DNA from: Mycobacteriales bacterium | GTDB taxonomy: Bacteria > Actinomycetota > Actinomycetes > BP-191 | Assembly: GCA_035714365.1 (NCBI GenBank) | Contig: DASTMB010000040.1 | Coordinates: forward strand, 62,001 to 126,000 | Reading direction: 5' to 3' | DNA: 64,000 bases | Shown here: positions 1 to 64,000 of the stretch, piece after piece | How positions within the stretch are numbered: the stretch's first letter is position 1 | How the letters are laid out: each line of letters starts with the position of its first letter | The notes under the pieces: generated by a model | The model's database searches: none | What the model saw: only the letters and a program-made list of their open reading frames with translations | Told to the model about the DNA's origin: nothing | Program-made: the position numbers and the translations under genes

Positions 1-164
1 GGCCGGCGGGTGCGCGGCGGGTTGGTCGTCGGCATCACGATCACCGGGAACGTCGGGTCCGCCTCGGTGGCGGGCGGCGTCGTCGCGGGCGCGGCGTCCG
101 GGCGCGCGCCGCCGCCGCACGCGGCGAGCGCGAGCAGCAGCATGGCGGTGGCGATCCTCGGCAC
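1..164 (-). CDS. Putative lipoprotein, N-terminal part only (cut by window edge)
   Basis: The frame opens with GTG at 164 and runs off the left edge. It encodes a short hydrophobic stretch ending in a lipobox, LALAAC, at about residues 11-16, followed by a low-complexity Ala/Pro/Thr-rich segment typical of lipoprotein tethers. This predicts Lgt/LspA processing and membrane anchoring by the cysteine. An in-frame ATG at 143 would leave the signal peptide very short, so GTG 164 is preferred. It starts 11 bp after the stop of the next membrane-linked gene on the same strand, so the two are probably co-transcribed. The mature domain is outside the window and no function can be assigned. Confidence 0.7.
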   Translation of the reverse strand, partial: MPRIATAMLLLALAACGGGARPDAAPATTPPATEADPTFPVIVMPTTNPPRTRR

Positions 165-174
165 GGCGGCCAGC

Positions 175-780
175 CTACGGCGCGGCCAGCGCGGCGTACT
201 GCCGCTGCGCCAGCGTCACCGCCGCCGCGGGCGGGCGCGCCGACGCGTCGGTGAACACCAGCAGCACCGCCCGCGCGCCCCGGTGCAGCACGACCACCTG
301 CGCGTACATGCCGTTGCGGTCGCGGACGGTGTCGGCGAGCCCGCTCGCCTCCGGCACCCCCGGCACCACGAACGGCTCCGGCTTGATCAGCAACGACGCC
401 GCGTGGCCGATGCCGCGCGCGTAGCCGGTCGCGCCGGTGGCGTCGGCGAACTCCAGGAGGAACGCGTCGACCCGCTCCTTGCGCGGCGACGTCCACGCCT
501 GCGCCCAGCCGCGCCGGAAGCCGAGCGTCGCCATGCCCTCGGCCGACTGGCCGCGGCCGAGCGCGGCGACGTCGACCGGGCTGCCGCGGCCGGCGGGCGC
601 GTACGGCGCGCCGGGCGCGACGAGCAGCAGCGCGAGGTGCCGCTGCTCCGGCGTCGTCTGGAACGGCGTGCGCACCGACAGCACCTCGGGCTGCGTCGCG
701 CGCAGGTACGCCGCCGTCGCGCCCGACGACAGCGTCGCCGCGATCAGCGCCGACAGCACCGGGACGGCGCGCTCACGCAT
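175..780 (-). CDS. Hypothetical membrane-anchored or secreted protein
   Basis: A 201-residue protein with an N-terminal hydrophobic segment at about residues 6-24 (charged RER, then PVLSALIAATLSSGATAAYL). This is either a signal anchor or an uncleaved signal peptide, so the rest should be extracytoplasmic. No catalytic motif is recognisable; the remaining sequence alternates short beta-strand-like stretches and Ala-rich helices. The start ATG overlaps the last 8 bp of larC, so it is probably translated from the larB-larC transcript. The downstream neighbour is a lipoprotein, suggesting a small cell-envelope pair. Family not recognised. Confidence 0.65.
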   Translation of the reverse strand: MRERAVPVLSALIAATLSSGATAAYLRATQPEVLSVRTPFQTTPEQRHLALLLVAPGAPYAPAGRGSPVDVAALGRGQSAEGMATLGFRRGWAQAWTSPRKERVDAFLLEFADATGATGYARGIGHAASLLIKPEPFVVPGVPEASGLADTVRDRNGMYAQVVVLHRGARAVLLVFTDASARPPAAAVTLAQRQYAALAAP

Positions 781-1969
781 CGGCGTCGCCCCCGGCCAGC
801 GCGGCCGCGGCCGCCGCCGCCTCGGCGAGCACCGCCTTCACCGGCTGCTCGCGCTTCGCCGCGATCGTCGCCACGTCCTCGAACTCCGGCACCGTGTTGA
901 CGACCTCCCCGTCCAGCCGCGCCACCTTGACCCGCACCGGCGAGCCGTCGGCGAGCGTCACCGTCTCCACGCCGCGGTCCAGCGACCGCTTGGTCACCTC
1001 GCGCTCGCGCAGCCCGATGGTCGACGTCTCCCGGAACAGCACCCGCCGCAACGCCTCCACCCGCGCCGGCGGCGCCAGCACCGACACCGTCACGGCCGGT
1101 CGGCCCTTCTTCATCTGGATCGGCGTGAGCCACGCGTCCGACGCGCCGGTGTCCAGCAGCGTCGCGACCACGCCCGGCCACAGCCGCGGGTCCAGGTCGT
1201 CCACGTTCGCCTCGAGGACCACGCCCACGTCGCCGGCGTTGGAGCGCTCGACGGCGTCGCCCACGACCAGGCGGAGGACGTTGGGGACCTGCTCGAGGTC
1301 GCGGTCGCCTGCGCCCGCGCCGACCGTCGCCACGACCACCTCCGGCAGGTCGCCCCACCGCGTCACCGTGCCGGCCAGCAACGCCGCGCCCGTCGGCGTG
1401 CAGAGCTCGAACGGCACGCCGCCGCTGTAGACCGGCGCCCCGCGCAGCAGCTCCAGCACCGCCGGCGTCGGCACCGGGATCAGCCCGTGCTCGCCGCGCG
1501 TCATGCCCATGCCGGTCGCGACCGGGCTGGCCACCACCTCGTCCAGCCCCAGGTGGTGCAGGCCCGCCGCCGTGCCGACGATGTCGGCGAACGCGTCCAG
1601 CCCGCCGATCTCGTGGAAGTGCACCAGGTCCGGCGACGTCCGGTGGATGCGCGCCTCGGCGAGCGCGAGGCGTTCGAACACCGCCAGCGCCCGCGCCCGC
1701 ACCGGCAGCGCGAGCGGCGCCGCGTCGAGGAGCTGGCGGACGTGCGGCCAGGTCCGGATCACCGTCGAGCGGGTCACGCGGACGTCGACCTTGGTCGCGC
1801 CGAGACCGTGCCGGGTGACCTCGGACGCGGTGATCTCGACGCGTTCGACGCCGAGCGCGTCGACCGCCTCCTGGATGACCGCGAGCGGCACGCCGGAGTC
1901 CACCAGCGCGCCGAGCATCATGTCGCCGGACGCGCCGGCCAGGCAGTGGAACCAGCCGATCCGCGTCAC
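773..1969 (-). CDS. larC: Nickel-pincer cofactor biosynthesis protein LarC
   Basis: A 398-residue homologue of LarC, the CTP-dependent nickel insertase that completes the Ni-pincer nucleotide cofactor of lactate racemase and related enzymes. The family signature at the N terminus is clear (GWFHCLAGASGDMMLGALVD, residues 4-23), followed by the His-rich LVHFHEIGGLDAFADIVG region and the conserved ANVDDLDPRLW segment. GTG 1969 is chosen because the homology begins right after it and it forms a 4-bp GTGA overlap with the larB stop. No larA-type racemase or larE gene is visible nearby, so the client enzyme must be encoded elsewhere. Cytoplasmic. Confidence 0.93.
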   Translation of the reverse strand: MTRIGWFHCLAGASGDMMLGALVDSGVPLAVIQEAVDALGVERVEITASEVTRHGLGATKVDVRVTRSTVIRTWPHVRQLLDAAPLALPVRARALAVFERLALAEARIHRTSPDLVHFHEIGGLDAFADIVGTAAGLHHLGLDEVVASPVATGMGMTRGEHGLIPVPTPAVLELLRGAPVYSGGVPFELCTPTGAALLAGTVTRWGDLPEVVVATVGAGAGDRDLEQVPNVLRLVVGDAVERSNAGDVGVVLEANVDDLDPRLWPGVVATLLDTGASDAWLTPIQMKKGRPAVTVSVLAPPARVEALRRVLFRETSTIGLREREVTKRSLDRGVETVTLADGSPVRVKVARLDGEVVNTVPEFEDVATIAAKREQPVKAVLAEAAAAAAALAGGDADA

Positions 1970-2739
1970 GCGCTCGCCTCGCGAGAGGCGGCGGCCCGCC
2001 GCGCGACCCGGGCCGCGAACACGCCGGCGCCGAAGCCGTTGTCGATGTTGCAGACCGCGACGCCGGGCGCGCAGGAGTTGAGCATCGCCAGCAGCGCGGC
2101 CAGCCCCTCGAACGACGCGCCGTAGCCGACGCTCGTCGGCACCGCGACGACCGGGACGCCGACCAGGCCGCCGACCGCCGACGGCAGCGCGCCCTCCATG
2201 CCCGCGACGACGACCAGGCAGTCGGCGGCGTCGAGCTGCTGCTGCGCGGCGAGCAGCCGGTGGATGCCCGCGACGCCGACGTCGCGCACCCGCTCCACCC
2301 CGGCCCCGAACACCCGCGCCACGAACGCCGCCTCCGCCGCGACACGCTCGTCGCTCGTGCCCGCCGTGACGACGGTGACGACGCCGCGCGGCCGCGGCAG
2401 CGCGCCGACCGCGGCGCAGCCGCCGTCGGCGTGCGCGTCCGGCCACTCGGCGGTCACGGCCGCGACCGTCTCCTCGCTCGCGCGGGTCACCAACGCCGGC
2501 CGGCCGCCCTGCGCCACCAGCTCGCGCAGGATCGCGACGACCTGCTCCGGCGTCTTCCCCGCGCCGTACACGACCTCCGGGTCGCCGGTGCGGACGCCCC
2601 GGTGTGCGTCGACGCGCGCGAAGCCCAGGTCCCGGAAGCCGGGGCCCGGCAGCGCGGCGATCCGGCCGACCGCCTCGTCGACGCCGGCGTCGCCGGACGC
2701 GACGGCGGCCAGCAGCGCGCGCAGCTCGGTCCGGTCCAT
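1966..2739 (-). CDS. larB: Pyridinium-3,5-biscarboxylic acid mononucleotide synthase LarB
   Basis: A 257-residue LarB homologue. LarB carboxylates nicotinic acid adenine dinucleotide and releases AMP, giving the biscarboxylated mononucleotide that LarE and LarC convert to the Ni-pincer cofactor. Family features seen are the early LGFARVDAHRGVRTGDPEVVYGAGKTPEQ region (about residues 38-66), the TAGTSDERVAAEAA segment, and the C-terminal VAVPTSVGYGASFEG and CNIDNGFGAG motifs of the PurE-like domain. It overlaps larC by 4 bp, a translationally coupled pair. The ATG lies 23 bp from the divergent DUF4446 gene, leaving room only for back-to-back core promoters. Confidence 0.93.
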   Translation of the reverse strand: MDRTELRALLAAVASGDAGVDEAVGRIAALPGPGFRDLGFARVDAHRGVRTGDPEVVYGAGKTPEQVVAILRELVAQGGRPALVTRASEETVAAVTAEWPDAHADGGCAAVGALPRPRGVVTVVTAGTSDERVAAEAAFVARVFGAGVERVRDVGVAGIHRLLAAQQQLDAADCLVVVAGMEGALPSAVGGLVGVPVVAVPTSVGYGASFEGLAALLAMLNSCAPGVAVCNIDNGFGAGVFAARVARRAAASREASA

Positions 2740-2762
2740 CCCTTCGGTTATACGCTGCCGCG
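2740..2762. promoter_or_regulatory. Divergent, probably leaderless promoter region
   Basis: Only 23 bp separate the larB ATG from the DUF4446 GTG. On the plus strand TACGCT at 2751-2756 fits the actinobacterial -10 form TANNNT, six bases before GTG 2763. On the minus strand TATAAC lies seven bases before the larB ATG. Neither side has room for a spaced Shine-Dalgarno on the plus strand, so at least the DUF4446 mRNA is likely leaderless. The two -10 elements overlap, which would make the promoters mutually exclusive. Confidence 0.45.
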
Positions 2763-3260
2763 GTGCTGCTCGACCCCGAGACCACTCAGGTCGTCGCCCT
2801 CGCCGGCGCCGGCCTCGGCGCGCTCGGCGTCGGCCTCGGCGCCGTCGCGAGCCTGAAGCTCGTCCGGATGCGGCGCGCGTACGCCGTCCTCCAGGGCTCC
2901 GGCCGCCGCGACGACTTCGTCACCGCCGTCGGCCGGCACGTCGCCGAGGTCGGTGCGCTGCGGTCCGAGGTGACCGCGCTCGGCGAGCGCGTCACCGGCG
3001 TCCGGCACGACCTCGGCGACGCGCTGCGGCACGTCGCCGTCGTCCGCTACGACGCGTTCCCGGACATGGGCGGGCGGCTGTCGTTCTCCTGCGCGCTGCT
3101 GGACGACGCCGGCGACGGCCTCGTGCTGACCAGCATCAACGGCCGCAGCGAGACGCGCACCTACGCCAAGGGCATCAAGGGCGGCGCGAGCGAGCACCAG
3201 CTCTCGCCCGAGGAGGAGCAGGCCGTGTCGTTCGCGACCCGCGCGGCGGCGCGGGCGTAA
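2763..3260 (+). CDS. DUF4446 family membrane-anchored protein
   Basis: A 165-residue protein starting at GTG 2763. It has an N-terminal transmembrane helix (about residues 7-28, QVVALAGAGLGALGVGLGAV), then a coiled-coil-like region and a compact C-terminal domain with the DUF4446 pattern (VRYDAFPDMGGRLSFSCALL, then LTSINGRSETRTYAKGI). DUF4446 proteins are widespread in Gram-positive bacteria and of unknown function; the topology puts the conserved domain on one side of the membrane behind a single anchor. It is divergent from larB and is followed after 6 bp by pheA, so it probably heads the pheA transcript. Confidence 0.85.
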   Translation: MLLDPETTQVVALAGAGLGALGVGLGAVASLKLVRMRRAYAVLQGSGRRDDFVTAVGRHVAEVGALRSEVTALGERVTGVRHDLGDALRHVAVVRYDAFPDMGGRLSFSCALLDDAGDGLVLTSINGRSETRTYAKGIKGGASEHQLSPEEEQAVSFATRAAARA

Positions 3261-3266
3261 CGCGCC

Positions 3267-4199
3267 GTGCCCGGGGTGCCGCCCGCGCGGCTGGGGTACC
3301 TCGGGCCGCCCGGGACGTTCTCCGAGGCCGCGCTGCGGACGCTGCCGGTGGCCGGCCGGGCCGAGCTGGAGCCGTACCTGTCGGTGCCGGACGCGCTCGA
3401 CGCCGTGCGCGCCGGGGACGTCGGCGCGGCCCTGGTGCCGTTCGAGAACTCCGTCGAGGGCTCCGTCTCCACCACGCTGGACGAGCTGGCGACCGGCGAG
3501 CCGCTGCACGTCACGGCGGAGGTGCTGCTGCCGGTGACGTTCGACCTGCTGGTCCGGCCGGGTGTCGCGCTCGCCGACGTGCGCCGCGTCGCCACCCACC
3601 CGCACGCCGAGGCGCAGTGCCGGCGGTGGCTGCGTTCGGCGCTGCCGTCGGCGGCGGTGTTCCCGGCCGCGTCGACCGCCGACGCCGCCGTGGCCGTCGT
3701 CGCGGGCGAGTACGACGCCGCGATTGCCTCCCCGCTCGCCGCCGCGCGGTACGGCCTCGTCGCGGCGGCGCGTTCCGTCGGCGACGACTCCTCCGCCGTC
3801 ACCCGCTTCGTGCTCGTTGCGCGACCGGCCGCGCCCGCCCCGCCGACCGGCGCCGACCGCACGACCGTCGTGGCGTTCATCGCCGACGACCACCCGGGCG
3901 CGTTGCTGGAGCTGCTCACCGAGTTCGCCGTCCGCGGCGTCAACCTCACCCGCATCGAGTCCCGCCCCACCGGCGCCGGCCTCGGCCGGTACTGCTTCTC
4001 CATCGACTGCGAGGGGCACGTCGGCGAGGCGCGGGTCGGCGAGGCGCTGTCGGCGTTGCGGCGGATCTGCGCGGACGTGCGCTTCCTCGGCTCGTACCCG
4101 CGCGCCGACGGCACCGCCGCGTCCGTGCGCCGCGGCGTCGCCGACGCCGACTTCCGCGACGCGGGCGCCTGGCTGGGCGAAATCCGCGAGGGCCGCTGA
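3267..4199 (+). CDS. pheA: Prephenate dehydratase
   Basis: A 310-residue monofunctional prephenate dehydratase, which converts prephenate to phenylpyruvate in phenylalanine biosynthesis. The N-terminal catalytic domain shows [13 protein letters not shown] near residue 9, [18 protein letters not shown] near 57 and the catalytic TRF triplet near 178-180. The C-terminal ACT regulatory domain carries HPGALLELL and the phenylalanine-binding ESRP motif near 231-234, so feedback inhibition by Phe is expected. The GTG start lies 6 bp after the DUF4446 stop. serS follows 25 bp downstream with its own probable promoter. Length matches the family. Confidence 0.96.
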
Positions 4200-4211
4200 C
4201 CGGGTCGCCGG

Positions 4212-4224
4212 TAGCATCGCGCGG
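4212..4224 (+). promoter_or_regulatory. Probable serS promoter, leaderless start
   Basis: TAGCAT at 4212-4217 matches TANNNT and is followed by seven bases and then the serS GTG at 4225, with no Shine-Dalgarno between. This is the usual geometry of actinobacterial leaderless transcripts. It lies in the 25-bp gap after pheA. Confidence 0.5.
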
Positions 4225-5484
4225 GTGATCGACCCCAGGCTGCTGCGCGAGGACCCCGAGCGGGTCCGCCGTTCCCAGGTCGTGCGCGGTGACGACCCCT
4301 CCGCCGTCGACGACGCGCTCGCCGCCGACGCCCGCCGCCGCGAGGCCGTCGCCCGCGCCGACACGCTCCGCGGCGAGCAGAAGTCGTTGGGCAAGGGGGT
4401 CTCCTCGGCGGCGCCCGACGAGCGCACCGCGCTGCTCGCGAAGCTCGCCGACCTCGCCGCCGCCGTGAAGACCGCCGAGGCCGAGGAGAACGATGCGCAG
4501 GCGGCGTTCGACGCGGCCATGCGGCGGATCGCCAACGTCGTCGAGGACGGCGTGCCGCCCGGCGGCGAGGACGACTTCGTCGTGCTGCGCGAGGTCGGCA
4601 CCGTGCCGTCGTTCGATTTCCCGGTGCGCGACCACCTCGACCTCGGCGCGTCGCTCGGCGCCATCGACACCGAGCGCGGCGGCAAGGTGTCCGGCGCGCG
4701 CTTCTACTACCTCACCGGCGTCGGCGCCCTCCTCGAGCTCGCGCTCGTGAACTTCGCCGTCGCGCGCGCCGTCGCCGCCGGCTTCGTGCCGGTCATCGCG
4801 CCCGCGCTCGTCAAGCCCGAGGCGATGGAGGGCACCGGCTTCCTCGGCGCGCACGCCGAGGAGGTGTACCGGCTCGAACGCGACGACCTCTACCTCGTCG
4901 GCACCTCCGAGGTCGCCCTCGCCGCCATGCACATGGGCGAGATCCTCGACCTGTCCGCCGGGCCGTTGCGCTACGCCGGCTTCTCGTCCTGTTTCCGCCG
5001 CGAGGCCGGCTCCTACGGCAAGGACACCCGCGGCATCATCCGCGTCCACTGGTTCGACAAGGTCGAGATGTTCTCGTTCTGCCCGCCCGGCCAGTCGCAC
5101 GACGAGCACCGGCGGCTGCTCGCCTGGGAGGAGGAGTTGCTCCAGGCGCTGGAGCTGCCGTACCGCGTCGTCGACATCGCCGGCGGCGACCTCGGCTCCA
5201 GCGCCGCGCGGAAGTTCGACTGCGAGGCGTGGCTGCCGTCGCAGCAGCGCTGGCTCGAGCTCACCTCCACCTCGAACTGCACCGACTTCCAGGCCCGCCG
5301 CCTCAACGTCCGCCACCGCGGTCCGGACGGGAAGCTCGCGCCCCTGCACACGTTGAACGGCACCCTCGTCGCGTCGACCCGCACCATCGTCGCGATCCTC
5401 GAGAACCACCAGCGCGAGGACGGGACCGTGCGGGTGCCGGAGGCGTTGCGGCCGTTCCTCGGCGGGCGCGAGGTCCTTGCCTAG
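4225..5484 (+). CDS. serS: Serine--tRNA ligase
   Basis: A 419-residue class II aminoacyl-tRNA synthetase that charges tRNA-Ser (and tRNA-Sec where present). The N-terminal antiparallel coiled coil (about residues 25-100, ending [10 protein letters not shown]) is the tRNA-binding arm. The catalytic core has motif 2 around residue 254 ([18 protein letters not shown]) and motif 3 around 376 ([20 protein letters not shown]), with the family [13 protein letters not shown] segment between them. The start is GTG 4225, where the [12 protein letters not shown] family N terminus begins. The last codons overlap the next ORF by 8 bp. Two tRNA-Ser genes occur later in this window, unlinked. Confidence 0.97.
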
Positions 5485-5893
5485 CCCGGACGAGCCGGAG
5501 TTCGTGCCGCCGCTCGCCAAGCTGTTCGGGCGGCGGCGTTCGCGGGTCCGGAAGCCGCCGCTCGACGACGGCTCCACGCTCGACGTCCGCTGCCCGCGCT
5601 GCGCCGCCCGGCTGCGGCTGCGTTGCGGCCGCACCAACGCCTGCCCCCGCTGCTCCGAACGCGTCGCCGTCCCCGGCGCCGACGTCGCCCGCGCCGCCGT
5701 CTCGGTGGCGGGTGCCGACCTGACGGTGCGGCGTTCGCTCACCGCCGCCGACCCCGGCGAACGCACCCTCCCCGGGCCGGTGCTCGTCCTCGGCTACGAG
5801 CCGCCCTGGTACCTCGTCCGGGTGCGCGGCGAGGAGACCGGCTGGGTCCGCGACGACACCGTGCGGCTCCTGCGTCCACAGCCTCCGCGCTGA
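5477..5893 (+). CDS. Zinc-ribbon plus SH3-like domain protein, unknown function
   Basis: A 138-residue protein with a probable TTG start inside the 3' end of serS. The N-terminal half has two CxxC knuckles (CPRC at about residue 38 and CPRC at about 56, with LRLRCGR between), a zinc-ribbon layout. The C-terminal half (about residues 75-135) reads like a bacterial SH3-type barrel: a strand-rich [16 protein letters not shown], then [18 protein letters not shown]. The serS overlap suggests coupled translation. The partner and role are not known; nucleic acid or cell-wall binding are both possible. Confidence 0.7.
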
Positions 5894-5940
5894 ATCCACA
5901 GATCCCCCGCACCCCCTCCCCTGCCGTCTCCCGCGTTCCC

Positions 5941-5953
5941 TAACGTCGGTCGC
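5941..5953 (+). promoter_or_regulatory. Probable leaderless promoter
   Basis: TAACGT at 5941-5946 matches TANNNT, seven bases before the ATG at 5954, with no purine-rich Shine-Dalgarno between. Confidence 0.45.
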
Positions 5954-6547
5954 ATGACGAACACCGCGCTCGAAGCGCCCACCACGCCCGACGTCGACCC
6001 GGACCCGTTCGGGATCGGCATCGCCATCTTCGCCGCGATGGTCAGCGGCGCGTCGTTCCTCGAGACCAGACGCCAGACCGCCGTGCTCCAGCAGCAGCAA
6101 CGCGCGGCGTTCCGGTCCGCGTGGTTCGACGCGAGACGTTCCGTGATCTTCTTCAAGCGCGCCGTCGACGAGTTCGAGACGTTCGTGCTGGAGGACGGTT
6201 ACGCGCGCCGCTCGTTCCGGGTGGGGGCGGTGCGGCTCGTCGTGGACGCGCGGCGCGGCCAGCAGCTCCGCCGCCTCCGCGGCCAGGCCCTCACCACCGC
6301 CAACACCATCGGCAACGACCTCGACCGGCTGTCCGACTTCCTCGGGCCGCCCGACCAGGAGGCGGTGACCGCGATCCTGACCGGCCTGCACGACCTCGAC
6401 CGCTTCCCGGAGCAGTACGCCGACCTGGTCACCCAGGGCCGCGCGGTGATCGCCCTCTACACGGCCCTGCTCGAAGGCATCGCCGACCGCGAAGCCTTCG
6501 ACGCCGACACCCCCGCCTACACCACCTCCACCCCACCCACCCCGTAG
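5954..6547 (+). CDS. Hypothetical protein with one N-terminal hydrophobic segment
   Basis: A 197-residue protein. An acidic, Pro/Thr-rich N terminus is followed by a single hydrophobic stretch (about residues 20-36, FGIGIAIFAAMVSGASF) and then an alpha-helical, charged body (ETRRQTAVLQQQQRAAF onward) that looks like a cytoplasmic helical bundle. The layout resembles small membrane-tethered proteins with a DUF4760-like helical domain, but I do not recognise the family with certainty. It has its own predicted promoter and is followed by a strong bidirectional terminator, so it is probably monocistronic. Confidence 0.6.
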   Translation: MTNTALEAPTTPDVDPDPFGIGIAIFAAMVSGASFLETRRQTAVLQQQQRAAFRSAWFDARRSVIFFKRAVDEFETFVLEDGYARRSFRVGAVRLVVDARRGQQLRRLRGQALTTANTIGNDLDRLSDFLGPPDQEAVTAILTGLHDLDRFPEQYADLVTQGRAVIALYTALLEGIADREAFDADTPAYTTSTPPTP

Positions 6548-6588
6548 AATGTCCCCCGCACCACCGAGCGAGCCGAACAGAGCCAGAA

Positions 6589-6632
6589 CCGACCTGACCC
6601 GAACTGAGCTGACCCGACCTGAGCTGACCTGA
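6589..6632 (+). repeat. Short imperfect tandem repeat, 15-bp unit
   Basis: Two adjacent 15-mers, CCCGAACTGAGCTGA (6598-6612) and CCCGACCTGAGCTGA (6613-6627), differ at one base and are flanked by partial copies containing GACCTGA and CCTGATACGA. The array lies between the ORF ending at 6547 and the terminator at 6675. No open frame or obvious function is seen. Confidence 0.6.
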
Positions 6633-6674
6633 TACGAGCGCCGAGCAGATCCGAGCTCGATGCGAGCGTCGTGA

Positions 6675-6700
6675 GAGGCCCCCGCCGCGGCGGGGGCCTC
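6675..6700. terminator. Perfect 13-bp hairpin between convergent genes
   Basis: Two perfect 13-bp arms (GAGGCCCCCGCCG and its complement) with no unpaired loop lie between a plus-strand gene ending at 6547 and a minus-strand gene ending at 6708. The position and symmetry suggest a bidirectional terminator. No T-tract follows, which is common in this phylum. Confidence 0.7.
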
Positions 6701-6707
6701 TCCGCGT

Positions 6708-7199
6708 CTACAGGTACGGGCCGCTCGCCCCGGGCTGCGGCATCGCACCGTCCCCGTCCGCGACCGGCAGCGCCCGGCGCCGCATCTCCTCGAGCTGCGC
6801 CCGCGCCGCCATCTGCTGCGCGAACAACGCCGTCTGGATCCCGTGGAACAGCCCCTCCAGCCACCCCACGAGCTGCGCCTGCGCGATCCGCAGCTCCGCG
6901 TCGCTCGGCACCTCCTCGCCGGCGAACGGCAACGACAGCCGCTCCAGCTCGGCGCGCAGCTCCGGCGCCAGCCCCTCCTCCAGCTCGGCGATGGACCGCT
7001 GGTGGATCTCGCGCAGCCGCGCCCGGCTGGCCTCGTCCAGCGGCGCCGCGCGCACCTCCTCGAGGAGCTGCTTGACCATGGTGCCGATCCGCATCACCTT
7101 CGCGGGCTGCTCGACCAGGTCGCTCATCCGCGACCCGTCGTCGGGCTGCGGGTCGTCCGGTCCGACGACGACGACCTCGGGCTGGCTCGATTCGGTCAC
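6708..7199 (-). CDS. bpa: Bacterial proteasome activator (Bpa/PafE-like)
   Basis: A 163-residue all-helical protein matching Bpa, the ATP-independent ring-shaped activator that opens the actinobacterial 20S proteasome for unfolded proteins. The core (KVMRIGTMVKQLLEEVRAAP, then LREIHQRSIAELEEGLAPEL and AQLVGWLEGLFHGIQTALF) is the four-helix bundle. The extreme C terminus is GPYL, equivalent to the GQYL tail that docks into the proteasome alpha-ring pockets in Mycobacterium. GTG 7199 is preferred over the upstream start because the 17 extra residues are atypical, and a GACAAT -10-like hexamer sits six bases before it. No proteasome core genes are in the window. Confidence 0.9.
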   Translation of the reverse strand: MTESSQPEVVVVGPDDPQPDDGSRMSDLVEQPAKVMRIGTMVKQLLEEVRAAPLDEASRARLREIHQRSIAELEEGLAPELRAELERLSLPFAGEEVPSDAELRIAQAQLVGWLEGLFHGIQTALFAQQMAARAQLEEMRRRALPVADGDGAMPQPGASGPYL

Positions 7200-7259
7200 C
7201 GGTGCATTGTCGCCGATAAGGCATTGCCCCGTTGCCGCCCGGTCCGGCACGCTCGTTCC

Positions 7260-8189
7260 ATGGATCTGCCCGACGGGTACACCGCCCGCCCGGCCGCCCC
7301 CGACGACGTCGCCGCCTGCTGCGCGCTAGTGATCGCGGTCGACGTCGAGGAGTACGGCGAGCCGGACTACGAGGAGGCGGACGTCCGCGACGACTGGGAC
7401 CGCCGCGGCTTCGACCTCGCCCGCGACACCTGGCTGCTGGACGGCCCGGACGGGCGCCTCGTCGGCTACGCGACCGCCTGGGACAAGCGCCCGCACGAGC
7501 TGGTGATCGGCGAGGCGGCGGTGCACCCGGACGCGCCGGACCTGTACCCGTGGCTGGTCGGCGCGATCTCGCGGCGGACCGAGGAGCACGCAACGGAGTC
7601 CGGTCGCGCCGTCGCGCACGTCTACTGCTCCGAGCCGAATCGCCGCCGCGCCGACGCGCTCACCGCGGCCGGCTACGAGGTCGTGCGCGTGTTCCGCCGG
7701 ATGGTCGCCGACCTGTCCGAGCCGCTGCCTGCCCCTGAGCCGGGGCCCGGCGTGACGATCCGGCCCGCGACGCCGGACGACCACCCGACGATCTGGAACG
7801 TGCAGCGCGAGGCGTTCGCGCAGCACTTCGACTACGTCGAGGAGGCGTACGAGCAGTGGCACCGGCGGTTCGTCGCCAGCGAGACGCACCGGCCGGAGTA
7901 CTGGTGGGTCGCCGAGGCCGACGGCGCGCTCGTCGGGGTCCTCATCGGCCAGCGCCACGAGGAGAACGGCTGGGTGAAGACGCTCGGCGTCCTCCCCTCG
8001 GCCCGCGGCCGGGGCGTGGGGACGGCGCTGCTGCTGACGGCGTTCGCGGCGTTCCGCGCCGACGGCGCGCCGCAGGTGGGGCTCGGTGTCGACAGCGACA
8101 ACGTCACCGGCGCGGTCGGTCTCTACGAGCGGATCGGGATGCGCGCCGACCGGCAGTTCGACCTCTACGAACGCGTCTTCACGCGCTGA
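7260..8189 (+). CDS. Tandem GNAT-fold acetyltransferase
   Basis: A 309-residue protein with two consecutive GNAT folds. The C-terminal copy (about residues 160-309) is canonical, with VKTLGVLPSARGRGVGTALL giving the acetyl-CoA pyrophosphate loop (RGRGVG near 247) and LYERIGM near its end. The N-terminal copy (about 1-150) is degenerate and may be structural. Double-GNAT proteins of this architecture, including mycothiol synthase, are common in Actinobacteria, but this one lacks enough signature to be called MshD. ATG 7260 follows the divergent bpa start by about 60 bp. It overlaps the convergent oxidoreductase by 11 bp. Confidence 0.85.
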   Translation: MDLPDGYTARPAAPDDVAACCALVIAVDVEEYGEPDYEEADVRDDWDRRGFDLARDTWLLDGPDGRLVGYATAWDKRPHELVIGEAAVHPDAPDLYPWLVGAISRRTEEHATESGRAVAHVYCSEPNRRRADALTAAGYEVVRVFRRMVADLSEPLPAPEPGPGVTIRPATPDDHPTIWNVQREAFAQHFDYVEEAYEQWHRRFVASETHRPEYWWVAEADGALVGVLIGQRHEENGWVKTLGVLPSARGRGVGTALLLTAFAAFRADGAPQVGLGVDSDNVTGAVGLYERIGMRADRQFDLYERVFTR

Positions 8190-9132
8190 GCACGATCTTG
8201 CCGACGTGCTCGCCGGCGGCCATGACACGGTGCGCCTCGGCGGAGTCGGCGAGCGGCAGCACCCGGTCGACGACCGGCCGCACCCCGCCGTCCTCGACGA
8301 GCGGCCACACGTAGGAGCGGACGTCGTTGACGATCGCGCCCTTCTCCTCGACCGGCCGCGAACGCAGCGACGTCGCCGCGACCGTCGCCCGCTTGGCGAG
8401 CAGCGCGCCGAGGTCGAGCTCGGCCTTGGTGCCGCCCTGGAGGCCGATGACGACGAGGCGCCCGGCGGGCCGCAACGCCGCGACGTTCCGCGCCAGGTAC
8501 TTCGCGCCGAGGATGTCGAGGATGACGTCGGCGCTGACGAGCTCGGCGAAGTCCTCGGTCTCGTAGTCGATGGCCCGGTCGGCGCCGAGGTCGAGGCAGG
8601 CGCGGTGCTTCGCGGCGCGGGCGGTGACGACGACGTGCGCGTCGAGCCGCTTGCCGACCTGGATCGCGAACGTGCCGATCCCGCTGGCGCCGCCGTGCAC
8701 GAGCAGCGTCTCGCCGGGGGCGAGGCGGCCGACGGTGACGACGTTGCTCCACACGGTGCAGGCGGCCTCCGGCAGCGCCGCCGCGGTCACCAGGTCGACG
8801 CCGTGCGGCACCGGCAGGCACTGCGCGGCCGGCACCACCACCCGCGTCGCGTACCCGCCGCCGGCGAGCAGCGCGCAGACCTCGTCGCCGGCGGACCAGC
8901 CGGTCACGCCGTCGCCGACGGCCGCGACGACGCCGGAGCACTCCAGGCCCATGACGTCGGACGCGCCGGGCGGCGGCGGGTAGAACCCCTGGCGCTGCAA
9001 CAGGTCCGCGCGGTTGACGCCCGCCGCGGCCACGTCGACCAGCACCTCGCCCGGGCCCGGCACCGGGTCGGGCACCTCGGCGAGCCGCAGCACCTCGGGG
9101 CCGCCGAACCCGTCGAGAACGATCGCCCGCAC
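8179..9132 (-). CDS. NAD(P)H-quinone oxidoreductase, zinc-independent MDR family
   Basis: A 317-residue medium-chain dehydrogenase/reductase. The N-terminal GroES-like domain has AAGVNRADLLQRQGFYPPPP near residue 37, and the Rossmann domain has LLVHGGASGIGTFAIQV near 140. The catalytic-zinc cysteine/histidine set is absent, as in the quinone oxidoreductase/PIG3-like branch, which reduces quinones or other alpha,beta-unsaturated carbonyls with NADPH. Length is typical. The stop overlaps the convergent GNAT gene by 11 bp. It lies 10 bp downstream of the phosphotransferase-like gene on the same strand. Confidence 0.9.
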   Translation of the reverse strand: MRAIVLDGFGGPEVLRLAEVPDPVPGPGEVLVDVAAAGVNRADLLQRQGFYPPPPGASDVMGLECSGVVAAVGDGVTGWSAGDEVCALLAGGGYATRVVVPAAQCLPVPHGVDLVTAAALPEAACTVWSNVVTVGRLAPGETLLVHGGASGIGTFAIQVGKRLDAHVVVTARAAKHRACLDLGADRAIDYETEDFAELVSADVILDILGAKYLARNVAALRPAGRLVVIGLQGGTKAELDLGALLAKRATVAATSLRSRPVEEKGAIVNDVRSYVWPLVEDGGVRPVVDRVLPLADSAEAHRVMAAGEHVGKIVLSA

Positions 9133-9142
9133 GCCGTGCAGC

Positions 9143-9994
9143 CTAGAGCGCGGCCAGGCACTCCGCCGCGTCGCCGAACTCCGCCTCCTCGTGCGCGATG
9201 CCCAGCTCGGCCGCCCACACCAGCCCCTCGACCGCCTGCGCCAGCGCCCAGCCGCGCGCCCGCGCCGGGTCGATGCCGGTGACCTCGGTGACGATCGCCA
9301 GCCGCCGCGCGGCGTTCTCCGGCGTCACCCGGTCGCGCAGCACCGCCGCGAGGTCGTACGCCGGGTCGCCCGCCTTCGGCTTCGGGTCGATCGCGAGCCA
9401 CGGGCGGCGCTGCGCGCGGAGCACGTTGCCCGGGTGCAGGTCGCCGTGCAGCAGCATCGGCTCCCCCTCGTACCTCCCCGGCAACGCCGCCAGCGCGGCG
9501 TCGCGCAGCCGCGGCGGCGCTGCGGCGATGCGCGCGGCCCAGTCGGCCGCGACCGCGTCGGTGCTGCGCAGGCCGGGCGGCGCGGGCCGCCACCAGGTCC
9601 GCAGGATCTCCGCGACGCCGCGCGCCGCGACCTCGTCCGGCTCGTCCAGCAACGGCGTGCCCGGCTCGCAGCGTTCCAGCAGCAACGCCTCGCCGTCGGA
9701 CTCGTAGAGCAGCACCGCGCCGTCGCCGGCGACGTGCCGCAGCCCCACCGCCTCGTCCGGCGCGCCGTCCTCCGGCACCCGCACCTTGAGCACGGCGGGC
9801 GTGCCGTCGGCGCGCGTCACCCGCACCGCGAGCGCGGTCATCCCGCTCGGCTGGTACGGCTCGCCCACCTCCAGCGACCAGCGTTCCGCCAGGGCCGCGA
9901 CGGTCGACGGCAGCGCGGCGAGCCACGCGGCACCGGCGTCGCCGGCCCAGCCGGTGACCGTGCGGACGAGGTCGTCAGGAACGCGCAGCGGCAC
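9143..9994 (-). CDS. Aminoglycoside/hydroxyurea phosphotransferase family kinase
   Basis: A 283-residue APH-fold kinase. The catalytic loop reads LLHGDLHPGNVL (about residues 178-189), with D183 as the expected base, followed by LAIDPKPKAGDPAYDLA, the metal-binding aspartate region of the APH(6)/hydroxyurea-phosphotransferase branch. Members phosphorylate streptomycin-like aminoglycosides or unknown small hydroxyl substrates. Sequence alone does not show antibiotic resistance, and the housekeeping context argues for a metabolic role. It starts at GTG 9994, overlapping the hydrolase gene upstream by 20 bp, and sits 10 bp before the quinone oxidoreductase, suggesting a three-gene operon. Confidence 0.85.
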   Translation of the reverse strand: MPLRVPDDLVRTVTGWAGDAGAAWLAALPSTVAALAERWSLEVGEPYQPSGMTALAVRVTRADGTPAVLKVRVPEDGAPDEAVGLRHVAGDGAVLLYESDGEALLLERCEPGTPLLDEPDEVAARGVAEILRTWWRPAPPGLRSTDAVAADWAARIAAAPPRLRDAALAALPGRYEGEPMLLHGDLHPGNVLRAQRRPWLAIDPKPKAGDPAYDLAAVLRDRVTPENAARRLAIVTEVTGIDPARARGWALAQAVEGLVWAAELGIAHEEAEFGDAAECLAAL

Positions 9995-10754
9995 GGATCA
10001 CGTCGGCGACCGCGTCGGGGTGCTCGTGCGGCAGCAGGTGCCCGGCGCCCGCGACGCGGCGGATGCGGGCGTTGGGGATGGCGGCGGCGAGGTGGTCGCC
10101 CACCTCCGGCTTCACGACCCGGTCCTTGGTGCCGACGAGCACGGTGGTCGGCGCGGTGACGTCGCCGAGGTGCTCCTCGACGCCCGGCGACTCGCGCAGC
10201 AGCGCCCGCTGCTCGGCGAGGAACGACCGCCACGTCGGCCGGCGCCGCCAGGAGCGGACCTCGTCGGCCACCGCCGCCGAGTGGGCGGGCGAGAGCCGCC
10301 CGCGGCGCAGCCGCAGCCACGGCCCGACGAACCGCGGCGCCAGGTAGCGGAACAGCCCGAGCGCGAACAGCGGCCCCACCACCGGCAGGCCGAGCACCGC
10401 GTCGCCCGTGGTGAGCGCCTCGGTGGTGCCGGCCGCGGCGACCAGCACGAGGGCCGCGACGCGGTCGGGGTGGCGTTGCGCGAACGACAGCGCGGCGCCG
10501 CCGCCCCACGAGTGCCCGACGACGGTGGCGCGGTCGATGCCCTGCTCGTCCAGCAGGCGGGCCAGCTCGTCGGCGTTGTCGGCGAAGCCGCCCGGCTGCT
10601 CGCGCGAGGCGTCGCCGTAGCCGGACCGGTCGACGGCGATGACGCGGTGGGTGCGGGCGAGGCGCTTGGTGACGCGGCGCCAGTCGCGGTGGCTGCCCGG
10701 CTGGCCGTGGAGCAGCACGACGGCCGGCCCGTCGCCTGCCACGTGTGCTCGCAT
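9975..10754 (-). CDS. Alpha/beta-fold hydrolase
   Basis: A 259-residue hydrolase. It shows the oxyanion HGQPG motif (residues 16-20), the nucleophile elbow GHSWGG with Ser82, a probable acid Asp in VGTKDRV near 215, and the catalytic His in GAGHLLPHEHP near 240. A cap-like insertion (LFALGLFRYLAPRFVGP) lies between strands 6 and 7. The substrate is not predictable. A strong Shine-Dalgarno, GAAGGAGGT, precedes the ATG by about seven bases. It heads a probable operon with the APH-like kinase and quinone oxidoreductase. Confidence 0.88.
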   Translation of the reverse strand: MRAHVAGDGPAVVLLHGQPGSHRDWRRVTKRLARTHRVIAVDRSGYGDASREQPGGFADNADELARLLDEQGIDRATVVGHSWGGGAALSFAQRHPDRVAALVLVAAAGTTEALTTGDAVLGLPVVGPLFALGLFRYLAPRFVGPWLRLRRGRLSPAHSAAVADEVRSWRRRPTWRSFLAEQRALLRESPGVEEHLGDVTAPTTVLVGTKDRVVKPEVGDHLAAAIPNARIRRVAGAGHLLPHEHPDAVADVIRAAARS

Positions 10755-10859
10755 CGCGTACCTCCTTCGCGGAGGTGTTCATGCCCGCTGGGCGGTTGGC
10801 CCACTCCCGGAGAGGGCACCCTGAACCTGGATCAGCGGGACACGACCGGGAGGTATTCC

Positions 10860-11297
10860 GTGGACGAGCAGGCGCGCTGCATCGTGGTGTGTACCGACGA
10901 GACCGGGCGGTTCGACGGGTCGGTCGCCGCGGCGTTCGACCGCGCGTCCGCCGAGAAGGCCAAGGTCATCCTCTACGACGTCACCGCACCCGGGTCGGCG
11001 TTCTCCGAGCCGCGCCCGAACGAGTGGGCGGGTGAGGGCGCCAAGGAGGAGTTCGACCGGCCGCTGGACCCGGTCGCCCTCGAACGCCTCGGCCGCCACG
11101 AGCTGGCGATGCAGGTCCAGCGCGCCCGGGAGCAGGGCATCGACGCATTCGGCTGGCTGCCGGAGAAGGCCGGCGCCGACACGCTCGCGACGTACGCCGC
11201 GCAGCAGCAGGCCGACCTGGTGCTCATCCCGCGCGACCTGGACGACCAGGACCTCGCCCTCGACGGTGCCACCGGCATTCAGGTCGAACGCGTCTGA
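10860..11297 (+). CDS. Universal-stress-protein-like small protein
   Basis: A 145-residue protein starting at GTG 10860, with GGGAGGT ending six bases upstream. The N terminus (RCIVVCTDETGRFDGSVAAA) and C-terminal ADLVLIPRDLDDQD resemble the first strand/loop and last strand of the UspA fold, and an ILYDVTAPGSAF segment occupies the beta2 position. The G-2x-G-9x-G ATP-binding signature of the ATP-type UspA group is not evident, so nucleotide binding is uncertain. It is monocistronic, between a divergent hydrolase and the RHH-regulated pair. Confidence 0.6.
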   Translation: MDEQARCIVVCTDETGRFDGSVAAAFDRASAEKAKVILYDVTAPGSAFSEPRPNEWAGEGAKEEFDRPLDPVALERLGRHELAMQVQRAREQGIDAFGWLPEKAGADTLATYAAQQQADLVLIPRDLDDQDLALDGATGIQVERV

Positions 11298-11326
11298 CGC
11301 ACCCGGGCGCATCGCGCCCTTGACCT

Positions 11327-11356
11327 TGACGCCACTGTGACGTCATAGTGGCGTCA
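11327..11356. promoter_or_regulatory. Near-perfect 30-bp palindromic operator overlapping a promoter
   Basis: TGACGCCACT at 11327-11336 is mirrored by AGTGGCGTCA at 11347-11356, around a TGACGTCA core at 11338-11345; only one base pair (11337/11346) breaks the symmetry. TTGACC at 11320-11325 and CATAGT at 11344-11349 form a plausible -35/-10 pair with an 18-bp spacer, and the right arm ends on the A of the ATG at 11356. Repressor binding would cover the -10 and start. Autoregulation by the RHH protein encoded next is the simple inference. Confidence 0.75.
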
Positions 11357-11814
11357 TGCAGACAGCACCGTTCCTGGATGCGTTGCGCCGCGAGGTCGCG
11401 GCGGCGGCCGCGTCGGGCGACCCCGCGACCGTCGCCGTGGTCGAGCGGCTCGCGTCGTCGCTCGAGGCGGTCGCGCACCTGTGGCTGCTCGACGCCGCCA
11501 CCCAGGCCGCCGCGCAGCTCTCCGACCAGCTCCCGGACGGCCACGTCGAGGTCCGCCTCGCCGGCCGCGACCCCGAGCTGGTCTACGTCGCCGCCCCCGA
11601 GCCGACCGCGGCTCCCGCGACCGGCGACGACGCGAGCAACGCCGCGCGGATCACGTTGCGGCTGCCCGAGGGGCTGAAGGCGCAGGTCGAGCAGTGGGCC
11701 GCCGCCGAGGGCGTCTCCGTCAACACCTGGCTGGTGCGCGCGATCACGCGCGGCGCCGGCCGGGGTCCGCGACACACGCCGGGCCGGCGCCTGACCGGCT
11801 ACGGCCGGAGCTGA
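11356..11814 (+). CDS. RHH-domain antitoxin/HicB-like regulator
   Basis: A 152-residue protein. The C-terminal part (about residues 94-130, ARITLRLPEGLKAQVEQWAA, then GVSVNTWLVRAI) is a ribbon-helix-helix DNA-binding fold of the CopG/HicB type. The N-terminal part is helical and may dimerise or bind a partner. The mRNA is probably leaderless, with the ATG only seven bases after the -10-like CATAGT. The gene is followed after 9 bp by a DUF4097 gene with a clean Shine-Dalgarno. No separate toxin gene is visible, so I infer a two-gene autoregulated operon rather than a proven toxin-antitoxin pair. Confidence 0.8.
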   Translation: MQTAPFLDALRREVAAAAASGDPATVAVVERLASSLEAVAHLWLLDAATQAAAQLSDQLPDGHVEVRLAGRDPELVYVAAPEPTAAPATGDDASNAARITLRLPEGLKAQVEQWAAAEGVSVNTWLVRAITRGAGRGPRHTPGRRLTGYGRS

Positions 11815-11823
11815 GGAGTGACC

Positions 11824-12657
11824 ATGCGAACGTTCGAGACGACCGGCCCGGTGCGGGCGACGGTCGAGAACGCGTGCGGCGAGGTCGTCGTCGACACCAC
11901 CGACGCGCCCACCACCGAGGTCGAGGTGACCCCGCTGCGCGACGACGAGCGCAGCCGCGAGGCCGCCGCGAACACCCTCGTCGAGCTGCGCCCCCGCGGC
12001 GAGCGGTCCGACCTCGTGGTCGAGGTGCCCCACCGCGGCGGCGGGTCGTTCTTCGGCCGGGAGCCGCAGGTGCGGGTCGCGGTGCGCCTGCCGCACGGCA
12101 GCGACCTGCGCGTCACGACCGCGTCGGCCGACGTGCGCGCCAACGGCCGCTTCGGCGAGGTGCGCGGCAAGACCGCGTCCGGCGACGTGTCCGTGGGGCA
12201 GGCCGAGCGGGTGCGGGTCGAGAGCGCGAGCGGCGACCTGCGCGTGGACGAGGTCGACGGCGACGCCGACCTCAAGTCCGTCTCCGGCGACGTCTCCGCA
12301 GGCCGGATCGGCGGCACCCTCTCCGGCACCGTCGTCTCCGGGTCGTTGCGCGTCGACTCGGTCGAGCGCGGCGGCTCCGCGAACGCCGTCTCCGGCGACG
12401 TCGACCTGGGCTCGGTCCGCGAGGGCGAGGTCGCGCTGCGGACGGTGTCCGGCGACGTGACCATCGGCGTGCGCGAGGGGTCGCGCGTGCACGTCGACGT
12501 GACGACCGTCAGCGGCGACCTCCGCTCCGACCTCGACCTGAGCGACGAGCCCGGCAGCGCCGGCGACGGCCCGTTGGTGGAGATCCGCGGCCGCACCGTC
12601 AGCGGCGACCTGCGAGTGCGGCGGGGGCGTGGCACGACAGCGCCATCTATGGCATAG
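11824..12657 (+). CDS. DUF4097 beta-strand repeat protein
   Basis: A 277-residue protein made of a DUF4097-type repeating beta-helix. The phrase SGDV/SGDL recurs about every 18-22 residues (for example TASGDVSVG, SASGDLRVD, SVSGDVSAG, TVSGDVTIG, TVSGDLRVR), each a turn of a right-handed solenoid. No signal peptide or transmembrane segment is seen, so it is cytoplasmic. ATG 11824 is chosen because CTGAGGAG at 11811-11818 gives an ideal spacing; an upstream GTG at 11818 would disrupt it. It is co-operonic with the RHH regulator. The function of DUF4097 proteins is unknown. Confidence 0.88.
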   Translation: MRTFETTGPVRATVENACGEVVVDTTDAPTTEVEVTPLRDDERSREAAANTLVELRPRGERSDLVVEVPHRGGGSFFGREPQVRVAVRLPHGSDLRVTTASADVRANGRFGEVRGKTASGDVSVGQAERVRVESASGDLRVDEVDGDADLKSVSGDVSAGRIGGTLSGTVVSGSLRVDSVERGGSANAVSGDVDLGSVREGEVALRTVSGDVTIGVREGSRVHVDVTTVSGDLRSDLDLSDEPGSAGDGPLVEIRGRTVSGDLRVRRGRGTTAPSMA

Positions 12658-12985
12658 ACAGGCCTACTGCGAGTAGAAACACAGGTTGCCAGACAGTTCT
12701 CGCCAGGCATCATGTGCTCCATGACGGAGCAGCGACCGGACGGGGACGCACCTCCTCCCGACGTGCCGGGCACCAAGCAGGTCCGCGCGCGGCGTGTTCG
12801 CGATCCTCCCTGACGAGTGGCTCGAGCTGGCGCCGGACGGTCCCGAGGAGGATGAGCCACCGGCACCAAAGACGTCGGACGCCACCGCACCGTAATGCGA
12901 CGTGTTCGCGCCACCACCTGGCGCTTTTCGGTCGGGAGCAGGTGGTGAGGCCGTTCGAAAGGGCTCGGTCCGGCAGCATGGCCGC
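12658..12985. other. 328-bp interval with a broken small ORF
   Basis: The only coding signal is the frameshifted small ORF at 12721-12895 described separately. Base composition at 12658-12720 is unusually low in GC for this region (AGTAGAAACACAGG and similar). A CAGCAT -10-like hexamer lies just before GTG 12986. No RNA gene or repeat was recognised. Confidence 0.5.
12721..12895 (+). pseudogene. Frameshifted small ORF
   Basis: ATG 12721 opens an acidic, proline-rich frame (MTEQRPDGDAPPPDVPGTKQ) that stops at 12813. A second frame, open from the same neighbourhood and ending at 12895, continues with ARGVFAILPDEWLELAPDGP, which has the texture of a real protein. One indel near 12795 would join them into a roughly 58-residue protein. 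The second frame has no good start or Shine-Dalgarno of its own. This may be a decayed gene or an assembly indel. Family not recognised. Confidence 0.4.
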
Positions 12986-13378
12986 GTGCCGACGATCGAG
13001 CTCGACGACCGGACGGCGGAACTCGTTCGGTTCGCGGCACGGATGTTCGACGTGAGCGAGTCCGAGGTCGTCGCTCGCGCGCTTCGCGAGTTCACCCGGC
13101 TGCACGAGCAGCACGCGAAGCCGCCGCGCGACCCGTGGGCGCCGGTCCCCGTGTACGCCCAGTACGAAGGCCACCGGGTCGAGGCGACGTACCTGCCGGC
13201 CACCCGCCGGCTCGTCGTCACCAGCGAGCCGGCGGCGGGACAGCGGTTCAAGAGCCCGAGCGGAGCCGCACGCGCCGTCGTCGCCGCCTTGAATCCGGCA
13301 CGCACGGCCGCGACCACGAACGGCTGGCGGTTCTGGCACCTGACCGAGACCGGAGAACGGCTCGAATCGCTACGGTGA
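12986..13378 (+). CDS. RHH-like N terminus fused to a RAMA/DUF4357-like domain
   Basis: A 130-residue protein from GTG 12986; a CAGCAT -10-like hexamer ends six bases earlier, suggesting a leaderless mRNA. Residues 1-45 (TIELDDRTAELVRFAARMFD, then SESEVVARALREF) look like a ribbon-helix-helix module. Residues 50-130 contain GHRVEATYLPATRRLVV, then QRFKSPSGAARAVV and NGWRFWHL, the pattern of the small RAMA/DUF4357 domain seen in restriction and methylase-associated proteins. The combination implies a DNA-binding accessory protein. It stands alone, with no methylase or nuclease beside it. Confidence 0.6.
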   Translation: MPTIELDDRTAELVRFAARMFDVSESEVVARALREFTRLHEQHAKPPRDPWAPVPVYAQYEGHRVEATYLPATRRLVVTSEPAAGQRFKSPSGAARAVVAALNPARTAATTNGWRFWHLTETGERLESLR

Positions 13379-13518
13379 GCCACCGCCCAGTATCGAGGGC
13401 CGCGATCAGCGCCGACAGAAGGTCCATGCGGGCACAGTGCGCGTGCCGTGGCAATCCGCGCCAGGCCCGAGGCGGCGCGCCAGTGCCACCGGCGTGTTCC
13501 GGGCGCTCGGGAGCGCGC

Positions 13519-14055
13519 TTAACTCATCTCTTGCAGGATGGAGAGCAGGTCGTCGGCGTGCTCCTCCTCGACGGCGAGGATGTCCACCATCAGGTTCCGG
13601 GTGACCGGGTCCTTGTCGCCGAGCCACTGCGCGATCTCGGTGTAGGACGCGATCGCGATGCGCTCGGCGACCAGGTCCTCCTTGACCATGTCGAGCAGGC
13701 TGCTGCCCTCGACGTACTCCGCGTGGCTGCGCTCGGCGAGCACGTGCGGGTTGAAGTCGGGCAGCCCCTGGAGCTGGGTGATCCGCGCGGCGATCCGGTT
13801 GGCGTGGTCGAGCTCCTGGGTGGCGTGCTCGAGGAACTCGGCGGCGACGCTCGCGGCGGACAGGCCGGAGGACGCGTAGAAGTGCCGCGTGTACCGCAGC
13901 CAGCAGACGATCTCCGTCGCCAGCGCCTCGTTGAGCACGTCGATGACCCGCAGCCGGTCGGCGCCGTACGCCTCGGTGATCGGGCCCTGGTCGATCTGCT
14001 GACGCGCGCGCTCGCGCAGCGTCTTCACGTCGGTGAGGAAGTCCACGCCGAGCAC
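13519..14055 (-). CDS. Ferritin-like (bacterioferritin/Dps-type) domain protein
   Basis: A 178-residue four-helix-bundle protein. Metal ligands fall in the expected places: EALATEIVCWLRY (helix A), EFLEHATQELDHANRIAARI (helix B, E-x6-H spacing), and VKEDLVAERIAIASY plus VEEEHADDLLSIL (helices C and D). This is a ferritin-like diiron fold of the bacterioferritin-related group found in Actinobacteria; iron storage or oxidative-stress protection is the likely role. The start is GTG 14055; a second in-frame GTG four codons later is possible. It is divergent from the SpoIIE phosphatase gene across an 80-bp gap. Confidence 0.85.
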   Translation of the reverse strand: MLGVDFLTDVKTLRERARQQIDQGPITEAYGADRLRVIDVLNEALATEIVCWLRYTRHFYASSGLSAASVAAEFLEHATQELDHANRIAARITQLQGLPDFNPHVLAERSHAEYVEGSSLLDMVKEDLVAERIAIASYTEIAQWLGDKDPVTRNLMVDILAVEEEHADDLLSILQEMS

Positions 14056-14134
14056 CTTCCCACGGCTTCACACGGTCACGCCCGGTGAGCCGACGTACGC
14101 TGGGAACGACCCGTCGCGAGGGAGGGGCAGGACG

Positions 14135-15835
14135 TTGCGTGCCACCCTGGCGGACGACGCTGCCCTGGGCGGGGCGTTCGACCGGGTGACCCGGCTCGCG
14201 GCGCGGCTGCTCGGCACGCCGATCGCGGTGGTGAGCGTGGTCGAGGACGACGGCGTACGGTTCGCCGCCCGGCATGGCACCGACCTGCACCGGGTCCCGG
14301 CGCACCCGGGGCTCTGCGTGAGCGCGATCGCGCAGCGCGAGCCGTGGGTGGTGACCGACGCGGCGAACGACCCACGCACGGCGACGCACCCGCTGGTGAC
14401 GGGCGAGCCGGGGCTGCGGTTCTACGCGGCGGCGCCGCTGACCGACGCGCACGGCGACAACCTCGGCCTGCTCTGCGTCATCGACACCGCGCCGCGCGAG
14501 GTGACCGCGCACGACACGGCGGTGCTCACCGAGCTGGCGGCGGTGCTGGTGGAGCAGCTCGAGGTCCGCGCGGCGGCCCGCGCGCGGGTGCGGGAGGCGG
14601 AGACGCTGGCGACGGCGTTGCAGGCGAGCCTGCTGCCGCCACGGCCGCCGAGCCTGCCGGGGATGGAGCTGGCGACGCGGTACGAGGCGGCCGGCGGGCT
14701 GGCCGTCGGCGGCGACTTCTACGACGTGTTCCGGCTCGCCGCCAACGACTGGGCGATCGTCGTCGGCGACGTCTGCGGCCACGGGCCGCGGGCCGCGGCT
14801 TTGACCGGGCTGGCCCGGTGGACGGTGCGCGCGGCGGCGGTCCACCACTTCCCGCCGTCGGCGGCGCTGGCCGAGCTCAACGGCGCGCTGCTCGACGCGG
14901 CGCTGGACCACGAGGACGACACGTCGTTCGCTACGGCGGTGCTGGCGCGGCTGGAGCTGGACGTGTGCGGCGCCTGGCTGACGCTCTGCTGCGCGGGGCA
15001 CCCGCGGCCGATCGTGGTGCGCAAGGCCGGCTGGGTCGACGTGCGCGGGCAGAGCGGCACGCCCGTCGGGATGTTCGCGACGCCGGACCTGGACGACGAC
15101 CGGGTCGGGCTCGGACCTGGCGACGCGCTGGCGTTCTTCACCGACGGCATCACGGAGGCACGCGGCGCGGACGGCGAGATGTTCGCCGACGAGTGCCTGC
15201 CGACGGTGCTGCTGGAGCACGCCGGGCGCAGCGCCGACGAGATCGCCGACGCGGTGCTGGCGGCGTTGCGGGAGTTCGCGCCGGGGCGGCCGCACGACGA
15301 CCGCGCGCTGGTGGTCGTGCGAGTGCCGGACGACGCGAAGGAGGAGTCGGTACGCCGCGTCTCCGCCGCCACCGGCATCCCGGAGGCGGCGCTGACGGCG
15401 CCGCGGTACCCGGTCGGCGAGGCGCCGGCGCGCCGCGGCCCGGCGCCGCCGCGGGAGGCGCGGATCCGCCTGGACGGGCGGCCGGAGAGTGTGCCGGCGA
15501 CGCGGGCGTTCCTGCGCCGGCTGCTGGCGAGCTGGCGGATGGACGAGCTCCTGGACGACGGCGACGTCGTGCTCATGGCGAGCGAGCTGGCCACCAACGC
15601 GCTCGCGCACGGCGTCTCCCCCGTCACCGCGATCGTGCGCTACGACGGCCGCGCGGTGCGGGTCGAGGTCGGCGACGGGTCGCGCGAGCTGCCCGCGCAG
15701 CGGGCGCCGCACGTCGACGACGAGCACGGGCGCGGCATGCAGCTCGTCGCCGCGCTCGCGGCGGACTGGGGCGCGGTGCCGACGCGCGACGGCAAGCGGG
15801 TGTGGTTCGAGGTGGCGGCGCCGCCCCCGGAGTGA
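14135..15835 (+). CDS. GAF-SpoIIE phosphatase-HATPase signalling protein
   Basis: A 566-residue cytoplasmic protein with three modules. Residues about 15-165 are a GAF sensor (TPIAVVSVVEDDGVRFAARH, then GLCVSAIAQREPWVVTD). Residues 185-395 are a PP2C-type SpoIIE phosphatase (GGDFYDVFRL and VVGDVCGHGPRAAALTG supply metal-binding aspartates, with HDDRALVVVRV at the end). Residues 430-566 are an anti-sigma-type HATPase (ELATNALAHGVSP and DEHGRGMQLVAALA). Such fusions act in partner-switching control of sigma factors, both dephosphorylating an anti-anti-sigma factor and phosphorylating it. TTG 14135 is chosen for the preceding GGGAGGGG. No cognate sigma gene is adjacent. Confidence 0.88.
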   Translation: MRATLADDAALGGAFDRVTRLAARLLGTPIAVVSVVEDDGVRFAARHGTDLHRVPAHPGLCVSAIAQREPWVVTDAANDPRTATHPLVTGEPGLRFYAAAPLTDAHGDNLGLLCVIDTAPREVTAHDTAVLTELAAVLVEQLEVRAAARARVREAETLATALQASLLPPRPPSLPGMELATRYEAAGGLAVGGDFYDVFRLAANDWAIVVGDVCGHGPRAAALTGLARWTVRAAAVHHFPPSAALAELNGALLDAALDHEDDTSFATAVLARLELDVCGAWLTLCCAGHPRPIVVRKAGWVDVRGQSGTPVGMFATPDLDDDRVGLGPGDALAFFTDGITEARGADGEMFADECLPTVLLEHAGRSADEIADAVLAALREFAPGRPHDDRALVVVRVPDDAKEESVRRVSAATGIPEAALTAPRYPVGEAPARRGPAPPREARIRLDGRPESVPATRAFLRRLLASWRMDELLDDGDVVLMASELATNALAHGVSPVTAIVRYDGRAVRVEVGDGSRELPAQRAPHVDDEHGRGMQLVAALAADWGAVPTRDGKRVWFEVAAPPPE

Positions 15836-15876
15836 TGATCGTTTCGGCGGTGACCGGCGGGGGCAGCACTCCGCCC

Positions 15877-16545
15877 ATGCGGAGGATCCTGCGGGAGAAC
15901 GGCCTGTCGCTGACGCTGTTCGTGCTGTTCTTCGTGACGTTCCTCGCCGGCCAGACGATCGCGGGGCACCGCGAGTACAACGCCGACCAGCGCGACCACA
16001 AGGAGCCGACGGTCTCCTACGCCGAGTACCTCACGACGTCGCACTTCGGCGAGGCGACGTTCGAGAACTGGGAGAGCGAGTTCCTCCAGATGGGCGCGTA
16101 CATCGCGCTCACGGCGTTGCTGGTGCAGAAGGGGTCGGCCGAGTCGCGCGACCCGGACGGCGGCGAGGAGCCGAGCGACGAGGACCCGCGCGAGCACGTC
16201 CGCCCGGACTCGCCGTGGCCGGTCCGGCACGGCGGCGCGGCGCTGAAGGTGTACGAGCACTCGCTGACGATCGCGATGTTCGCGCTGTTCGCGGCGTCGT
16301 TCCTGCTGCACGCGGCGACCGGCTCGCGCGAGTACAGCAGCGACCAGGTCGCGCACGGCGGCTCACCCGTCGGCATGTGGACGTACCTCACGACGAGCCG
16401 GTTCTGGTTCGAGTCGTTCCAGAACTGGCAGAGCGAGTTCCTCGCGGTCGCCGCGATCGTCGTGCTCTCGATCTTCCTGCGGCAACGGCACTCGCCCGAG
16501 TCGAAGCCCGTCGCCGCGCCCCACGCATCCACCGGTACCGGCTAG
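15877..16545 (+). CDS. DUF6766 family membrane protein
   Basis: A 222-residue integral membrane protein with four hydrophobic helices in two similar halves. Each half carries a DUF6766-type sequence: LFVLFFVTFLAGQTIAGHRE, then SYAEYLTTSHFGEATFENWE and SEFLQMGAYIALTALL, with a second LTTSRFWFESFQNWQSEFLA copy. The internal duplication is direct evidence for a two-fold repeat. ATG 15877 is chosen over the earlier ATG 15836 because the family N terminus RRILRENGLSLTLFV begins there. It is followed after 11 bp by a small acidic protein with a strong Shine-Dalgarno. Function unknown. Confidence 0.88.
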   Translation: MRRILRENGLSLTLFVLFFVTFLAGQTIAGHREYNADQRDHKEPTVSYAEYLTTSHFGEATFENWESEFLQMGAYIALTALLVQKGSAESRDPDGGEEPSDEDPREHVRPDSPWPVRHGGAALKVYEHSLTIAMFALFAASFLLHAATGSREYSSDQVAHGGSPVGMWTYLTTSRFWFESFQNWQSEFLAVAAIVVLSIFLRQRHSPESKPVAAPHASTGTG

Positions 16546-16556
16546 AGGAGGCAACG

Positions 16557-16709
16557 ATGACGGAGCAGACGTTCGGCGGCGGCGACGAGCTGACCGACCA
16601 GCAGGGCCTGCCGGGCGAGCCCGGCACGCCCGAGGGCGAGGCCGGCCCGTCCGAGCTCGACCCGGACACGGCCGCCGACTACGGCGACGGCGGCGGCCCC
16701 ACCACCTGA
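16557..16709 (+). CDS. Small acidic protein (50 residues)
   Basis: ATG 16557 is preceded by AGAGGAGG with ideal spacing and lies 11 bp after the DUF6766 stop, so translation is very likely. The product is Gly/Glu/Pro/Asp-rich (GGGDELTDQQGLPGEPGTPE) with no hydrophobic core and is probably intrinsically disordered. It is co-transcribed with the DUF6766 membrane protein; a partner or chaperone role is only a guess. Confidence 0.6.
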   Translation: MTEQTFGGGDELTDQQGLPGEPGTPEGEAGPSELDPDTAADYGDGGGPTT

Positions 16710-16750
16710 CGTTCCGCGGCTCTAGCCGGAGAGCGCCGCGTTAGGGCGCG

Positions 16751-17470
16751 TCAACGTCCGTCCGACAGCGCACGGATGAGCGCGTCGCCGTAGAACGCGA
16801 GGTCGGCGACGGTGAACTCCTTCCGCTGGACGTCGCTGAAGTGCCGCAGCGTCGCCGCCGGGTTGCGCAGCAGCCGTTCCCGCGCGCACTGCGCCGCGTC
16901 GGCGCGCAGCGGCCGCGGGGCGTGCGCCGCCTCCGCGTGAAACGCTTCAACGTCCGCGGCGAACAGGCGCAGCACGTCGTACACGTCCGTGGCGCGCTTG
17001 GCGGCACTGCGGTCGAAGGCGTGAACAGACGACTCGAGCTTGAGCAGCACGAGTCCGGCCGTCGTCGCCACGAGCGGTCGCGCCGTGGCGCGCCGTTCGT
17101 TCGCCGCGTCGCTCACCAGGACGTCGACCGCGGTGGCCCCGTCGAACGCCCAGGAACGCGCCGCCGGCAACCTGCCCTTGCCCTCCCCCGGTGCCGGCAC
17201 CGGGTCGATCGGGACATCGTGGAGCCGGACGAGGCCGCCGCTCTTCACACCGCCCGCCCGGACAAGCAGCTCGACGAGATCGTCCGGGTGCGTCGACATC
17301 GCGTCGACGTCGTGCGTCGCCCGGTGCGCGAGCGACAGCCGGACGCTGACCGCGAGACCGCCGATCAGCGCCCACCGCACCGACGCGGCGGGGACCGCCC
17401 CGAGCTCCTCGAACGCACGCGTGAAGATCGAGCCTGCGGGCGCACGCAGATGGACGACGTCACCAGACAC
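16751..17470 (-). CDS. AbiEii/AbiGii-like nucleotidyltransferase (probable toxin)
   Basis: A 239-residue MNT-fold nucleotidyltransferase of the AbiEii/MenT kind. The active-site strand reads WALIGGLAVSVRLSLAHRAT followed by DVDAM (about residues 33-57), giving the GG and DxD metal-binding elements. The downstream LLKLESS and RATDVYDVLRL match the conserved Lys and Asp positions of the family. AbiEii toxins transfer nucleotides to tRNA or other targets and are neutralised by an AbiEi antitoxin. GTG 17470 lies 11 bp inside the end of the STAND gene, so translation is coupled to it. No free-standing antitoxin gene is present; the upstream protein seems to carry it as its C terminus. Confidence 0.75.
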   Translation of the reverse strand: MSGDVVHLRAPAGSIFTRAFEELGAVPAASVRWALIGGLAVSVRLSLAHRATHDVDAMSTHPDDLVELLVRAGGVKSGGLVRLHDVPIDPVPAPGEGKGRLPAARSWAFDGATAVDVLVSDAANERRATARPLVATTAGLVLLKLESSVHAFDRSAAKRATDVYDVLRLFAADVEAFHAEAAHAPRPLRADAAQCARERLLRNPAATLRHFSDVQRKEFTVADLAFYGDALIRALSDGR

Positions 17471-20400
17471 GGAGGTACCCCGCTGGCGGGTCCCACGACG
17501 CCAGCGCCTCGCGTCCGCGCGAGTCGGTCGCGAGGTCGAGCGCGACGGCGAGGGGGTGCGCACGAAGCCTTCCGTCGTCGCCCGGCACGGCGTGGCGCAA
17601 CACCCCCCGAGCGGGTGGCATGGCGACGGTGCACGCGTGCCGGCCGGGCACGATCTCGCCGAGCACGCGGCGGGCGTGTCGCAGCACGTCTTCCGAGGGG
17701 ACGTAGAAGTCGGGTGGTGCGTCCGCGCGCGTGACCAGCGGCACGCCCCAGGCCACGGCCGCCGCCGTGTCGGTCAGGACCCACTGCTCCGAGGCGAGCA
17801 CCGGGTCGCCGGGCTGCGGCAGCGCGTCGACGTGGTGGCGTTCCGGACGCCAGTGTGCCGCCAGCTCGGGGAACAGTTCGGTCGCGGCTACCGCGCCGTC
17901 CGCGGTGACGAAGCCGTTCTCCCGGAATGCGGCCAGCACCGTCGACACCTGCGATGGGGAGCGTCCGGTCGCGCGCGCGAGGCCGCGCACCGTCGCCTTC
18001 TCCTCGGGGTGCACGAGCAGCTCGAACGCCACGTCCGTACCGACCGCGCTGAACAGCCGACGCCGCCGCTGACGGGTCGTGGCGGTCGCCAGGTCCGTCT
18101 CGATGTCCAGCCCTGGGGCGACCACGCGGAGGTGCCCGCGCCGGTCGAGCCACCCCCAGCCCCTGCGCCGCAGCTCGTGACGGAACCACTCCGGGACGGC
18201 GTCGGCCACGACGACGAGGCCGTGACCCGGGGGCGGTGTGACAAGCGCGCCGGCGTCGAGCCGAGCGGGCGCGACCACCTGGACCGTCACCGGCCCCTGC
18301 GGCGTCGGCACGACGACGGCGGCGGCGCGGACGTCGAGGTCGTCCGGTTCGGCGACGATCCGCGCCGCGAGCAGCGCGTTCGCCAGGTCGACCGCGACCC
18401 GGTGGCGTTCGCGCGTGGCGTTCTCGTCCAGCGCGGCGAGCCGCGCCGCCGTGCGTTCGGCGTCGCGCCCGTCCGGCGCGATCCGTCGGTGGATCGCCAG
18501 CGCCCGCTCCAGCAACGGCCGCGCCCCCGCCGCGTCGCCCAACGCCGCCAGCACCGTCGCCAGGTTGCCCAGCGTCGTCGCCACCGCCGGGTGCGCCGGC
18601 CCCAGCGCCGCCTCCTTGATTTCCAGCGCCCGCTCCAGCAACGGCCGCGCCCCCGCCGCGTCCCCCAACGCCTTCAACACCAGCGCCAGGTTGCCCAGTG
18701 CCGTCGCCACCTTCGGGTGCGCCGGCCCCAGCGCCGCCTCCTCGATCGCCAGTGCGCGCTCCAGCAACGGCCGCGCCCCCGCCGCGTCCCCCAACGCCTT
18801 CAACACCAGTGCCAGGTTGCCTAGGTCCGTCGCGACCTTCGGGTGCGCCGGCCCCAGCACCGCCTCATCGATCGTGAGCGCCCGCTCCAGCAACAGCCGC
18901 GCCCCCACGGCCTCCCCCAGCGCGTGGAGCACCGTCGCCAGGTTCCCCACGATCGTCGCTACCTTCGGGTGCGCCGGCCCAAGCGCCGCCTCCTCGATGG
19001 CCAGCGCCCGCTCCAGCAACGGCCGCGCCCCCGGCGCGTCCCCCACCGCCTTCAACACCAGTGCAAGGTTGCCCAGGGTCGTCGCCACCTCCGGGTGCGC
19101 CGGCCCCAGCGCCGCCTCATCGATCGTGAGCGCCCGCTCCAGCAACGGCCGCGCCCCCACCGCATCCCCCAACGCGTACAGCACCGTTGCCAGGTTGCTC
19201 AGGGTCGTCGCCACCCGTGGGTGGCCAGGCCCCAGCGCTGCCTCGTTGATCGCCAGCGCCCGCTCCAGCAACGGCCGCGCCCCCACCGCATCCCCCAACG
19301 CGCGCAGCACCATCGCCAGATTGCTCAGGTCCGTCGCGACCTTCGGGTGCGCCGGCCCCAGCGCCGCCTCGTCGATCGCTAACGCCCGCTCCAGCAACGG
19401 CCGCGCCCCCACCGCATCCCCTAGCGCGCGCAGCACCATCGCCAGATTGCTCAGGTCCGTCGCCACCTCCGGGTGCGCCGGCCCCCTCGCCGCCTCGTCG
19501 ATCGCCAGCGCCCGCTCCAGCAACGGCCGCGCGCCCGCCGTGTCCGCCAACGCGTACAGCACCATTGCCAGATTGCTCAGGTCGGTCGCCACCTCGGGGT
19601 GTGCTGGCCCCAGCGCCGCCTCCCGGATCGCCAGCGCCCGCTCCAGCAATGGGCGCGCCCCCGCCGCGTCGCCGAGCGCCTCCAGGACCATCGCGAGATT
19701 GCCGAGCGTCGCTGCTGTGCCCGGGTCCGCGGGTCCGGCCGTGCTCTCGGCGATCGTCAAGGCGCGTTCGGATGTTGCTCGCGCGCCCGCGAAGTCGGCA
19801 ACCTCCAACTGGTAGTTGCCAGCCCGGGCTAGGACGCTCACGGCGGCAGCGGACTCCGAGCCCGGGACCGCGGTCAGCACGTGCGGCAACAGCCGGGCGA
19901 ACGTCGGCCATGCCGCGACGTCGTCGTGCCGCTCGGGGAGCGCCTCATCAAGCGCCCGCACCACCCTCGCGCGTGCCGCCGCCATCCGTTCCGGCCCGAT
20001 CCGATCCCGACGCTCGTGCTGGACGAGGCGGTGCAGCGAAACCGCATCGCCGGCGACATCCACGAGCGAGTAGGCGCGCAGCGTCCGGATCGCCTTGTCC
20101 GTCCGTGCCGCGTCGCCGACGAGGCGCACGAGCAGGGGCCGGGGGATGTCCTCCGGCGCGAGCAGCGCGCACGCGTCGAGGAGCGCCGCCGCGTCGGCGT
20201 CCTCGTCCACTCGGACGAAAGACGCCTTAAACAACCCGGCCACGTCGATCCGGGTCAGGTACTCGTCGACCGGGCAGCCGGTGGCCCGGATGTACGCGGC
20301 CGCCACCTCCAGCGCCTTCGGCAGTCGCCCGACCGCCTCGGCCAGCCGGCGCGCGTCCGGCTCGCTCAGCGTCTCCGCCCGGCGCCGGATCAACTGGATC

Positions 20401-21989
20401 GCCTCGTCCTCCGGTGGTACCGCGAGCGGGAGCATGTCGGCGTCCGGCCAGTGTTGGTTCCGCGATGTGACGAGCACGTGCCCGGTTCGTCGGCGCGGCA
20501 GGTAGGGCTCGACCGCCTCCGGCGTCTCCGCGTTGTCGAACACGAGCAACCAGCGAGAGTGCCCCTCCAGCCACCGCCGCACCGCGGCGAGCGACTCGGA
20601 CTGGTCGAACGCACCGGATACGAGGCCGAGCGGGCCGGCCAGCGCCGCGATATCTGCGGCGAGCACGGTCGGGTCCTCCGCGCGCACCCACCACACGACG
20701 TCGTAGTCGCCGCTGCGCCGGTACGCGTGCTCCACGGCGAGGGTTGTCTTGCCGATACCACCGAGCCCGGCGATGGTCTGCACGACGGCAGTCGTCTCGC
20801 GCGACGCGAGCGCCTCTGCCAGCGCTCGCAGCTCCCCCGAACGGCCGGTGAAGCGCACGCTGCGTGGCACCGGCACGTGCCAGATCGGCGGCATCGCCGC
20901 CGGGAATCGCGGCCCGTCGGCGAACCGTTCGGCCGGCGCCGCCACACGGTCCGGCGGGCGGACCGTGGCAGCGCGGTCGAGGAGTTCGGCGCGCGCGGTC
21001 GCCTCGTCCGCACCGAGGCCGGTGGTGGCGACGTCGGCACCGCCCAGGCCGAGCGTCCCCTCCGCCCGCACGGCCTCCTCGCGCAGCGCGACGTCGTAGC
21101 CGCTCTCGCGCAGCACCCGCGCCGTCCATGTAGCCCACGACCGGTCGACGGGCGCGAACGCGACCACGAGCGGTTCCGGCCGGTCCGGTGCGACGTACTC
21201 TGGCGGTGGCCGCCAGCGCCGGCCTCCGTCGGCCCGCCCCGGCTCCAGCGTCGCGAGCAACTCGATCGCGAACGCCGCCGCGTGCCGCGCGGCGATCGGC
21301 TGCCAGAGCTCGTCCTTGGCGGCGACCTTGCCGTCGACGAGGTCGGAGATCCCGCGGACGACGATGGCCGGCGTCTCGTACTCGTACGCGGCCCGGAGGA
21401 ACCCAGACCCCTCCATCTCCACCGCGAGCGCGTCGCTGTAGTCGCGCCGGATCAGCGCGAACGTCGCCGAGTCGGTCGACGCCACGACCTTGTTGCCCGC
21501 CGCGATCGGGCCGACCATCGCCGCAGGGAGGCGAAGCGGTCGCGACGGCTTGATCCGCTCCAACCACCGCTGGTCGCGCGCGACGCCGAGCGCGCGCTGC
21601 ACCAACCGGTAGGCCGGCTTGTCGGCGGCGCCCCGCCGCGCGAACGTCTCCGCGTCCTTGCCGGCCTCGTAGTCGTAGACAGCGTCAGCGGCGACGACAT
21701 CGCCGAGGCCAACGTCCTTGACACCACCGGCCACCCCGACGAAGAGCAGGACGTCAGGGGAGAACACCTCGATCGCCCGGCCGACGTGTACCGCCGCGGA
21801 CACCGGCCCGGCGCGGGTCTCCACCACGGCGACCGTCCACTCCCCGGCCGCGCCGTCGAGGCGCCCCACCGTGTACTCCGTCGCCCGCTCTGTCACCATG
21901 CGGGGGTCGGTCAGGTGCTCGCAGACCGCCGCGCGCTCCAACGGGAGCGCGGTGAGCACGACCGCGAGTGGCGGGTTAGCGTCCGGCAC
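17460..21989 (-). CDS. STAND NTPase: PNP-like + NB-ARC + TPR array + AbiEi-like C terminus
   Basis: A 1509-residue multidomain protein. Residues about 5-255 are a PNP/MTAN-like nucleosidase or phosphorylase (LFVGVAGGVKDVGLGDVV, AVEMEGSGFLRAAYEYE, ISDLVDGK). Residues 265-370 are a linker with a TIR-like first strand (PLVVAFAPVDRSWATWTARV). The NB-ARC P-loop GLGGIGKTTLAVEHA is near 409, with WLLVFDNAE as Walker B and HVLVTSRNQHW as sensor. About eleven 42-residue kinesin-light-chain-type TPRs span 735-1165. Residues 1190-1509 contain a winged-helix-like segment (ATVRGLARATGRSPSQVSTV) and an AbiEi-like tail ending in FYVPSEDVLRHARRVLG and AHPLAVALDLATDSRG. GTG 21989 is chosen because the longer start lies inside the operator. 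Confidence 0.85.
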   Translation of the reverse strand: MPDANPPLAVVLTALPLERAAVCEHLTDPRMVTERATEYTVGRLDGAAGEWTVAVVETRAGPVSAAVHVGRAIEVFSPDVLLFVGVAGGVKDVGLGDVVAADAVYDYEAGKDAETFARRGAADKPAYRLVQRALGVARDQRWLERIKPSRPLRLPAAMVGPIAAGNKVVASTDSATFALIRRDYSDALAVEMEGSGFLRAAYEYETPAIVVRGISDLVDGKVAAKDELWQPIAARHAAAFAIELLATLEPGRADGGRRWRPPPEYVAPDRPEPLVVAFAPVDRSWATWTARVLRESGYDVALREEAVRAEGTLGLGGADVATTGLGADEATARAELLDRAATVRPPDRVAAPAERFADGPRFPAAMPPIWHVPVPRSVRFTGRSGELRALAEALASRETTAVVQTIAGLGGIGKTTLAVEHAYRRSGDYDVVWWVRAEDPTVLAADIAALAGPLGLVSGAFDQSESLAAVRRWLEGHSRWLLVFDNAETPEAVEPYLPRRRTGHVLVTSRNQHWPDADMLPLAVPPEDEAIQLIRRRAETLSEPDARRLAEAVGRLPKALEVAAAYIRATGCPVDEYLTRIDVAGLFKASFVRVDEDADAAALLDACALLAPEDIPRPLLVRLVGDAARTDKAIRTLRAYSLVDVAGDAVSLHRLVQHERRDRIGPERMAAARARVVRALDEALPERHDDVAAWPTFARLLPHVLTAVPGSESAAAVSVLARAGNYQLEVADFAGARATSERALTIAESTAGPADPGTAATLGNLAMVLEALGDAAGARPLLERALAIREAALGPAHPEVATDLSNLAMVLYALADTAGARPLLERALAIDEAARGPAHPEVATDLSNLAMVLRALGDAVGARPLLERALAIDEAALGPAHPKVATDLSNLAMVLRALGDAVGARPLLERALAINEAALGPGHPRVATTLSNLATVLYALGDAVGARPLLERALTIDEAALGPAHPEVATTLGNLALVLKAVGDAPGARPLLERALAIEEAALGPAHPKVATIVGNLATVLHALGEAVGARLLLERALTIDEAVLGPAHPKVATDLGNLALVLKALGDAAGARPLLERALAIEEAALGPAHPKVATALGNLALVLKALGDAAGARPLLERALEIKEAALGPAHPAVATTLGNLATVLAALGDAAGARPLLERALAIHRRIAPDGRDAERTAARLAALDENATRERHRVAVDLANALLAARIVAEPDDLDVRAAAVVVPTPQGPVTVQVVAPARLDAGALVTPPPGHGLVVVADAVPEWFRHELRRRGWGWLDRRGHLRVVAPGLDIETDLATATTRQRRRRLFSAVGTDVAFELLVHPEEKATVRGLARATGRSPSQVSTVLAAFRENGFVTADGAVAATELFPELAAHWRPERHHVDALPQPGDPVLASEQWVLTDTAAAVAWGVPLVTRADAPPDFYVPSEDVLRHARRVLGEIVPGRHACTVAMPPARGVLRHAVPGDDGRLRAHPLAVALDLATDSRGREALASWDPPAGYLRVW
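18494..19760. repeat. Tandem 126-bp repeats encoding near-identical TPRs
   Basis: About ten copies of a 126-bp unit follow one another inside the STAND gene, recognised by CGCTCCAGCAACGGCCGCGC recurring every 126 bp. Each unit encodes a 42-residue TPR (LLERALAI, then EAALGPAHP, then NLAMVLxALGDA). Units differ mostly at a few codons in the GPAHPxVAT and following helix positions. Such high identity points to recent unit duplication or gene conversion and makes copy number prone to change. Confidence 0.9.
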
Positions 21990-22004
21990 GGCGAGCCCCC
22001 GAGG

Positions 22005-22038
22005 TGTTCGGTGTTCGGAGTACACCGAACACCGAACA
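22005..22038. promoter_or_regulatory. Inverted-repeat operator upstream of the STAND gene
   Basis: Perfect 14-bp arms, TGTTCGGTGTTCGG at 22005-22018 and CCGAACACCGAACA at 22025-22038, flank a 6-bp spacer. Each arm is itself a direct repeat of the heptamer TGTTCGG, so there are four heptamers in all. The element ends 15 bp before the chosen GTG and fills most of the 65-bp gap after the upstream gene. AbiEi antitoxins repress by binding inverted repeats at their own promoter, so autoregulation through the C-terminal wHTH is a reasonable inference. Confidence 0.7.
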
Positions 22039-22054
22039 GGCTACCAGACTTACA

Positions 22055-23809
22055 TCAGCGGCCGCCGAACGCCGCCTCGGCCGGGGTGCCGGACAGGTCC
22101 GGCCCCTCCGGGAACGTCGTGTCGTAGTCGGCGGCGAGCACGTGGTCGCTGGTGAACGCGAGGCAGCGGTCGTAGCGCGACCAGAACGTGTCGGAGCCGA
22201 GCCCGAGCGTCTCCCCCGCGCCGCGCAGCAGCGAGCAGGTGACGCGCTCGCCGAACGTGTGCGACGGGTTGAAGAAGTAGTTGTCGTTGTCGATCGGGCT
22301 GGGGCAGCCGGCCGGGCCGCAGGACGAGTCGTTCGGCACGCCGTCGCCGTCGAACAGGCTCTTGCGGGCGGGCTCCGGGTACGCCTCGAGCGGCGCGATG
22401 AGGTAGCCGAGGAAGTCGCCGGCGGTGCTGACCGACAGGTAGCCGCGGATGCCGTTGGCGCCGGCGACGGCGTCGCGGACGGCGAGCGCGATCTGCGGGT
22501 ACCCCTCGCCGGGGTTGCCGGAGATGAGCACGTCGCCGATCCGGCCGGAGAACGTCACCGACGCGAGGGCGTTGCCGACCATCCACGGCGGCGCGACCGA
22601 CCGGTAGATGGGGGCGCCGACGACGGTGCCGGCGTAGGCGAGGCCGAAGATCGGGGCGTTGGTGGCGGCGTCGTCGACGACGTAGGAGTGCATCGACACG
22701 ACCGGCTTGCCGTCGGCGGAGATGGGCGCGGCGAGGGAGAGCGCCTGGGCGACCTTGTTCGCGACGCGGGCGGCGTAGGCGTCGAGGCGGCACTGGTCCT
22801 TGGCGGCGCCGGTGAGGCCGGCGGTCGGGCAGTCGTGGTCGGCGGGCTGCGAGCGGCCGAGCGTGCCGACCTGGTGGAAGCCCATGCCGCCGTACCGCGC
22901 GGCGAGCAGGTCGGACAGCGGGCCGGTGTAGTCGCCGGTGACGAGCGTGTTCGAAGAGCCGAGCACGGTCGCGTGGGCGGAGAGGTTGACGTAGGTGACG
23001 ATCACCGCGCCGGTGTCCGCGTCGCGGGCCTGGATGACGCGGACCTCGTCGTCGGTGGCGGTGTTGTTCGGGTCGGTGCGGAACTGGTTGGTCGTGAGCG
23101 GGTCGGTCGACGCCGGGTCGACGCCCTCGACGCCGGCCTTCACCGCGCCGAACACGACCTCGGCCGGGCGGAGCCGCTGCCACGCGGTGACGATCGCGTC
23201 GACGGTCCGGTCGTGGACCAGCTTCAGGTACGCCGTGGGCACGCCGCCCCACACGCCCGCGGTGTCGGGGCCGCCGTGGGTGTGGTTGGAGTCGACGAGG
23301 ATCTGCCCGGCGGTCATCTCCGGGCCGGCGTGGCTGCCGGCCGCCGCGCGCAGCGCCGCGATCCTGGCGGCGGCGTGCCGGCGGATGTCCGCGATCCCGA
23401 ACGGCCCCTGCTTGTACGCGGCGAAGTACCCCTGCACGTCGATCTGCGCCAGTGTGACCGCGGTGGCGCCGTCGCTGACGACGAGCGCGCGGGTCGCGAC
23501 GCCGTCGCCGAGGATGCCGGTCGCCGCGCGCCCGGGGATCACCTGCGCCTCGGGGCGGCCGGCGAGCCGGCCGGACGAGATGCCGTAGCCGCCGAGGTAG
23601 AAGTCGCCGCGGGCGATCATGTCCGCCGGCGGGTTGATCGACCCGGTCGCGGCGCCGACGAGGTAGCGGCGCTTCGCCGGCTTCGGTGCCTGGCACCGTG
23701 CCTGCGTCGAGTGCTGCTCGCAGCGGCCGTTCGAGGCGAACGCCGCGGGCACGACGGCCCCGGCGCCCGCGACGAGCGCGAGCGCGACGGCGAACCGGCG
23801 GATGGTCAC
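22055..23809 (-). CDS. Secreted ceramidase-like hydrolase (second paralogue)
   Basis: A 584-residue protein with a Sec signal peptide (RRFAVALALVAGAGAVVPAA, cleavage near FAS-NG). The body resembles the N-terminal catalytic domain of neutral/alkaline non-lysosomal ceramidases, with GAATGSINPP near the start and the metal-ligand segment VDSNHTHGGPDTAGVWG near residue 165. Family members are zinc hydrolases cutting the amide of ceramide or similar lipids. Several Cys pairs suggest disulfides. It overlaps the larger paralogue by 4 bp (GTGA) with a GAGGAGG Shine-Dalgarno, so they form an operon. The substrate in an actinobacterium lacking sphingolipids is uncertain. Confidence 0.72.
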   Translation of the reverse strand: MTIRRFAVALALVAGAGAVVPAAFASNGRCEQHSTQARCQAPKPAKRRYLVGAATGSINPPADMIARGDFYLGGYGISSGRLAGRPEAQVIPGRAATGILGDGVATRALVVSDGATAVTLAQIDVQGYFAAYKQGPFGIADIRRHAAARIAALRAAAGSHAGPEMTAGQILVDSNHTHGGPDTAGVWGGVPTAYLKLVHDRTVDAIVTAWQRLRPAEVVFGAVKAGVEGVDPASTDPLTTNQFRTDPNNTATDDEVRVIQARDADTGAVIVTYVNLSAHATVLGSSNTLVTGDYTGPLSDLLAARYGGMGFHQVGTLGRSQPADHDCPTAGLTGAAKDQCRLDAYAARVANKVAQALSLAAPISADGKPVVSMHSYVVDDAATNAPIFGLAYAGTVVGAPIYRSVAPPWMVGNALASVTFSGRIGDVLISGNPGEGYPQIALAVRDAVAGANGIRGYLSVSTAGDFLGYLIAPLEAYPEPARKSLFDGDGVPNDSSCGPAGCPSPIDNDNYFFNPSHTFGERVTCSLLRGAGETLGLGSDTFWSRYDRCLAFTSDHVLAADYDTTFPEGPDLSGTPAEAAFGGR

Positions 23810-26556
23810 TTCGAGCCTCCTCGGGGGGCGGTCACGGTGCCGGCGGTGGCGCCGTTGGTCTCGCCGTTGTCGTCCAGCACGTCGCCGGGCGCGACGGTCG
23901 CCGTCTCGCCGGGGCGCAGCGCGACGGCCGCGTACCAGCGCCCGCCGGACAACGACGCGGGGACCCGGCGGGTGACGCGGTCGCCGCGGGTGACGGTGAC
24001 GTATGCGCTCGCGATTCCGGCCGTCGACGCCCACGGCCGGAACGTGCACTCCTTGCACAGCACCTTGTCGCCGCTGTCGCGCACGTAGCGGAACGGCGAG
24101 GCGTAGGTGCGCGGGTAGGCGACCGGGTCGACGGCGAACGACACGCGGCCGTCCGGCTCGAGCCGCAGGTCGCGGGCGACGACGCCCTGCCACGGCGAGA
24201 CGGCGAACGCGGACTCCAGGTGGTACGGCACGTTCGCCAGGCCCTGGCGGATCAGGCCGTCGACGACGAACCGGTAGGTGCCGGTCGGCGTCGCGCCGAG
24301 CCGGCGCGGGAACGCGTCGTACGCCTCGAACGCCGCCGTCCAGACCCACTCCTTGCTGCCCGTGCGGGCGTCGGCGATGCCCTGGACGCCCTTCGGCAGC
24401 GCGACCTGCACGGGGATCTCGCCGGTCTGGTCGGCGTACGGCGTCCAGGTGCCGCCGACCAGCCGGTCGACGCGGACGCGCGGCACGTCGACGGCGTTGT
24501 TCCCGCCGCGCCAGGTCAGCGTCGCGGCGGCGAAGCGGGTGACGTCCCGCGCCGGCGTGAGGACGGCGGCCGGGCCGACGTCGCTCGCGAGCGTCGCGTC
24601 GTAGTCGTCGAACGCCGCCTTGGCGGCCTGGCCGAGCGCCAGCGCGAGGGCGTTCTGGCGCTGCTCGTCGGCGACCGCGATGGCGTTGGTCGGCTCGTCG
24701 GCGAGGCGCGGCGCGCCCTTCAGCGCGCCGGCCATGCGGACCAGCCGGGTGACCATGTAGTCGGCGGTGTGCGGGCCGTAGGAGGTGAGCGCCTTCCGGT
24801 ACGACTCGCGGCTCTGGTACTCGCGGTAGGAGACGGTGTAGCCGTTGTAGTCGCCGGCGTGGCCGATGCCGACCGGCAGCGTGTAGCCGAGCGACGGCGG
24901 CAGCTCCTCCTTGGTGAAGTTGCCGAGGATCGCCGACGGGTCGGCCGGCTCGCTCAGCGCCTTCGCGACGTTCGCCGGGTCGTCCCAGCCGCGGGCGTCG
25001 TTGTGGACCTGCGCCGCGAAGTGCCGGTACGCCGCGTCCGAGACGGTGACGGTCTTCGCGCCGTGCGACGGCGGGTCGGGGCAGGTCCAGGTGGTGTCGG
25101 CGTTGCGGGTGCAGAGGGCGGCCCAGTCGTAGCCGTCGTAGACGTTGCCCTGGACCTTGTCGGTGCGGCTCTCGAGGTTCTTGATCAGGTCGACCTGCGC
25201 CTCGCAGGCGCAGGACGCGAGCAGCACCTCGCCGAGGCGGAACGCCTGGAGGTGGATGCGGACGTTCTCCTCGACGGCGCCGGCGGACGGCGAGTCGTAG
25301 GAGTCCGGCACCGGGATGCCCTCCTCCTGGAGCAGCTCCGCGATCGGCGCGAGGCTGCCGGCCGGCGACGAGCGGTCGCAGTCGGGCAGGCCCGGCGCGA
25401 TCACGGTGCCGGCGTCGCCGTCGAGCGTCGGGTCGGTGCGGCAGTTCGAGACGCTCGGGTACGGGTGCGACACCGGGCCCGGCGTCCAGCGGTCGTAGAC
25501 GGCGACCGGCACGTCGGCCGAGTACGGCACCTGGCCACCGCCGGCGGCGAGGGTGCGCAGGCCGGTCTCGACGGCGTCCGCGACGTAACGGGCACCGCGT
25601 TCCATCTGCGCGAAGCCGACGTGCGCCCACGCGCGGACGACGCCGTCGGCGAGCGTCTCCTGGCCGGCGCGGCCGTAGTACGGGCCCTCGGCCGAGCCGA
25701 CGTCGCCCTGGCTGAACACCAGCGGCGCGCCCGTCTCGCGGTCGACGTAGCGTTCGAGCACGCCGACGTAGTCGGCGGAGATGAGGTTGTACGAGTCGAG
25801 CGACTCGGGGTGCTCGCCCCAGTTCATCCAGGTGGCGATCGGCGTGCCGTCGTCCTGCCGGGTGAACGACATGACGACCAGGCCGTTGTCGCCCTCCTTG
25901 TCGGGGTAGCCGGCGGGCGTGCCGTCGTCGGCGCGCGCGGGCCCGACGATGTTCCCCTTGTAGACGTCGAACGGCACCGTCGTCGCGCCCATCCGGGCCG
26001 GCGCCAGCCGCGACTCGGCGGTCGTGATCGCGCGCGCCATCGCCCGCGCCTGGAACTCCAGCTCGCGCAGGTCCGTCGCGTCCTGGAACACCCAGACGCC
26101 CGCCGCCGCCGTCGAGTAGTACGGCGAGGAGTGGTCGTGCGTGACGCCGTAGAGGATGTGGTCGTAGGCGACCTTGCTCCCGGCCTCCTGGAGGAGCTGC
26201 CCGACGCGGCGCAGCAGCAGGTCCTGGGCCAGGTAGTTGTCGGTCTTGAGCAGCGCGACCCGGGTGCCGTCCGCGCCCTGCACGACGATCGCGCGGGTGG
26301 TGAGCCGCGACTGGACGCCGTACGACGGGACCTTCTTGGTGCCGTGCAGGCTCGGGTCGGTCTCGCCGCCCTGGAGGGCGTTGAGGACCGGCGAGCCGGT
26401 GCCGCCGTACTGGCCGGCGCCGGCGCCGACGTGCCAGGTGTCGTCGACGACGGCCGCGCCGGCGAGCAGCGTCGGCGGCGCCGCCGCGACGCGCTGGGTG
26501 AGCGCGGTGAGCGGGACGAGCGCGAGGGCGGAGAACGCGAGGAGCAGGCGACGCAC
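23806..26556 (-). CDS. Large secreted ceramidase-like hydrolase
   Basis: A 916-residue protein starting at GTG 26556 with a signal peptide (RRLLLAFSALALVPLTALTQ, cleaved near VAAAP). The region around residues 110-135 carries YDHILYGVTHDHSSPYYST, corresponding to the HxH metal motif of neutral ceramidases; other conserved segments include WMNWGEHPESLDS and FSQGDVGSAEGPYYGR. The C-terminal 300 residues are beta-rich, with TLTWRGGNNAVDVPRVRVDR and further Ig-like strands, probably an accessory domain. It lies upstream of and overlaps a shorter paralogue, suggesting a heteromeric or sequential extracellular lipid hydrolase pair. Activity on ceramide is not established. Confidence 0.72.
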   Translation of the reverse strand: MRRLLLAFSALALVPLTALTQRVAAAPPTLLAGAAVVDDTWHVGAGAGQYGGTGSPVLNALQGGETDPSLHGTKKVPSYGVQSRLTTRAIVVQGADGTRVALLKTDNYLAQDLLLRRVGQLLQEAGSKVAYDHILYGVTHDHSSPYYSTAAAGVWVFQDATDLRELEFQARAMARAITTAESRLAPARMGATTVPFDVYKGNIVGPARADDGTPAGYPDKEGDNGLVVMSFTRQDDGTPIATWMNWGEHPESLDSYNLISADYVGVLERYVDRETGAPLVFSQGDVGSAEGPYYGRAGQETLADGVVRAWAHVGFAQMERGARYVADAVETGLRTLAAGGGQVPYSADVPVAVYDRWTPGPVSHPYPSVSNCRTDPTLDGDAGTVIAPGLPDCDRSSPAGSLAPIAELLQEEGIPVPDSYDSPSAGAVEENVRIHLQAFRLGEVLLASCACEAQVDLIKNLESRTDKVQGNVYDGYDWAALCTRNADTTWTCPDPPSHGAKTVTVSDAAYRHFAAQVHNDARGWDDPANVAKALSEPADPSAILGNFTKEELPPSLGYTLPVGIGHAGDYNGYTVSYREYQSRESYRKALTSYGPHTADYMVTRLVRMAGALKGAPRLADEPTNAIAVADEQRQNALALALGQAAKAAFDDYDATLASDVGPAAVLTPARDVTRFAAATLTWRGGNNAVDVPRVRVDRLVGGTWTPYADQTGEIPVQVALPKGVQGIADARTGSKEWVWTAAFEAYDAFPRRLGATPTGTYRFVVDGLIRQGLANVPYHLESAFAVSPWQGVVARDLRLEPDGRVSFAVDPVAYPRTYASPFRYVRDSGDKVLCKECTFRPWASTAGIASAYVTVTRGDRVTRRVPASLSGGRWYAAVALRPGETATVAPGDVLDDNGETNGATAGTVTAPRGGSK

Positions 26557-26696
26557 GGCGGGGGACTCCAGGGGCGGCCAGCGGGTGGCGCGCGGCCTGT
26601 AGGGAGGGCGGCGCGAGGGGTCTCCGGTACTGCTTCGCGTGGCGACGCCGGATCCCTGCCTGGGGCGCGTCGCGACCCGCCGCCGCCCGGCAGCGC

Positions 26697-26733
26697 GACG
26701 AGGCCCCCGCCGGGCGCGGGCGGGGGCCTCGTC
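26697..26733. terminator. Hairpin terminator, 15-bp arms
   Basis: GACGAGGCCCCCGCC at 26697-26711 pairs with GGCGGGGGCCTCGTC at 26719-26733 around a 7-base loop. It sits between the stop of the small secreted gene (26748) and the ceramidase-like gene start (26556), both on the minus strand, so it should end the upstream transcript. The ceramidase pair therefore likely has its own promoter. Confidence 0.75.
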
Positions 26734-26747
26734 GAATTTCGGTGGAG

Positions 26748-27344
26748 CTAGTACGTCGGCGTCACCAGGCCCGGGTCGCCGCAGCCGCCGTAGTAGTCCG
26801 GCGACTGGGGCAGCGAGCCGCCGTCGATCGTGCAGCTGAACTGCGAGACCAGCACGCTGCTCGGCGACCACACGAAGTCGTGGGCGGTGCCGCCCACGAT
26901 CGCCGTCTGCGCCTCCGGCGGGGCGACCCCGTCGCAGTCGAGCGTCGTCCGCGCCCGCGCCGTTGCGGACAGGCCGGTGATGTCGGCGTGCAGCACGTCG
27001 CACTGCCAGCTCAAGATCGTGCCGGGGACCGGGTCGCAGGTGACGGTGTAGGCACCGGAAGCCGGCCAGTTGTCGTGGCAGGTCCACAGCGTGTTGTCGG
27101 CCAGCGCGCCGCGGAGCGTGTAGGTGGGGCGGGTCTCGCCCAGCAGCGTCTGGTGGCTGATGAAGATGTACCCGACGACCGCGGACCGCGCGCCGGCCGG
27201 GGGGGCGCCGCCGCCGGTGCCGGCGCCGCCGACTGCGCGGTTGACGGCGTTCTGCACGTCCTTGACCGGGTCGGCGTGGGCGGGCAGGGCGACCGAGGCG
27301 ACCGCGACCAGTGCCGCGAGCGCCAGAGAGATTCTGCGAAGCAC
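26748..27344 (-). CDS. Small secreted protein, unknown function
   Basis: A 198-residue protein with a clear Sec signal peptide (RRISLALAALVAVASVALPA, cleaved at AHA-DP). The mature part begins with a Gly/Ala-rich linker and continues as a beta-rich domain with six cysteines in pairs (CHDNW, CDPV, CDVL, CDGV, CTIDGG, CGDPG), probably disulfide-bonded. There are no transmembrane helices after the signal. It is monocistronic between two hairpins. Family not recognised. Confidence 0.72.
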   Translation of the reverse strand: MLRRISLALAALVAVASVALPAHADPVKDVQNAVNRAVGGAGTGGGAPPAGARSAVVGYIFISHQTLLGETRPTYTLRGALADNTLWTCHDNWPASGAYTVTCDPVPGTILSWQCDVLHADITGLSATARARTTLDCDGVAPPEAQTAIVGGTAHDFVWSPSSVLVSQFSCTIDGGSLPQSPDYYGGCGDPGLVTPTY

Positions 27345-27380
27345 GAGCGTCCTCCAGGAACGTCGCGCCGGCCGGGCCGG

Positions 27381-27405
27381 CGGGTGGGCGGGCGCCCTCC
27401 ACCCG
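27381..27405. terminator. Possible terminator after the two-component operon
   Basis: CGGGTGG at 27381-27387 pairs with CCACCCG at 27399-27405, enclosing the self-complementary GGGCGCCC. It lies 26 bp past the histidine kinase stop on the minus strand. A second small GC hairpin (GCCGGCC/GGCCGGC) lies just beyond at about 27367-27380. No T-tract is present. Confidence 0.4.
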
Positions 27406-27430
27406 TCAGCACGTCCGCGCCCGGCGTTCC

Positions 27431-28819
27431 TTACGACGACGGCGGCCCCGGCGGTCCCGGCGGCACCGGCGGCAGCCGGAGCTCGGCGACGGTGCCGCCG
27501 TCGGGGGCGTTGCGCAACGCCACCCGGCCGCCGTGGGCGGCCGCCGCCTGCTGCACGATCGCCAGGCCGAGCCCGGAGCCGGGCAGCGCCCGCGCCTCCT
27601 CCGCCCGGTAGAACCGGGAGAACACGTGCGGCAGCGCGTCGGCCGGCACGCCCGGCCCGTGGTCGCGGACGGTGAGCCGGCCGTCGGCGGCCAGGCGGAC
27701 CTCGACCCGGGCGTCCGCGCCGGAGAACTTGGCGGCGTTGTCGAGGAGGTTCGTCACGGCGCGGTCGAGGCGCCGGGCGACGCCGCGCACGACCACCGGC
27801 TCGGTCTCGACGTCGATCGCCGCCGTCGGCCAGTTGCGCCGGGCCCGCTCGGCGGCGTGCTGCACGACCTCGTCCAGCGCCACGTCCTCCAGCGCCTCCG
27901 CCGGCTCCTCGCCGCGCGCCAGCTCCACCACGTCCGACACCAGCGCGGTCAACTCGTCGACCTGCCCGACGATCGCCGCCAGCACCTCCTCGCGGACGTC
28001 CGCCGGCAGCTCGTCGAGGCGTTGCAGCACCTCGACGTTGGTGCGCAGGCTGGCGAGCGGCGTGCGCAGCTCGTGCGAGGCGTCGGCGACGAGCTGCCGC
28101 TGCGCGCCCGCCGACTGCTGCAACGCCGCGAGCATGGTGTTGAAGCTCGTCGCCAGCCGGCCCAGCTCGTCGTGCCGCGACGCGTCGATGCGCAACGTCA
28201 GGTCGCGCGTCGCGGCGACGCGTTCGACGGTGCTGGTGAGGTCGCTCACCGGCGCGAGCGCGGCCTGGGCCGACGCCCAGGCCAGCGCGGCGGCGAGGCC
28301 GACGCCGACCGCCGCGAGCAGCGCGAACGCCGTCGCGATGCCGCGGAGCTGGCGTTGCACCGTCGTCTGCGGCAACGCCACCTGCACGGCGTAGCCGCGC
28401 AGCAGCGGGCGGGTGAGCATCCGGGCGCGGGTGCCGTTGATGCGGACGTCGCGGAGCACCTCGGCGCGGGTGCCGGAGGCGACGGCGAGGTCGGCGCGGC
28501 TCACCGGCAGCGGCACGTCCTGCGCGCCGCCGGTGCGGCCGGCGGCGTCGACCACCTGCGCGTAGCCGCCGATCTCACCGACACGGGTGCGCAGCGTCAC
28601 ACCGAACGGGTCGAACCGCGCCGCCGCCGCCTGCCGCTGGAGGTCGGCCGTCTGCCGGCGGAGCTGCCGGTCCAGCGGCGCGGCCAGCTCCCGGCGCACC
28701 GCGAAGAACGCCACCATGACGACGCCGCTCACCGCGACCGTCACGGCGAGCAGCACGACCGCGACGAGGCGGGTCCGCAGCGAACGGTCCGGCGCCCACC
28801 ACGGCGACGCGGTGCTCAC
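27431..28819 (-). CDS. MprB/TcrY-like sensor histidine kinase
   Basis: A 462-residue membrane kinase. Two transmembrane helices (about residues 16-38 and 163-185, the second [20 protein letters not shown]) enclose an extracytoplasmic domain. A HAMP linker ([14 protein letters not shown]) is followed by the H-box [16 protein letters not shown] with the phosphoacceptor His near residue 247. The ATPase domain has [11 protein letters not shown] (N-box), DHGPGVP and GSGLGLAIV. The proline-rich tail [13 protein letters not shown] is unusual. The GTG start overlaps the regulator stop by 4 bp. Operon order protease-regulator-kinase matches the PepD-MprA-MprB arrangement, where the kinase senses envelope stress. 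Confidence 0.9.
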
Positions 28820-29511
28820 TGCGGCTCGCGTGCCGTGTAGCCGACGCCGCGGACGGTGTGGATCAGCCGCGGCTCGCCCGCCGCCTCGGTCTTGCGGCGC
28901 AGGTAGCCGACGAACACCTCGAGGGAGTTCGACGCCGGCTCCAGCTCGTACCCCCACACCCGGTCGATGATGACGTCGCGCGGCAGCACCCGGCCGGCGT
29001 TGCGCACCAGCAGCTCGAGCAGCGCGAACTCGGTGCGGGTCAGCTCGATCCACCGGTCGCCGCGGCGGACCTCGCGCGTGTCCGGGTCGAGGGTGAGATC
29101 GGCGAGCGCGACGACGCCGCCCCCCTCCTCCTCCGGAGGGCGGCTGCGCCGCAGCAGCGCCCGCAGCCGTGCCCGCAGCTCGTCCAGCGCGAACGGCTTC
29201 ACCAGGTAGTCGTCGGCCCCCGCGTCCAGGCCGGCGACGCGGTCGCCGACCTCGTCGCGCGCGGTGAGCACGAGGATCGGCGTCCGGTCGCCCTTGGCGC
29301 GCAGCCGCCGGCAGACCTCCAGCCCGCCGACCACCGGCATCATCAGGTCCAGCACCAGCACGTCCGGCGCGGACGTGGCCACCGCCTCCAGCGCCTTGAG
29401 GCCGTTGGAGACGGCGGTCACGTCGTAGCCGTCCAGCCGGAGTGCCCGCGTCAGCGCCTCCCGCAACGCGGGGTCGTCGTCGACGACGAGCACCCTGGCC
29501 GGGTCGCTCAT
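28816..29511 (-). CDS. MprA-like OmpR-family response regulator
   Basis: A 231-residue regulator. The receiver domain has the acidic pair D11/D12, phosphorylation site D55 (VLVLDLMMP) and the conserved Lys in DDYLVKPFA near residue 104. The C-terminal winged helix of the OmpR/PhoB type ([20 protein letters not shown], then [17 protein letters not shown] and [14 protein letters not shown]) is complete. It is coupled by 4-bp overlaps on both sides to the serine protease and the kinase. A tandem 9-mer upstream of the protease gene is its probable binding site, so the operon is likely autoregulated. Confidence 0.92.
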
Positions 29512-30713
29512 CCCGCGGCGGCGTCCGTGAGTCGCACGGTCGTAGTGTGCCGCGCGCCGTCCCGCTCGTACGTCACGGTTACCGTCTCCCCCGGCGCGTG
29601 CTTGCGGACCGCCGCGATCAGGGCGTCCGCGCCCGTCACCCGCTGGTCGCCGATCTGCACGATGACGTCGCCGGCGCGCAGCCCCGCCCGCTCCGCCGGG
29701 CCGCCCGGCGTCACCGCCTGGAGCACCGCCCGGGTCTCGCCGTCCGCCGTCGTCGCCTGACCGACCGAGACGCCCATCTGCGCCCGGCTCGCGCGGCCCG
29801 TCTCGATGAGCTGGGTGGCGATGACCTTCGCCTGGTCGATCGGGATCGCGAAGCCGACGCCGATGTTGCCGTTGCTGCCGCCGTTGGTGGCGATCGCGCT
29901 GTTGATGCCGATGACCTGGCCGGCGAGGTTGACCAGCGCGCCGCCGGAGTTGCCGGGGTTGATCGCGGCGTCGGTCTGGATCGCGTCGATCACCGTCGCC
30001 ACCGACGGGCGCCCGAACGACCCCTGGTCGGTGGTGTTGACCGGCCGGTTCAGCGCGGACACGATGCCGGCCGTGACCGTGCCGGAGAGGCCGAGCGGGG
30101 AGCCGACCGCGAGCACCTGGTCGCCGACGCGCACCGCCGCGGACGAGCCGAGCGTCGCCGCGGGCAGGCCGGTCTTGTCGGCCTTGACGACCGCGAGGTC
30201 GCTCGCCGCGTCCGCGCCGACCAGCCGCGCGGTCGCGGTGCTGCCGTCGTTGAACGTCACCCGGATCGACGTGGCGTCGCCGACCACATGGTTGTTGGTG
30301 AGGATGTAGCCGTCGCTCTTGATGACGACCCCGCTGCCGGTGCCGCCGCCGAGCTGCGTGGAGACGTTGATCGACACGACCGAGGGCAGCACCTTCGCCG
30401 CGACCGCGACGTAGGACCGCGGCTCGGCCGCCTGCACCGGCGTTACGGCGTCGGTCGAGCCGGAGCCGCCGAGCGTCACCGTCGTCGTCCGCGCCGGCGC
30501 CAGCTCGCGCCCCACGACCACGCCGCCGACGCCGCCCGCCATCGCGCACACCGTGGCGAGCGCGGCGATCGCGAGGTAGCGCGGGCGGGGGCGCTCGGCC
30601 GGCGCCGGCGGCGCGTAGTGGTACGGCGCCGCCGGCGGCGCGGCGGGCGTGTCGAGGACGGCGGTCGGCGCGTCAGGCGACTCGTCGAACGTGAACGGCG
30701 GGTGGCTCTCCAT
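29508..30713 (-). CDS. PepD/HtrA-type membrane-anchored serine protease with PDZ domain
   Basis: A 401-residue S1C-family protease. A Pro-rich cytoplasmic N terminus (about 45 residues) precedes one transmembrane helix ([20 protein letters not shown]). The trypsin-fold domain has the catalytic triad in TNNHVVGD (His), [11 protein letters not shown] (Asp) and [11 protein letters not shown] (Ser), and residues 300-395 form a PDZ domain ([19 protein letters not shown]). It acts outside the membrane in quality control of secreted proteins. It is first in the operon with the MprAB-like pair. A CAATCT -10-like hexamer seven bases before the ATG suggests a leaderless mRNA under the tandem repeat at 30735. 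Confidence 0.92.
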
Positions 30714-30734
30714 GCCGGAGAGATTGCCGCGCGC

Positions 30735-30754
30735 TCCTGAACGAATCCTGAACG
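30735..30754 (-). promoter_or_regulatory. Tandem 9-mer response-regulator site in the protease promoter
   Basis: On the minus strand two copies of CGTTCAGGA are separated by TT, an 11-bp period that places both on one face of the helix, as OmpR-family dimers require. The promoter-proximal copy ends 8 bp before the CAATCT -10-like element, so it covers the -35 position, typical of class II activation. The downstream operon encodes an MprA-like regulator, the obvious candidate ligand. Confidence 0.65.
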
Positions 30755-30778
30755 GCCGCCGCCCGCGTCCATGGGTGC

Positions 30779-32557
30779 TCAGGCGGGCACCGGGCAGAGC
30801 AGCGGCGCGGGCCGGCTCGCCGCCGCGAAGACGGTCGCACCCGTGCTCACATCGTTGCGCGGGATCACGATCCGGAAGGGCGGGCGGCGTTCGACCGGCA
30901 GGGGCGCGGACGGTCCCGCGAACGGCGCGAGGTGGAGCCCGTCCCACGACGCGTACGGCTGCGGGCTGGGCGTGTGCGCGACGCGTTCCGGGGCGAGGGA
31001 GTTCCCGAGCACGGCATCGGTACGGATGCCGAGCGACTGCCCGAGCAGGTGCGCGAAGACGCGTGACCAGAGCAGCGACACCTGCTCGCGTTCCGTGTGG
31101 TGCGGGTACAGCGACTGCGACTGCGGCACCGTGAAGTCGGTGCGGTGGGTGGCGCTCAGCGTGTACGCCGGGAACACGCCGGCGTGGGCGATCCTCGCCC
31201 ACCGGCACCCCACCGGGACCACGAACCCCCAGCAGACCTGTTGGCGCGCGGTCGCCTCGGCACGGAAGCAGGTCGCGCCGTCCAGGGTGGCGCTGTGGAT
31301 CGTCGACGCGTACCGCGGGCAGGCCCACAGCGGCGACAGCGAGACCACGATCGTGCGCCCAGGCGCGTCGGCGTAGCCGAAGGGCGTGTCGTCGTAGCTC
31401 GGCAGGTTGTGCACGCCCTTCATCGTCTGCAGGAAGTTCGTCAGGCTCGGCAGCGAGCAGCGGGCGCGCTGCACGACCGTCGAGTGGCCCGAGTACAGCC
31501 ACCGGAACGCCCGCGCCTTCGCCGCCAGCACCGGCGTGTTCGCCCGCTGCCGCGCCGTGCCGAACGAACCGCGCAGCCGCGGCACCGACGGCACCGCGCA
31601 GTTCGGGCGGTGCGCGACCGCCTCGTCGAGCTGGAGGTGCAGCCGGATGCCCGCGCGCTCGAACATCGCCTGCACCCGCGCCAGCCCCGGCAGCGACGGC
31701 GCGTGGTGCATCGGGTCGTGCGGCAGCCCGCGCAACCCGATGCCCGGGCAGGCCTTCGGGTCGACCGCGCAGTCCTGGTAGTCGATCTCCACGTACACGT
31801 CCCGGTGCAACGGGTCCGGCGCACCGCCGCGCGGGTCGTTCAGGTAGGCCCCGCGCAACGCCGCCGGGATCCGCCCGTCGGTCGACGCGGCGCCGGTGCG
31901 CAGCCCGCGACGCGGGCCGAACACCGCGGCGGTGCTCACCCGGTACGACGACGGACCGCCGTCCGGCCAGAAGCCGGAGCCCGGTACGGAGTCCGGCACC
32001 TCCCACGGGTCGAGCAAGCCGTCGCCGTCGGTGTCGACGCGCAACGGGTCGGTCCCGAGCCGCGCCTCCGTGGCGTCGGAGAGGTGGTCCCCGTCGGAGT
32101 CGGGCTCCGCGCAGCCGACCGGGCTGGACACGGTGGCCGTGAACCGGACGGCGGTGTTCGACCCGAACTCCTGGTACATCGTCAACGTCACGTACCGGGA
32201 CGAGCCGTAGTTCGTCCAACTCCCGGAGAACGCCAGGTCGTGGTACGGGCCGCCGTAGTAGTCGCCGAGGTAGACGTTCGTGACGACCGGATCGATGTAG
32301 AGGATCGTCTGCCAGCCGCCCGTCCAGTCCCGGTCGTCGATGTCGGCGCTGCCGGCGATGGTGACGTCGGCCCCGGTCGGGACGTAGATCGTGAACAGTC
32401 TAGGCGAGCCCCACACCAGCGTCGCGCTCGCCTCCTGCCCGGAGCAGAGCGGCCTCGCGGCCGGGGCTGTCGCGGCGCCGGCCGGGGTGACCGTGAGCGC
32501 CACCGCCGCGAGCGCGGTGACCAGTGGGACGAGCCGGTGCCATCGCCGCGTTCGCAT
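30779..32557 (-). CDS. Secreted thrombospondin-type-3-repeat protein
   Basis: A 592-residue exported protein with a signal peptide (RLVPLVTALAAVALTVTPAG, cleaved near AGA-AT). Residues 30-150 are beta-rich and could be a carbohydrate- or surface-binding domain. Residues 155-195 contain calcium-binding thrombospondin type 3 repeats (PDSDGDHLSDATEARLGTDP and VDTDGDGLLDPWE). The remaining 400 residues contain about ten cysteines and a HxxxH-like FAHLLGQSLG segment reminiscent of, but not matching, metalloprotease helices. No sorting signal follows, so it is probably released. It lies 39 bp downstream of another secreted protein on the same strand. Function unknown. Confidence 0.72.
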   Translation of the reverse strand: MRTRRWHRLVPLVTALAAVALTVTPAGAATAPAARPLCSGQEASATLVWGSPRLFTIYVPTGADVTIAGSADIDDRDWTGGWQTILYIDPVVTNVYLGDYYGGPYHDLAFSGSWTNYGSSRYVTLTMYQEFGSNTAVRFTATVSSPVGCAEPDSDGDHLSDATEARLGTDPLRVDTDGDGLLDPWEVPDSVPGSGFWPDGGPSSYRVSTAAVFGPRRGLRTGAASTDGRIPAALRGAYLNDPRGGAPDPLHRDVYVEIDYQDCAVDPKACPGIGLRGLPHDPMHHAPSLPGLARVQAMFERAGIRLHLQLDEAVAHRPNCAVPSVPRLRGSFGTARQRANTPVLAAKARAFRWLYSGHSTVVQRARCSLPSLTNFLQTMKGVHNLPSYDDTPFGYADAPGRTIVVSLSPLWACPRYASTIHSATLDGATCFRAEATARQQVCWGFVVPVGCRWARIAHAGVFPAYTLSATHRTDFTVPQSQSLYPHHTEREQVSLLWSRVFAHLLGQSLGIRTDAVLGNSLAPERVAHTPSPQPYASWDGLHLAPFAGPSAPLPVERRPPFRIVIPRNDVSTGATVFAAASRPAPLLCPVPA

Positions 32558-32596
32558 GACGCGGTCCCCCTTCGGTGTGTTGCGGTTCCCGACCCG

Positions 32597-34429
32597 TCAG
32601 GGCGAGAGCGTGCGCAGGTACGGCCAGTACGCCGGCGCGGTCGTCGCGTAGTCGTAGATGCTGCCGCCGATCGCGTCCGACTCCTTCGTGCCCCGCACGA
32701 AGTCCGCGACCTGCGCCGTCGTCACCAGGTCGCCGACGCCGCCGACCACGTGCACCGGCAGGCCGGTCCAGCGGCTGGACAGCGCGGCGTTCTCCTTGGT
32801 GTAGAGGTACGCGCAGTGGTGCGGGTTGCTCGGGCAGTCGCGCCGGTACGACCAGTACGCCATCGGCATGACGACGTCCGAGTACTGGCCGATGCCCGCC
32901 CACGGGAAGCCGGCCCAGCCGTTCGGGTTCAACGCCATGCCCGTCGGCGGCGGCGTGATCGCCGCGATCGGGTACCCCGGGCCGAGCTGGTCGCGGACCC
33001 GCCGCAGCTGCGTCACCACGTCCGCGTTGAACGCCGCCGTGCTCGCGCTCGCGCCCATGTACTCGATGTCCACGCCGATCGCGTCGAACCGGTGACCGGC
33101 CGGCGTGCGGTACCGCGCCGCCGCCACCGTCCGCGCCACGTCCCGGTCCAGGTACTCGCTGTAGCCCGGCAGGTACCAGCCCACCACGCGCAGGCCGTTC
33201 GCCTTCGCCGCGTCCAGCCACCGCGCCGTCGCCGGCATCACCGCTGACGGAGAGTTGTAGCGGGCCGTCTCGATGTAGAGGGTGCGCACGCCGTTCGCGC
33301 GCATCGTCGCCACCGCCTGCGCCACCGGCAACGACGTGTCGTACAGGTCGATCCACGCCCCCAGGTCGCGGAACGCCGCGATGCTCGGCCGCGCCTGCGT
33401 CCGCGCCACCACCCGCGTGCTCTGCGCCACCAGCACCGTCGCGTTCGCCTGGAACGCCGTCACCGCCAGCGCCGCGCCGCCCGCGCCCGGCGTCATGCTG
33501 CGTTCCGCCCACGCGTCGCCGCTGCGTTCGGCCAGCGCGGCGTTGCCCGCCGCCGTCGTCCACGTCACGAACACCCGCGGCCCCGACCCCACCACCCGCG
33601 GCGCGTGCCCGCCCGCCAGCGTGAGCGTGCGGCGTTGCCACGTCCCGGTGATGTCGTCGGCGTAGACGACGCGGCCCGCCTGCGTCCACGCCAGCAGCCG
33701 CTTCGTGCCGTACCCCGCGATCGACGGCTCGCCGCTGGCGCCGTCGTCGGTCATCCGCACCAGCGTCCACACGCCGTCCGTCGTACGGCCGCGGTACACG
33801 TTCGTCGTGCCGGCGACCGGGTCGTGCCGCTGCCACGCCAGCACGACGTTGCCGTCAGTCAGCCGCACCACCGACGGCTTGTCGTCGACGAACGTCCCCG
33901 GTGTGATCTGCTCCCGCCCCACCGTCGCGCGCATCGTGTGCGCCTGGAACAACGCCGCCCCGCCCGCCACGTCCTCCGACCACACCGCCCACCACCGGCC
34001 GTACGCGGCGGTCACGTCGCCGGAGCGCGGCTGCGTCGCCGAGAGGCGTTGCGAGGTGGCGTAGGTGCCGGTGTGCGAACGGACGCCCAGGCGCAGGCCG
34101 TCGCTCGCGCGGTAGAGGACGTACGTGCTGCCGCCGTCGTCCGCCACCGACAGCACCTCGCCGTAGTACGGCGAGAGCTGGCTGGCCCAGCGGCCGTCCC
34201 GGAGACGTTCGACGTAGGTGGGCCGGGTCGCGGTGCAGGTGCCGCCCTCGGGTCGCAGGAAGCCGCGGACCAGGCCGTCGCCGCCCGCCACCGCGTCGCC
34301 GCTCGTACGGGCCGCCGTGCAGCCGAGGCTCAGGGCGACGATCGGCGCCGAGGAGGTCCAGTACGCGGTCGCCGGGTGCGGCAGGGCGGCCGACGCCGCG
34401 AGCAGGGCCAGCGCCACGAGTCGCTTCAT
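32597..34429 (-). CDS. Secreted protein with beta-propeller-like N half and TIM-barrel-like C half
   Basis: A 610-residue exported protein with a signal peptide (RLVALALLAASAALPHPATA). Residues 40-340 consist of repeated blade-like strands (WASQLSPYYGEVLSVADDGG, GNVVLAWQRHD, RLLAWTQAGRVVYADD), resembling a propeller. Residues 350-610 look like a glycoside-hydrolase-type TIM barrel (TLYIETARYNSPSAVMPATA, LRVVGWYLPGY, FDAIGVDIEYMG, SDVVMPMAYWSY); the Asp/Glu in VDIEYMG are possible acid residues. A polysaccharide or cell-wall substrate is plausible but unproven. It is followed by the thrombospondin-repeat gene, perhaps in one transcript. Confidence 0.68.
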   Translation of the reverse strand: MKRLVALALLAASAALPHPATAYWTSSAPIVALSLGCTAARTSGDAVAGGDGLVRGFLRPEGGTCTATRPTYVERLRDGRWASQLSPYYGEVLSVADDGGSTYVLYRASDGLRLGVRSHTGTYATSQRLSATQPRSGDVTAAYGRWWAVWSEDVAGGAALFQAHTMRATVGREQITPGTFVDDKPSVVRLTDGNVVLAWQRHDPVAGTTNVYRGRTTDGVWTLVRMTDDGASGEPSIAGYGTKRLLAWTQAGRVVYADDITGTWQRRTLTLAGGHAPRVVGSGPRVFVTWTTAAGNAALAERSGDAWAERSMTPGAGGAALAVTAFQANATVLVAQSTRVVARTQARPSIAAFRDLGAWIDLYDTSLPVAQAVATMRANGVRTLYIETARYNSPSAVMPATARWLDAAKANGLRVVGWYLPGYSEYLDRDVARTVAAARYRTPAGHRFDAIGVDIEYMGASASTAAFNADVVTQLRRVRDQLGPGYPIAAITPPPTGMALNPNGWAGFPWAGIGQYSDVVMPMAYWSYRRDCPSNPHHCAYLYTKENAALSSRWTGLPVHVVGGVGDLVTTAQVADFVRGTKESDAIGGSIYDYATTAPAYWPYLRTLSP

Positions 34430-34546
34430 GCCTCGATGGAACTGCGGCGGTGGTGCCGCCGGGGCGGAATGGGCGATAGAGGGTGAAGCGTCACCCGGCG
34501 GTGAGGGTGCGTCGTCGGCGGGGGCGCTGCTGCGATGATGGCCGGC

Positions 34547-34633
34547 GGAGGGCTCGCCTAGTGGCCGATGGCGGCGGTCTTGAAAACCGCTACAGGTTCA
34601 CCCCTGTCGAGGGTTCGAATCCCTCGCCCTCCG
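34547..34633 (+). tRNA. tRNA-Ser(UGA)
   Basis: An 87-nt class II tRNA. The acceptor stem GGAGGGC pairs with GCCCTCC at 34626-34632, with discriminator G. The anticodon stem-loop GCGGTCTTGAAAACCGC gives anticodon TGA. There is a long variable arm (CTACAGGTTCACCCCTGT), and the T-arm is GAGGGTTCGAATCCCTC. CCA is not encoded. The 3' end is followed directly by the CTCTGACCTGCGG motif also found after tRNA-Ser(GCU), and by an integrase relic, marking it as an integration site. Confidence 0.95.
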
Positions 34634-34692
34634 CTCTGACCTGCGGCTTTGCTGTTTCGCTCGTCGGTCGGCCTCGGAAGGGGCCTCCGCGG

Positions 34693-34822
34693 TCACATCG
34701 CGGTCACCGACCCCTCGCGGGTGTGCGGCACCACGTTGGCGATGCGTAGCGCAGCCTCCCTCGCGACCGCCGGCAGGACGGCCGTGTAGAGGTTCGCGGT
34801 GATCGCCATCGTGGTCCGCAGG
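34693..34822 (-). pseudogene. Relic of a tyrosine recombinase C terminus
   Basis: The minus-strand frame ending at TGA 34693 reads RTTMAITANLYTAVLPAVAR and continues with EAALRIANVVPHTREGSVTA. This is the last part of a phage-type integrase, including the Tyr that normally attacks DNA (NLYTAVLP). Nothing upstream continues the gene: the HxxR and GH motifs are missing. It sits about 60 bp from tRNA-Ser(UGA) and shows that an element once integrated there. Confidence 0.7.
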
Positions 34823-34890
34823 CAACGCTATGGTCGTCGCACGCGCTCCGCTGGCTCTCGGTAGTCACTCGACCCAGACCTACGAGCGCA

Positions 34891-35967
34891 CTACGGGCGG
34901 ACGGCACGCCAATGAAGCGCATAACTGTGCGCTTTGACATCGAGGCCATTGTCGTCAATCCCGATACAGAGCGGGCCACCAAAGCCGCCGAAGTGGGTAA
35001 GTTGGGCCAGCATGGTTTCTAGATCTAGATTCCAAGCCTGGGCGACGCAGGCGAGGACGAATGCCTCTGGCTCTTTCTGGTGGCCATACCACCAGTATTC
35101 ACCTGACTTTTCGTACGCTGGGTCCGCGCCAAAGGTAGGCGCCCAAGTGGCGTCGAAACCCACGGCATCCGTTAGAACCTGCGGGTCACCGTACCTGCCC
35201 ATGGAAGAAATACCCAGCACGTTTGAGCTTAAGCGCATGGGTACATGTCCTTCCCTGCTCCAGAAGGCGAAGGGCTCACATTTAAGGTCAGCATGCACGA
35301 CGAAACTATTAATTGCAATGATCTCGTTTCGGGCAGCGGCCCACTCTCGTACTTCCTCAGGCGTCATATAGGTGTCACCATTATAACAGACATGGATGCC
35401 GTCCATGCGCGCCTTAAGCGATATCAAGAAGTTCACTCCGATATCGCCCTCCGCGTTGTGCATATTAAGTTCGGGCCGCCATATCTCGGCCTGCTCGTTT
35501 GCCCATGCCTCAATCGCCGAAGCAGGTGCAGAGACCCGTCCTTGGCCGCGGTCCGCAGTCGTCGGCTTACCCAACAGGATTCCGGTGATCCCTCCGACAT
35601 TCTCAACTCGCAGGCCGCCAGCAACGATGACACCATCCAACTGCAGGACCGAGCCGTCCGGGCACCTCACCGCTGGCGGGCTCGGAGCCATCGCCACCCG
35701 CCCGACCAGGTCGTCGCCCTCCCGTATCTCACGCACCGCGGCGGCGACATCAGCAACTGGCACGTGGGCGTTAGGGAAGTAGATCTGCTTTTCGTCCAAC
35801 CGTAACCGTTCTAGGAGGCTTTCTGCAGGGATTGTCGACCAGTCATTACCAGATACGGCAATTTCCATTGGTTCATCACCCTCTGCCGCCCGGAGATCGC
35901 AAGCTAGGGCCGGCGCTAACCAGGCGCACAACTTTCGCAGCGAGGCGTGGATACGGTACCCCGCCAC
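34891..35967 (-). pseudogene. C-terminal part of a frameshifted HD/HSP90-like ATPase protein
   Basis: A frame of about 358 codons that continues the protein interrupted at 35916. Its first residues (GYRIHASLRKLCAWLAPALA) follow naturally on the HSP90-like ATPase part if one G is restored in the GGGG run of CGGGGTACC near 35957. The rest is an unrecognised mixed alpha/beta region with well-kept composition (WSTIPAESLLERLRLDEKQI; GEYWWYGHQKEPEAFVLACV). The GTG where this frame could start has no Shine-Dalgarno. Either a -1 slip or a true indel is possible. GC is clearly lower than in flanking core genes, suggesting horizontal acquisition. Confidence 0.7.
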
Positions 35968-37607
35968 GTCAGAAGGCCACCTTCATCGCGGGGGGCCGTT
36001 TTCAGCCTCACCGAAATGACGGTCCCACCGGAATGCCGTTGCTCGCTTGCCGTTGCAGGACGCAGGATTGGCCGTGACTTCAATCCTTGTTCGAACTCGA
36101 GCACACGCGTTGCCGACGAGGCTTCGTCGTAACGACGCGTCGTTACGCGTACCTGGTCCCCGAGCATGAACACTGAAAAAAAGCCGATTCCGTACTGGCC
36201 AATCGACCTGAAGTTTCCCGCCGCTAGTCCGGGCGTCTCTCGCCGCATCAACTGGGATCCCCAGTAGCTTCGGCCAAAGTCGAGCAGTGGCCCCACCATT
36301 ACGGCCTCCGACATGCCGATGCCAGAATCGGCGACATCCAACCACCACACGTCTTCTTCCTGGCGAAGGGCCACGTCGACTGGCTGAGGTGGGACTCCTA
36401 ATGCAGCATGCAGGGCAAGCGTGGCGTCCGTGGCATTCTGTATCAGTTCACGAAGTGCGACATGTGGCTGGTCGCCGTAAAGTTCCTTCCCTCCAAGCAT
36501 TCGCACTAGAAGACCTACATTGCTCACGACTACGCGGGAATCTACGGGTGTCCATCCTACCGTCGGGACAAGTGAACTGAGTCGCGTTGGTCCGTCAGCG
36601 CCCTTGACGTTGCGTGCCGCGAAGCGGTCACGAGAGCGTTCCGCGAGCAGGTTGTCCACGCCGTGCAACTCACGATCGATCATCTGTAGGGTCTCGAAGC
36701 ACAACCACCATGCAGGCGCTTCATCCAGCCTGAACGGTGTCGAAGCCGTATAGACGAGTCGATCGTCTTCCCTGCGGGGCCTTTGGAGATGGCCCTGGAA
36801 GGCCCAATGCTCATCGGAGCCGCCGCCGGGACGCCTAATAACTCGAAGGAATGCTGGGGCACGTCTCGCATCGATGTGAGCGGCGTCTGATGTACGTAAG
36901 AGGCACGCCAGCTTCAACGGATCCACCGTCCACGCGTCGGGGACGGTGACAGGTGCACCGAGGATTGGGCCAGAGAACTTGTCGGCCATCGCGTCGACGG
37001 ACCACCAATGGCTGGCGGCGAGCTGGCCGATTAGATGGCCGTAGGTGTTGCGCAGGTCTGTGTCATCAATTAACTGGTACCGCTCGCCAGACCCCTGCGC
37101 AGTCCAACTAATAAGAGCGAGATCAGCTGCGTGCAGCGCGTGCTTCTCGCGAAGGGCAACCTCCTTGGCCGTCCGTAACGCGTCAGGCGGAGGATCCTGA
37201 AGGTCCTCGGGTGTAGGACTGGTGCCATAGATGTCGCGAAACGTGGCCGCCAGGATATCGTTCCAATCTGGCTGAGCAATTAGGTCCGCAATACCGCCGG
37301 GCCATGCGGCAAGGCCCATCCCAAGGTCATGAATAAGGAAAGCCCCGCCTAGCACGAAAGCTTCGGTTGGCGTCAGAGAGATTGACGGACCTGCGATTAG
37401 GTCCGCCATGTCCCACAGAGCGTCGAGGTGCGTTACGTCATGCACGGTATAGTCTCGGAGGTCGCTCGGGATCTCGGCAGCCAGAAGAGCGGCCGATTCG
37501 CGAAAACGGTGATACGCTACCCTTAACCAATCACGCTCGGTAGCGTGAGGTCCAGTTGCGCCGAGCGAATCAAGCCAAAGGTGTGTTTCTTCGAATCCGA
37601 AGGGCAC
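35916..37607 (-). pseudogene. HD-domain plus HSP90-like ATPase, N-terminal part, frameshifted
   Basis: 563 codons from GTG 37607, chosen because GGGAGA precedes it and the protein opens with PFGFEETHLWLDSLGA, where relatives begin. Residues 45-250 hold an HD-type phosphohydrolase (VHDVTHLDALWDMADLIAG and GGAFLIHDLGMGLAAW supply the His and HD). Residues 380-540 are a GHKL ATPase: ALRELIQNATDATLA (N-box), VADSGIGMSEAVM and GQYGIGFFSVFML (glycine loops). The frame is lost soon after VISVRLKTAP, and a second frame continues the protein. The low-GC setting beside an integrase relic and tRNA suggests a defence-island type gene. Its activity is unknown. Confidence 0.75.
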
Positions 37608-37851
37608 GGCATCTCCCGTCCGTCCAAGACTGCGCTGTGTAACTCGCATCGAGCATAGCCCCATCGGGGGTGCGGCCGGACTGGATAGGCGCGCTGTGGC
37701 CAAATGCAGCAATTGATCAGCGGTCGATCGAAAACTCCGCGTGCCCAGTAGCCAGCGGCGCGCGCGGTAACCTTCGCTTCACTCGTACAGCACCGGTACG
37801 TCGTAGTCGACATCCCGGTAGGGCCATGGACACCAGCCCGCCGCCATCACG
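37608..37851. other. Intergenic junction between low-GC island and core DNA
   Basis: 244 bp with no convincing ORF. Base composition changes across it from island-like to core-like, so the right boundary of the element at tRNA-Ser(UGA) probably lies here. I could not find a clear repeat of the tRNA 3' end, so the exact attachment junction is unresolved. Confidence 0.35.
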
Positions 37852-38967
37852 TCAGCCGCGGACGGGGACGCGCCACGTCACGACGGTGCCGCCGGTCTCG
37901 CCGGGCTCGACGGTGCAGGAGCCGCCGAGCACCTCGGCGCGTTCGGTGAGGTTCGACAGGCCGAGGCCGCCGGGGCGCGTCGCGGAGACGCCGACGCCGT
38001 CGTCGGTGACCCGCAGCACGACGTCGTCCCCCTCGACCGCCACCTCCACGACGACGCGGGACGCCTTGGCGTGGCGGGCTGCGTTGGTCAGCGCCTCGCG
38101 CAGCGCGGCGAGCAGGTGGTCGCCGACCGCCTCCGGCACGACGGAGTCGACCAGGCCGTCGAACGCCACGCGCGGCGCGAAGCCGAGCGCGTTCTCGGAA
38201 CGCTGCGCGAGCCGCAGCACGTCCGCGCGCAGCCCCTGCTCGCCGCGGTCGGCGGTCTGCAACGCGAAGATGGTCGAACGGATGTCGCGCATGGTGGTGT
38301 CGAGGTCGTCGATGGCGCCACGGATGCGTTCGGTGACCTCGGGCTTCACGGCGTACCGCAACGTCGCGGTCAGCGTCATGCCGGTCGCGTAGAGGCGCTG
38401 GATCACGGTGTCGTGCAGGTCGCGCGCGATGCGTTCGCGGTCCTCGAGGATCGCGACGTCGCGGACGCGCGCGTGCAGGCGGGCGTTGTCGATGGCGACG
38501 CCGGCGACTGCGGCGAGGCCGACGACCAGCTCCTCGTCGGCGGCGGTGAACGCCGGCGCGCCCTGCTTCTCGGTGAGGTACAGGTTGCCGAAGACGCGCT
38601 CGCGCACGAGCACGGGGACGCCGAGGAACGAGTGCATCGGCGGGTGGTTCGGCGGGAAGCCGTAGGAGTCGGCGTGGGCGCCGATGTCGTCGAGGCGCAC
38701 CGGCTTCGGGTCCCAGATGAGCAGGCCGAGCAGGCCGTGCCCCTCGGGCGGCGGGCCGATCTTCGCGATGTCGTCGGCGGAGATGCCGACGGTGATGAAG
38801 CGTTCCAGCCGCTGGTCCTCGCCGAGCACGCCGAGCGCGCCGTACCGCGCGCCCGCGAGCACGCACGCGGACGCCACGATGCGTTCCAGCGCCTCCGGCA
38901 GGCTGAGGCCCGACGCGACGGGGAGAATGGCGTCGAGCAGTCGCCGCAGCTCGTCGTTGCCGCCCAC
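37852..38967 (-). CDS. DevS-like GAF sensor histidine kinase (one GAF)
   Basis: A 371-residue soluble kinase. Residues 25-165 are a GAF domain very like the DevS/DosT type ([20 protein letters not shown], then [20 protein letters not shown] and FGNLYLTEK). The HisKA_3 dimerisation helix has the H-box [19 protein letters not shown] near residue 185, and the ATPase domain has [13 protein letters not shown] and [17 protein letters not shown]. Mycobacterial DevS/DosT carry two GAFs; only one is present here, so heme-based hypoxia sensing is uncertain. A TAGAGT -10 element seven bases before GTG 38967 suggests a leaderless mRNA. It is divergent from the response regulator across 12 bp. Confidence 0.88.
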
Positions 38968-38979
38968 GGGAGGGACTCT

Positions 38980-39630
38980 ATGGATCCGATCCGGGTCGTG
39001 CTCGTCGACGACCACGAGGTGGTGCGGCGCGGCGTGCGCGAGCTGCTCTCGGTCGAGGACGACATCGAGGTCGTCGGCGAGGCCGGGACGGTGTCGGAGG
39101 CGGAGGCGCGCATCCCGGCGCTGCGTCCGGACATCGCGGTGCTCGACGTGCGGCTCCCCGACGGCAACGGTGTCGCGCTCTGCCGCGAGCTGCGGTCGCG
39201 GATGCCGGAGCTCAACGTCCTCATGCTCACGTCGTTCTCCGACGACGACGCGCTGTTCGACGCGATCCTCGCGGGCGCGGCCGGCTACGTGCTGAAGCAG
39301 ATCCGCGGCGACGACCTGGTCGACGCGGTGCGCACGGTCGGCCGCGGCGGGTCGTTGCTCGACCCGGGCGTGACGGCGCAGGTGCTCGAACGCCTCCGCA
39401 ACCCCCCGGTGGAGGACCCGCGGCTGGCCGAGCTGACCGGGCAGGAACGCCGCATCCTCGAGCTGATCGCGGAGGGGCTGACCAACCGGCAGATCGGCGA
39501 GCGGATGTTCCTCGCCGAGAAGACGGTGAAGAACTACGTGTCCAGCCTGCTCGCCAAGCTCGGGCTGGAACGCCGCACCCAGGCCGCCGTCTACGGCGCC
39601 TCGCTGCTGGAGCGCGCGAAGGACGAGTAG
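38980..39630 (+). CDS. DevR/DosR-like NarL-family response regulator
   Basis: A 216-residue regulator. The receiver has the acidic pair D10/D11, phosphoacceptor D56 ([11 protein letters not shown]) and Lys in [13 protein letters not shown] near 106. The C-terminal LuxR-type HTH is complete ([20 protein letters not shown], then [20 protein letters not shown]). The [18 protein letters not shown] linker and overall length match mycobacterial DevR. GGGAGGG precedes the ATG with good spacing. It is divergent from the kinase. DevR-box-like palindromes lie immediately downstream, before the multicopper oxidase gene, consistent with a local regulon. Confidence 0.9.
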
Positions 39631-39641
39631 CCCGGCACGCC

Positions 39642-39677
39642 GGGACCATCGTCCCGCGGGGTCGGGACGCCGTGCCC
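39642..39677 (+). promoter_or_regulatory. Tandem DevR-box-like palindromes before the copper oxidase gene
   Basis: GGGACCATCGTCCC (39642-39655) is a perfect 5+5 palindrome matching the core GGGAC-N4-GTCCC of the mycobacterial DevR/DosR box. A second, weaker copy GGGACGCCGTGCCC lies at 39664-39677. Their starts are 22 bp apart, two helical turns, as in tandem DosR sites. They lie about 67-102 bp upstream of the ATG at 39744 and 12 bp after the DevR-like gene. Confidence 0.7.
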
Positions 39678-39743
39678 TGCGAACGCGCCCCCCGCACGAC
39701 GCACGATCGGGTCATCACCCGACGAGTCATGAGGAACGCAGCA

Positions 39744-41087
39744 ATGTCCAGCAACGCCACCGTTCTCGCCGCCGCCGCGCTCGCCGTGGTCGCGGCCGTC
39801 CCCGCCGTCGCCGTCGCGCGCGGCAACCACCGCGGCGCCGCGGTCACGTCACACAAGGCGCACACCGCCGCGCCGGCCGCGAAGGAGAGCAGCGCCGGCG
39901 TCTCGCTCGGCGAGATGTTCGTCAAGCCCTCGCTGACCTCGCTCGGCGCCGGCCGGATCGTGTTCCAGGTGAAGAACGACGGCGCCGTCCCCCACGCGCT
40001 CGCCGTCGACGGCTACGCGGAACGCACCGGCGACCTGGCCGCGGGCGCGACCGGCACCGTGACGTTGGACGACGTGCCGGAGGGCACGACGTTGACGCTG
40101 TTCTGCCCGGTCCCCGGCCACCGCGAGGCGGGCATGCGGGCGACGGTGACGGTCGGCCACGACACGAGCGGGATGGCCGGCATGCCCGGCATGACCACCG
40201 CGCCCGGCGCGCCGATCGACTTCAACGCGATGGACTCGGCGATGCGCGAACGCACCAAGATGTTCCCCGCCAAGACGGCGGGCGTGGGCGCGCAGCCGCT
40301 GGCGCCCAAGGTCCTCGCCGACGGCACCAAGGAGTTCACGCTCGTCGCGAAGATCGTGAAGTGGGAGGTCGAGCCCGGCCGGACGGTCGACGCCTGGACC
40401 TACAACGGCACCGTTCCCGGCCCGACCATCAAGGTGGACGTCGGCGACAAGGTGAAGGTGGTCCTGCGCAACGACCTGCCGGAGTCGACGGCGCTGCACT
40501 TCCACGGCGTGCGGGTGCCGATCTCGCAGGACGGCGTGCCGGACATCACGCAGGAGCCGGTCAAGCCGCACGGGACGTTCACGTACGCGTTCACCGCGAC
40601 GCGGCCGGCGGTCGGCATGTACCACTCGCACCACGACGCCGTGAAGCAGGTGCCGAACGGTCTGGCCGGCACGTTCCTCGTCGGCGAGATGCCGGTGCCG
40701 AAGGGCGTGCGGGTAAGCCAGGAGCTGCCGATGGTGCTGGACGACTCGGGCGTGATCGGGTTCGCGCTGAACGGCAAGTCGTTCCCGGCGACGGCGCCGA
40801 TCGTCGCGAAGCGGGGCGAGTGGGTCGAGGTCCACTACCTGAACGAGGGCGCGGCGATCCACCCGATGCACCTGCACGGCCTGGACCAGCTCGTCGTCGC
40901 GAAGGACGGGTTCCCGGTGCCCCAGCCGTACTACGCGGACACGGTGCTGGTCGCGCCGGGCGAGCGGTACACGGTGCTGGTGAAGGCCGAGCTGCCCGGC
41001 ACCTGGGCATGGCACTGCCACATCCTCAGCCATGCCGAGAACGAGCAGGGCATGTTCGGCATGGTCACCGCGATAGTGGTCACATAG
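39744..41087 (+). CDS. Secreted multicopper oxidase with N-terminal cupredoxin domain
   Basis: A 447-residue exported cuproprotein. A signal peptide (VLAAAALAVVAAVPAVAVAR) precedes a plastocyanin-like domain with the type 1 copper loop FCPVPGHREAGM near residue 115. After a Met-rich linker (SGMAGMPGMT), two cupredoxin domains of the laccase/two-domain type carry ALHFHGVRV, MYHSHHDAV, HPMHLHGLDQ and HCHILSHAENEQGM, the type 2/3 and type 1 ligands. It should oxidise substrates or Cu(I) outside the membrane; a nitrite-reductase-like role is an alternative. The start at 39744 follows GAGGAA. An upstream ATG (39729) is possible. It is regulated from DevR-type boxes. Confidence 0.88.
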   Translation: MSSNATVLAAAALAVVAAVPAVAVARGNHRGAAVTSHKAHTAAPAAKESSAGVSLGEMFVKPSLTSLGAGRIVFQVKNDGAVPHALAVDGYAERTGDLAAGATGTVTLDDVPEGTTLTLFCPVPGHREAGMRATVTVGHDTSGMAGMPGMTTAPGAPIDFNAMDSAMRERTKMFPAKTAGVGAQPLAPKVLADGTKEFTLVAKIVKWEVEPGRTVDAWTYNGTVPGPTIKVDVGDKVKVVLRNDLPESTALHFHGVRVPISQDGVPDITQEPVKPHGTFTYAFTATRPAVGMYHSHHDAVKQVPNGLAGTFLVGEMPVPKGVRVSQELPMVLDDSGVIGFALNGKSFPATAPIVAKRGEWVEVHYLNEGAAIHPMHLHGLDQLVVAKDGFPVPQPYYADTVLVAPGERYTVLVKAELPGTWAWHCHILSHAENEQGMFGMVTAIVVT

Positions 41088-41092
41088 CCGGT

Positions 41093-42319
41093 ATGGAAAC
41101 CGTCTCGCCGGAACGCCTGGCGGCCGCGGCCTCGCGGCTGCCGGGCGTTCCGCGCGTCGTGGCGAGCGGCAACGCCGCCGCGCCGCTGCCGTTGCTGCGC
41201 GCCATCGACGCGGCGTTGCCCCGGTGGCGGCTGCACATGCTCAACGCCCCGCCCGGCATCCCGGCGCGCGACGGCGTGCGGCTGGAGACGGCGTTCGTCG
41301 GGACCGGCATGCGCGACCGGCCGGAGCTCGACTACATCCCCTCGCGGCTGTCGCTGGTGCCGCCGCTGTTCCGCGACCAGCGCCCGCCGGACGTCGTCGT
41401 GCTGCACACGTCCACCCCGCGCAACGGCCACCTGTCGATGGGCTGCGAGGTGAACGTGCTGCCCGCGGCCGTGGAGGCGGTCCGCGCGCGCGGCGGCCTG
41501 GTCGTCGCGCAGGTCAACCCGCGGATGCCGTACACGTTCGGCGACGGCGAGCTGCACGTGGACGACGTCGACCTCGCGGTCGAGGTGGACGAGCCGCTGC
41601 CGGCGCCGGCGCCGCGCGAGCCGGACGAGTGCAGCCGCGAGATCGCCGACCGGGTGGCGGCGCTGGTGCGCGAGGGCGCGACGTTGCAGATGGGCATCGG
41701 CGCGGTGCCGGACGCGACGCTGGCGGCGGTCCGCCACCAGCGCGGGCTGCGCGTCTGGTCGGAGATGTTCAGCGACGGCGTCCTCGAGCTCGAACGCCGC
41801 GGTGCCCTGGACGACGCGACGCCGATCACGGCGTCGTTCCTCGCTGGCTCGGCGGAGCTGATGGCCTGGGTCGACCGCAACCCGCGGGTGCGGATGCTGC
41901 GCACCGAGCGCGCCAACGACCCCGGCCGCATCGCGCGCCAGCCGCACATGACCAGCGTGAACACCGCCATGCAGGTCGACCTCTACGCGCAGGCGAACGC
42001 GTCGTACCGGCGCGGGCGGATCTACTCCGGCTTCGGCGGCCAGACCGACTTCATCGTCGGTGCGCTGCACTCGCCGGGCGGCCGCGCGATCGTCGCGCTC
42101 GCGTCGTGGCACGCCGCGTCGGACACGTCGACGATCGTGCCGCGGCTGGAGCAGCCGTCGACGTCGTTCCAGCACAGCCACGTCGTGACCGAGCACGGCG
42201 CCGCCACGATCTGGGGCTGCACCGACCGCGAGCAGGCCGCGCAGCTCGTCGGCGTCGCGGCGCACCCGCGGGCGCGGGAGTCGTTGCGCGCCGCCGCCGC
42301 CGAGCGCGGCCTGGTCTAG
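41093..42319 (+). CDS. Acetyl-CoA hydrolase/4-hydroxybutyrate CoA-transferase family
   Basis: A 408-residue CoA-transferase-fold protein starting 5 bp after the oxidase stop. The C-terminal half has the family motifs LQMGIGAVPDATLA near residue 195, the segment WSEMFSDGVLEL, and IYSGFGGQTDFIVGA near 308. The active-site Glu expected in the VTEHGAATIWG segment near 365 is present. It would hydrolyse acetyl-CoA or swap CoA among short acyl groups. Co-transcription with a copper oxidase under DevR-like sites suggests a role in metabolic adaptation to low oxygen, though this is inference. Confidence 0.88.
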   Translation: METVSPERLAAAASRLPGVPRVVASGNAAAPLPLLRAIDAALPRWRLHMLNAPPGIPARDGVRLETAFVGTGMRDRPELDYIPSRLSLVPPLFRDQRPPDVVVLHTSTPRNGHLSMGCEVNVLPAAVEAVRARGGLVVAQVNPRMPYTFGDGELHVDDVDLAVEVDEPLPAPAPREPDECSREIADRVAALVREGATLQMGIGAVPDATLAAVRHQRGLRVWSEMFSDGVLELERRGALDDATPITASFLAGSAELMAWVDRNPRVRMLRTERANDPGRIARQPHMTSVNTAMQVDLYAQANASYRRGRIYSGFGGQTDFIVGALHSPGGRAIVALASWHAASDTSTIVPRLEQPSTSFQHSHVVTEHGAATIWGCTDREQAAQLVGVAAHPRARESLRAAAAERGLV

Positions 42320-43269
42320 CGGACGACCTCGGCCAGCGGGCGGCGCGGCGTCGCCAGCGCGTGCGCGACCGTGCCGAAGCGCAGCAGCACCTGCGGGAAG
42401 CCCGCGTAGCCGACGTGGCGGCGCACCGCGACGCGCAGCGCGGGGCGCTCCAGCGGCCCACTCGCGATCGCCGCCGCGACGCCGAGCAGCGTCGCCCGCA
42501 GCAGCACCGCCTGCAACGCCGCGCCCGCGCGCAGCCAGTCGGCCTGCGTGTCGTTGGCGGTCCACAGCACCGCCGGCAGCGCGCGGTCCTCGGACTCGAG
42601 CAGCGCGGCCGCGCGGGCGCCGTAGGGCGGCCCGCTCGTGACGACGCGCGGCACGCCGTCGCGCGCCGCCGACCCGAACGGCCGGCTCCACACCCGCTGC
42701 TCGGCCGCGTACGCGACGTTCGCCGCGGCCGCGTCGGCGGCCGCGCGGTGCAGCGCCGCCAGCGCCTCCCGCGACCCGGGCGCCGTGACGAGCTGGAGCA
42801 GCGCGCCCTCGCTCTCGGCGGCGCGTTGCAGCGCCGGCGGCACGCCGGTGTCGAGGGTCGACGCGTCGACGCGACCGCGGGCGGAGTGCCGCGCCGGGAC
42901 CGCCGCGAGCAGCGCGACGTCGTCGGCCGACGGCACGACGCGGCCGCCCTGCGCGACCCGCCCCAGCGGCCCGTCGTCGCCCTCCGGCAGCCAGGTCACG
43001 ACCGGCCGCACACCGAGTCCGCGCAGCGCGACCGCGTACGTGTGCAGCGCCGCGCCGCAGCCGATCGTCAGCTCGCGCTCGTCCGGGTCGGACACGCGCA
43101 GCGCGCGCGTCGCGTCCGCGTACACGTCGACCGTCCCGTCGGCCGCGACGGCGAACGCCCACGGCTGCGTGTTGCGCTTCGACGGCGCGAAGCGCGCGGC
43201 GTCGACCGCCCACAGGGCACGCTCGCGAACGGTCGCCGCGGGGCCGGGCGGGGGCGTGAGCTCGGTCAT
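42316..43269 (-). CDS. Acg-like nitroreductase-family protein
   Basis: A 317-residue protein of the Acg family, tandem nitroreductase-fold flavin-binding proteins typified by the DosR-regulated Rv2032/Acg. It shows ARFAPSKRNTQPWAFAVAAD at residues 23-42, RALRVSDPDERELTIGCGAA near 62-81, the internal WTANDTQADWLRAGAALQAV and the C-terminal GYAGFPQVLLRFG. Acg proteins bind FMN but lack clear reductase activity. ATG 43269 is preceded by CCGGAGG. It is convergent with the CoA-transferase gene (4-bp stop overlap). DevR-box-like sequence lies in its 205-bp upstream region, shared with a divergent membrane-protein gene. Confidence 0.85.
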   Translation of the reverse strand: MTELTPPPGPAATVRERALWAVDAARFAPSKRNTQPWAFAVAADGTVDVYADATRALRVSDPDERELTIGCGAALHTYAVALRGLGVRPVVTWLPEGDDGPLGRVAQGGRVVPSADDVALLAAVPARHSARGRVDASTLDTGVPPALQRAAESEGALLQLVTAPGSREALAALHRAAADAAAANVAYAAEQRVWSRPFGSAARDGVPRVVTSGPPYGARAAALLESEDRALPAVLWTANDTQADWLRAGAALQAVLLRATLLGVAAAIASGPLERPALRVAVRRHVGYAGFPQVLLRFGTVAHALATPRRPLAEVVR

Positions 43270-43355
43270 GGCGACCTCCGGGACGTGTCGTGCTGGTCGT
43301 CCGATGGTGCGTTCGCCACGACCCCGCAACGAGTCCGCATGGTCCCGAACACGTC

Positions 43356-43420
43356 GGGCCGAAGGTCCCCCACGATCGGTCCCTAGGCCCGTGGGTCGGC
43401 GGCGGCGGGCTCCGTAACGT
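43356..43420. promoter_or_regulatory. DevR-box-like palindrome and promoter in a divergent intergenic region
   Basis: GGGCCGAAGGTCCC at 43356-43369 matches the DevR core with one change (GGGCC-N4-GTCCC). A weaker copy, CGGTCCCTAGGCCC, is at 43377-43390, 21 bp on. TAACGT at 43415-43420 is a TANNNT -10 for the plus-strand gene at 43475, so the boxes lie at the upstream activator position. The Acg-like gene on the other strand could share them. Confidence 0.5.
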
Positions 43421-43474
43421 CGTTGGCAGAGGCCGGACGCAGACGGCGCCCGGGACGACGGAAGAGAGCAGACC

Positions 43475-43969
43475 ATGACCCGCATCCGCACCATCGCCGC
43501 CACCGTCACGCTGGGCGCCGCGGCCACGTTCTTCGTCGCCGGCCCGTACATGGTCTACCGCGGGGTCGACGCGCGGAGCCAGGTCCGCGCGGAGCTGACC
43601 GCGCAGCACATCGTGACCACCCCCGACTCGGCCGACCCGGGCAAGCAGGTCACCGACGCGCACACCGCCCAGGTGCAGGCCGACGTCATCGAGAAGCACA
43701 TGATGGAGGCCACCGGCGGCAAGACGTTCGCCCAGCTCGACCGCACCGACCCGGTCCGCCAGACCGCGTTCCAGGGCGACATGCTCCGCACCGCGCTGCT
43801 GTCCAGCGTGCTCGCGTGGAACGTCGCGAACCTCGTCATCGGCCTCGGCGCCCTGGTCTTCGCGCTCGGCCTGGTCTGCCTGGTCGTCGGGCTCGCCATC
43901 CGCAAGCCCCAGCAGGTCCTCATCACCGCGGCGCCCGAGTCGCTCCGCGAGCCGATCGCCACTGCCTAG
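43475..43969 (+). CDS. Two-helix membrane protein, unknown function
   Basis: A 164-residue protein. An N-terminal transmembrane helix (about residues 6-26, IAATVTLGAAATFFVAGPYM) and a C-terminal one (about 116-140, NLVIGLGALVFALGLVCLVV) flank an extracytoplasmic loop of some 85 polar residues. No catalytic motif is visible. GAAGAGAG precedes the ATG. It lies in the DevR-like cluster behind DevR-box-like sites and ends at a strong hairpin, so it is probably monocistronic and stress-induced; function unknown. Confidence 0.75.
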   Translation: MTRIRTIAATVTLGAAATFFVAGPYMVYRGVDARSQVRAELTAQHIVTTPDSADPGKQVTDAHTAQVQADVIEKHMMEATGGKTFAQLDRTDPVRQTAFQGDMLRTALLSSVLAWNVANLVIGLGALVFALGLVCLVVGLAIRKPQQVLITAAPESLREPIATA

Positions 43970-43987
43970 CCCCCGCAGGCGGTGGAC

Positions 43988-44023
43988 CCGGAGGAGGGGC
44001 AGCCCCCGCGGCCCCTCCTCCGG
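43988..44023. terminator. Hairpin terminator, 13-bp arms
   Basis: CCGGAGGAGGGGC at 43988-44000 pairs perfectly with GCCCCTCCTCCGG at 44011-44023 around a 10-base loop, 19 bp after the stop of the membrane-protein gene and before the ORF at 44057. Confidence 0.7.
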
Positions 44024-44056
44024 CACGTCCGCCCTCAGACCACCCGGGAGAACGTC

Positions 44057-44401
44057 ATGCGCATCCTCGTCGTCGAAGACCGCGACGGTGACTCCACCGA
44101 CGCGCTGCTCGACCTGGTCGAGGCCGGCCACACCGTCGTCCGGTGCCAGCCGGTCGGTGGCGAGCTCGTCCCCTGCGCCGGCCTGCGCAACGGGAGCTGC
44201 CCGCTGGACCAGCCGGTCGACCTCGTGGTCGACGTGCACACCGGCGAGGGGCTCTCGCCGCGCGAGCTCGGCGCGTTCTGCGCGATCCGTGCCGGCGCGA
44301 CCGTCGTCACGGTCGGCCACTCGCCCGCGCCGTTCCCCGCCGTCCGCACCACGGCGGCGGACCTGGTCGAGACGGTGAACGCCCTCGCCCCGGCCACCTG
44401 A
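44057..44401 (+). CDS. Small receiver-like protein, unknown function
   Basis: A 114-residue protein. It opens like a response-regulator strand (MRILVVEDRDGD) and ends in a Rossmann-like helix, but the phosphoacceptor Asp and conserved Lys of true receivers are not in place. Three cysteines cluster in VPCAGLRNGSCPLD and in FCAIRAGA, unusual for a receiver and possibly redox- or metal-related. GGGAGAA precedes the ATG. It follows the membrane-protein terminator by about 35 bp. The family is not recognised with certainty. Confidence 0.65.
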   Translation: MRILVVEDRDGDSTDALLDLVEAGHTVVRCQPVGGELVPCAGLRNGSCPLDQPVDLVVDVHTGEGLSPRELGAFCAIRAGATVVTVGHSPAPFPAVRTTAADLVETVNALAPAT

Positions 44402-44418
44402 CCGAACCCCGCCCCGCC

Positions 44419-44447
44419 GCCGCGGCTCCCGTCACCGGGGCCGCGGC
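44419..44447. terminator. Possible hairpin terminator
   Basis: GCCGCGGC at 44419-44426 pairs with GCCGCGGC at 44440-44447; the 8-bp arms enclose a 13-base loop. It lies 18 bp past a stop codon and before a gene for a secreted protein. No T-tract. Confidence 0.4.
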
Positions 44448-44515
44448 GTCGTCGTGCCGGGGCCCGTCCACCCCTAGCGGGGCGGCGTTCGACGCTGCCC
44501 GGAGATGGAGCCCCG

Positions 44516-44995
44516 ATGTCCCGTACCCGCCTGCTCGCCGGCGCGTTCGCCGCCGTCGCCGCGACCGCCCCCGCGGCGCACGCGACCACCGCGGGCGTTC
44601 CGGCGCAACGCGTCTGCGTCCCGCCGAGCGTCGCCACGCTCCCCTGCGTCACCGCCGGCGCCGGTGCCGACGTACTGCTCGGCGACCCGGTCGCGGCCGG
44701 CTCCGGTCACGTCCTCACGCCCGCCTGCACCTGGACCGCGTACCCCACCGCGAACGAGACCGTCGTCGCCGCCACCGTCTCGGCGCCCGGCGCCGACGCC
44801 GTCGCCGCGACGTGCGAGTTCGTCGTCGGTGGCGTCGTGTACGACGTCAGCGCCGGAGGCCCCGGGTCCGGTGCCGCCGCGCGCGGCTCCCGTACCGTCC
44901 CCGGCACCGACGTCGTCCGCGCGTGCCTGGTCAACGCGTCCGCCCGCTGGGCCGACGGGCACCGGGAGGACGTCGACGGCTGCACGCCCGCCTGA
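44516..44995 (+). CDS. Small secreted protein, unknown function
   Basis: A 159-residue protein with a Sec signal peptide (RTRLLAGAFAAVAATAPAAH, cleaved at AHA-TT). The mature domain is beta-rich with six cysteines (CVPP, PCVT, ACTW, TCEF, ACLV, GCTP), suggesting an Ig-like disulfide-bonded fold. ATG 44516 is preceded by GGAGATGGAG. It is convergent with the LPxTG protein gene. Family not recognised. Confidence 0.7.
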   Translation: MSRTRLLAGAFAAVAATAPAAHATTAGVPAQRVCVPPSVATLPCVTAGAGADVLLGDPVAAGSGHVLTPACTWTAYPTANETVVAATVSAPGADAVAATCEFVVGGVVYDVSAGGPGSGAAARGSRTVPGTDVVRACLVNASARWADGHREDVDGCTPA

Positions 44996-45015
44996 CGCGG
45001 GCCGCGGCGGGCGCG

Positions 45016-47967
45016 CTACTGCCGGCGCGCCTGCCGCTGCACCGCCGCGCCTCCGACGACCAGCAGGAACGCCGCCGGCACCAGCACGTCCACCGGCGAA
45101 CCGGTCCTCGGCAGGTCCGGCACCCGCGAGCCGCGCGTCGCCGCCGCCGAGTGCACCGTGACCGTCACCACCGAGTCGGCGCAGCCGCCCGCCGTGCAGA
45201 CGCGGACCGTGAAGCGGTCGGTGCCCGCGAAGCCGGCGTCCGGCACGTACCGGACCTTGCCGTCGTCGAGCACCTCGGCGCCGCCGTGGTCGGGGCCGTC
45301 GACGATCGTCGTCGTGCCGTCGTCGCAGGGCACCGTGACCGTGACGCCCGTCGCCCCCGCGGTGACCGCGACCGGGTCGCAGTCCGGCGCGGCGGGCGCT
45401 GCGGCGACCGGCGCCTTGACCGTCACCGTCACCGTCGCCACGTCGCTGAGCGCGCCGTCGAAGACGGTCAGCGCGAACACCAGCGTCGCCGGACCCTTCG
45501 GTGCCGTGAACGACGGCGCCGGCGAGCCCGCGCCCGTCACCGTCACCGCCGGGCCTGACTGCTGCACCCACGCGTAGGTCAGCGGGTCCAGGTCCGGGTC
45601 GGCGGAGCCGGTGCCGTCCAGCGTCACCTTCGCGCCACTCGCCACCGTGCGCGCGTCGCCCGCGTCGGCTACCGGCGGCAGGTTCACCGGCGGCGCGGCC
45701 GGCGCCACCGTCACGACCGCCTCGCCCGGCGTGCAGACGCCGAACGCGTCGCAGGCCAGGTACGCGACCGGGTCGGTGCCGGAGAAGCCCGCGTCCGGCG
45801 TGTACGTGACATCCGTGCCGTCGACCGTGACCGTGCCGTGCGGCGGCTGCACCGGCACCTCGACCGTCAGCGCGTCGCCGTCCGGGTCGCTGTCGTTCAC
45901 TGTCGGGTCGAACGTCACCGGCGTACCGAACGCCGTCTCCGCCGTGTCGTTCACGACCACCGGCGCGTCGTTGCCCGGCGGCACCGCGACCACCGTCACG
46001 GTCACCGTCGCGCCCGCGCAGAGCGGACCCGCGTCGCACACCTGGTAGCCGAACGAGTCGGCGCCGGTGTAGCCCGCGTCCGGCGTGTACGTGTAGGTGC
46101 CGTCCGGGTTGACCGTCACGTCGCCGTGGCCGGGCGCCGCCGTCGCGCCGAACGTCAGGGCGTCGCCGTCCGGGTCGACCGACCCCGGCAGCGTGCCGCT
46201 GTGCGCCGTGTCCTGCGGCGTCGAGAACGCCGTGCCCGCCGGCGCCGCGGGCGCGTCGTTGACCGGCGTCACCGTGACCGTCGCCGTCGCCGAGGCGCAG
46301 AGCGCCGCCGCGTCGCAGACCTCGTAGCCGAACGAGTCGGTGCCGTGGTAGTCCGCGTCCGGCGTGTACGTGTAGCTGCCGTCCGGGTTGACGGTGACGT
46401 CGCCGTGCGCCGGCGCGGTCGTCGCGCCGAACGTCAGGTCGTCGCCGTCGGGGTCGGTCGCGCCGGCCAGTGAGCCGGAGTGCGGCGTGTCCTCCGCGGT
46501 CGTCAGCGCCGTGCCCGCCGGCGACGGCGGGGCGTCGTTGACCGGCGTCACCGTGATCGTCAGCGCGCCGTCGACGCAGGCGGCCGACGCGTCGCAGACC
46601 GTGTAGGTCACCGCGTCCGGACCGTTGTAGCCGGCGTCCGGCGTGTAGGTGACGACGCCGTTCGCGATCGTGGCGTGGCCGTGCGTTGCGTCGGTCTTGA
46701 TCGTGGCGGTGAGCGCGTCGGCGTCGCCGTCGGTGTCGTTCGCGACGACGTCGACCGTGCCCGGCGTGTCCTCCGCGACCGTCAGCACGTCCGGCACCGC
46801 GACCGGCGTCGCGTTGCCCGCGATCACCGGCCCGACCGGGAGCGCCGGGGCGGTCGCCGTCTTCGCGACACCGGTCGCGAGGTCGGTGCCGGACACGTCG
46901 AGCGCCGACAGCAACGGCACCGACGCGGCCGGGGCGGACGCCGTCAGCGACAGCGTCACCGTCAACGTCTTCGTCTGCCCGGGCAGCAACGTCCCGGCGT
47001 CCCAGGTCAGCGTGCCGCTGCTCACCGTCACGCCGCCGGAGACGTACGACACCCCGGAGGGCAGCGTCGCCGTGGCCGTCGTGCCGGACACCTCGCCGCC
47101 GCCGGGGTTCGTCACCGTCAACGTCGCCGTGTAGGCGGTCGCCGAGCCCGCGCGGGCCGGGTCCGGCCCGGACGCGTAGACCGCGCCGGACGTGGCCGTG
47201 AGCGAGCCGGGCGAGAAGCTCACGACCGCGAGCCCGCTGAAGTCGACCGCGGTCGCCGCGCCGCGCATGAAGTCCTTGTTGATCGTGGCGAGGTTCGCCG
47301 CGGCCGACGAGCCGTAGTAGAGCTGCACCGGCGTCGTCGCCGTCACCGCACCACCCGAGGCGGCCGTGATCCGCGCCAGCGGGACCTGGTAGTCGAGGAA
47401 CCACTGGCCCGCGCCGTCCGACACCACGCGCATGCCCGCCGACGGGCTCGTGAACGGGTACTCGTAGACCGAGGTCACCGTCGTCCCCGGCGCCGTCGCC
47501 GTGTAGACGTAGTCCAGCGACGGGCTCTTGCCGTCGACGCCGACCACCGCCTTCACCACACCGCCGACCGCGATCTGCGTCAGGTAGGCGTTGCCGGTCA
47601 GGCCGCCCTTCGTCGCGTCGCCCGGGTCCGTCTCGATGCGCGTGCGGAAGAACACGTTCGTGCCGTCGGACGCGTAGTAGACGGTCGGCGACGGGCCGGT
47701 GCAGCCGTTCCCGCTGCACGGGCCGGACGACAGGTCCGCGTTGTCCGGGTTCTCGTCGCCGAGCACGTCCTGGACCGGGTCGCCCGTCGTCAACCGGTAG
47801 GTGTTCCAGCCCACCGGCCAGGCCACCGCCGTGTCGCCCTGCGGGCTGCTGCCCGCGATCGCCGGCATCGAGGCCGCCAGCACGATCGCCAGCGCCGCCG
47901 CCACCCGTACCCCCGCCCGCGCACCCACGCGCCGGACGACTGCTCCGCAGCCCGTCACAGGTCCCAC
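45016..47967 (-). CDS. LPxTG-anchored surface protein with cadherin-like tandem repeats
   Basis: A 983-residue cell-wall protein. A signal peptide (GVRVAAALAIVLAASMPAIA) leads into an N-terminal domain of about 200 residues, a CARDB/DUF11-like domain (TATLTVTNPGGGEVSGTTAT), then four cadherin-like Ig repeats of about 90 residues with the pattern DPDGDxLTFGAT, HGDVTVNPDG, YTYTPDA and SFGYxVCDA. A PKD/REJ-like domain (DAGDARTVASGAKVTLDGTG) and one further repeat follow. The sorting signal LPRTGS near residue 952, a hydrophobic helix and a basic tail complete it, so sortase anchoring is expected. GTG 47958 is an alternative start. No sortase gene is nearby. Confidence 0.9.
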   Translation of the reverse strand: MGPVTGCGAVVRRVGARAGVRVAAALAIVLAASMPAIAGSSPQGDTAVAWPVGWNTYRLTTGDPVQDVLGDENPDNADLSSGPCSGNGCTGPSPTVYYASDGTNVFFRTRIETDPGDATKGGLTGNAYLTQIAVGGVVKAVVGVDGKSPSLDYVYTATAPGTTVTSVYEYPFTSPSAGMRVVSDGAGQWFLDYQVPLARITAASGGAVTATTPVQLYYGSSAAANLATINKDFMRGAATAVDFSGLAVVSFSPGSLTATSGAVYASGPDPARAGSATAYTATLTVTNPGGGEVSGTTATATLPSGVSYVSGGVTVSSGTLTWDAGTLLPGQTKTLTVTLSLTASAPAASVPLLSALDVSGTDLATGVAKTATAPALPVGPVIAGNATPVAVPDVLTVAEDTPGTVDVVANDTDGDADALTATIKTDATHGHATIANGVVTYTPDAGYNGPDAVTYTVCDASAACVDGALTITVTPVNDAPPSPAGTALTTAEDTPHSGSLAGATDPDGDDLTFGATTAPAHGDVTVNPDGSYTYTPDADYHGTDSFGYEVCDAAALCASATATVTVTPVNDAPAAPAGTAFSTPQDTAHSGTLPGSVDPDGDALTFGATAAPGHGDVTVNPDGTYTYTPDAGYTGADSFGYQVCDAGPLCAGATVTVTVVAVPPGNDAPVVVNDTAETAFGTPVTFDPTVNDSDPDGDALTVEVPVQPPHGTVTVDGTDVTYTPDAGFSGTDPVAYLACDAFGVCTPGEAVVTVAPAAPPVNLPPVADAGDARTVASGAKVTLDGTGSADPDLDPLTYAWVQQSGPAVTVTGAGSPAPSFTAPKGPATLVFALTVFDGALSDVATVTVTVKAPVAAAPAAPDCDPVAVTAGATGVTVTVPCDDGTTTIVDGPDHGGAEVLDDGKVRYVPDAGFAGTDRFTVRVCTAGGCADSVVTVTVHSAAATRGSRVPDLPRTGSPVDVLVPAAFLLVVGGAAVQRQARRQ

Positions 47968-48097
47968 CCTTCGTCTGGTCCTCCGGGCTTCGACCGGTGA
48001 GGGCGGAACCTGAGCCGGTTGCGGTGTTTCCCTCCTAAGGGACCAGGCGGGGTGGGCTCGTTCGGGTCATGGCGCCGGGACCTCCGGCGTGTTCCGC
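47968..48097 (-). other. 130-bp leader of the LPxTG gene, nothing recognised
   Basis: GC-rich leader upstream of the surface-protein gene. Some purine-rich motifs (GGAGGACCAGACGAAGGGTG) and short complementary stretches are present. I could not match it to the conserved cores of c-di-GMP or c-di-AMP riboswitches, so no regulatory call is made. Confidence 0.3.
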
Positions 48098-48571
48098 CTA
48101 GCGGCGGCGGCCCAGCAGGTCCCGGACGTCGGTGTTGAGGATCTCCGCCAGCGTGCGCTGCCGCGGCACGCTCGACGCGAACGGGTCACGGCTCGGCGGC
48201 TCCGCCAGCTCGTCGCGCGGGCAGCTCGCGAGCGTCAGGTCCGCGTAGCCCAGGGCGTCGTTGCAGATGCGGTCCGTCGTCCAGCCCTGGAGCCGCCCCG
48301 CCGCCGTCAACGTCGCCTTGTAGACGGTGATCTCGTTGCGCCGCGGGCGGTCGTAGACCACCGCGATCGAACCCACCAGCTCGGCCGTGCCGCGGCTGCC
48401 CAGCGGCCCGTCCCACGGGCGGTCGTAGCGCTGCCACACCCCCGGCGTGGCGTTCCACACCCCGCCGCGGGAGACGTCGAGCTGCTCCAGCGCCGCCACG
48501 ATCCGCGTCGCCGCGTCGATGGGCAGGATCGCCGCCGGCCGGATGCTCGCTTCGTGCAGCTGGACGCTCAC
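48098..48571 (-). CDS. Hypothetical protein
   Basis: A 157-residue protein from GTG 48571. There is no signal peptide or transmembrane helix. A conserved-looking N terminus (SVQLHEASIRPAAILPIDAA, then TRIVAALEQLDVSRGGVW) and a strand-rich middle (ELVGSIAVVYDRPRRNEITV) suggest a small alpha/beta fold. The tail TLAEILNTDVRDLLGRRR is helical. It stands alone between the LPxTG gene leader and the VOC gene on the same strand. I do not recognise a family. Confidence 0.6.
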   Translation of the reverse strand: MSVQLHEASIRPAAILPIDAATRIVAALEQLDVSRGGVWNATPGVWQRYDRPWDGPLGSRGTAELVGSIAVVYDRPRRNEITVYKATLTAAGRLQGWTTDRICNDALGYADLTLASCPRDELAEPPSRDPFASSVPRQRTLAEILNTDVRDLLGRRR

Positions 48572-48672
48572 CGGATGCTCCGCTCGGTCGCTGGCTGAAC
48601 CGCTCAGCCGACCAAGAGATCGACCATCCGGCTCTGCCGACTGTTGCGCCGATCGGGTGACGCGCGTTCGCC

Positions 48673-49206
48673 CTAGAAGTCCGGTTTGCCCGGCGGCCGC
48701 GCCTGCGCGTCCCGTTCCTTCACGTGCCGCAACGCGCTCGGCACCGGGTCCGGGTCGCCCCAGTACGGCACCCGGTCCAGGTCCCGCACCCACACGCTCG
48801 CCTCGAGCGCCGCGCCGTTGACCGGGTCGTCGAAGTACACCGAGTAGAACACCGTGTGGTCGATCACCGGCGTCACCTCGATTCCGTGCTCCGCCAGACG
48901 CTCCCGCAGCGCCAGCAGGTCCTCCACCGTCGGCACGTCGAACGACAGGTGGTCGAACTTCTGCCCCGCCTTCGGCACCCCCGCCGGCACGTTCGCGCCC
49001 GTGTCCACGCCCGGCCACTCGAAGAACGCGATCGTCGTCCGCTCGCCCGTCCGGAAGAAGTAGTGGCGGTAGGGGTACGGCTCGTTCGGGTCGCCGTTGC
49101 CCAGCGTCCCGACCAGCTCCATGCCGAGGACGGCGGCGTAGAACCGCACCGTCGCGTCCATGTCCGGCGTCACCATCGCCAGGTGGTTGATCCCCGACCA
49201 GCGCAT
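48673..49206 (-). CDS. VOC (glyoxalase-fold) family protein
   Basis: A 177-residue vicinal-oxygen-chelate protein. The first beta-alpha-beta-beta module begins INHLAMVTPDMDATVRFYAA at residue 6 (His8 a likely metal ligand). The second contains FDHLSFDVPTVEDLLALRER, and the terminal DPVNGAALEASVW gives the Glu ligand. This is the full two-module fold of dioxygenases and lyases; the substrate is unknown. ATG 49206 is chosen over the longer frame because GGGAGGCGAG precedes it and the family N terminus begins there. Confidence 0.85.
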   Translation of the reverse strand: MRWSGINHLAMVTPDMDATVRFYAAVLGMELVGTLGNGDPNEPYPYRHYFFRTGERTTIAFFEWPGVDTGANVPAGVPKAGQKFDHLSFDVPTVEDLLALRERLAEHGIEVTPVIDHTVFYSVYFDDPVNGAALEASVWVRDLDRVPYWGDPDPVPSALRHVKERDAQARPPGKPDF

Positions 49207-49300
49207 GCCGCTCGCCTCCCTGCGTCCACCCCCGACGGTACGCCGGGACGGGCGCGCGTGACCTATCATCTGCGACGCGGCACCGGCGACGGGGCCGCAG

Positions 49301-49390
49301 GGAGGCTTCGCCTAGTCCGGTCTATGGCGCCGCACTGCTAATGCGGTTTGGGGTAACCCCCCATCCCGGGTTCAAATCCCGGAGCCTCCG
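49301..49390 (+). tRNA. tRNA-Ser(GCU)
   Basis: A 90-nt class II tRNA. The acceptor stem GGAGGCT pairs with AGCCTCC (49383-49389), with discriminator G. The anticodon stem-loop CCGCACTGCTAATGCGG gives anticodon GCT. There is a long variable arm (TTTGGGGTAACCCCCC), and the T-arm is CCGGGTTCAAATCCCGG. The 3' half is the apparent attachment site of the island that follows: a degenerate copy occurs at about 61505-61575. Confidence 0.95.
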
Positions 49391-49995
49391 CTCTGACCTG
49401 CGGTTTCGCGTCGGCTACGCCGCGCTCGCCGCAGGTTCTCGGCTCCGGAACCGCGTGCGGTCACACCGCGGTCACACAGCCTCCTTCCCGGTCTGTCCGC
49501 CCTCGTCCGGTGCCGTCCCGGCCTGTTCGTTCCGGCTCCGGTGGGCGCCGAGTCGAACACCGCCGCGATCTGCTCCGCCGCCTTGCGGTTGACCGCGCTG
49601 TCGACGTAGACGTAGCGGTCGGCGGTGAACCAGGTGGACGAGTGCCCGGCGCGGGCGCTGACGACCTTGAGCAGCACTCCGGCCAGCAGAGCCAGGGTGA
49701 TCGACACGTGCCGGGTGTCGGGGAACCGGATCACCGGGACGCCCGCCTGGCGGCAGAGCGTCTGGAAGTGCCGGCTCACGTAGTCCGGGTTGAGCGGCGT
49801 GCCGTCAGCGTTGACGTACACCAGCCCGGTCTCCACCCACGCCTCGCCCGCCGCCGCGCATTCCGCCTCCTGCTCGGCGCGGTGCTCCGCGAGGACGGCC
49901 GACATCACGTCGTCGAGCGCGATCTCGCGGCTGCCCGCCTTCGTCTTCGGCGGACCGACGACGGCCCAGCAGACGTTAAGTTGCGGACTCGCCAC
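49372..49995 (-). pseudogene. 5'-truncated tyrosine-family integrase
   Basis: A 207-codon frame corresponding to the C-terminal half of a phage-type integrase. VGPPKTKAGSREIALDD begins mid-domain; the SAM-like DNA-binding and first catalytic Arg regions are absent. The RxxR-box reads RFPDTRHVSITLALLAGV, where the usual HDLRH His is Pro. GHSS and the nucleophile context DRYVYV are kept. The frame runs on past the normal end (CDRGVTARG) and stops inside tRNA-Ser. With half the protein and a catalytic His missing, it should be inactive. Confidence 0.8.
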
Positions 49996-50016
49996 GAAAC
50001 GCGTCAGACCTTAACC

Positions 50017-53000
50017 CTAATCCCTAATCATATCCGCAAATGCGCGATCGCCGGGCCCTGGATTGAAGATCGACGGTGACATCACGGGATCCCCATTCGC
50101 CTTGGCCACCTCGCGCGCAAGATCGTTCATATGCCGGACCCGGCCAGACGCATCCTCTACGTTGAGTACCGCTCTAGCGGCCGACCTAACCAGGTGGGCG
50201 AGTGCCATCCCGCGAGTTCCGAACCGGTCCAGGTCCAGAGTCTCCAACCTGCTCAGGACAAGTTGGTCGACCATACTAATGTCAACGCGCCAATGGCGCA
50301 TCGTCGCTTGTGCTGGAGTTATGACGGCGTGCAGGTAAGCCAATGTGAGAACGTGTACTTCCCCGATCCGACTATCGTCGCCTGACAGGATCTGATCCAG
50401 AAGGTATGTGAGCGCCTGCCGTGCATGGTCGAGGCTCAAACCAAGTTCGTCCAAATCATTATACATCACAGAAAGGCGGATCGCCGCATTAAGCACGATC
50501 TCGCCGCAGGTCGCACTCGAGAAAGGGCTACAGGTGTCGGCTGCGTACCGAAAGCACTCGATTGCCTTTGCCGGTTCAGCGCCACTTGCATACACCAACC
50601 CGGCAGTCATGGCGAGCATGCCTAGTTTCCCAGCGTGATCCGCTACTTCAACCGACCACAGTTGCTTTGCCACCTCGAGCGCCTCGGCGCTCTCACGCTT
50701 TGCGGAGTCGAGGTCACTTCTTGATCCATGCAGGATTGAGAGGCGATGTAGCGCGTCCACGAGCAGCGTACGGTCTCTTGCACTCGCGCTGCCGAAGTCC
50801 CGCACTGCGGCGACTGCGCTTTCCGCCAGTCCAACCGCTAGGTGATGATCGACGTAGGAAGCGAGCGCGAGCTTGGTGGACGCTTGCGCATACCAATCCT
50901 CTTTCTGTGCCAAGTCCAGTTGTAGTTCAAACAGTTCTGCCTGAACTTCGTTAGCTCGATCGTCCAGGCCGAGTTCAAGGTAAAGCAGCGACAACTCATG
51001 TAGCACATAACAAGTGTTGCTTACGGACGCTGTTGTCTCGTTTTCGCGTAACCAGTCTCGGAGGCTGCTGGCGTCGAATCTCTCAAGCACTTGCGCAACC
51101 GAGTCGACGAGGAAGCCCGCAGCTTCTAATATCCGTCCTAGTGACCTAAGACACCTCGACAGCACGAGGGCGGATTGAAGAAAGAGCTCCGCAAAGTCTT
51201 CGTTCGCCGGATCTTTAAACAGGGCCTCCGACAGTGCGAACGCCGGCTCGGCCGCGATGAGTGCGTTTTCGGGTTGCCCCGCTTGTGCGCTGTGGACCGC
51301 GATGCCCCGCAAAAGGTCGAATGTGCGCAAACCAGATGCCGTTCCTGGCGTCCGGGTCCGGTTGTACTCATTCGATAGGGCGACCGCGACGAGGTAGGAC
51401 GCCGAGGACGACTCGGCTGACCACTCGAACGGGTCTCCCAGGTCGACATCAGGCAACTCTCGCAACAGCAGTCCGAGAGCCAGCCGCGCCAGATCATCGT
51501 CTCGTCCGTCCTCGGTATCCCCTCGCAGTAGCGCGTCAAAGTCTCGCGACAGATGAGGCTCCAGTACGGCCCCGACATCACCTTGAAGCGACACGTCATC
51601 TTCGAGGACTTGTGCAAGACGAATGCAAGTATGTGGCACATGTAACCACGTCAGCAAGTGCCACCACTTCGCAATCTGTGTTACCTCGTCTCGTATTACG
51701 TCTCGGCAGAACTGATCCGCCACCGAGTCCACGAGAAACAGCGCGCTCCGCTGGCGCTCGCGTCGAGCCCAAGAGCGAACCGCCTCAGCGACTGCTTGGT
51801 TGTTTATTCCCCACGCGGAAAGTAGTTCGACAGCACTAACCTCAAGGAGGCTGGGTGCGCATATGGCAGCCACCAAGAGCTGGCGCAGCGTATGGCGGGG
51901 AAGATCGATCCGATCCTCGGCGGCGCTATTTGCCAGAACCCTGAACTCGTCTTCAGATATCTCACGCAATCGTCGACTACGGTCCTCGCTCGCTGTCAGC
52001 GCAGATAGGCATGCATCCAGCGCCGAGGCAACCTGGTCTGGCGCCCGCCGAGGTGTTCGACTGCCCAATCCCACTTCCTCGGCCGCGCGTTTCGCGACGC
52101 TGGATAGCTCGCGCAATGTTTGTCGCGAGAGCGGAACCGCGCCCAAGTCAACCTGCGTCGCATCTGCAACCGCTGCTGCCCCTTCTGCGAATCCGTTCAA
52201 CATTGAGACGGCCTCCGCGCGGCCATGTCGGCTCAGAAGCAATATCTTCAGCGGAGCCACCGGCTGGAGAGTGAAAGCCAACTCAAGTAACAGTTGCACC
52301 GCAACTAGATTCCGCTCAAAGTCGTCAACGACGACGCAGACCGGCCGGCGCGCGGAGAGCAGAGATGCCAACGCATCCCGACCAGCGGCCGATGCAAGGA
52401 GCCCCGCGATCCACCCCTCCTCCTGAAGAAGTAAGCCGGCCTCGACCGCGAGGCGCGTCTTTCCCTGGCCCGGCGGTCCAACTACCATCGCCAGTGGGCT
52501 TGATCGTTGTTGTGCCCACGCGAGCAAGTCGGCCATCTCAACGTCACGTCCGACGAACGGCACTGCTGCGAAGCGTGGGAGCAGAAAGGCTGCAGCAGTA
52601 ACTGTGTTTGGAAGGGGAACCAAAAGCGGTGTTAGCGGCGACACTGAAGCAATGCTGGCGACGGCTTCGGTAAGCGCCGCTGCGAACTCGCTACGCTCGC
52701 GCACCAAATCGCCCGGCAACGCGACAAGGCGAGAAACTACTTCGTGAAGCGCTAGGATCCCGCGCTCTACACGTACGGTCGTAAAGAACGCCACCGTTTC
52801 CGCAGACGACATCTGCGATGCGAGGGCGACCCACAACGCGTTCAACGTGCTTTCCGCCCGACCAGGCGAGGCAGTCTCCAGCACGTACTCGCTGATCGAC
52901 TGAAGAAACTCTGCGGGTCCGCACTCCGGTGACTCGATTAACGCCGCGAGTTCGCCGCCGTTCAGCGCGCGGTCAAGCCGCTCAAGTTCCGTGTCGGACA

Positions 53001-53148
53001 GCAGCTCTGGCTCCAAGAGCCGCACCGTCTCAACCGCAGACGCGTGCCAGTCCGAGTCAGGTGACGCGCGTCTGCGCAACAACTCTGCAAGTTGCCATGC
53101 TCTCTCCGCCGCGAACCCGAGCGCGACACCGGTCAACTCCGCATCCAT
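50017..53148 (-). CDS. Island-borne STAND-type NTPase with helical-repeat C terminus
   Basis: A 1043-residue protein. Residues 1-170 are an all-helical N-terminal domain of unknown type (ELLSDTELERLDRALNGGEL, AEFLQSISEYVLETA). An NTPase follows: PFVGRDVEMADLLAWAQQ, P-loop MVVGPPGQGKTRLAVEAG near 226 and Walker B VCVVVDDFERN near 272. Residues 560-1000 are TPR-like helical hairpins (RTLLVDALHRLSILHGSRSD, LGMLAMTAGLVYASGAEPAK), much more diverged from one another than those of the STAND gene at 17.5 kb. The architecture fits bacterial NLR-like sensors. GC is well below the genome norm. No effector domain or partner gene is recognisable. Confidence 0.75.
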   Translation of the reverse strand: MDAELTGVALGFAAERAWQLAELLRRRASPDSDWHASAVETVRLLEPELLSDTELERLDRALNGGELAALIESPECGPAEFLQSISEYVLETASPGRAESTLNALWVALASQMSSAETVAFFTTVRVERGILALHEVVSRLVALPGDLVRERSEFAAALTEAVASIASVSPLTPLLVPLPNTVTAAAFLLPRFAAVPFVGRDVEMADLLAWAQQRSSPLAMVVGPPGQGKTRLAVEAGLLLQEEGWIAGLLASAAGRDALASLLSARRPVCVVVDDFERNLVAVQLLLELAFTLQPVAPLKILLLSRHGRAEAVSMLNGFAEGAAAVADATQVDLGAVPLSRQTLRELSSVAKRAAEEVGLGSRTPRRAPDQVASALDACLSALTASEDRSRRLREISEDEFRVLANSAAEDRIDLPRHTLRQLLVAAICAPSLLEVSAVELLSAWGINNQAVAEAVRSWARRERQRSALFLVDSVADQFCRDVIRDEVTQIAKWWHLLTWLHVPHTCIRLAQVLEDDVSLQGDVGAVLEPHLSRDFDALLRGDTEDGRDDDLARLALGLLLRELPDVDLGDPFEWSAESSSASYLVAVALSNEYNRTRTPGTASGLRTFDLLRGIAVHSAQAGQPENALIAAEPAFALSEALFKDPANEDFAELFLQSALVLSRCLRSLGRILEAAGFLVDSVAQVLERFDASSLRDWLRENETTASVSNTCYVLHELSLLYLELGLDDRANEVQAELFELQLDLAQKEDWYAQASTKLALASYVDHHLAVGLAESAVAAVRDFGSASARDRTLLVDALHRLSILHGSRSDLDSAKRESAEALEVAKQLWSVEVADHAGKLGMLAMTAGLVYASGAEPAKAIECFRYAADTCSPFSSATCGEIVLNAAIRLSVMYNDLDELGLSLDHARQALTYLLDQILSGDDSRIGEVHVLTLAYLHAVITPAQATMRHWRVDISMVDQLVLSRLETLDLDRFGTRGMALAHLVRSAARAVLNVEDASGRVRHMNDLAREVAKANGDPVMSPSIFNPGPGDRAFADMIRD

Positions 53149-53824
53149 AGCACGAGACTAGGCCGCGCGCCTGGCAACCGGCATGTCTTGTCCCAACTTT
53201 GGTATAGGCGGCGCGCGCATGACTGCTCCCGCGCTTCCCCGGTGTACCTCGTGTCCGCTGGTGTGGAAGGCTCTCGTAGCGCAGTCGGCCGCGCATCACC
53301 GTCGGCGTGCGACCCGCATCCATCCCGTGTCCGCGCTATCCATCCGTGGTCGAGTCGCACTCGGCGGCCTAGCGCGCAAGGCCCTTGGGAACAAGGATTC
53401 GGCGGCCGGCCCTGGCGCAGGGTTCGGCATTCACGTACGGCTGCGAACGCGAGCCCGCGAGGATCCTGAGAAGTCGTGCTGTCTCGTCGGGGTGTGGTCG
53501 CGTCGCTCGTCGGTCTGTGGTCGCGACCGTGCGCGCTCGTACCCTCGGGACGCCGCGCCGGTGGAACCTGCGGGCGCGTGTCGATCCGCGGCGCGTGCAA
53601 CGGCAGGCTTGCTGTCCGGGTCCACCCCGCGCCCGGCCTGATGCGGCAGCACGAAGATCGCGATATCAACACAGCACGCGAAAGTCATGATGGCGTCGCA
53701 GTCGCCGCAAACGTACTTACGCAGCGGCTCCCACGGGTTCAACAACCTGACCGTCGAGTGCGCGCAGCCCGTCATGCCGGACATCCTCGCGCTGCGCTCC
53801 CGATGGTGCCCTCGGGTTTCGCGC
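53149..53824. other. 676-bp degenerate interval inside the island
   Basis: No intact gene is supported. The 53431-53784 frame (listed separately) is the only one with protein-like sequence. A short minus-strand frame near 53375-53440 reads VNAEPCARAGRRILVPKGLA and may be another remnant. GC rises from left to right across the interval, marking a junction between the low-GC STAND segment and the high-GC remainder of the island. Confidence 0.4.
53431..53784 (-). pseudogene. Fragment of a Cys/His-rich hypothetical protein
   Basis: The first 50 residues look real: TGCAHSTVRLLNPWEPLRKY, then VCGDCDAIMTFACC and IFVLPHQAGRG, a CxxC/His-containing pattern resembling small zinc-binding island proteins of about 200-250 residues. 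Beyond about residue 65 the sequence becomes Arg/Thr/Asp-rich and unprotein-like, as expected after a frameshift. I judge it a truncated or decayed gene; the family name is unknown. Confidence 0.4.
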
Positions 53825-55366
53825 TCAGCCCGCGACCTCAGAGTTCGCAGCCTCGCCGAGGTTAGCGACGGTCACTCGTGTGCGCCGCCGAGACGCGAGC
53901 CGCTGACGTTCCTCCGCAGGTAGTTCAGCGGCCGGATCGGGCTCGGACAGGACGAGCTCGGCGTTGCTCGCGAACGCACCGAGGTCATCAGCGCTGACCG
54001 TGTCTTGCAGCGTGTCCCACGCGTCCACGACGTCGACGAACTCCCACAGATGATTTCGCGCCGCGATGGGCGCGTCGTCGCCGGCGCGCAACGGGGCCAA
54101 GTCGCGGACCACGTCCCGCCACGGCCTACCGGCGAGGGGCGGCGACCACCTCCTTGTCGCCGTCGCTGTCGTCGCGCCAAGCGCCGGCCAGCAGCAGCGG
54201 CGCCAGCGTCGCCGCGGCTGGCCCGGAGGCCCACGCGGGCGCACCCAGGCTGCCGCGGCCGATCCGGCGCCGCAGTGACGTGAGGCTGCGCCGGGCGCCG
54301 CGAGCCAGTTCGTCCGCCTCGGCGAACGGCACGCCTTGGGCCTCCCAGGCCCGTCGGGCATCGAGCCGGTCTAGCGGGGGCAGTTCGGTGTCGCCGGCGC
54401 GAGCCCGACGTGCCAGGACGACGTGATGGCCGGCGCGTAGCGCGGCGGGGACGTTTGCGTCGGGGAACGCCGGGACCAGGATCATCGGCTGGTCGTAGAT
54501 GACGCAGCGCCGCCAGCCCGCCTCGTCGTGCACCACCAGGGTGCGTTCGGCCAGGGCCTCCCGGCTGGCGTCGACCGGCACGGCGGTCGCGGTGACCAGC
54601 TCCTCAGCCGACGGTGTCGCATCATCTGCCGGCGGCGCGGCGAGCTCGGGTGGACGTGGATCGAGGGTGGGCGCAAGCAGGGTCGCCGCGAGGAACGCGA
54701 TCCCTTCCTCGCGGCTGGGCGCCGGAATGTCGTACTCGCGCGCAGGATCGACCAGGGCGGCCGCCAGAGAATAGGCTTGCGGCAGACGGCCAGCTAGGAG
54801 CAGATCGACGGCAGTGCAGGCTCGGTCTCGTCGCGCCAGTCCTCGATCCACCGAGCGAGCGGCGTGACCCCGTAGGGCTGCCGCCCGAGCACCTCGGAGA
54901 ACCGCGCGCGGACGCCGGGGAGCGTCTCCAGCCAGATCGCGAGTGCATCGGCGTCCAGCGCGACAACCCCGAGCCAGCCGTCGCCGCCGTCGGCCCTATC
55001 CTTCGCCCACGCGGTCGCGTCCACCCACAGACGGGACGTCACGAAGACGAACGTCGTGCGTTCCCGTTCCTCGCGCGGAAGTTGCTCCGTCCGCTTCTTG
55101 TAGTCCTCAGCGGCCTTGCCGGCCGGGTCCGCGCCGGTACCCGCCTCCCACACCGACCGGCCCGCAGGCACGAATGGCGGCGCTCCCCCGATGACCTCCA
55201 CGACACCGTCGAAGCCCGGTGCACCGACACCCTCCGCGGACGGGAAGCGAATGCTAGACGGTACGACGGTGGCCATGATGGCGGCCCGGAGCGAGGGCAG
55301 ATGACCCTGGGCATGCCGGTACCCCGACCAGGTGTCGAGGTCCTTCGCGGTGATGAGTTCATCCAT
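53825..55366 (-). pseudogene. Decayed large island gene in three frames
   Basis: Three overlapping minus-strand frames join into one protein. Frame A (55366 to about 54800) opens MDELITAKDLDTWSGYRHAQ and contains PGFDGVVEVIGGAPPFVPAG, then TTFVFVTSRLWVDATAWA, the N terminus of a large actinobacterial protein family with a nuclease- or STAND-like plan. Frame B (about 54810 to 54126) continues with VDLLLAGRLPQAYSLAAALV and IAFLAATLLAPTLDP. Frame C (about 54130 to 53825) continues RPWRDVVRDLAPLRAGDDAP to a stop. Two indels, near 54800 and 54130, are needed. Intact relatives are, from memory, well over 1000 residues, so the 3' part is probably also lost. Confidence 0.65.
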
Positions 55367-55597
55367 GTCGCATCGCTCCCTGCCGCGTCCATTGTCTTCC
55401 AGAGCGGTTACGCCTCTGTGCTCCGGTCGCATCCCGAGGGCGTTCCCGCAACCGGGCGGTCGGCGCCGAAGGCGCTATTCGCTGTGTGGCCTTTCCACGA
55501 ACGTCGCCGGCGACGCGGCAATCTGTTACGAAAATGGCGCTACGACAGCTGCGTAAACCCCCCGGCGCGATGTTGTAGACCACACCCTCTACGGCGA

Positions 55598-57178
55598 TCA
55601 CCGCGACACACCCCGAGCGCCAGCGTCATCGCCGCCGGCCGAACGCCGAGCTCCCACCCGTCGCAGCCGACGATCCACAACGGTGCCGAGCCGCGTGCGA
55701 AGCCCGTAGAGGAGGTCACCGACCGCCCGGGCAAGCCGCAGGGCCCACGCCCGTTCGGCCGCCTGACGAGTGGCACGCCGCAATTCCGCGGCGGCGTGGC
55801 GTCCCGTGACGCTCAGCGCGTGGTCGCCGTCGGCCGTCATCGCCTCGACCGGGCACGTGGGCCGGGTCGCGACGTCAATGTGCTCCAAGGTGTGCGTGCT
55901 CAACAGGTACTGCAACGGCCCGGGTTCGCCAAGCCCGCCAGGTGCGACGGTCAGGCTGACGTACTGCGCCAGCAGTGTCGCCGCCGCGCTAATGGACAAC
56001 GCCGCGACGTTCTCACCGCGGTCACCGCCTGCTCCGAGGCCAGCGATGTACGTCGGGTCCTCGAGGTCGCCGGCGCGGTCGGCCGTGACCGCAGCCAGGT
56101 CGAGTTGGCCGTTGCACGCGAGGCAGGGTCGCCCGGGACGCACGACGTGTGAGCGCCAAGTCGCCCCGCGCATGCCGTCTCCGTCGGGGAACGCGTCCAC
56201 GCCGATGCCACCATCGATGACTGGGATGAGGTGGGCATAAGCCACTGCGTTAAGGACTGCGCGAGCCCACGGCCGGTCGACGCAGCTGAAGATCAAGTCG
56301 TAGTCGAGTGCCTGCGCGAGCCCGGCAGGCTCGCAGACGCTCAGCTCAGAGGTCTCGAGCTGCAGGCCCGAGGCGGTCGCGTTGAGGACGACGAGGCGGC
56401 CGACGACCGCGACCTTCGATCGGCGCAGCCAGGCGTCGAGCGCTGTTGCGCCGATCATCCGGTCGAGGTTGCGCTCCTCGACGGTGTCGAAGTCCATCAA
56501 GCCGATGCGCGTGACACCGGTCGCCGCGAGCCGTACGGCGATGTCGAGCCCTACTGAGCCAGCGCCGACGACGAGCGTGGCCCGTCGGGTGAGGTCGCGG
56601 TGCATCCGCTCGCCCCACGAGGCGACGGCACGCACCTGGCTGCGCCGCGAGGGGGGCGGCGGGACGAGGGCGTCGTTCCAGGTCACGGTCAACCTGTCGC
56701 CTAGCACGCGGACGTTCTCCACGTCCGTTTCCTGCACGTCTCGGCCGGTGCCGCGATCCCAGTGACGGGCAGCCCAGGAATGGTCGCCAGCGAGGGTCAT
56801 GCCGACTAGAGGGAGCCCGGTGATCTCCCGGGCCAGGTTCGCGAACGCCGTTTCGGCGTCCCGGTCAGGCGAGCTCATCGCCTGCCAACCGCGACCGCCC
56901 GGGTGGCTGTGGGCGAGAATGAGCCCGCAGCCATCCTCCTGCGCGATCCCCGCTGCGCGCAGGATGTAGTTGCCGGTGATCGACGCATTGCCGTGCACCG
57001 CGCGCTCACCCGGCTCCGGCAGGACGAGGTGGCGCACCAGCGCGGTGCGCCGGGTCGCCCCAGTAGACGGGCGGTACGTCGCGAGGCAGATGTCCTCCTG
57101 CCCGTCGTTGCGGAGCAGATGCCGCGCGAGCGCGGCGTGGGTCTCGGCGGTCATAGCTACCGACGTTCGCCACGTCAT
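55598..57178 (-). CDS. JAB deubiquitinase-like plus E1/ThiF-like fusion protein
   Basis: A 526-residue fusion. Residues 1-150 are a JAB/MPN metalloprotease domain with the JAMM motif LAHSHPGGRGWQAMSSPDRD near 83-103 (HxH, then Ser and Asp). Residues about 185-470 are a ThiF/E1 domain: nucleotide loop LVVGAGSVGLDIAVRLAATG, LMDFDTVEERNLDRMIGA, and a Cys pair in RPCLACNGQ as candidate thiolation or zinc residues. JAB would trim or remove a Ub-like protein and E1 would adenylate it. ATG 57178 gives a 4-bp ATGA overlap with the E2-like gene. It is third in a coupled Ub-E2-JAB/E1 operon. Confidence 0.85.
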   Translation of the reverse strand: MTWRTSVAMTAETHAALARHLLRNDGQEDICLATYRPSTGATRRTALVRHLVLPEPGERAVHGNASITGNYILRAAGIAQEDGCGLILAHSHPGGRGWQAMSSPDRDAETAFANLAREITGLPLVGMTLAGDHSWAARHWDRGTGRDVQETDVENVRVLGDRLTVTWNDALVPPPPSRRSQVRAVASWGERMHRDLTRRATLVVGAGSVGLDIAVRLAATGVTRIGLMDFDTVEERNLDRMIGATALDAWLRRSKVAVVGRLVVLNATASGLQLETSELSVCEPAGLAQALDYDLIFSCVDRPWARAVLNAVAYAHLIPVIDGGIGVDAFPDGDGMRGATWRSHVVRPGRPCLACNGQLDLAAVTADRAGDLEDPTYIAGLGAGGDRGENVAALSISAAATLLAQYVSLTVAPGGLGEPGPLQYLLSTHTLEHIDVATRPTCPVEAMTADGDHALSVTGRHAAAELRRATRQAAERAWALRLARAVGDLLYGLRTRLGTVVDRRLRRVGARRSAGGDDAGARGVSR

Positions 57179-57525
57179 CGGGCGGTTCCGAGCACGCCGC
57201 GGACGTGGGCGACCCACGCCCGCTCGGGGTAGGCGTCCCCGCCCCAGCCGCGAACCTGCCTCGAATGGCGGACCCAGCCGGTCCGGCCAGACGCCTGGCT
57301 GTTGGTGGCGGGCAGGGTCACGGCCGCCGGCAAGTGGATCCAATGCGGCGGAACCATCGGCCAGCCGGCGAGCTCGGCGACTTCGACCGCAGTCTCCACG
57401 AGCTCGCCGGCGTGGCGACCCTCCACCGGCTCGACGCGGTAGAGGACGAGCCCGTCGCGAACCTCGGGCTCGGTGCCCTGCCGAAGCAGGCCGTCGACAA
57501 AGGCCGCCACGGGCTCGCCACTCAT
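57175..57525 (-). CDS. Prokaryotic E2 family E-like protein
   Basis: A 116-residue protein matching the prokaryotic family-E E2-like fold. The central GWPMVPPHWIHLPAAVTLP strand region is followed by TNSQASGRTGWVRHSRQVRG and WVAHVRGVLGTA. There is no cysteine anywhere in the protein, so thioester transfer by a classical E2 mechanism is impossible; conserved His residues occupy the likely active-site area. It overlaps both neighbours by 4 bp, implying strict co-production with the Ub-like protein and the JAB-E1. Confidence 0.75.
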   Translation of the reverse strand: MSGEPVAAFVDGLLRQGTEPEVRDGLVLYRVEPVEGRHAGELVETAVEVAELAGWPMVPPHWIHLPAAVTLPATNSQASGRTGWVRHSRQVRGWGGDAYPERAWVAHVRGVLGTAR

Positions 57526-57773
57526 GCCACGTCGGCGTTCTGCCGGATGGTGACGAAGCGTGCGCCGGGGTGGATCTGCACGAGCTCGTCGTCGGCGTAA
57601 CGGGCCGGCTCGGGCCGCTGGCCGCGCAGCTCGCCAAGGTCGTACAGGGCCGGGTCGACCCCGGCGAGGCGCAGCAGGTCGGCGGCGGGCTGCCGCCGGT
57701 CGCGCGTCTCGTAGCCCCGGCCGTCGATCGTGAAGGCGACGGCGGGCCGCAGCTCCGTCGGCTTGTCGTTCAT
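57522..57773 (-). CDS. Ubiquitin-like (multiubiquitin-family) protein
   Basis: An 83-residue single-domain protein from ATG 57773, preceded by GAGAGGAGACC. The layout is beta-grasp-like: VAFTIDGRGYETRDRRQ, then a helix PAADLLRLAGVDPALYDLGE, and DDELVQIHPGARFVTIRQNA, the pattern of the multiubiquitin (PF14452-type) domain. It ends in ADVA and lacks a C-terminal Gly-Gly, so it either is not conjugated in the usual way or needs no processing at that end. It is first gene of the operon and divergent from the sigma-like gene. Confidence 0.7.
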   Translation of the reverse strand: MNDKPTELRPAVAFTIDGRGYETRDRRQPAADLLRLAGVDPALYDLGELRGQRPEPARYADDELVQIHPGARFVTIRQNADVA

Positions 57774-57843
57774 GGTGGTCTCCTCTCGCACCGAGCGGCG
57801 GTTTCCTCCCGGTTGCCTAGTTGTCTGGCTGGCAGGGCCTCGT

Positions 57844-57877
57844 GAAAGTCCGCGGCGACTTCGGAAACGGGACTTTC
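57844..57877. promoter_or_regulatory. Inverted repeat between divergent island operons
   Basis: GAAAGTCC at 57844-57851 and GGACTTTC at 57870-57877 are perfect 8-bp arms around an 18-bp spacer, in the 125-bp gap between the Ub-like operon (start 57773) and the sigma-like operon (start 57899). The layout suits a shared operator, but no -10/-35 pair is convincing. The right arm lies 22 bp from the ATG. Confidence 0.45.
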
Positions 57878-57898
57878 GTCGTCGGCGAAGAAGGAGAC

Positions 57899-58573
57899 AT
57901 GGTGGGTGAGATGGCCGAACACGCGAGCCCCGCCCCCCGCAGCCACCCGCTGCTCGACGACAGTGCGCGGCTGGCGACGATCAAGGACGTCATGCACGTA
58001 CGGATCCAGCAGGTGCTGTTCGGCCGACCGACCGGCGACGACGTCGAACGCGTGCTCCCGGGAGGGGCATCGGTTGACGACGTCCTGCAGGAAGCATTGC
58101 TCGCGCTGCTCCGGACCGACCCGAAGAAGGTCCGGGTCTCGTGGGAGGCGCTCGCCAGCCGGATTGCCAGCAACAAGGCGAAGGACGCGCTCACGAAGGC
58201 GACGGCCGGCCGGCGGGACCCGAGGGCGGAAGCTGGCAGCCCGGACGCCGTGACCTTGGTGCCGCTGGAAAAGGTCGGTGAGGCGGCGGACGTCCGTCCC
58301 GGGAGCAATCCGGAGGAGGCCTTCGAGCTGGCTCAGCGGCAGGTGGTCATCCGACGACTGGCGCGGGAGACCCTCACCGACCGAGAGCGCCTGATCTTCT
58401 CCTCGGGCTACTACAAGACACAGTCGTATCGCGAGGTCGGCAAGCAGCTGGGGATCACCGGCACGGCGGTCGGGCAGCAGTTCGCCCGCATACTGAGGGA
58501 TCTCTACGCCGCCGCTCTGAGCGATCCGATGTTCCCGCCGCTCACTGAGAGCGACGGAGGGGAGCACACATGA
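57899..58573 (+). CDS. Sigma-70-family-like factor
   Basis: A 224-residue protein with a sigma region 2-like helix set (SVDDVLQEALLALLRTDPKK, then WEALASRIASNKAKDALTKA) and a region 4-like HTH (LTDRERLIFSSGYYKTQSYR, then EVGKQLGITGTAVGQQFARI). Both core-binding and -35-binding elements are recognisable, though region 2 is atypical. ATG 57899 is chosen for the upstream AAGGAG. The stop overlaps the next gene by 4 bp (ATGA). A dedicated sigma-like factor in a three-gene operon with an SMC-like ATPase is unusual; it may control its own locus and the divergent Ub-like operon. Confidence 0.75.
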   Translation: MVGEMAEHASPAPRSHPLLDDSARLATIKDVMHVRIQQVLFGRPTGDDVERVLPGGASVDDVLQEALLALLRTDPKKVRVSWEALASRIASNKAKDALTKATAGRRDPRAEAGSPDAVTLVPLEKVGEAADVRPGSNPEEAFELAQRQVVIRRLARETLTDRERLIFSSGYYKTQSYREVGKQLGITGTAVGQQFARILRDLYAAALSDPMFPPLTESDGGEHT

Positions 58574-59430
58574 ACGGCAACCACGACGCTGTCGACGATG
58601 TCATCGCGGCGTTTTCAGACCACCTTGCACATGGGAGCCCGCGTCCGACGCTCGATCACCTCGACGCGCAGGACCGCCAGCTCGCCGAGGACCTCATGAG
58701 GCTGATGGAGTCCGCCCGCGGGATCGACCCGTCGGCGTCGGCACCGTCGCTCGAGGCCCTGCTCGCCGGCACCGAGTTCGCCGCTGCCCTGGCGCCTGCG
58801 ACGCCGGGACAGCGACCGATCCTGGACCAGGTGCAGGACGTGCTCACCGGCGTGGACTCCCGTGTGGAGGTGCATGTCGACGACAGTGGCTTTGTCACCA
58901 TGTCGTACCTCGACCTGGTCGCACACTTCCACCTGGTCGACGACGAAGCCCCGTCACTCCCGGACGATGCGATCAGGAAACTGTTCGACGCCGATGTCGA
59001 CGTTGACCTCCTCGGGATCGTGGCGACACGAGCAGCCGACCTCGATGTCCGCGTCGTCTCGCGTTACGACGTCGACAGGACGATCTCGACATCCGCGCAT
59101 CGCCCCGTCACGCCCACCTCGCCGTCCGTGCTCCCGCTCGCTCTCGCAGCGCGTGCGATCTTGGAACACAGCGCGCCGGAGTGGGGAGAGTTCGGTCTCG
59201 AACGCGCTGCCCTCGACACCGTCGATATCGCCGATCTCCAGACGGAGATCGCCGCCCGCATCGTGACCGAGGAGGCCAAACGGCGGTACCAGGGCGACAA
59301 AGCGCTCGCCTATCGCGGCTGCGTCGGGCACGAACAGCGCCTCGTGGAGCTCGTTGCGACAGGCACTCGGCAAGGAGAATCCGTCGACCTTGAGGCCGCG
59401 GTCGAACGTCTCGCCAGGCAGGTCGCGTGA
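58570..59430 (+). CDS. Hypothetical protein coupled to the sigma-like gene
   Basis: A 286-residue soluble protein. Its position right after a sigma-like factor and its acidic N-terminal helices (DDVIAAFSDHLAHGSPRPTL, then AEDLMRLMESARGI) would fit an anti-sigma or partner protein, but it lacks the ZAS HxxxCxxC motif and any transmembrane helix. The middle is alpha/beta (RVEVHVDDSGFVTMSYLDLV). The last third (EEAKRRYQGDKALAYRGCVG) is helical. It is coupled on both sides by 4-bp overlaps. No family recognised. Confidence 0.65.
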   Translation: MNGNHDAVDDVIAAFSDHLAHGSPRPTLDHLDAQDRQLAEDLMRLMESARGIDPSASAPSLEALLAGTEFAAALAPATPGQRPILDQVQDVLTGVDSRVEVHVDDSGFVTMSYLDLVAHFHLVDDEAPSLPDDAIRKLFDADVDVDLLGIVATRAADLDVRVVSRYDVDRTISTSAHRPVTPTSPSVLPLALAARAILEHSAPEWGEFGLERAALDTVDIADLQTEIAARIVTEEAKRRYQGDKALAYRGCVGHEQRLVELVATGTRQGESVDLEAAVERLARQVA

Positions 59431-61286
59431 TCCGCAGACTGCAATTACGCGGCTGGCGCTCGTTCGAGGAGCAGTCCCTTGAGGTCGGGCCCGGCGTCAC
59501 GTTCGTGCTGGCCGAGAACGGTGTCGGGAAGACGTCGCTGATCGAGGCCGCCGCATGGGGCGTGTACGGCGACCTCTCCGGGGTTGATGCAGTGGCAGCT
59601 CGCCGCATCGGCACGGACGACACAAGCGTTGAGGTCGATGTGGAGTTGCCCGACCGCCGGGTGCTTACGATCCGACGCGCGATCGGTGTGGGTCGCGAAC
59701 CCAGCGTCGAGGTGACGCTTGGCGGCGACGCCGTCGATCCGCAGAAGGTCGACGCCGTGCTGGCCGAGGCATTCGGAGCATCGGCCGACTTCCTCGCCCG
59801 CACCACGACGGTGCCGAGCAGCGCAGTGACGGACGAGCGGGTAGGCGCCTTCGCGCTGCACGAACACCTCTGTCGCGTGCTCGGCGTCGATGACCTGAAC
59901 AGGGTCGCGGACCAACTGGAGCAGATCCACGACGAGAACGAGGCGGAGGCGAAGGGATTCCGCTCGGCGTCACGGCGGGCTACTGCCGATCTCGCTGCCC
60001 TGACCGGTCAGCTCGCCGCCGCGGAAGAAGAGCTCGCGGCGCTCGAAGAGCAGCGGGCCGGGTTGCGTAGCGATCTTGAGCACGCCGAAGAGCACCTGCG
60101 GCAAGCCCGGCGACACGCCGAGACAACCCAGCGCGTCGCCGCGGCGCGTGCCGCGTTCGAGGTGGCTCGGGCCGCCGCGGAGGCCGTTGTGCCTGCGTCG
60201 ACGCTGGACGACGTGCATTCGATCGATGAGCTTGTGCGGGTGCTTGAGGACGCCGAGCGGTCCGCGCTCACCGCAACCGACGAGCTGCGTCAGGCGCTCG
60301 CGGGCATCGCTGGCCGCATCGAGTCGATCACGGGTGCGGCGGCGGAGCTCGACACCGCAGCCGGAGACTGCCCGGTCTGCCGACGTCCGATGAGCGACGA
60401 GGACGTCCTGCACGCTCGGCGCAGTCACGAAGCGGACCTGGCTGCGCTGCAGCAAGATCGCGCCACCCGCCAGGCCCGCCTTGGGCAGACGAGTCAGCAA
60501 CTCGACGCGGTACGCGCCGTGCTCCGGCAAGCGCTAGCGGTCCCGTCACCCCCCGCGCAGTTGCCAAGCGGCGGCGATTTGGACGTCGACACCGCGCGCG
60601 CCGGGGTCGACGAGGTTCGTGTACGTCACGACGACCTCTCCGAGGAGGTGGCCGCCGCGCGGGCCATGCGGACGACCCTGGCGGAGCGGATCGCCGCCGA
60701 ACGCGCTGCCGCGGGCGAACAGCAAGCGTCCTTGCACGTGCACCGCAAGGCTGCCGTGTCACGCATGGGCGCTCTGATCGCCCGGGAGACCGCAAACCGG
60801 CTACTCGAGGAGCGCATCGACCCGTTGGCAGCCGAGGTCCGCTCGCGTTGGAAGCGCGTCTTCGGCGACCGCGGCGCGCTGCAGCTCGGTGCCAACGGCC
60901 GCCTCACGCTCCGGCGTGGTGTTGACGACATCCCGTTCGAGTACCTGTCCAGCGGGGAGAAGGTCGTCGCGCTGCTGGCCGTCCGATTGCTCGTACTCGG
61001 ATCCTCGACGCGCGCGTCCTTCCTGTGGCTGGATGAGCCACTGGAACACCTCGACCCGCGCAACCGCCGGCTCGCCGCGTCGCTCATGTCTGCAGCGGGT
61101 ACGCAGGTGCGCCAGGTCCTCGTGACGACGTACGAGGAGGACCTAGCGCGCCAACTCGCGCGCCGGAAACAGGCCTCGATTCTGCGCGTGCAGTCCGCGG
61201 ATGAGACCTGGTTGCCCTCTACGTTTACGGCGCCTGCCCCTGACCCCGAACGGGCCCGCTGGGTCCGAGGACGTCGCGTGGAGTAA
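59427..61286 (+). CDS. Rad50/SbcC-like AAA ATPase with zinc-hook-like motif
   Basis: A 619-residue SMC-like protein from GTG 59427. The N-terminal Walker A is LAENGVGKTSLIEAAAWG near residue 29. Two coiled-coil arms (about 165-270 and 330-470) flank CPVCRRPM near 315, a CxxC like the Rad50 hook. The C-terminal lobe has the ABC signature LSSGEKVVALLAVRLLVLG near 507, Walker B FLWLDEPLEHLD near 531 and a switch TTYEEDLA. It is shorter than true SbcC, like overcoming-lysogenisation/defence-type SMC proteins. No SbcD nuclease gene is beside it; the neighbours are the sigma-like and unknown genes. Confidence 0.85.
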   Translation: MIRRLQLRGWRSFEEQSLEVGPGVTFVLAENGVGKTSLIEAAAWGVYGDLSGVDAVAARRIGTDDTSVEVDVELPDRRVLTIRRAIGVGREPSVEVTLGGDAVDPQKVDAVLAEAFGASADFLARTTTVPSSAVTDERVGAFALHEHLCRVLGVDDLNRVADQLEQIHDENEAEAKGFRSASRRATADLAALTGQLAAAEEELAALEEQRAGLRSDLEHAEEHLRQARRHAETTQRVAAARAAFEVARAAAEAVVPASTLDDVHSIDELVRVLEDAERSALTATDELRQALAGIAGRIESITGAAAELDTAAGDCPVCRRPMSDEDVLHARRSHEADLAALQQDRATRQARLGQTSQQLDAVRAVLRQALAVPSPPAQLPSGGDLDVDTARAGVDEVRVRHDDLSEEVAAARAMRTTLAERIAAERAAAGEQQASLHVHRKAAVSRMGALIARETANRLLEERIDPLAAEVRSRWKRVFGDRGALQLGANGRLTLRRGVDDIPFEYLSSGEKVVALLAVRLLVLGSSTRASFLWLDEPLEHLDPRNRRLAASLMSAAGTQVRQVLVTTYEEDLARQLARRKQASILRVQSADETWLPSTFTAPAPDPERARWVRGRRVE

Positions 61287-61329
61287 CGGTAGCGCCCGCC
61301 CCTCCGAGAAGCGCCTTCCACCAGGTTGA

Positions 61330-61480
61330 ACGGGTGACGGCTGGAGGCCTGGACGGGGTCACACGGTGGTCACACGTCGCCCTGACCGCGCTGCTGACAG
61401 GACGGCTCCGGACGACGGACGACTCCGTGTAGATGTGCGCGCCAAGGGGGGTGTCAGCAACTGCCGAAGGACCACAACGA
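61330..61480 (-). pseudogene. Possible second integrase C-terminal remnant
   Basis: The minus-strand frame reads AHIYTESSVVRSRPVSSAVR, then ATCDHRVTPSRPPAV. The TCDHRVTPS segment parallels CDRGVTARG at the end of the integrase by tRNA-Ser(GCU), and a Tyr occurs before it. The nearby GGTCACACGGTGGTCACACG matches the GGTCACA repeats found after both tRNA-Ser genes. The fragment is short and the alignment weak. Confidence 0.35.
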
Positions 61481-61504
61481 ATGAGTGATGCCGGAATGCA
61501 GTTG

Positions 61505-61575
61505 GCGTAACCCCCATACCGGGCTAATCCCGAGCCGGAACCACCGCTCTGACCGGCGGCTTCGCGTCGGCTCTT
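61505..61575 (+). other. Degenerate attachment site resembling the tRNA-Ser(GCU) 3' end
   Basis: Within about 70 bp the sequence follows the tRNA-Ser(GCU) 3' half and its flank: AATGCAGTTGGCGTAAC, CCCCCATACCGGGCTAATCC, then ACCGCTCTGACCGGCGGCTT and CGCGTCGGCT. Several substitutions and small indels in the T-arm mean it cannot fold as a tRNA. I take it as the decayed right attachment site of the island. Confidence 0.65.
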
Positions 61576-61607
61576 TGGCTTCCGAACCGCGCGGTGTGGT
61601 GCGGTGC

Positions 61608-61782
61608 GCGCCGTGGGCCGCGCATCCTGCGGGGCCGCCCCTCCAAGGTCAAGGGCGCGTGCTTCGCACGCCTCGCTGCGCGACCGCCTGCGGCGGCCCT
61701 TGACCTCGGAGCCTCTGCGACCCCCCGGCCAGGAGGAGCGGGCAGGGCAAGCCCTGCCCGCGAGGCGCGCGGCCCACGGCGC
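61608..61782. repeat. Large structured inverted-repeat element
   Basis: Outer 16-bp perfect arms, GCGCCGTGGGCCGCGC (61608-61623) and its complement (61767-61782), enclose inner arms GGTCAAGGGC (61647-61656) and GCCCTTGACC (61696-61705). They also enclose two compact hairpins: GCGTGC-TTC-GCACGC, and GCGGGCAGGGC-AA-GCCCTGCCCGC (61738-61761). No ORF explains the symmetry. It could be a MITE-like repeat, a strong bidirectional terminator or a structured RNA. Confidence 0.7.
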
Positions 61783-61863
61783 TCGTCTCGGCGACGTTCG
61801 CCGTCGTCGCGTCCATGCCGATGTGGGCTCAGGCGCGGCCACCGACGCTACGATCGACCGCGC

Positions 61864-62439
61864 GTGGTTACCGATTTCTGGAGGCCAGTCGAGTTCAATG
61901 TTCGCGTGTCCTCTTTGCCTGACCGCGGATCGCGTGCCCGCGCGGAGCGGGTCGATGTCTTCCACGACGGGTCGTCCGAGGACGACGGTTGGGTGTTCGA
62001 CACATGGCGGATGCGAGCGTTCGAGGTCACCGGTGGCGGCCAGTTGGAAGGTTGGTTTTCGGACCCTGACGCGCCGGAACCATTGATCGGACGGATCCGC
62101 ATCAAGCGCTGCCCCAGCGGCGTCGACGCGGACCTCGATGACTTGGCCGCGCTCACCCCCCACGCGCAGGGCAACGTTGGCCTGACCGAGATACTCAACC
62201 TGGAACTTGAGCCAGCGTTCCTCGGCCAGAGACTCGGGGACCTGCTGGTACGTGTCGCGCTCGCCGACGTCCCCTCCGACGACATCATCGCTTGTCAGCC
62301 AAGAGCAACTGAGTTCTCCAACGTCCAGCTACGGGAGTCGAAATCGAAGGTCGACGCGTTCTATCGACGGCTTGGCTTCGTCCCCGACGGCCGGCTGCCC
62401 GGCTACCTGACCGCCAGACGCGTTGACCTGCTCCTGTGA
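61864..62439 (+). CDS. GNAT-like acetyltransferase
   Basis: A 191-residue protein from GTG 61864; TACGAT at 61849-61854 fits a -10 element nine bases upstream, and no Shine-Dalgarno is present. Only the C-terminal part is clearly GNAT-like: KVDAFYRRLGFVPDGRLPGY mirrors the last strand-turn of the fold, and LEPAFLGQRLGDLLVRVAL occupies the acetyl-CoA helix, but the usual R/QxxGxG/A loop reads GQRLGD. The N-terminal 100 residues are strand-rich and not recognised. It lies just outside the island's right repeat. Confidence 0.6.
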   Translation: MVTDFWRPVEFNVRVSSLPDRGSRARAERVDVFHDGSSEDDGWVFDTWRMRAFEVTGGGQLEGWFSDPDAPEPLIGRIRIKRCPSGVDADLDDLAALTPHAQGNVGLTEILNLELEPAFLGQRLGDLLVRVALADVPSDDIIACQPRATEFSNVQLRESKSKVDAFYRRLGFVPDGRLPGYLTARRVDLLL

Positions 62440-62547
62440 CGCGCCCCGACGACGCAACCGCCTCGCCCACCCGCAGTCGGCGTTCTCTCCTGGCGATTAC
62501 CGCGAGGAATTCACGTGACGGTGGTGCCGCACGCACCGGCCTGCCGC

Positions 62548-63955
62548 TCATGCTCCGATCCCGCCGCTTGCGAACGCCTGTAGGTACCGCTTCCGTAGAA
62601 GGTCAACGAGGTGGTCGGGCGACGCCAGGCCGAGCAGGTCGGGCTTCGTGAGCACGACGAGCCGACAGCCCATCGCGGACGCGGCCATGGCAAGCGAGTG
62701 CGCGTACGTTGTGTCCTTGGCGTTGCCGGTCAGCCCCTCCGACGCCGCGACGACGGCCAGCTCGACGCCACGGCTTAGGCAGATGAAGAGGAAGTAACAA
62801 CAGCGTTGCTCTCCAACTTGTGCGAGTAGTTCTTGCACTCCACGAGGAACTTGTCTGGCAACGCTGGGAACCCGCCGGCATTGCTTACCGCGAGATCAAC
62901 CTGCTCAGCCCCGAAGTAGTTCCGGGTGTTAGGGACGACAAGGGTGCCAGGCACGCTTTCGAACAGGAACTGGAGAAGGGCCTCGAACCTCTTGCCCCGC
63001 TCGTCCTCCGTGGGGGCGCTCTCGGCTTCTGTGAGAAGTCGAGAGATGTCATCGGAGAAGGTTGTCAAGGTTGGAGCCGCTTCTCTCCAGGCCGTCTCCA
63101 AGGTAGCCAGCAGCGAGCCCGACGCCTCGATGCTGTCGAGGAGCTCGTCCACCCCCAGCACCACGACCATCGGGACGACGGGCAGCGCAAGGCTCGATCG
63201 GCGAATCTTGTCGAATAGAAGCAGTCCGAGACCGGCTTCTCCTGCAGCACCGCGTACTGCAGGCGTAGGACATCGGAGTGAAGTCTCTTGCTGGGTACCT
63301 CACCGCTCAGGACCTCGATGACAAGAGGTCCAGACCGTGGCAGCCCGGGCACGTTCACGACCAGATCGAACCCCCGGTCGAGCCCGCGAGACGGTGTCGC
63401 CGTGTACGTCTCCGCGCCACTCGCTCGAAACACTTCCGCGGTCCACTCCTCGAGCGCGCGCCCTCTCGTCGCAGCGTCACCAAACCCGCGGACCTTGCGC
63501 AGCTGGTCGCGAAAATGGCGGACATCTATGGGTCGCTCTAGGGCCGGCTTCTCTATGGCACGCGACTCAACCTTCGCTCCGTGTCGAGCGAGGAACAAGC
63601 CCAGGTGGAACCGGAGCGCCTCGGTGTTGCGGACGCCGCCGGGCAGCTCGGCGACTTGAAAGCTCTGCAACGGCGCAGGAAGCTCCACACCAGGGTCGGT
63701 GAGGATCAGGAGAGGGATACCCGCTCCGACGACGAGTCCGACCTCGAAGATCGCCCATGAGCTGATGGTCGACGCGGTCCCTCCGATGACGAGCACCGCA
63801 AGATCCGCGCGGGCGATCTCTGATCGCAGCACCTGTGGCCAACGGGTGCCCACTGGCGTCTCGTCTGTCCTCGATACGTCCGCCGCAAGCTCCCGGAGGA
63901 CAGCCCAGACCTCCGCCAGGTCGCCGACGCCGGAGCCGGTAAGGAAGACACGCAC
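62548..63955 (-). pseudogene. TIR-like plus PD-(D/E)XK nuclease gene broken by two frameshifts
   Basis: Frame A (63955 to about 63250) starts MRVFLTGSGVGDLAEVWAVL and resembles a TIR/nucleoside-deoxyribosyltransferase-like sensor (RADLAVLVIGGTASTISSWA, IFEVGLVVGAGIPLLILTD). Then comes a partial nuclease-like segment (RGFDLVVNVPGLPRSGPLVI). Frame B (about 63260 to 62775) carries GLLLFDKIRRSSLALPVV, then FEALLQFLFESVPG and AEQVDLAVSN, KFLVECKNYSHK, a D...ExK restriction-endonuclease core. Frame C (about 62810 to 62548) ends it with SRGVELAVVAASEGLTGNAK and CRLVVLTKPDLLGLASPDHL. Indels near 63256 and 62810 are needed to restore one roughly 465-residue protein, plausibly a defence nuclease. Confidence 0.7.
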
Positions 63956-64000
63956 AGGTGGATGGTTCCACAGCGAACGCTAGCCCTCGCGCACTGGACG

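What the first reader, a model, noticed from the sequence alone, without database searches (positions are those of the whole stretch)
16751..22038. STAND sensor fused to an AbiEi-like antitoxin and coupled to an AbiEii-like toxin
Seen directly: one 1509-residue ORF has a PNP-like domain, NB-ARC P-loop GLGGIGKTT, TPR array and a C-terminal winged-helix/antitoxin-like region; its last 11 bp overlap a nucleotidyltransferase gene with GG and DVD motifs. From family knowledge: AbiEi antitoxins repress and neutralise AbiEii toxins, and PNP-type domains occur as effectors of bacterial NLRs. Inference: an NLR-like sensor may hold the toxin inactive through its antitoxin tail and release it, with a nucleosidase as a second effector. 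I am not aware of this exact fusion being described.
Basis: partly seen in the sequence, partly recalled or inferred. Interest (0 to 1): 0.88.

Follow-up and report, generated by a model that had tools for sequence, protein, structure and literature searches.

The report
Immune receptor fused to an antitoxin
In one actinobacterium, a bacterial immune receptor related to plant NLR proteins has been inserted in frame at the front of an antitoxin gene, keeping that gene's DNA switch and its neighbouring tRNA-type toxin gene, so one protein may both sense infection and hold back a toxin; no other copy of this fusion was found and its function is untested.

Summary
ORF1 (21989-17460, minus strand, 1509 aa) is PNP nucleosidase - remnant TIR - NB-ARC - TPR array - 322-aa tail. 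ORF2 (17470-16751, 239 aa) overlaps it by 11 bp and is an AbiEii/MenT-like nucleotidyltransferase. The tail is a complete antitoxin-type regulator. Standalone homologues occur in 76 loci from a scan of about 85,000 genomes; 71 of 76 have the same NTase directly downstream, mostly with the same 11-nt overlap. A 32-bp palindrome (GTTCGGTGTTCGGT-N4-ACCGAACACCGAAC) precedes 61 of 76 (0 of 1520 shuffles). The fusion carries this operator upstream of the receptor, about 3.6 kb from the antitoxin part, and keeps the junction. So a receptor appears to have been inserted between operator and antitoxin of a TA operon. The tail belongs with AbiEi_2/COG4861 (PF09952), not PF13338; a whole-model fold search found no AbiEi match. 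Catalytic residues of PNP, NB-ARC and NTase are intact. Most likely mechanism (inferred): the tail represses the operon and neutralises the NTase, and receptor activation or loss releases it while switching on the PNP. Caveats: one genome, no experiment, no other fusion found. New variant of a known kind.

The parts
22005..22038 (-). operator palindrome TGTTCGGTGTTCGGTGTACTCCGAACACCGAACA, ending about 16 bp before the ORF1 start codon
   Evidence: only site in the 3.8-Mb genome with up to 3 mismatches; same element with at most 6 of 28 mismatches upstream of 61 of 76 standalone homologues, 0 of 1520 shuffles, 3 in 793 kb elsewhere
17460..21989 (-). ORF1, 1509 aa, GTG start: PNP - remnant TIR - NB-ARC - TPR - antitoxin-like tail
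21255..21962 (-). MTAN-like PNP (purine nucleosidase/phosphorylase) domain; catalytic residues of the LPLE, VEMEG and RGISD motifs kept
   Evidence: PF01048 E 8e-29; PDB MTA/SAH nucleosidases E 3e-17 with alignment; motif positions
21030..21161 (-). remnant of a TIR domain (about 44 residues; middle of the domain missing)
   Evidence: weak PF13676 match; lines up with N-terminal TIR domains of related TIR-NB-ARC-TPR proteins
20019..20834 (-). NB-ARC STAND ATPase with Walker A, Walker B, RNBS-B, GLPL-like and MHD-like motifs
   Evidence: PF00931, NF040586, plant resistance protein chain 6j5t_G E 6e-4, motifs
18435..19718 (-). TPR array; nine counted 42-aa units with 78% mean pairwise identity (126-bp tandem repeat, 9.6 copies)
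17463..18428 (-). antitoxin-like tail (322 aa), homologous along its length to standalone regulators
   Evidence: AF2 model pLDDT 93.1 from an alignment of 58 sequences
18093..18428 (-). tail domain 1: restriction-endonuclease-like alpha/beta domain, E-x-K motif not kept here
   Evidence: secondary structure; 2 of 58 members hit Mrr_cat, 6 of 58 NucS; alignment
17889..18083 (-). tail domain 2: winged helix-turn-helix
17463..17885 (-). tail domain 3: AbiEi_2-like C-terminal domain
   Evidence: full-length profile match to PF09952 proteins; the isolated domain matches only weakly (18%); bridge member L017 scores 25.6 bits, cut-off 21
17460..17470 (-). 11-bp stop/start overlap GTGTCTGGTGA (ORF2 start inside the end of ORF1)
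   Evidence: exact 11-nt overlap in 51 of 68 homologous loci scored, CGTGTCTGGT nearly invariant in DNA
16751..17470 (-). ORF2, 239 aa, AbiEii/MenT-like nucleotidyltransferase; T52, D54, D56, D89, K144, K158, D162, D165 conserved
   Evidence: AF2 pLDDT 87.5

Best explanation
A PNP-NB-ARC-TPR immune receptor has been inserted in frame between the operator and the antitoxin reading frame of a widespread actinobacterial type-IV-like toxin-antitoxin operon (AbiEi_2/COG4861-type regulator plus AbiEii/MenT-type NTase). Shown by sequence: the domain order, homology of the tail to standalone regulators, retention of their operator and 11-nt translational junction, and intact catalytic residues of the nucleosidase, ATPase and NTase. 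Inferred: at rest the tail binds the operator and keeps expression low, and keeps the NTase inactive (by direct contact, or by inducing phosphorylation at the conserved T52 as MenA1 does to MenT1). A trigger felt by the TPR array makes the NB-ARC module change shape or oligomerise, which switches on the PNP and displaces the tail from operator and toxin, so the operon is induced and the NTase blocks translation.
For: Tail homology and NTase neighbour in 71 of 76 loci; tail and NTase distances co-vary, Mantel r 0.89, 0 of 999 permutations; operator shared by fusion and standalone forms, overlying a TTGACC-N17-NANNNT promoter-like pair in the relatives; operator variants accompany recognition-helix variants in L098, L099 and L101; exact junction kept; profile match to AbiEi_2 proteins; NTase family matches PF08843 in 33 of 41 members and MenT1 by profile; catalytic residues intact. 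Literature: AbiEi represses its operon via inverted repeats and its C-terminal domain suffices for antitoxicity; COG4861-COG4849 is a predicted pair of the same kind (PMC3985639); antitoxin-induced MenT1 phosphorylation at T39 (PMC11375011); the PNP effector of Detocs cleaves ATP (PMC11249213).
Against: Found in one genome only; no second fusion in the 76 loci, in about 790 further genomes searched, or in plasmids, phages or viral contigs. No experiment on a COG4861-type pair was found. The tail sits on a long branch (1.46), so it may have changed function. ORF2 alone is below the Pfam cut-off (20.2 versus 22.5 bits). The promoter-like hexamers at the operator of relatives are not kept in the window. 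AbiEi and AbiEii were reported not to interact, so holding the toxin by contact is not a safe assumption. No fold match of the whole tail to a solved AbiEi. Neighbouring genes are not a defence island.
Confidence: 0.48

Rival explanations
1. Guard/addiction: the tail neutralises the NTase all the time, whatever the receptor's state. The toxin fires only when ORF1 is lost, degraded or blocked (for example by a phage anti-defence protein or by host shut-off), so the toxin guards the receptor and makes it addictive.
For: Fusion of a receptor to an antitoxin gives this outcome without any allosteric coupling; anatomy as for the best explanation.
Against: Does not by itself explain the fusion point or any role for receptor activation, though both roles can coexist; no direct evidence either way.
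Confidence: 0.25
2. The tail is only an autorepressor (and perhaps an oligomer scaffold) for the receptor; the NTase acts as an accessory effector or has lost toxicity, and receptor state does not control it.
For: Operator kept; long branch of the tail; REase-like domain degenerate.
Against: NTase catalytic residues are intact and the translational coupling is kept; tail domain 3, by analogy with AbiEi the antitoxic part, is retained.
Confidence: 0.15
3. A one-off accident: a recent, non-functional fusion, or an assembly chimera.
For: Single genome; 126-bp repeats of high identity make assembly harder; the two congeners searched lack it.
Against: A chimera would have to put a receptor exactly between operator and antitoxin, in frame, with both flanking signals intact; GC3 0.89-0.94 in all segments; no broken motif found; the site lies inside a 183-kb contig.
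Confidence: 0.1

Closest known systems
AbiE type IV toxin-antitoxin (AbiEi/AbiEii), and the COG4861-COG4849 pair of Dy et al. 2014 (PMC3985639)
   Same: Regulator gene followed by DUF1814/PF08843 NTase, winged-helix regulator, inverted-repeat operator; AbiEi_2 (PF09952 = COG4861, PMC7251935) profile match
   Different: Regulator carries an extra REase-like domain, as AbiEi_2 proteins do, and here is the tail of a 1509-aa immune receptor; not PF13338-type
MenAT1 of Mycobacterium tuberculosis (MenT1, 8an4)
   Same: NTase motif T-x-D-x-D and catalytic Lys/Asp positions; nearest solved sequence relative of the NTase family
   Different: MenA1 is a small unrelated antitoxin and MenAT1 was reported not to autoregulate (PMC11375011)
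Bacterial and fungal NLR-like STAND receptors with PNP_UDP or TIR effectors (FxSxx_TPR NB-ARC proteins; PNP-NLRs of fungi, PMC9815663)
   Same: N-terminal nucleosidase, NB-ARC, highly alike TPR units
   Different: C-terminal antitoxin-type regulator and a coupled toxin gene; TIR reduced to a remnant behind the PNP
CapRel fused toxin-antitoxin (PMC9712102, PMC11578894)
   Same: A toxin-antitoxin pair whose neutralisation would be relieved by a phage trigger
   Different: In CapRel toxin and antitoxin share one chain; here the antitoxin is fused to an NLR-type receptor and the toxin is separate
Detocs PNP effector (ATP cleavage; PMC11249213)
   Same: PNP-superfamily effector in a defence setting
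   Different: No two-component kinase/receiver; substrate of this PNP unknown

Membership tests
AbiE-type (type IV) toxin-antitoxin | PF08843/DUF1814 nucleotidyltransferase toxin | tested here: met
   33 of 41 family members match, best E 9e-9; the window protein itself 20.2 bits, E 6e-4, below the 22.5 cut-off; MenT1 by profile; fold search top match an NTase-like protein, E 0.04 only
AbiE-type (type IV) toxin-antitoxin | NTase catalytic motifs | tested here: met
   G37 G38, T52, D54, D56, D89, K144, K158, D162, D165
AbiE-type (type IV) toxin-antitoxin | COG5340/PF13338-type AbiEi antitoxin (winged helix first, then antitoxin domain) | tested here: not met
   hhalign probability 0.5% to PF13338-type proteins
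COG4861 (AbiEi_2, PF09952)-COG4849 pair | regulator of the PF09952 kind | tested here: met
   hhalign 98.8%, E 9e-17, 276 columns; L017 25.6 bits, cut-off 21; the window tail itself has no direct PF09952 hit
COG4861 (AbiEi_2, PF09952)-COG4849 pair | bicistronic order, regulator directly before NTase | tested here: met
   11-bp overlap; 71 of 76 homologous loci
AbiE-type (type IV) toxin-antitoxin | inverted-repeat operator at the promoter | tested here: met
   palindrome present and conserved; binding itself not tested
AbiE-type (type IV) toxin-antitoxin | NTase toxic, regulator antitoxic | not testable with these tools
   needs expression assays
NLR-like STAND receptor | NB-ARC ATPase with complete motifs and repeat sensor | tested here: met
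NLR-like STAND receptor | N-terminal effector domain | tested here: met
   MTAN-like PNP with conserved catalytic residues; activity untested
NLR-like STAND receptor | trigger-dependent oligomerisation | not testable with these tools
   needs biochemistry
CapRel-like fused toxin-antitoxin | toxin and antitoxin on one polypeptide | tested here: not met
   separate ORFs
MenAT1 | MenA1-type small antitoxin | tested here: not met
   tail is a 322-aa three-domain regulator

The most novel reading that the evidence does not exclude
A two-tier immune receptor: one NLR-type protein is at once sensor, nucleosidase effector, transcriptional repressor of its own operon and antitoxin of a separately encoded tRNA-modifying NTase, so that one conformational switch depletes nucleotides, induces the operon and frees a translation toxin.
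Probability: 0.33. Interest if true: 0.87.

Novelty: new variant of a known kind. Interest (0 to 1): 0.7.

Why it matters
How toxin-antitoxin pairs are triggered by infection is a long-running question. Here a toxin-antitoxin operon appears to have acquired a dedicated NLR-type sensor on its antitoxin, with the operator and translational junction left in place. If it works as inferred, it gives a clean system in which sensor state, operator occupancy and toxin release can be measured on one molecule. The side result, a conserved operator, junction and partner for a large untested AbiEi_2-type family of actinobacteria, makes that family directly testable as a toxin-antitoxin system.

Tried and rejected
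PF13338-type AbiEi identity of the tail (hhalign 0.5%). Whole-chain Foldseek of the tail against PDB and viral structures: no hit at E<=0.001, only winged-helix pieces; Foldseek of the NTase: best E 0.04, an NTase-like protein. Isolated domain 3 against AbiEi_2 proteins: only 18%, so the link rests on the full-length match and a bridge protein. Apparent long ORFs in L031, L056, L066, L089 and L156 as further fusions: GC-rich read-through, with no recognisable protein upstream of the true start. An NLR as a separate neighbour gene of the standalone pairs: none by motif scan of the flanks. Loss of the third NTase Asp, suggested by the first alignment (H84): an alignment error, D89 is the conserved one. 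Phages, plasmids and viral contigs: no fusion, only two Rhodococcus plasmid relatives. Empty-site comparison with congeners: no matching flank found (G002 42% match, G001 none). Literature: AbiEii with NB-ARC found one unrelated paper, AbiE with 'STAND NTPase' none; the library lacks most subscription journals and preprints.

Full report
What is there. The minus strand of 22038-16751 holds, in order: a 34-bp palindrome (22005-22038), ORF1 (21989-17460, 1509 aa, GTG) and ORF2 (17470-16751, 239 aa, GTG), the two ORFs overlapping by 11 bp. ORF1 is a PNP/MTAN-like nucleosidase domain (PF01048 E 8e-29; PDB MTA/SAH nucleosidases E 3e-17), a remnant of a TIR domain, an NB-ARC module and a TPR array whose nine counted 42-aa units are 78% alike, followed by a 322-aa tail. 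The NB-ARC module has Walker A GLGGIGKTT, Walker B, RNBS-B, GLPL-like and MHD-like motifs. The remnant TIR lines up with the N-terminal TIR domains of related actinobacterial TIR-NB-ARC-TPR proteins, so the receptor looks like a TIR-type NLR whose effector was replaced by a PNP (inference).

What the tail is. Pfam sees only a weak winged helix in the tail by itself. A search of relatives and of the phylum found standalone proteins of about 340 aa that match the tail along its length, and a scan of the 84,980-species genome collection gave 76 loci, nearly all actinobacterial. None is a fusion. In 71 of 76 an NTase homologous to ORF2 follows directly, and in 51 of the 68 scored the overlap is exactly 11 nt, with CGTGTCTGGT nearly invariant in DNA. 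Tail and NTase distances correlate across 55 loci with Mantel r 0.89, 0 of 999 permutations as high. The family alignment (58 rows) gives an AlphaFold model of the window tail with pLDDT 93: an alpha/beta domain with restriction-endonuclease-like hits in some members, a winged helix, and a C-terminal domain. Profile-profile comparison ties the family to PF09952 (AbiEi_2) proteins over 276 columns (98.8%, E 9e-17), not to PF13338-type AbiEi (0.5%); a distant member of the family, L017, passes the PF09952 cut-off. PF09952 corresponds to COG4861 (PMC7251935), which Dy et al. (PMC3985639) named as the partner of COG4849 NTases in a predicted AbiE-like pair. No solved structure resembles the whole tail.

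The operator. A palindrome of two 14-bp half-sites, GTTCGGTGTTCGGT-N4-ACCGAACACCGAAC, lies upstream of the start of 61 of 76 standalone genes with at most 6 of 28 mismatches, against 0 of 1520 shuffled upstream regions at 8 or fewer mismatches and 3 sites in 793 kb of other sequence of the same loci. Variants such as GTCCGGT go with different recognition helices (L099, L101). In the relatives the palindrome centre supplies TTGACC, followed at 17 bp by an NANNNT hexamer close to the start codon, so the operator covers a likely promoter. In the window the palindrome is kept at 27 of 28 positions and is the only such site in the 3.8-Mb genome, but it stands before the receptor, about 3.6 kb from the antitoxin part, and the TTGACC and NANNNT hexamers are not kept; where transcription starts is unknown. 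The simplest history is that the receptor was inserted in frame between operator and antitoxin.

The NTase. ORF2 is below the Pfam AbiEii cut-off on its own (20.2 bits versus 22.5), but 33 of 41 family members match PF08843, best E 9e-9, and the family profile finds MenT1 (8an4) at E 8e-6. T52, D54, D56, D89, K144, K158, D162 and D165 are conserved. T52-x-D54 lines up with T39-x-D41 of MenT1, the site of antitoxin-induced autophosphorylation (PMC11375011), which leaves that mode of inhibition open here.

How it most likely works. By analogy with AbiEi (repression through inverted repeats, antitoxicity by its C-terminal domain) the tail should repress the operon and neutralise ORF2; this is inferred. 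By analogy with NLRs, a trigger sensed by the TPR array would switch the NB-ARC module and the PNP, and would disturb the tail. Whether the tail is released by activation (best explanation), only by loss of ORF1 (guard rival), or is merely an autorepressor, cannot be told from sequence. AbiEi and AbiEii were reported not to interact, so contact inhibition should not be assumed.

Limits. One genome; the two congeners searched lack it; no further fusion in about 790 genomes searched with the tail family, the 76 loci, plasmids, phages or viral contigs. The tail has a long branch (1.46 against a median of 0.29), which may mean a changed role. The genes around it (ferritin-like, GAF-SpoIIE phosphatase, DUF6766, histidine kinase) are not a defence island. 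An assembly error is unlikely, given frame, codon composition and intact flanking signals, but is not excluded.

Verdict. Observation confirmed; interpretation partly supported, with the family corrected to AbiEi_2/COG4861 and the fusion anchored by a shared operator and junction. No earlier description was found in the library searched, which lacks many journals. New variant of a known kind.

Noticed in passing
L032:7593, L044:10313, L076:7768: Second copies of the operator palindrome away from the antitoxin start (0 to 2 mismatches), about 120-150 bp behind the NTase in L032 and L076; they may regulate a further gene or mark old copies.
   Followed up: partly
window 17460-17471 and 68 homologous loci: CGTGTCTGGT at the antitoxin/toxin junction is nearly invariant in DNA, wobble positions included, more than a start codon overlap requires.
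   Followed up: partly
L002:2487-3230: The NTase next to the standalone regulator in genome G112 seems frameshifted in its N-terminal part, so some pairs may be decaying (or it is a sequencing error).
   Followed up: no
L035, L046, L080, L091, L098: Standalone regulators with no adjacent NTase detected by the family profile; orphan regulators or missed toxins.
   Followed up: no
L033, L036, L043, L077: Actinobacterial-looking pairs in records labelled Acidobacteria or Bifidobacterium breve (small MAG contigs), or placed in Cyanobacteriota by the tree tool; possibly mis-binned contigs or mis-assigned labels.
   Followed up: no
window 18492-19703: 126-bp tandem array (9.6 copies, 85% matches) coding the TPR units; high similarity suggests recent expansion or homogenisation, and the copy number may be affected by assembly.
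   Followed up: partly
window 22038-22043: TAGCCT, a possible -10 box, abuts the operator upstream; it could replace the promoter that relatives have inside the palindrome.
   Followed up: no

Follow-up and report, generated by a model that had tools for sequence, protein, structure and literature searches.

Bub (bacterial ubiquitination-like) operons encode a recently defined ubiquitin-like pathway and carry controllers that respond to DNA damage (PMC13373217). The known controllers, CapW, CapH+CapP and CapK+CapS, all answer to such damage, and of the 544 Bub operons published, roughly half had none of them (219 plus 59 reported) (PMC13373217). CapK+CapS combines a kinase activated by single-stranded DNA with a STAS repressor, and exists in a variant coupled to the toxin VapC; Rad50 goes unmentioned in the paper that describes it (PMC13373217). 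Protection from phage by Bub operons has not been shown so far (PMC13373217). In Bil systems, the JAB and E1 proteins are encoded by separate genes and the E2 has a catalytic cysteine (PMC11354881).

We analysed a stretch of 64,000 nucleotides (the window) from a Mycobacteriales bacterium, in which six genes form two divergent three-gene operons (Table 1). It is likely that one of them is a Bub-type conjugation operon under a dedicated switch composed of a sigma factor, a partner protein and a Rad50-like ATPase, in which DNA ends would free the sigma factor and the sigma factor would turn on Bub.

A Bub operon in a probable tRNA-linked island

All four within-operon junctions are 4-bp overlaps, as a sequence-only reading of this locus had noticed. 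The gap of 125 bp that it gave between the operons holds if the sigma gene starts at ATG 57899; with ATG 57911, which fits the promoter better, the gap is 137 bp. Both operons probably sit in one integrated island linked to a tRNA gene, which also contains an integrase remnant, a STAND-like gene and decayed genes. Among the viral contigs and phage records searched, neither the E1 nor the ATPase has a close relative, which gives no support to an origin from phage. A PADLOC scan returned no matching system for the locus.

Table 1. Positions of the genes, predicted promoters and island borders in the window.
Feature	Position	Strand	Basis or remark
BubA-like modifier	57522-57773	-	83 aa; PF14452, alignment A3, C-termini of 62 relatives
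BubB-like E2-fold protein (P0002)	57175-57525	-	116 aa; AlphaFold model, PDB fold match
BubCD-like JAB-E1 fusion	55598-57178	-	PF00899, 9ea4 match, alignment A1
Bub-operon promoter GGACTTTC-N17-AGACA	57822-57851	-	-35 57844-57851, -10 57822-57826
Sigma-operon promoter GGACTTTC-N17-AGACA	57870-57899	+	-35 57870-57877, -10 57895-57899
Sigma-70 family (ECF-like) factor	57911-58573	+	TIGR02937, PF04545
Partner protein 'mid' (P0005)	58570-59430	+	Family alignment A9
Short Rad50-like ABC ATPase	59427-61286	+	GTG start; 619 aa; Pfam and motifs
tRNA-Ser(GCT), island left border	49301-49391	+	3' end and flank imperfectly repeated at 61535-61572
Island right border, decayed att-like repeat of 49379-49416	61535-61572	+	38 nt, 89%

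Judged by its sequence, the left operon is a Bub operon of the form BubA-BubB-BubCD, and the Ub-E2-JAB/E1 cluster described earlier thus belongs to a kind already known. The predicted modifier is a single ubiquitin-like domain that matches Multi_ubiq (PF14452) with an E-value of 6.7e-5, 1 bit below the curated cut-off, and in profile comparison weakly matches BilA and multi-ubiquitin structures, consistent with the ubiquitin-like, multiubiquitin-family BubA that a Bub operon requires upstream. Its C-terminus (...NADVA) has no Gly-Gly, and the final -VA is kept in close relatives (62 C-termini compared). The E2-like protein P0002 has zero cysteines, and its residues P56, H64, S88, H107 and R109 are invariant across 41 homologues. 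No Pfam family matches the protein itself; Prok-E2_E (PF14462) does not reach it, and matches one homologue (L103) at 1.6e-4, under the cut-off. The AlphaFold model (AF2) of P0002 has a pLDDT of 94 and finds its best PDB fold match in BubB (9eae_C; probability 0.98, TM 0.51, E 0.019), which identifies P0002, on the strength of the model, as the putative E2-like BubB. The last gene encodes a predicted JAB domain fused N-terminally to E1, as a Bub operon requires: its ThiF/E1 domain matches PF00899 (E 1.4e-23), residues 7-354 match Citrobacter BubCD (9ea4, E 3.5e-25), and the JAB/JAMM residues E28, H90-x-H92, S102 and D105 are invariant in 10 relatives (alignment A1).

The order of modifier, E2-like protein and JAB-E1 fusion is that of Citrobacter Bub (structures 9ea4 and 9eae), and the single-domain modifier ending in -VA distinguishes this operon from other Bub operons. 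Like BilABCD, it holds a ubiquitin-like protein, an E2, a JAB and an E1 in one operon, but the fusion of JAB to E1 and the cysteine-less E2 set it apart from BilABCD.

A sigma factor, a partner protein and a Rad50-like ATPase

The first gene of the right operon encodes a predicted sigma-70/ECF-like factor with regions 2 and 4 (TIGR02937, 54.5 bits against a cut-off of 42.9; region 4, PF04545, 27.4 against 24.1, E 2.4e-6; region 2, PF04542, 22.8, slightly below its cut-off of 24). The predicted ATPase at the other end matches SMC_N, AAA_23 and the Rad50 zinc hook (PF04423, 25.4 against a cut-off of 24.3) in Pfam, and carries the ABC ATPase motifs and hook of a Rad50/SbcC protein (Walker A AENGVGKTS, zinc hook CPVC, signature LSSGE, Walker B FLWLDEP). 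PADLOC matches of this protein to LmuB, PtuA and mad3 reflect generic ABC similarity. It has the ABC head, zinc hook and coiled coil of Rad50/SbcC and other short SMC-like ATPases; unlike Rad50/SbcC, it is only 619 residues long and encoded with a sigma factor, and no gene for an Mre11/SbcD-type partner accompanies it (no phosphoesterase gene in the operon, no nuclease match for P0005). We therefore only infer its ligand.

The inverted repeat previously noted between the operons (GAAAGTCC...GGACTTTC) is real, and consists of the -35 elements of two identical, divergent predicted promoters, GACTTTC-N17-AGACA, one per operon. In pattern searches for the regulon, these were the only two sites within one mismatch in the 3.8-Mb genome (0 for the reversed-pattern control). 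The form TTTC-N17-[CA]GA[CT]A is found ahead of 12 of 20 genes, where shuffles give 0.03, and a medium pattern has 14 matches at a spacer of 17 and never more than 4 at other lengths; the pattern was derived from the same sequences in which it was later counted, and the independent sites are those of Ku and of L016. TTTC-N17-xGAxA precedes both operons in independent relatives, collinear ones included, and three genomes have two sites each that are private to the locus (G414, sigma/Bub; G745, two exact sites, sigma/Ub; G569, sigma/Ku). Given this shared, locus-private promoter, control of the Bub operon by this sigma factor is well supported, and the earlier suggestion that the system has its own sigma factor gains ground.

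In the resting state, the partner protein would keep the sigma factor inactive through its N-terminal domain. The Rad50-like ATPase, touching the C-terminal domain of the partner, would engage broken or foreign DNA ends and so alter the complex that the sigma factor comes free. From the anatomy of the promoters, the freed sigma factor would use both GACTTTC-N17-AGACA sites, raising its own operon in a positive feedback and switching on BubA-BubB-BubCD from the second. BubCD would then, by homology to Bub, activate the cysteine-less modifier/E2 pathway that tags cellular or viral targets.

The partner protein (P0005, or mid) probably consists of a sigma-facing, anti-sigma domain in its N-terminal 80 or so residues and of about 200 C-terminal residues that travel with the Rad50-like ATPase even where the sigma factor is absent (family alignment A9). 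The homologue in G002, where no sigma gene is present, has no N-terminal domain; the homologue in L063, and only that one, has an N-terminal H-x3-C-x2-C. No Pfam or NCBIfam family matches P0005, no homology to any known anti-sigma family could be detected, and AlphaFold models it poorly (pLDDT 44); between its N-terminus and the middle protein of the module of sigma factor and ImmA/IrrE, hhalign gives a probability of 3%, which is not significant. A class-wide search with P0005 alone, a protein too divergent for single-sequence search, recovered only the window. Lack of a recognisable anti-sigma domain, and a C-terminal domain that accompanies the ATPase without sigma, would also suit a protein that links the ATPase to the sigma factor as its loader or activator and without which the latter is inactive. 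We regard this as rather unlikely, as the gene overlaps that of the sigma factor directly before it by 4 bp, zinc anti-sigma domains have the pattern with which the L063 homologue starts, and the absence of the N-terminal domain coincides exactly with that of the sigma factor; mid may act as an anti-sigma factor.

The Ku link and recurrence of the two operons

The sigma/partner/ATPase cassette and its promoter would form a portable module, which in other actinobacteria would control the end-joining protein Ku. Where Bub is absent, the promoter of the triplet precedes Ku, divergently in one genome (G569) and unlinked in four genomes of another genus, which have a promoter-type site 71-96 nt before the Ku gene and share Ku as the only common target. 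In G745, Ku lies downstream of the locus. Because Ku lies behind this promoter in relatives, the Rad50-like ATPase presumably has to do with DNA ends, and double-strand breaks are the most likely trigger of the switch. Of the earlier proposal that this ATPase senses DNA, the connection with DNA ends stands, through the Ku linkage only; sensing of breaks by the ATPase itself is what we infer.

In the Ku genomes, the promoter also precedes the operon of a DrrAB-like ABC exporter and a further ABC transporter gene, which would fit a drug (such as one that binds DNA) or another stress (such as that on the envelope) as the signal, with the ATPase as a chaperone-like part of the switch. This appears unlikely, given that Ku is the sole target common to the four genomes and stands divergent to the locus in G569 and downstream in G745, that DNA ends are what a Rad50-type ATPase with a zinc hook suggests, and that DNA damage is the trigger of the known Bub controllers. 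Bub could also be a part of the switch and not its output, if conjugation of BubA to the partner or the sigma factor, or its release, frees the latter; the two operons are co-inherited and co-regulated, and the JAB protease permits reversible tagging. Such a role is quite improbable, since the module stands beside Ku with the same promoter and without Bub genes, and elsewhere Bub operons are run by controllers of a very different kind (PMC13373217).

Further six-gene loci were found on a Mycobacterium avium plasmid and in L057, L058, L063 and L151, the hosts including MAGs of Actinomycetota, Acidobacteriota and Pseudomonadota. The window and four of the five other loci fall in one E1 clade (SH-aLRT 98), and pairwise identities of E1 correlate with those of sigma (0.90), mid (0.91) and the ATPase (0.76). 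The recurrence of the triplets in distant genomes, in divergent and collinear order, together with these correlated divergences and the shared promoter, bears out the sequence-only reading that they belong together. Its view of a single six-gene system does not hold as an obligate unit, and the finding that it named as a refutation, either triplet standing mostly alone, is partly what the neighbourhoods contain: among 80 close Bub relatives, 76 have no Rad50 module, and Bub is missing from roughly half of the loci with sigma, mid and Rad50. On these comparisons, two modules are united here, a controller and an effector. That the island merely stacks two mobile or defence operons, unrelated to one another and separately regulated, is very improbable: the integrase remnant, STAND-like gene and decayed genes of the probable island and the separate occurrence of each triplet would allow it, but the locus-private promoters, the recurrence in both orders in unrelated genomes, the one E1 clade and the correlated divergence speak against it.

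Comparison with known Bub controllers

There is about an even chance that the locus represents a fourth family of DNA-damage controllers with a new mechanism, in which a Rad50-type ATPase senses DNA ends, acts through a two-domain partner on a sigma factor of its own and drives either tagging by Bub or end joining by Ku. To our knowledge, no sigma factor gated by an SMC/Rad50-family ATPase was known before; this would be the first, and with it a new bacterial way of sensing DNA breaks, which would tie Bub to double-strand-break repair via Ku. The two-promoter locus offers a reporter for a direct test of the trigger.

In a locus from the same genus (L017), the ATPase seems to be paired with a PIN-like gene, comparable to the CapK+CapS-VapC variant.

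CapH+CapP, an HTH repressor with an ImmA/IrrE-type peptidase activated by single-stranded DNA, occupies the same divergent or upstream place beside Bub, and most close relatives of this operon (57 of 80) are accompanied by a module of an HTH protein or sigma factor with ImmA/IrrE, which never shares a locus with the Rad50 module. Unlike CapH+CapP, the locus described here has no peptidase (no match to the ImmA/IrrE HMM anywhere in the window, hence no HTH and M78 peptidase pair), and control would be by a sigma factor instead of repressor cleavage. It resembles CapK+CapS as a presumably autoregulated, DNA-damage-linked controller common to Bub and other operons, but has no kinase or STAS domains (no Pfam matches to GHKL kinase or STAS-wHTH in neighbouring genes), with a sigma factor and a Rad50-like ATPase in their stead. 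Compared with other Bub operons, control by sigma factor, partner and Rad50-like ATPase would here replace CapW, CapH+CapP or CapK+CapS.

A Bub operon divergent from a sigma/mid/ATPase triplet

The minus-strand genes P0001 to P0003 are a bacterial ubiquitination-like (Bub) operon, a family missed in the sequence-only reading. Residues 7-354 of the JAB-E1 protein P0003 show homology to Citrobacter BubCD (PDB 9ea4, E 3.5e-25), the best PDB match of the AlphaFold model of the E2-like P0002 (pLDDT 94) is Citrobacter BubB (9eae_C; Foldseek probability 0.98, E 0.019, TM 0.51), and the modifier P0001 matches multiubiquitin PF14452. P0002 has zero cysteines, so a covalent step, if there is one, has to go through a different residue. 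Five positions (P56, H64, S88, H107 and R109) never vary among 41 homologues, and S88 would be the obvious candidate. P0001 and close relatives end in -VA, not Gly-Gly. Most BubB-like proteins lack cysteine; a subset (L065, L067, L069, L073, L077, L083) has one in a D-C-x-P-G motif; catalytic residues may be in transition within this family.

On the opposite strand, P0004 is a sigma-70/ECF-type factor (domain profile matches) and P0006 a Rad50-like ATPase of only 619 residues whose ABC motifs are intact and whose zinc hook reads CPVC; no Mre11-like gene was found adjoining it. The protein between them, P0005 (mid), is from a family that no Pfam or NCBIfam model covers; 12 aligned members share a C-terminal part of ~200 residues. 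The homologue in G002, from the window's genus, is limited to this part (profile positions 82-297, E 8e-14), followed by the ATPase and with no sigma gene upstream. The Paractinoplanes homologue (L063) has, in place of the N-terminal part, a segment carrying H-x3-C-x2-C, a motif known from zinc anti-sigma domains; its C-terminal part is still alignable. These homologues suggest that the N-terminal domain of mid faces the sigma factor and the C-terminal domain the ATPase, and we lean towards mid acting as an anti-sigma. An extra ORF at L063, on the same strand as the sigma gene and located between that gene and Bub, is PemK/MazF-like by eye (no Pfam match).

All four within-operon junctions of the divergent triplets overlap by 4 bp, as noted from the sequence. 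The 125-bp gap stated then holds with the alternative sigma start at 57899; with the ATG at 57911 it is 137 bp. A single old integrated element, an island some 12 kb long (49301-61572), probably carries both operons, because the locus is flanked by tRNA-Ser(GCT) with an integrase remnant and by a repeat of the tRNA end. The STAND-like gene (1043 aa, weak Pfam match only, probable C-terminal helical repeats) is possibly a defence gene; its G+C of about 58-62% is clearly below its surroundings. A tRNA-Gly call (54311-54406) inside the frameshift-broken gene is probably false.

Features of the window and of related loci
Feature	Location	Strand	Remark
tRNA-Ser(GCT)	49301-49391		left border
Integrase remnant	49372-49995		at tRNA-Ser(GCT)
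STAND-like NTPase gene	50017-53148
Large broken gene	54126-55432	minus	between Bub operon and STAND-like gene
JAB-E1 gene	55598-57178	minus
E2-like gene	57175-57525	minus
Ub-like gene	57522-57773	minus
Sigma factor gene	57911-58573	plus
mid gene (P0005)	58570-59430	plus
Rad50-like ATPase gene	59427-61286	plus
Imperfect repeat of tRNA end + flank	61535-61572		38 nt, 89%; decayed right border
Gene split over three frames	62548-63955	minus	start TIR- or deoxyribosyltransferase-like by eye, no Pfam match
G002 locus	L017:262-3633
Extra ORF, Paractinoplanes	L063:8749-9642
Bub + Rad50-type ATPase	L057		Thermoanaerobaculia MAG, collinear
Bub + Rad50-type ATPase	L058		Hyphomicrobiales MAG, divergent
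Bub + Rad50-type ATPase	L063		Paractinoplanes, divergent
Bub + ATPase	L094		contig end
Sigma + ImmA/IrrE controllers	L052:3834-6992, L061, L064, L072, L082, L084, L087, L098
Ku genes with upstream CTTTCGRYT-N12-TCGATA	L187:1914-2747, L189:267-1106, L192:2493-3338, L196:154-987		unlinked to sigma/mid/ATPase
DrrAB-like ABC exporter operons, same element upstream	L186:421-2249, L188:1512-3403, L193:134-1950

Shared promoters and the putative signal

Each operon has GGACTTTC-N17-AGACA upstream, in the outward direction from the gap, and the inverted repeat between the operons is the two -35 boxes. TTTC lies at -37 from ATG 57911, compared with -37 in L057 and -39 in both L152 and a Mycobacterium avium plasmid. 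GACTTTC-N17-AGACA (up to one mismatch) has two sites in the whole 3.8-Mb genome, both in this gap. G414 has GCTTTC-N17-CAACGTA twice, one either side of the sigma/Bub gap, and G745 has GCTTTCGAT-N14-CGACA twice exactly between sigma and Ub. These three scan patterns were each taken from the locus in question, so recovering the pair is by construction, the lack of further sites is not. TTTC-N17-[CA]GA[CT]A stands within 150 nt upstream of 12 of 20 genes, where dinucleotide shuffles average 0.03. A spacer of 17 gives the medium pattern 14 matches, and each of spacers 12-16 and 18-23 at most four; the element was first spotted in some of the sequences counted. The site before the L016 Ub gene and the Ku sites, found by scanning only, are independent of that initial reading. 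Judged from these sites, common control of both operons by the window's sigma factor is very probable, and the dedicated sigma factor proposed earlier gains support from matching promoters that, within one mismatch, are found nowhere else in the genome.

The G569 triplet and a Ku gene are divergently arranged, and the genome's only two GGGTTTCAGA-type sites lie between them; the ATPase gene of G745 overlaps at its end with a Ku gene. Four genomes of another genus have the triplet and no Bub, and in each of them CTTTCGRYT-N12-TCGATA lies upstream of an unlinked Ku gene, at a distance of 71-96 nt; this genus-specific form was matched 20 times and the reversed pattern 3 times. These Ku genes may form an end-joining regulon under sigma control. 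The signal could be a DNA-damaging drug or another stress, as DrrAB-like exporter genes stand behind the Ku-type promoter in three of the four genomes. Ku, behind triplet-type promoters, binds DNA ends, which makes double-strand breaks the likeliest signal, and a switch responding to DNA breaks is fairly probable.

Recurrence of the triplet with and without Bub

Tblastn with P0005 or P0006 on 72,556 plasmids gave a single record, the M. avium plasmid, with the collinear order Ub-E2-E1-sigma-mid-ATPase. An E1 search of genome contigs gave 80 aligned loci, four with a Rad50-type ATPase (L057, L058, L063, L094). Scanning 397 genomes from the phylum with an ATPase-alignment profile yielded nine besides the window's own: one carries the complete six-gene set, arranged divergently as in the window (L151), one has Ub with sigma-mid-ATPase-Ku (L152), one locus (L161) appears to be the same as L094, and six have the triplet without Bub. 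G012 has a decayed copy (ATPase fragment and Ub gene). The window, the plasmid, L057, L058 and L151 form one E1-tree clade (SH-aLRT 98); L063 and L094 lie elsewhere, so the Rad50-module label needs three changes on the tree. Pairwise identities at six loci correlate (E1-sigma 0.90, E1-mid 0.91, E1-ATPase 0.76). The proposed pairing of the two triplets is thus upheld by recurrence in distant loci, the shared clade, these correlations and the matching promoters; an obligate six-gene unit is contradicted by the four of 80 and six of nine counts.

Modular controllers of Bub

By HMM search, an ImmA/IrrE-type peptidase is near 57 of the 80 E1 loci and 19 have neither it nor a Rad50-type ATPase within reach; the two never share a locus, and the window is free of ImmA/IrrE matches. 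Seven of the 57, e.g. in Nocardioides, also have a sigma factor and a different middle protein. A third type of controller upstream of Bub, collinear with the Bub genes, combines an ImmA/IrrE-type peptidase with a sigma factor and a middle protein of another kind. The ImmA/IrrE modules look like CapP relatives. Among 544 published Bub operons, 219 have CapW or CapH+CapP and 59 have CapK+CapS, all DNA-damage-responsive; phage protection by Bub operons is not demonstrated (PMC13373217). The G002 locus, where a 255-aa gene (PIN-like by eye, no Pfam match) accompanies the lone C-terminal mid domain and the ATPase, recalls the VapKSC variant of CapK+CapS. The published controller split is mirrored by the modular controllers at the 80 E1 loci. 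Because Bub carries alternative modules, as in PMC13373217, whose text does not mention Rad50, the sigma/mid/Rad50-like ATPase module is a candidate fourth controller family.

What the first reader, a model, noticed from the sequence alone, without database searches (positions are those of the whole stretch)
61608..61782. Nested inverted-repeat element just outside the island
Two nested arm pairs plus two tight hairpins in 175 bp, with no ORF, indicate selection for structure. It sits exactly at the island's right boundary and upstream of a GNAT-like gene. It may be a mobile repeat family, a structured RNA or an integration hotspot.
Basis: seen in the sequence. Interest (0 to 1): 0.5.

Follow-up and report, generated by a model that had tools for sequence, protein, structure and literature searches.

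The report
Mobile folded repeat in actinobacteria
A 175-letter stretch of non-coding DNA that can fold into a branched hairpin turns out to be one copy of a repeat family scattered between genes in actinobacteria, whose shape is preserved while its letters change; it resembles known mobile intergenic repeats but matches no entry of the RNA-family library searched.

Summary
Window 61608-61782 folds far better than shuffles (z -5.1) and is the most stable of 184 sampled windows. The element is not unique: four full copies and a fragment in the genome, 3 of 3 genomes held for its order, 20 of 296 sampled from its class. Its arms covary: 23 pairs changed on both sides in 20 copies, 15.9 in shuffles.

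Ten copies are 82% alike within the element; their flanks are no more alike than random DNA. Copies sit at different places around one homologous island module. So the unit moves or is copied by itself. Gaps holding a copy are often convergent (20 of 35; controls 21 of 184). An IS110-family end abuts two copies at the same base. No Rfam family, target-site duplication or transposase was found.

Best reading: a new family of mobile, structure-conserved intergenic repeats resembling ERIC or REP elements, which also serves as an IS110 landing site. RNA function is the main rival. "Island boundary" is partly right: att repeats suggest the island runs to 64845.

The parts
61608..61783 (+). whole element (family copy; orientation as in the aligned copies)
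61608..61623 (+). left outer arm, pairs with 61767-61782; sequence differs between divergent copies but tends to stay complementary
61767..61782 (+). right outer arm
61631..61638 (+). second stem, 5' side (pairs within 61717-61724)
61717..61724 (+). second stem, 3' side
61648..61704 (+). cloverleaf core: GTCAAGGGC ... GCCCTTGAC stem closing three mini-hairpins
61657..61671 (+). mini-hairpin 1, GCGTGC[TTC]GCACGC
61673..61683 (+). mini-hairpin 2, TCGC[TGC]GCGA
61684..61696 (+). mini-hairpin 3, CCGCC[TGC]GGCGG
61712..61719 (+). conserved stretch CCTCTGCG, its first five bases unpaired in the consensus; the IS110-family end seen in two relatives meets the element at the equivalent of 61712/61713
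61738..61761 (+). side hairpin GCGGGCAGGGC/GCCCTGCCCGC
61495..61572 (+). diverged copy (79%) of the tRNA-Ser 3'-end att repeat; neighbour, not part of the element
49332..49412 (+). left att repeat in the 3' end of tRNA-Ser(GCT); perfect partner at 64765-64845, outside the window

Best explanation
The element is one copy of a non-coding, non-autonomous mobile repeat of about 175 bp. It has a long outer stem, a cloverleaf core and a side hairpin. It spreads as a unit between islands, plasmids and chromosomes of Actinomycetota, and it persists mainly in gaps between converging genes, where an insertion does little harm and a hairpin at the 3' end may end or protect transcripts. Pairing is kept by selection on the folded single strand (RNA or ssDNA) or by the copying mechanism itself. 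A separate IS110-family element uses the conserved CCTCTGCG stretch as a landing site, as IS110 elements use REP sequences elsewhere. Shown: copies with unrelated flanks, pairing conservation, location bias, an IS110-family end at one base in two copies. Inferred: that a transposase acts in trans, that pairing matters during movement, and any effect on neighbouring transcripts.
For: Copies: 4 full plus a 41-bp right-end fragment in the own genome (the same 4 by model R1); 3 of 3 genomes held for the order; 20 of 296 of the class at E<=1e-3, its own three included, many of the rest weak or of other subfamilies; a full-length relative on a Streptosporangium plasmid (75.6% over 91%). Unit movement: in 42 non-orthologous pairs drawn from 10 of 17 copies with fetched flanks, element identity averages 0.82 while flanks average 0.57 and 0.53, against 0.58 for random 37-mers. 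Around a homologous XRE/small-protein/WhiB module the element lies on the XRE side in one orientation (L050, L052, L055), on the XRE side in the other (L059), or on the WhiB side (L056). Two copies in G097 are 98% identical over 171 bp with different outer flanks; the second spans two contigs that overlap by 127 bp, a join I infer. Structure: 50 pairs over 20 copies, 88.8% of cells paired against 78.7 shuffled and 40-46 slid, 23 pairs with double changes against 15.9, 94 double-change cells against 34.3. The own-arm energies of 13 divergent copies sum lower than in any of 100,000 permutations. Location: convergent gaps 20 of 35 against 21 of 184 control gaps, Fisher p 1.6e-8. IS110: both right ends of that element found in G002 abut copies of the repeat at the same base.
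Against: No target-site duplication beyond chance in 16 copies (own mean 3.8, cross-copy 3.9). No autonomous relative or transposase was identified. In one search only 7 of 20 copies rank their own right arm first (6 of the 13 divergent ones, which I chose); the signal is in the sum. Three copies are inherited in place (L052, L053, L055). Genes were called by a simple codon-usage script of mine, and some gaps come from related loci, so the location bias rests on approximate and not wholly independent data. The clean empty site is from a related subfamily in another family, not from a window-type copy. Two of five pattern-scan records (L044, L048) did not match model R1 at E 0.01.
Confidence: 0.68

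Rival explanations
1. A functional structured RNA: a 3'-UTR element or bidirectional terminator that travels with gene cassettes because each cassette benefits from a hairpin at its 3' end.
For: Strong covariation with conserved unpaired motifs; strong placement between convergent genes; in the four co-directional gaps of the window-like set the element has the strand of the genes.
Against: No terminator-like site with a T run in 61200-62100 (0 found, 0.5 expected in shuffles, so weak evidence); no Rfam family; in the other subfamilies orientation in co-directional gaps is mixed, 3 same and 5 opposite; only 17 of 875 paired cells are G-U, few for an RNA, but the DNA is very G+C rich and I have no yardstick; distribution is patchy.
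Confidence: 0.22
2. A cis-acting DNA site of integrative elements and plasmids, such as a transfer or single-strand replication origin.
For: 8 of 17 close-family stretches hold a tyrosine integrase by tblastn, three of them within 75 bp of the element; core hits on 21 plasmids, of which two lie within 1.2 kb of a relaxase gene among the 8 plasmid stretches opened (the two are); 47 of 57 triloops are TNC, i.e. GNA on the other strand, a very stable ssDNA hairpin (the stability is recalled).
Against: Copies also lie beside ordinary-looking chromosomal genes in G142 and G145; several copies per genome; position and orientation relative to one island module vary; the integrase queries were taken from six of the same stretches and there was no background control.
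Confidence: 0.08
3. Chance palindromes in very G+C-rich DNA.
For: G+C of 0.80 makes hairpins common.
Against: z -5.1, homologous copies, covariation.
Confidence: 0.02

Closest known systems
ERIC / RU-1 and RU-2 intergenic repeats of enterobacteria (PMC2759123 abstract; PMC2267715 passages)
   Same: about 100-170 bp, intergenic, MITE-like, dispersed; a passage of PMC2267715 says Yersinia ERIC regulate neighbouring genes by folding into RNA hairpins
   Different: no comparison with ERIC sequences was made; other phylum; branched cloverleaf core with side hairpin; outer arms differ in sequence between divergent copies yet tend to stay complementary
REP/BIME sequences as IS targets (PMC1525189 abstract; PMC11208160 passages on IS621)
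   Same: extragenic palindromes entered by IS elements, including the IS110 family, at a preferred site
   Different: REPs are short simple hairpins (recalled); here about 175 nt with several stems; the bridge RNA of the local IS110 was not examined
MITEs such as Correia/NEMIS (recalled)
   Same: terminal inverted repeats, non-coding, dispersed
   Different: no target-site duplication found; no parent transposon found; arms not of one sequence

Membership tests
MITE (non-autonomous DNA transposon) | terminal inverted repeats, non-coding, dispersed copies | tested here: met
MITE (non-autonomous DNA transposon) | target-site duplication | tested here: not met
   16 copies, own mean 3.8 nt, cross-copy mean 3.9 nt
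MITE (non-autonomous DNA transposon) | shares ends with an autonomous transposon | not tested
   no genome-wide search for transposase-bearing relatives was made
REP/BIME-type intergenic repeat | palindromic, extragenic, several copies, biased to 3' ends of genes | tested here: met
   copy number is low in the own genome (4 full)
REP/BIME-type intergenic repeat | associated RAYT (Y1) transposase | not tested
REP/BIME-type intergenic repeat | target of IS110-family insertion | tested here: met
   2 of 2 right ends found in G002; left junctions not seen
ERIC | sequence match to the ERIC consensus | not tested
   no comparison made
Described RNA family (Rfam 15) | match at or above gathering score | tested here: not met
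   (window and six other loci)
Intrinsic terminator | hairpin followed by a T run | tested here: not met
   0 found in 61200-62100
tRNA-type attachment site | copy of tRNA 3' end within the element | tested here: not met
   the att copies lie outside it

The most novel reading that the evidence does not exclude
A phylum-wide superfamily of mobile elements built on one cloverleaf core with GNA triloops. It is moved as folded single-stranded DNA by a protein acting in trans, and its long outer arms are remade at each insertion, which would explain arms that differ between copies yet remain complementary.
Probability: 0.12. Interest if true: 0.78.

Novelty: new variant of a known kind. Interest (0 to 1): 0.5.

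Why it matters
It gives high-G+C actinobacteria a counterpart of ERIC/REP elements, shared between families and found on islands, plasmids and chromosomes, so effects on 3' ends of transcripts and on IS110 targeting become testable. Arms that change sequence but keep pairing raise an open question about how such repeats copy themselves.

Tried and rejected
Rfam with gathering and permissive thresholds gave no family (the two weak matches, P2 at 18.6 bits and mir-3151 at 28.5, lie far below their cut-offs of 80 and 83). Text searches for core strings gave 0 papers for four longer strings and 52 papers for a 10-mer, of which the 20 listed look unrelated by title. Text searches for descriptions of such repeats listed nothing that by title or abstract start describes this family. 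PMC2267715 (passages) has no 'Streptomyces' but counts stem-loop clusters in Mycobacterium and Corynebacterium, with which I made no comparison. PMC3765725 (passages) has no 'repeat' or 'palindrom' in its main text.

The phage collection had no match to the 139-nt variant. A motif of the window type was absent from viral contigs. A looser core pattern matched 44 viral stretches, not followed up. The pattern scan of named genomes gave 6 stretches; of the five given to model R1, L045, L046 and L049 matched and L044 and L048 (Nevskia soli MAG) did not at E 0.01; L047 was not given. Identical direct copies in G131 (L068) lie inside a 311-bp duplication and say nothing about unit movement. A search for the left junction of the IS110 insertion found none. 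I considered an attC-like cassette site because copies bracket cargo in L051 and G097, and dropped it because I saw no shared recombination point.

Rows left out: alignment A3 uses 19 of the 32 matches plus L078; dropped were 2 duplicates, 8 of other subfamilies, 2 truncated or interrupted, 1 partial antisense. One search uses 10 of 17 close copies. One search uses 38 loci, of which 35 had genes on both sides; L057, L058 and L061 were not given.

Full report
OBSERVATION. The nested arms are real: 61608-61633/61757-61782, 61641-61656/61696-61711 and 61738-61748/61751-61761. The fold is far better than shuffles as RNA (z -5.1) and as DNA (z -4.4), and it is the most stable of 184 sampled windows. 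Mechanical ORFs cross it; the one scanned has no Pfam match.

SETTING. The window ends inside an island at tRNA-Ser(GCT). An 81-bp perfect repeat of the tRNA 3' end lies at 49332-49412 and again at 64765-64845, in the contig beyond the window. A third copy, 79% alike, lies at about 61495-61572. The element starts some 36 bp after that copy. An integrase fragment lies at 49372-49995 (Pfam E 6e-5, below the curated cut-off). Cargo includes a ThiF protein, a Multi_ubiq protein (E 8e-5, just below cut-off), a sigma-70-like protein and an SMC/Rad50-hook ATPase whose gene ends 322 bp before the element.

COPIES. blastn finds 4 full copies and a 41-bp right-end fragment in the own genome. Model R1, built from six copies, finds the same four, matches in 3 of 3 genomes held for the order, and in 20 of 296 genomes of the class at E<=1e-3, the own three included (stricter filters; many of the others are weak or of other subfamilies). 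Strong matches outside the genus are in f13/g63 (G097, G159, G169) and G008. A pattern scan of named genomes gave 6 stretches: four of Frankiaceae MAGs, one Mycobacteriales MAG, one Nevskia soli MAG; of the five given to R1 three matched. Model R2 finds matches in 7 of 396 genomes of the phylum, the own one included. A full-length relative lies on a Streptosporangium plasmid (sequence), and another with 71% identity over 91% on a 'Candidatus Mycobacterium methanotrophicum' plasmid.

UNIT MOVEMENT. For ten of 17 close copies there are 45 pairs; leaving out 3 orthologous pairs, 42 remain. Element identity averages 0.82 (minimum 0.75), left flanks 0.57 and right flanks 0.53, against 0.58 for random 37-mers. 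Three copies (L052, L053, L055) are inherited in place: right flanks alike, left flanks unrelated from within about 6 bp of the element's left end. Around a homologous module (XRE regulator, small protein, WhiB-like protein; Pfam run on the L050 copy only) the element occupies three placements. No target-site duplication was found. In a related subfamily (G145; other outer stems, same core and GAGCCTCT motif) the gap after a gene that I label otsA from memory is 636 bp by the aligned ends, and 13 bp in the congener G663. By the coordinates, the 15 congeners divide into 4 with gaps of at most 137 bp (G655, G663, G666, G667), 2 with 431-439 bp (G661, G662), 5 with more than 1.6 kb (G656, G657, G658, G660, G665) and 4 whose right side is elsewhere or not listed (G654, G659, G664, G668). 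So the empty-site reading rests on four.

STRUCTURE. On a MAFFT alignment of 20 copies (A3) RNAalifold predicts 34 pairs, 15 with double changes. Adding the 16 outer pairs of the window copy gives 50 pairs: 88.8% of cells paired (shuffled 78.7), 23 pairs with double changes (15.9), 94 double-change cells (34.3), covariation 0.272 (0.104), further pair types 46 (38.1; 2 of 500 shuffles as high); slid controls 40-46% paired. The structure was derived in part from these sequences, which favours it over slid versions, and related sequences can exceed shuffles without structure. The outer helix is the weakest (75.8%). Tested without alignment, the own-arm duplex energies of 13 divergent copies sum to -460 against a permutation mean of -332, 0 of 100,000 as low; but I chose these 13, and only 6 of them (7 of all 20) rank their own right arm first. 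Of 57 triloops detected in the core 47 are TNC, with the middle base free. G-U pairs are rare, 17 of 875.

LOCATION. With a simple codon-usage gene caller, 35 gaps holding an element are 20 convergent, 12 co-directional and 3 divergent; 184 control gaps of at least 100 bp in the same stretches are 21, 110 and 53 (p 1.6e-8). For the window-like set alone it is 13 of 18 convergent against 9 of 89. Some loci are related, so the gaps are not all independent. Tyrosine integrases (tblastn with six taken from these same stretches) lie in 11 of 41 stretches, 8 of 17 in the close set, the window's being 11.6 kb away; I have no background rate.

IS110. Contig C2 of G002 begins with the 3' end of an IS110-family transposase gene (PF02371) that runs into the right half of the element; contig C55 begins with the last 65 bp of the same end and meets the element at the same base. 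In six genomes searched with that IS end, these are the only close matches; the other six are short and weak. The assembly breaks there and left junctions were not seen. IS elements entering REP sequences are described in PMC1525189 (abstract), IS110 elements doing so in PMC11208160 (passages).

WIDER FAMILY. The cloverleaf core occurs with other outer stems in G142, which I take for a Streptomyces (8 model hits, within a longer repeat), in inverted pairs about 0.7-3 kb apart in several genomes of that genus (contents), in 139-144-nt elements of f17, and on 21 plasmids at 80-95% identity over part of the query. The plasmid matches cover the core only and include alphaproteobacterial Acidiphilium and Lichenicola, so common descent there is not shown.

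VERDICT. A mobile or at least self-dispersing, structure-conserved intergenic repeat; most like ERIC and REP elements in behaviour, not shown to belong to either. The mover and any effect on transcripts are unknown.

Noticed in passing
window 49332-49412, 61495-61572; 64765-64845 (L070): Three att-like copies of a tRNA-Ser 3' end suggest two islands in tandem, the outer one about 3.2 kb long and holding the element.
   Followed up: partly
window 55598-57791: ThiF protein, a small protein and a Multi_ubiq protein in a row: a possible ubiquitin-like conjugation operon in the island cargo; L051 has a ThiF/JAB pair too.
   Followed up: partly
L050 8185-9341, L052 14092-15229, L055 6276-7411, L056 8295-9476, L059 3476-4158: Recurrent module of XRE regulator, a small protein with a LVLRV motif and no Pfam match, and a WhiB-like protein (not called in L059) near integrases or transfer genes.
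   Followed up: partly
L157 960-1860, L158, L168 (G672): About 850-bp stretches without a called gene, alike in three places of a Streptomyces-like genome, with an inverted core at each end and a shared centre.
   Followed up: partly
L160 (G680): The region between two inverted cores holds tandem sub-repeats of roughly 67 bp.
   Followed up: no
L056 6480-7196: A CAP12/Pycsar-type TIR effector domain protein lies 0.8 kb beyond the element.
   Followed up: no
L170-L213: 44 viral stretches match a loose core pattern.
   Followed up: no
window 54311-54406: ARAGORN tRNA-Gly call inside a likely coding region, not matched by Rfam; probably spurious.
   Followed up: no
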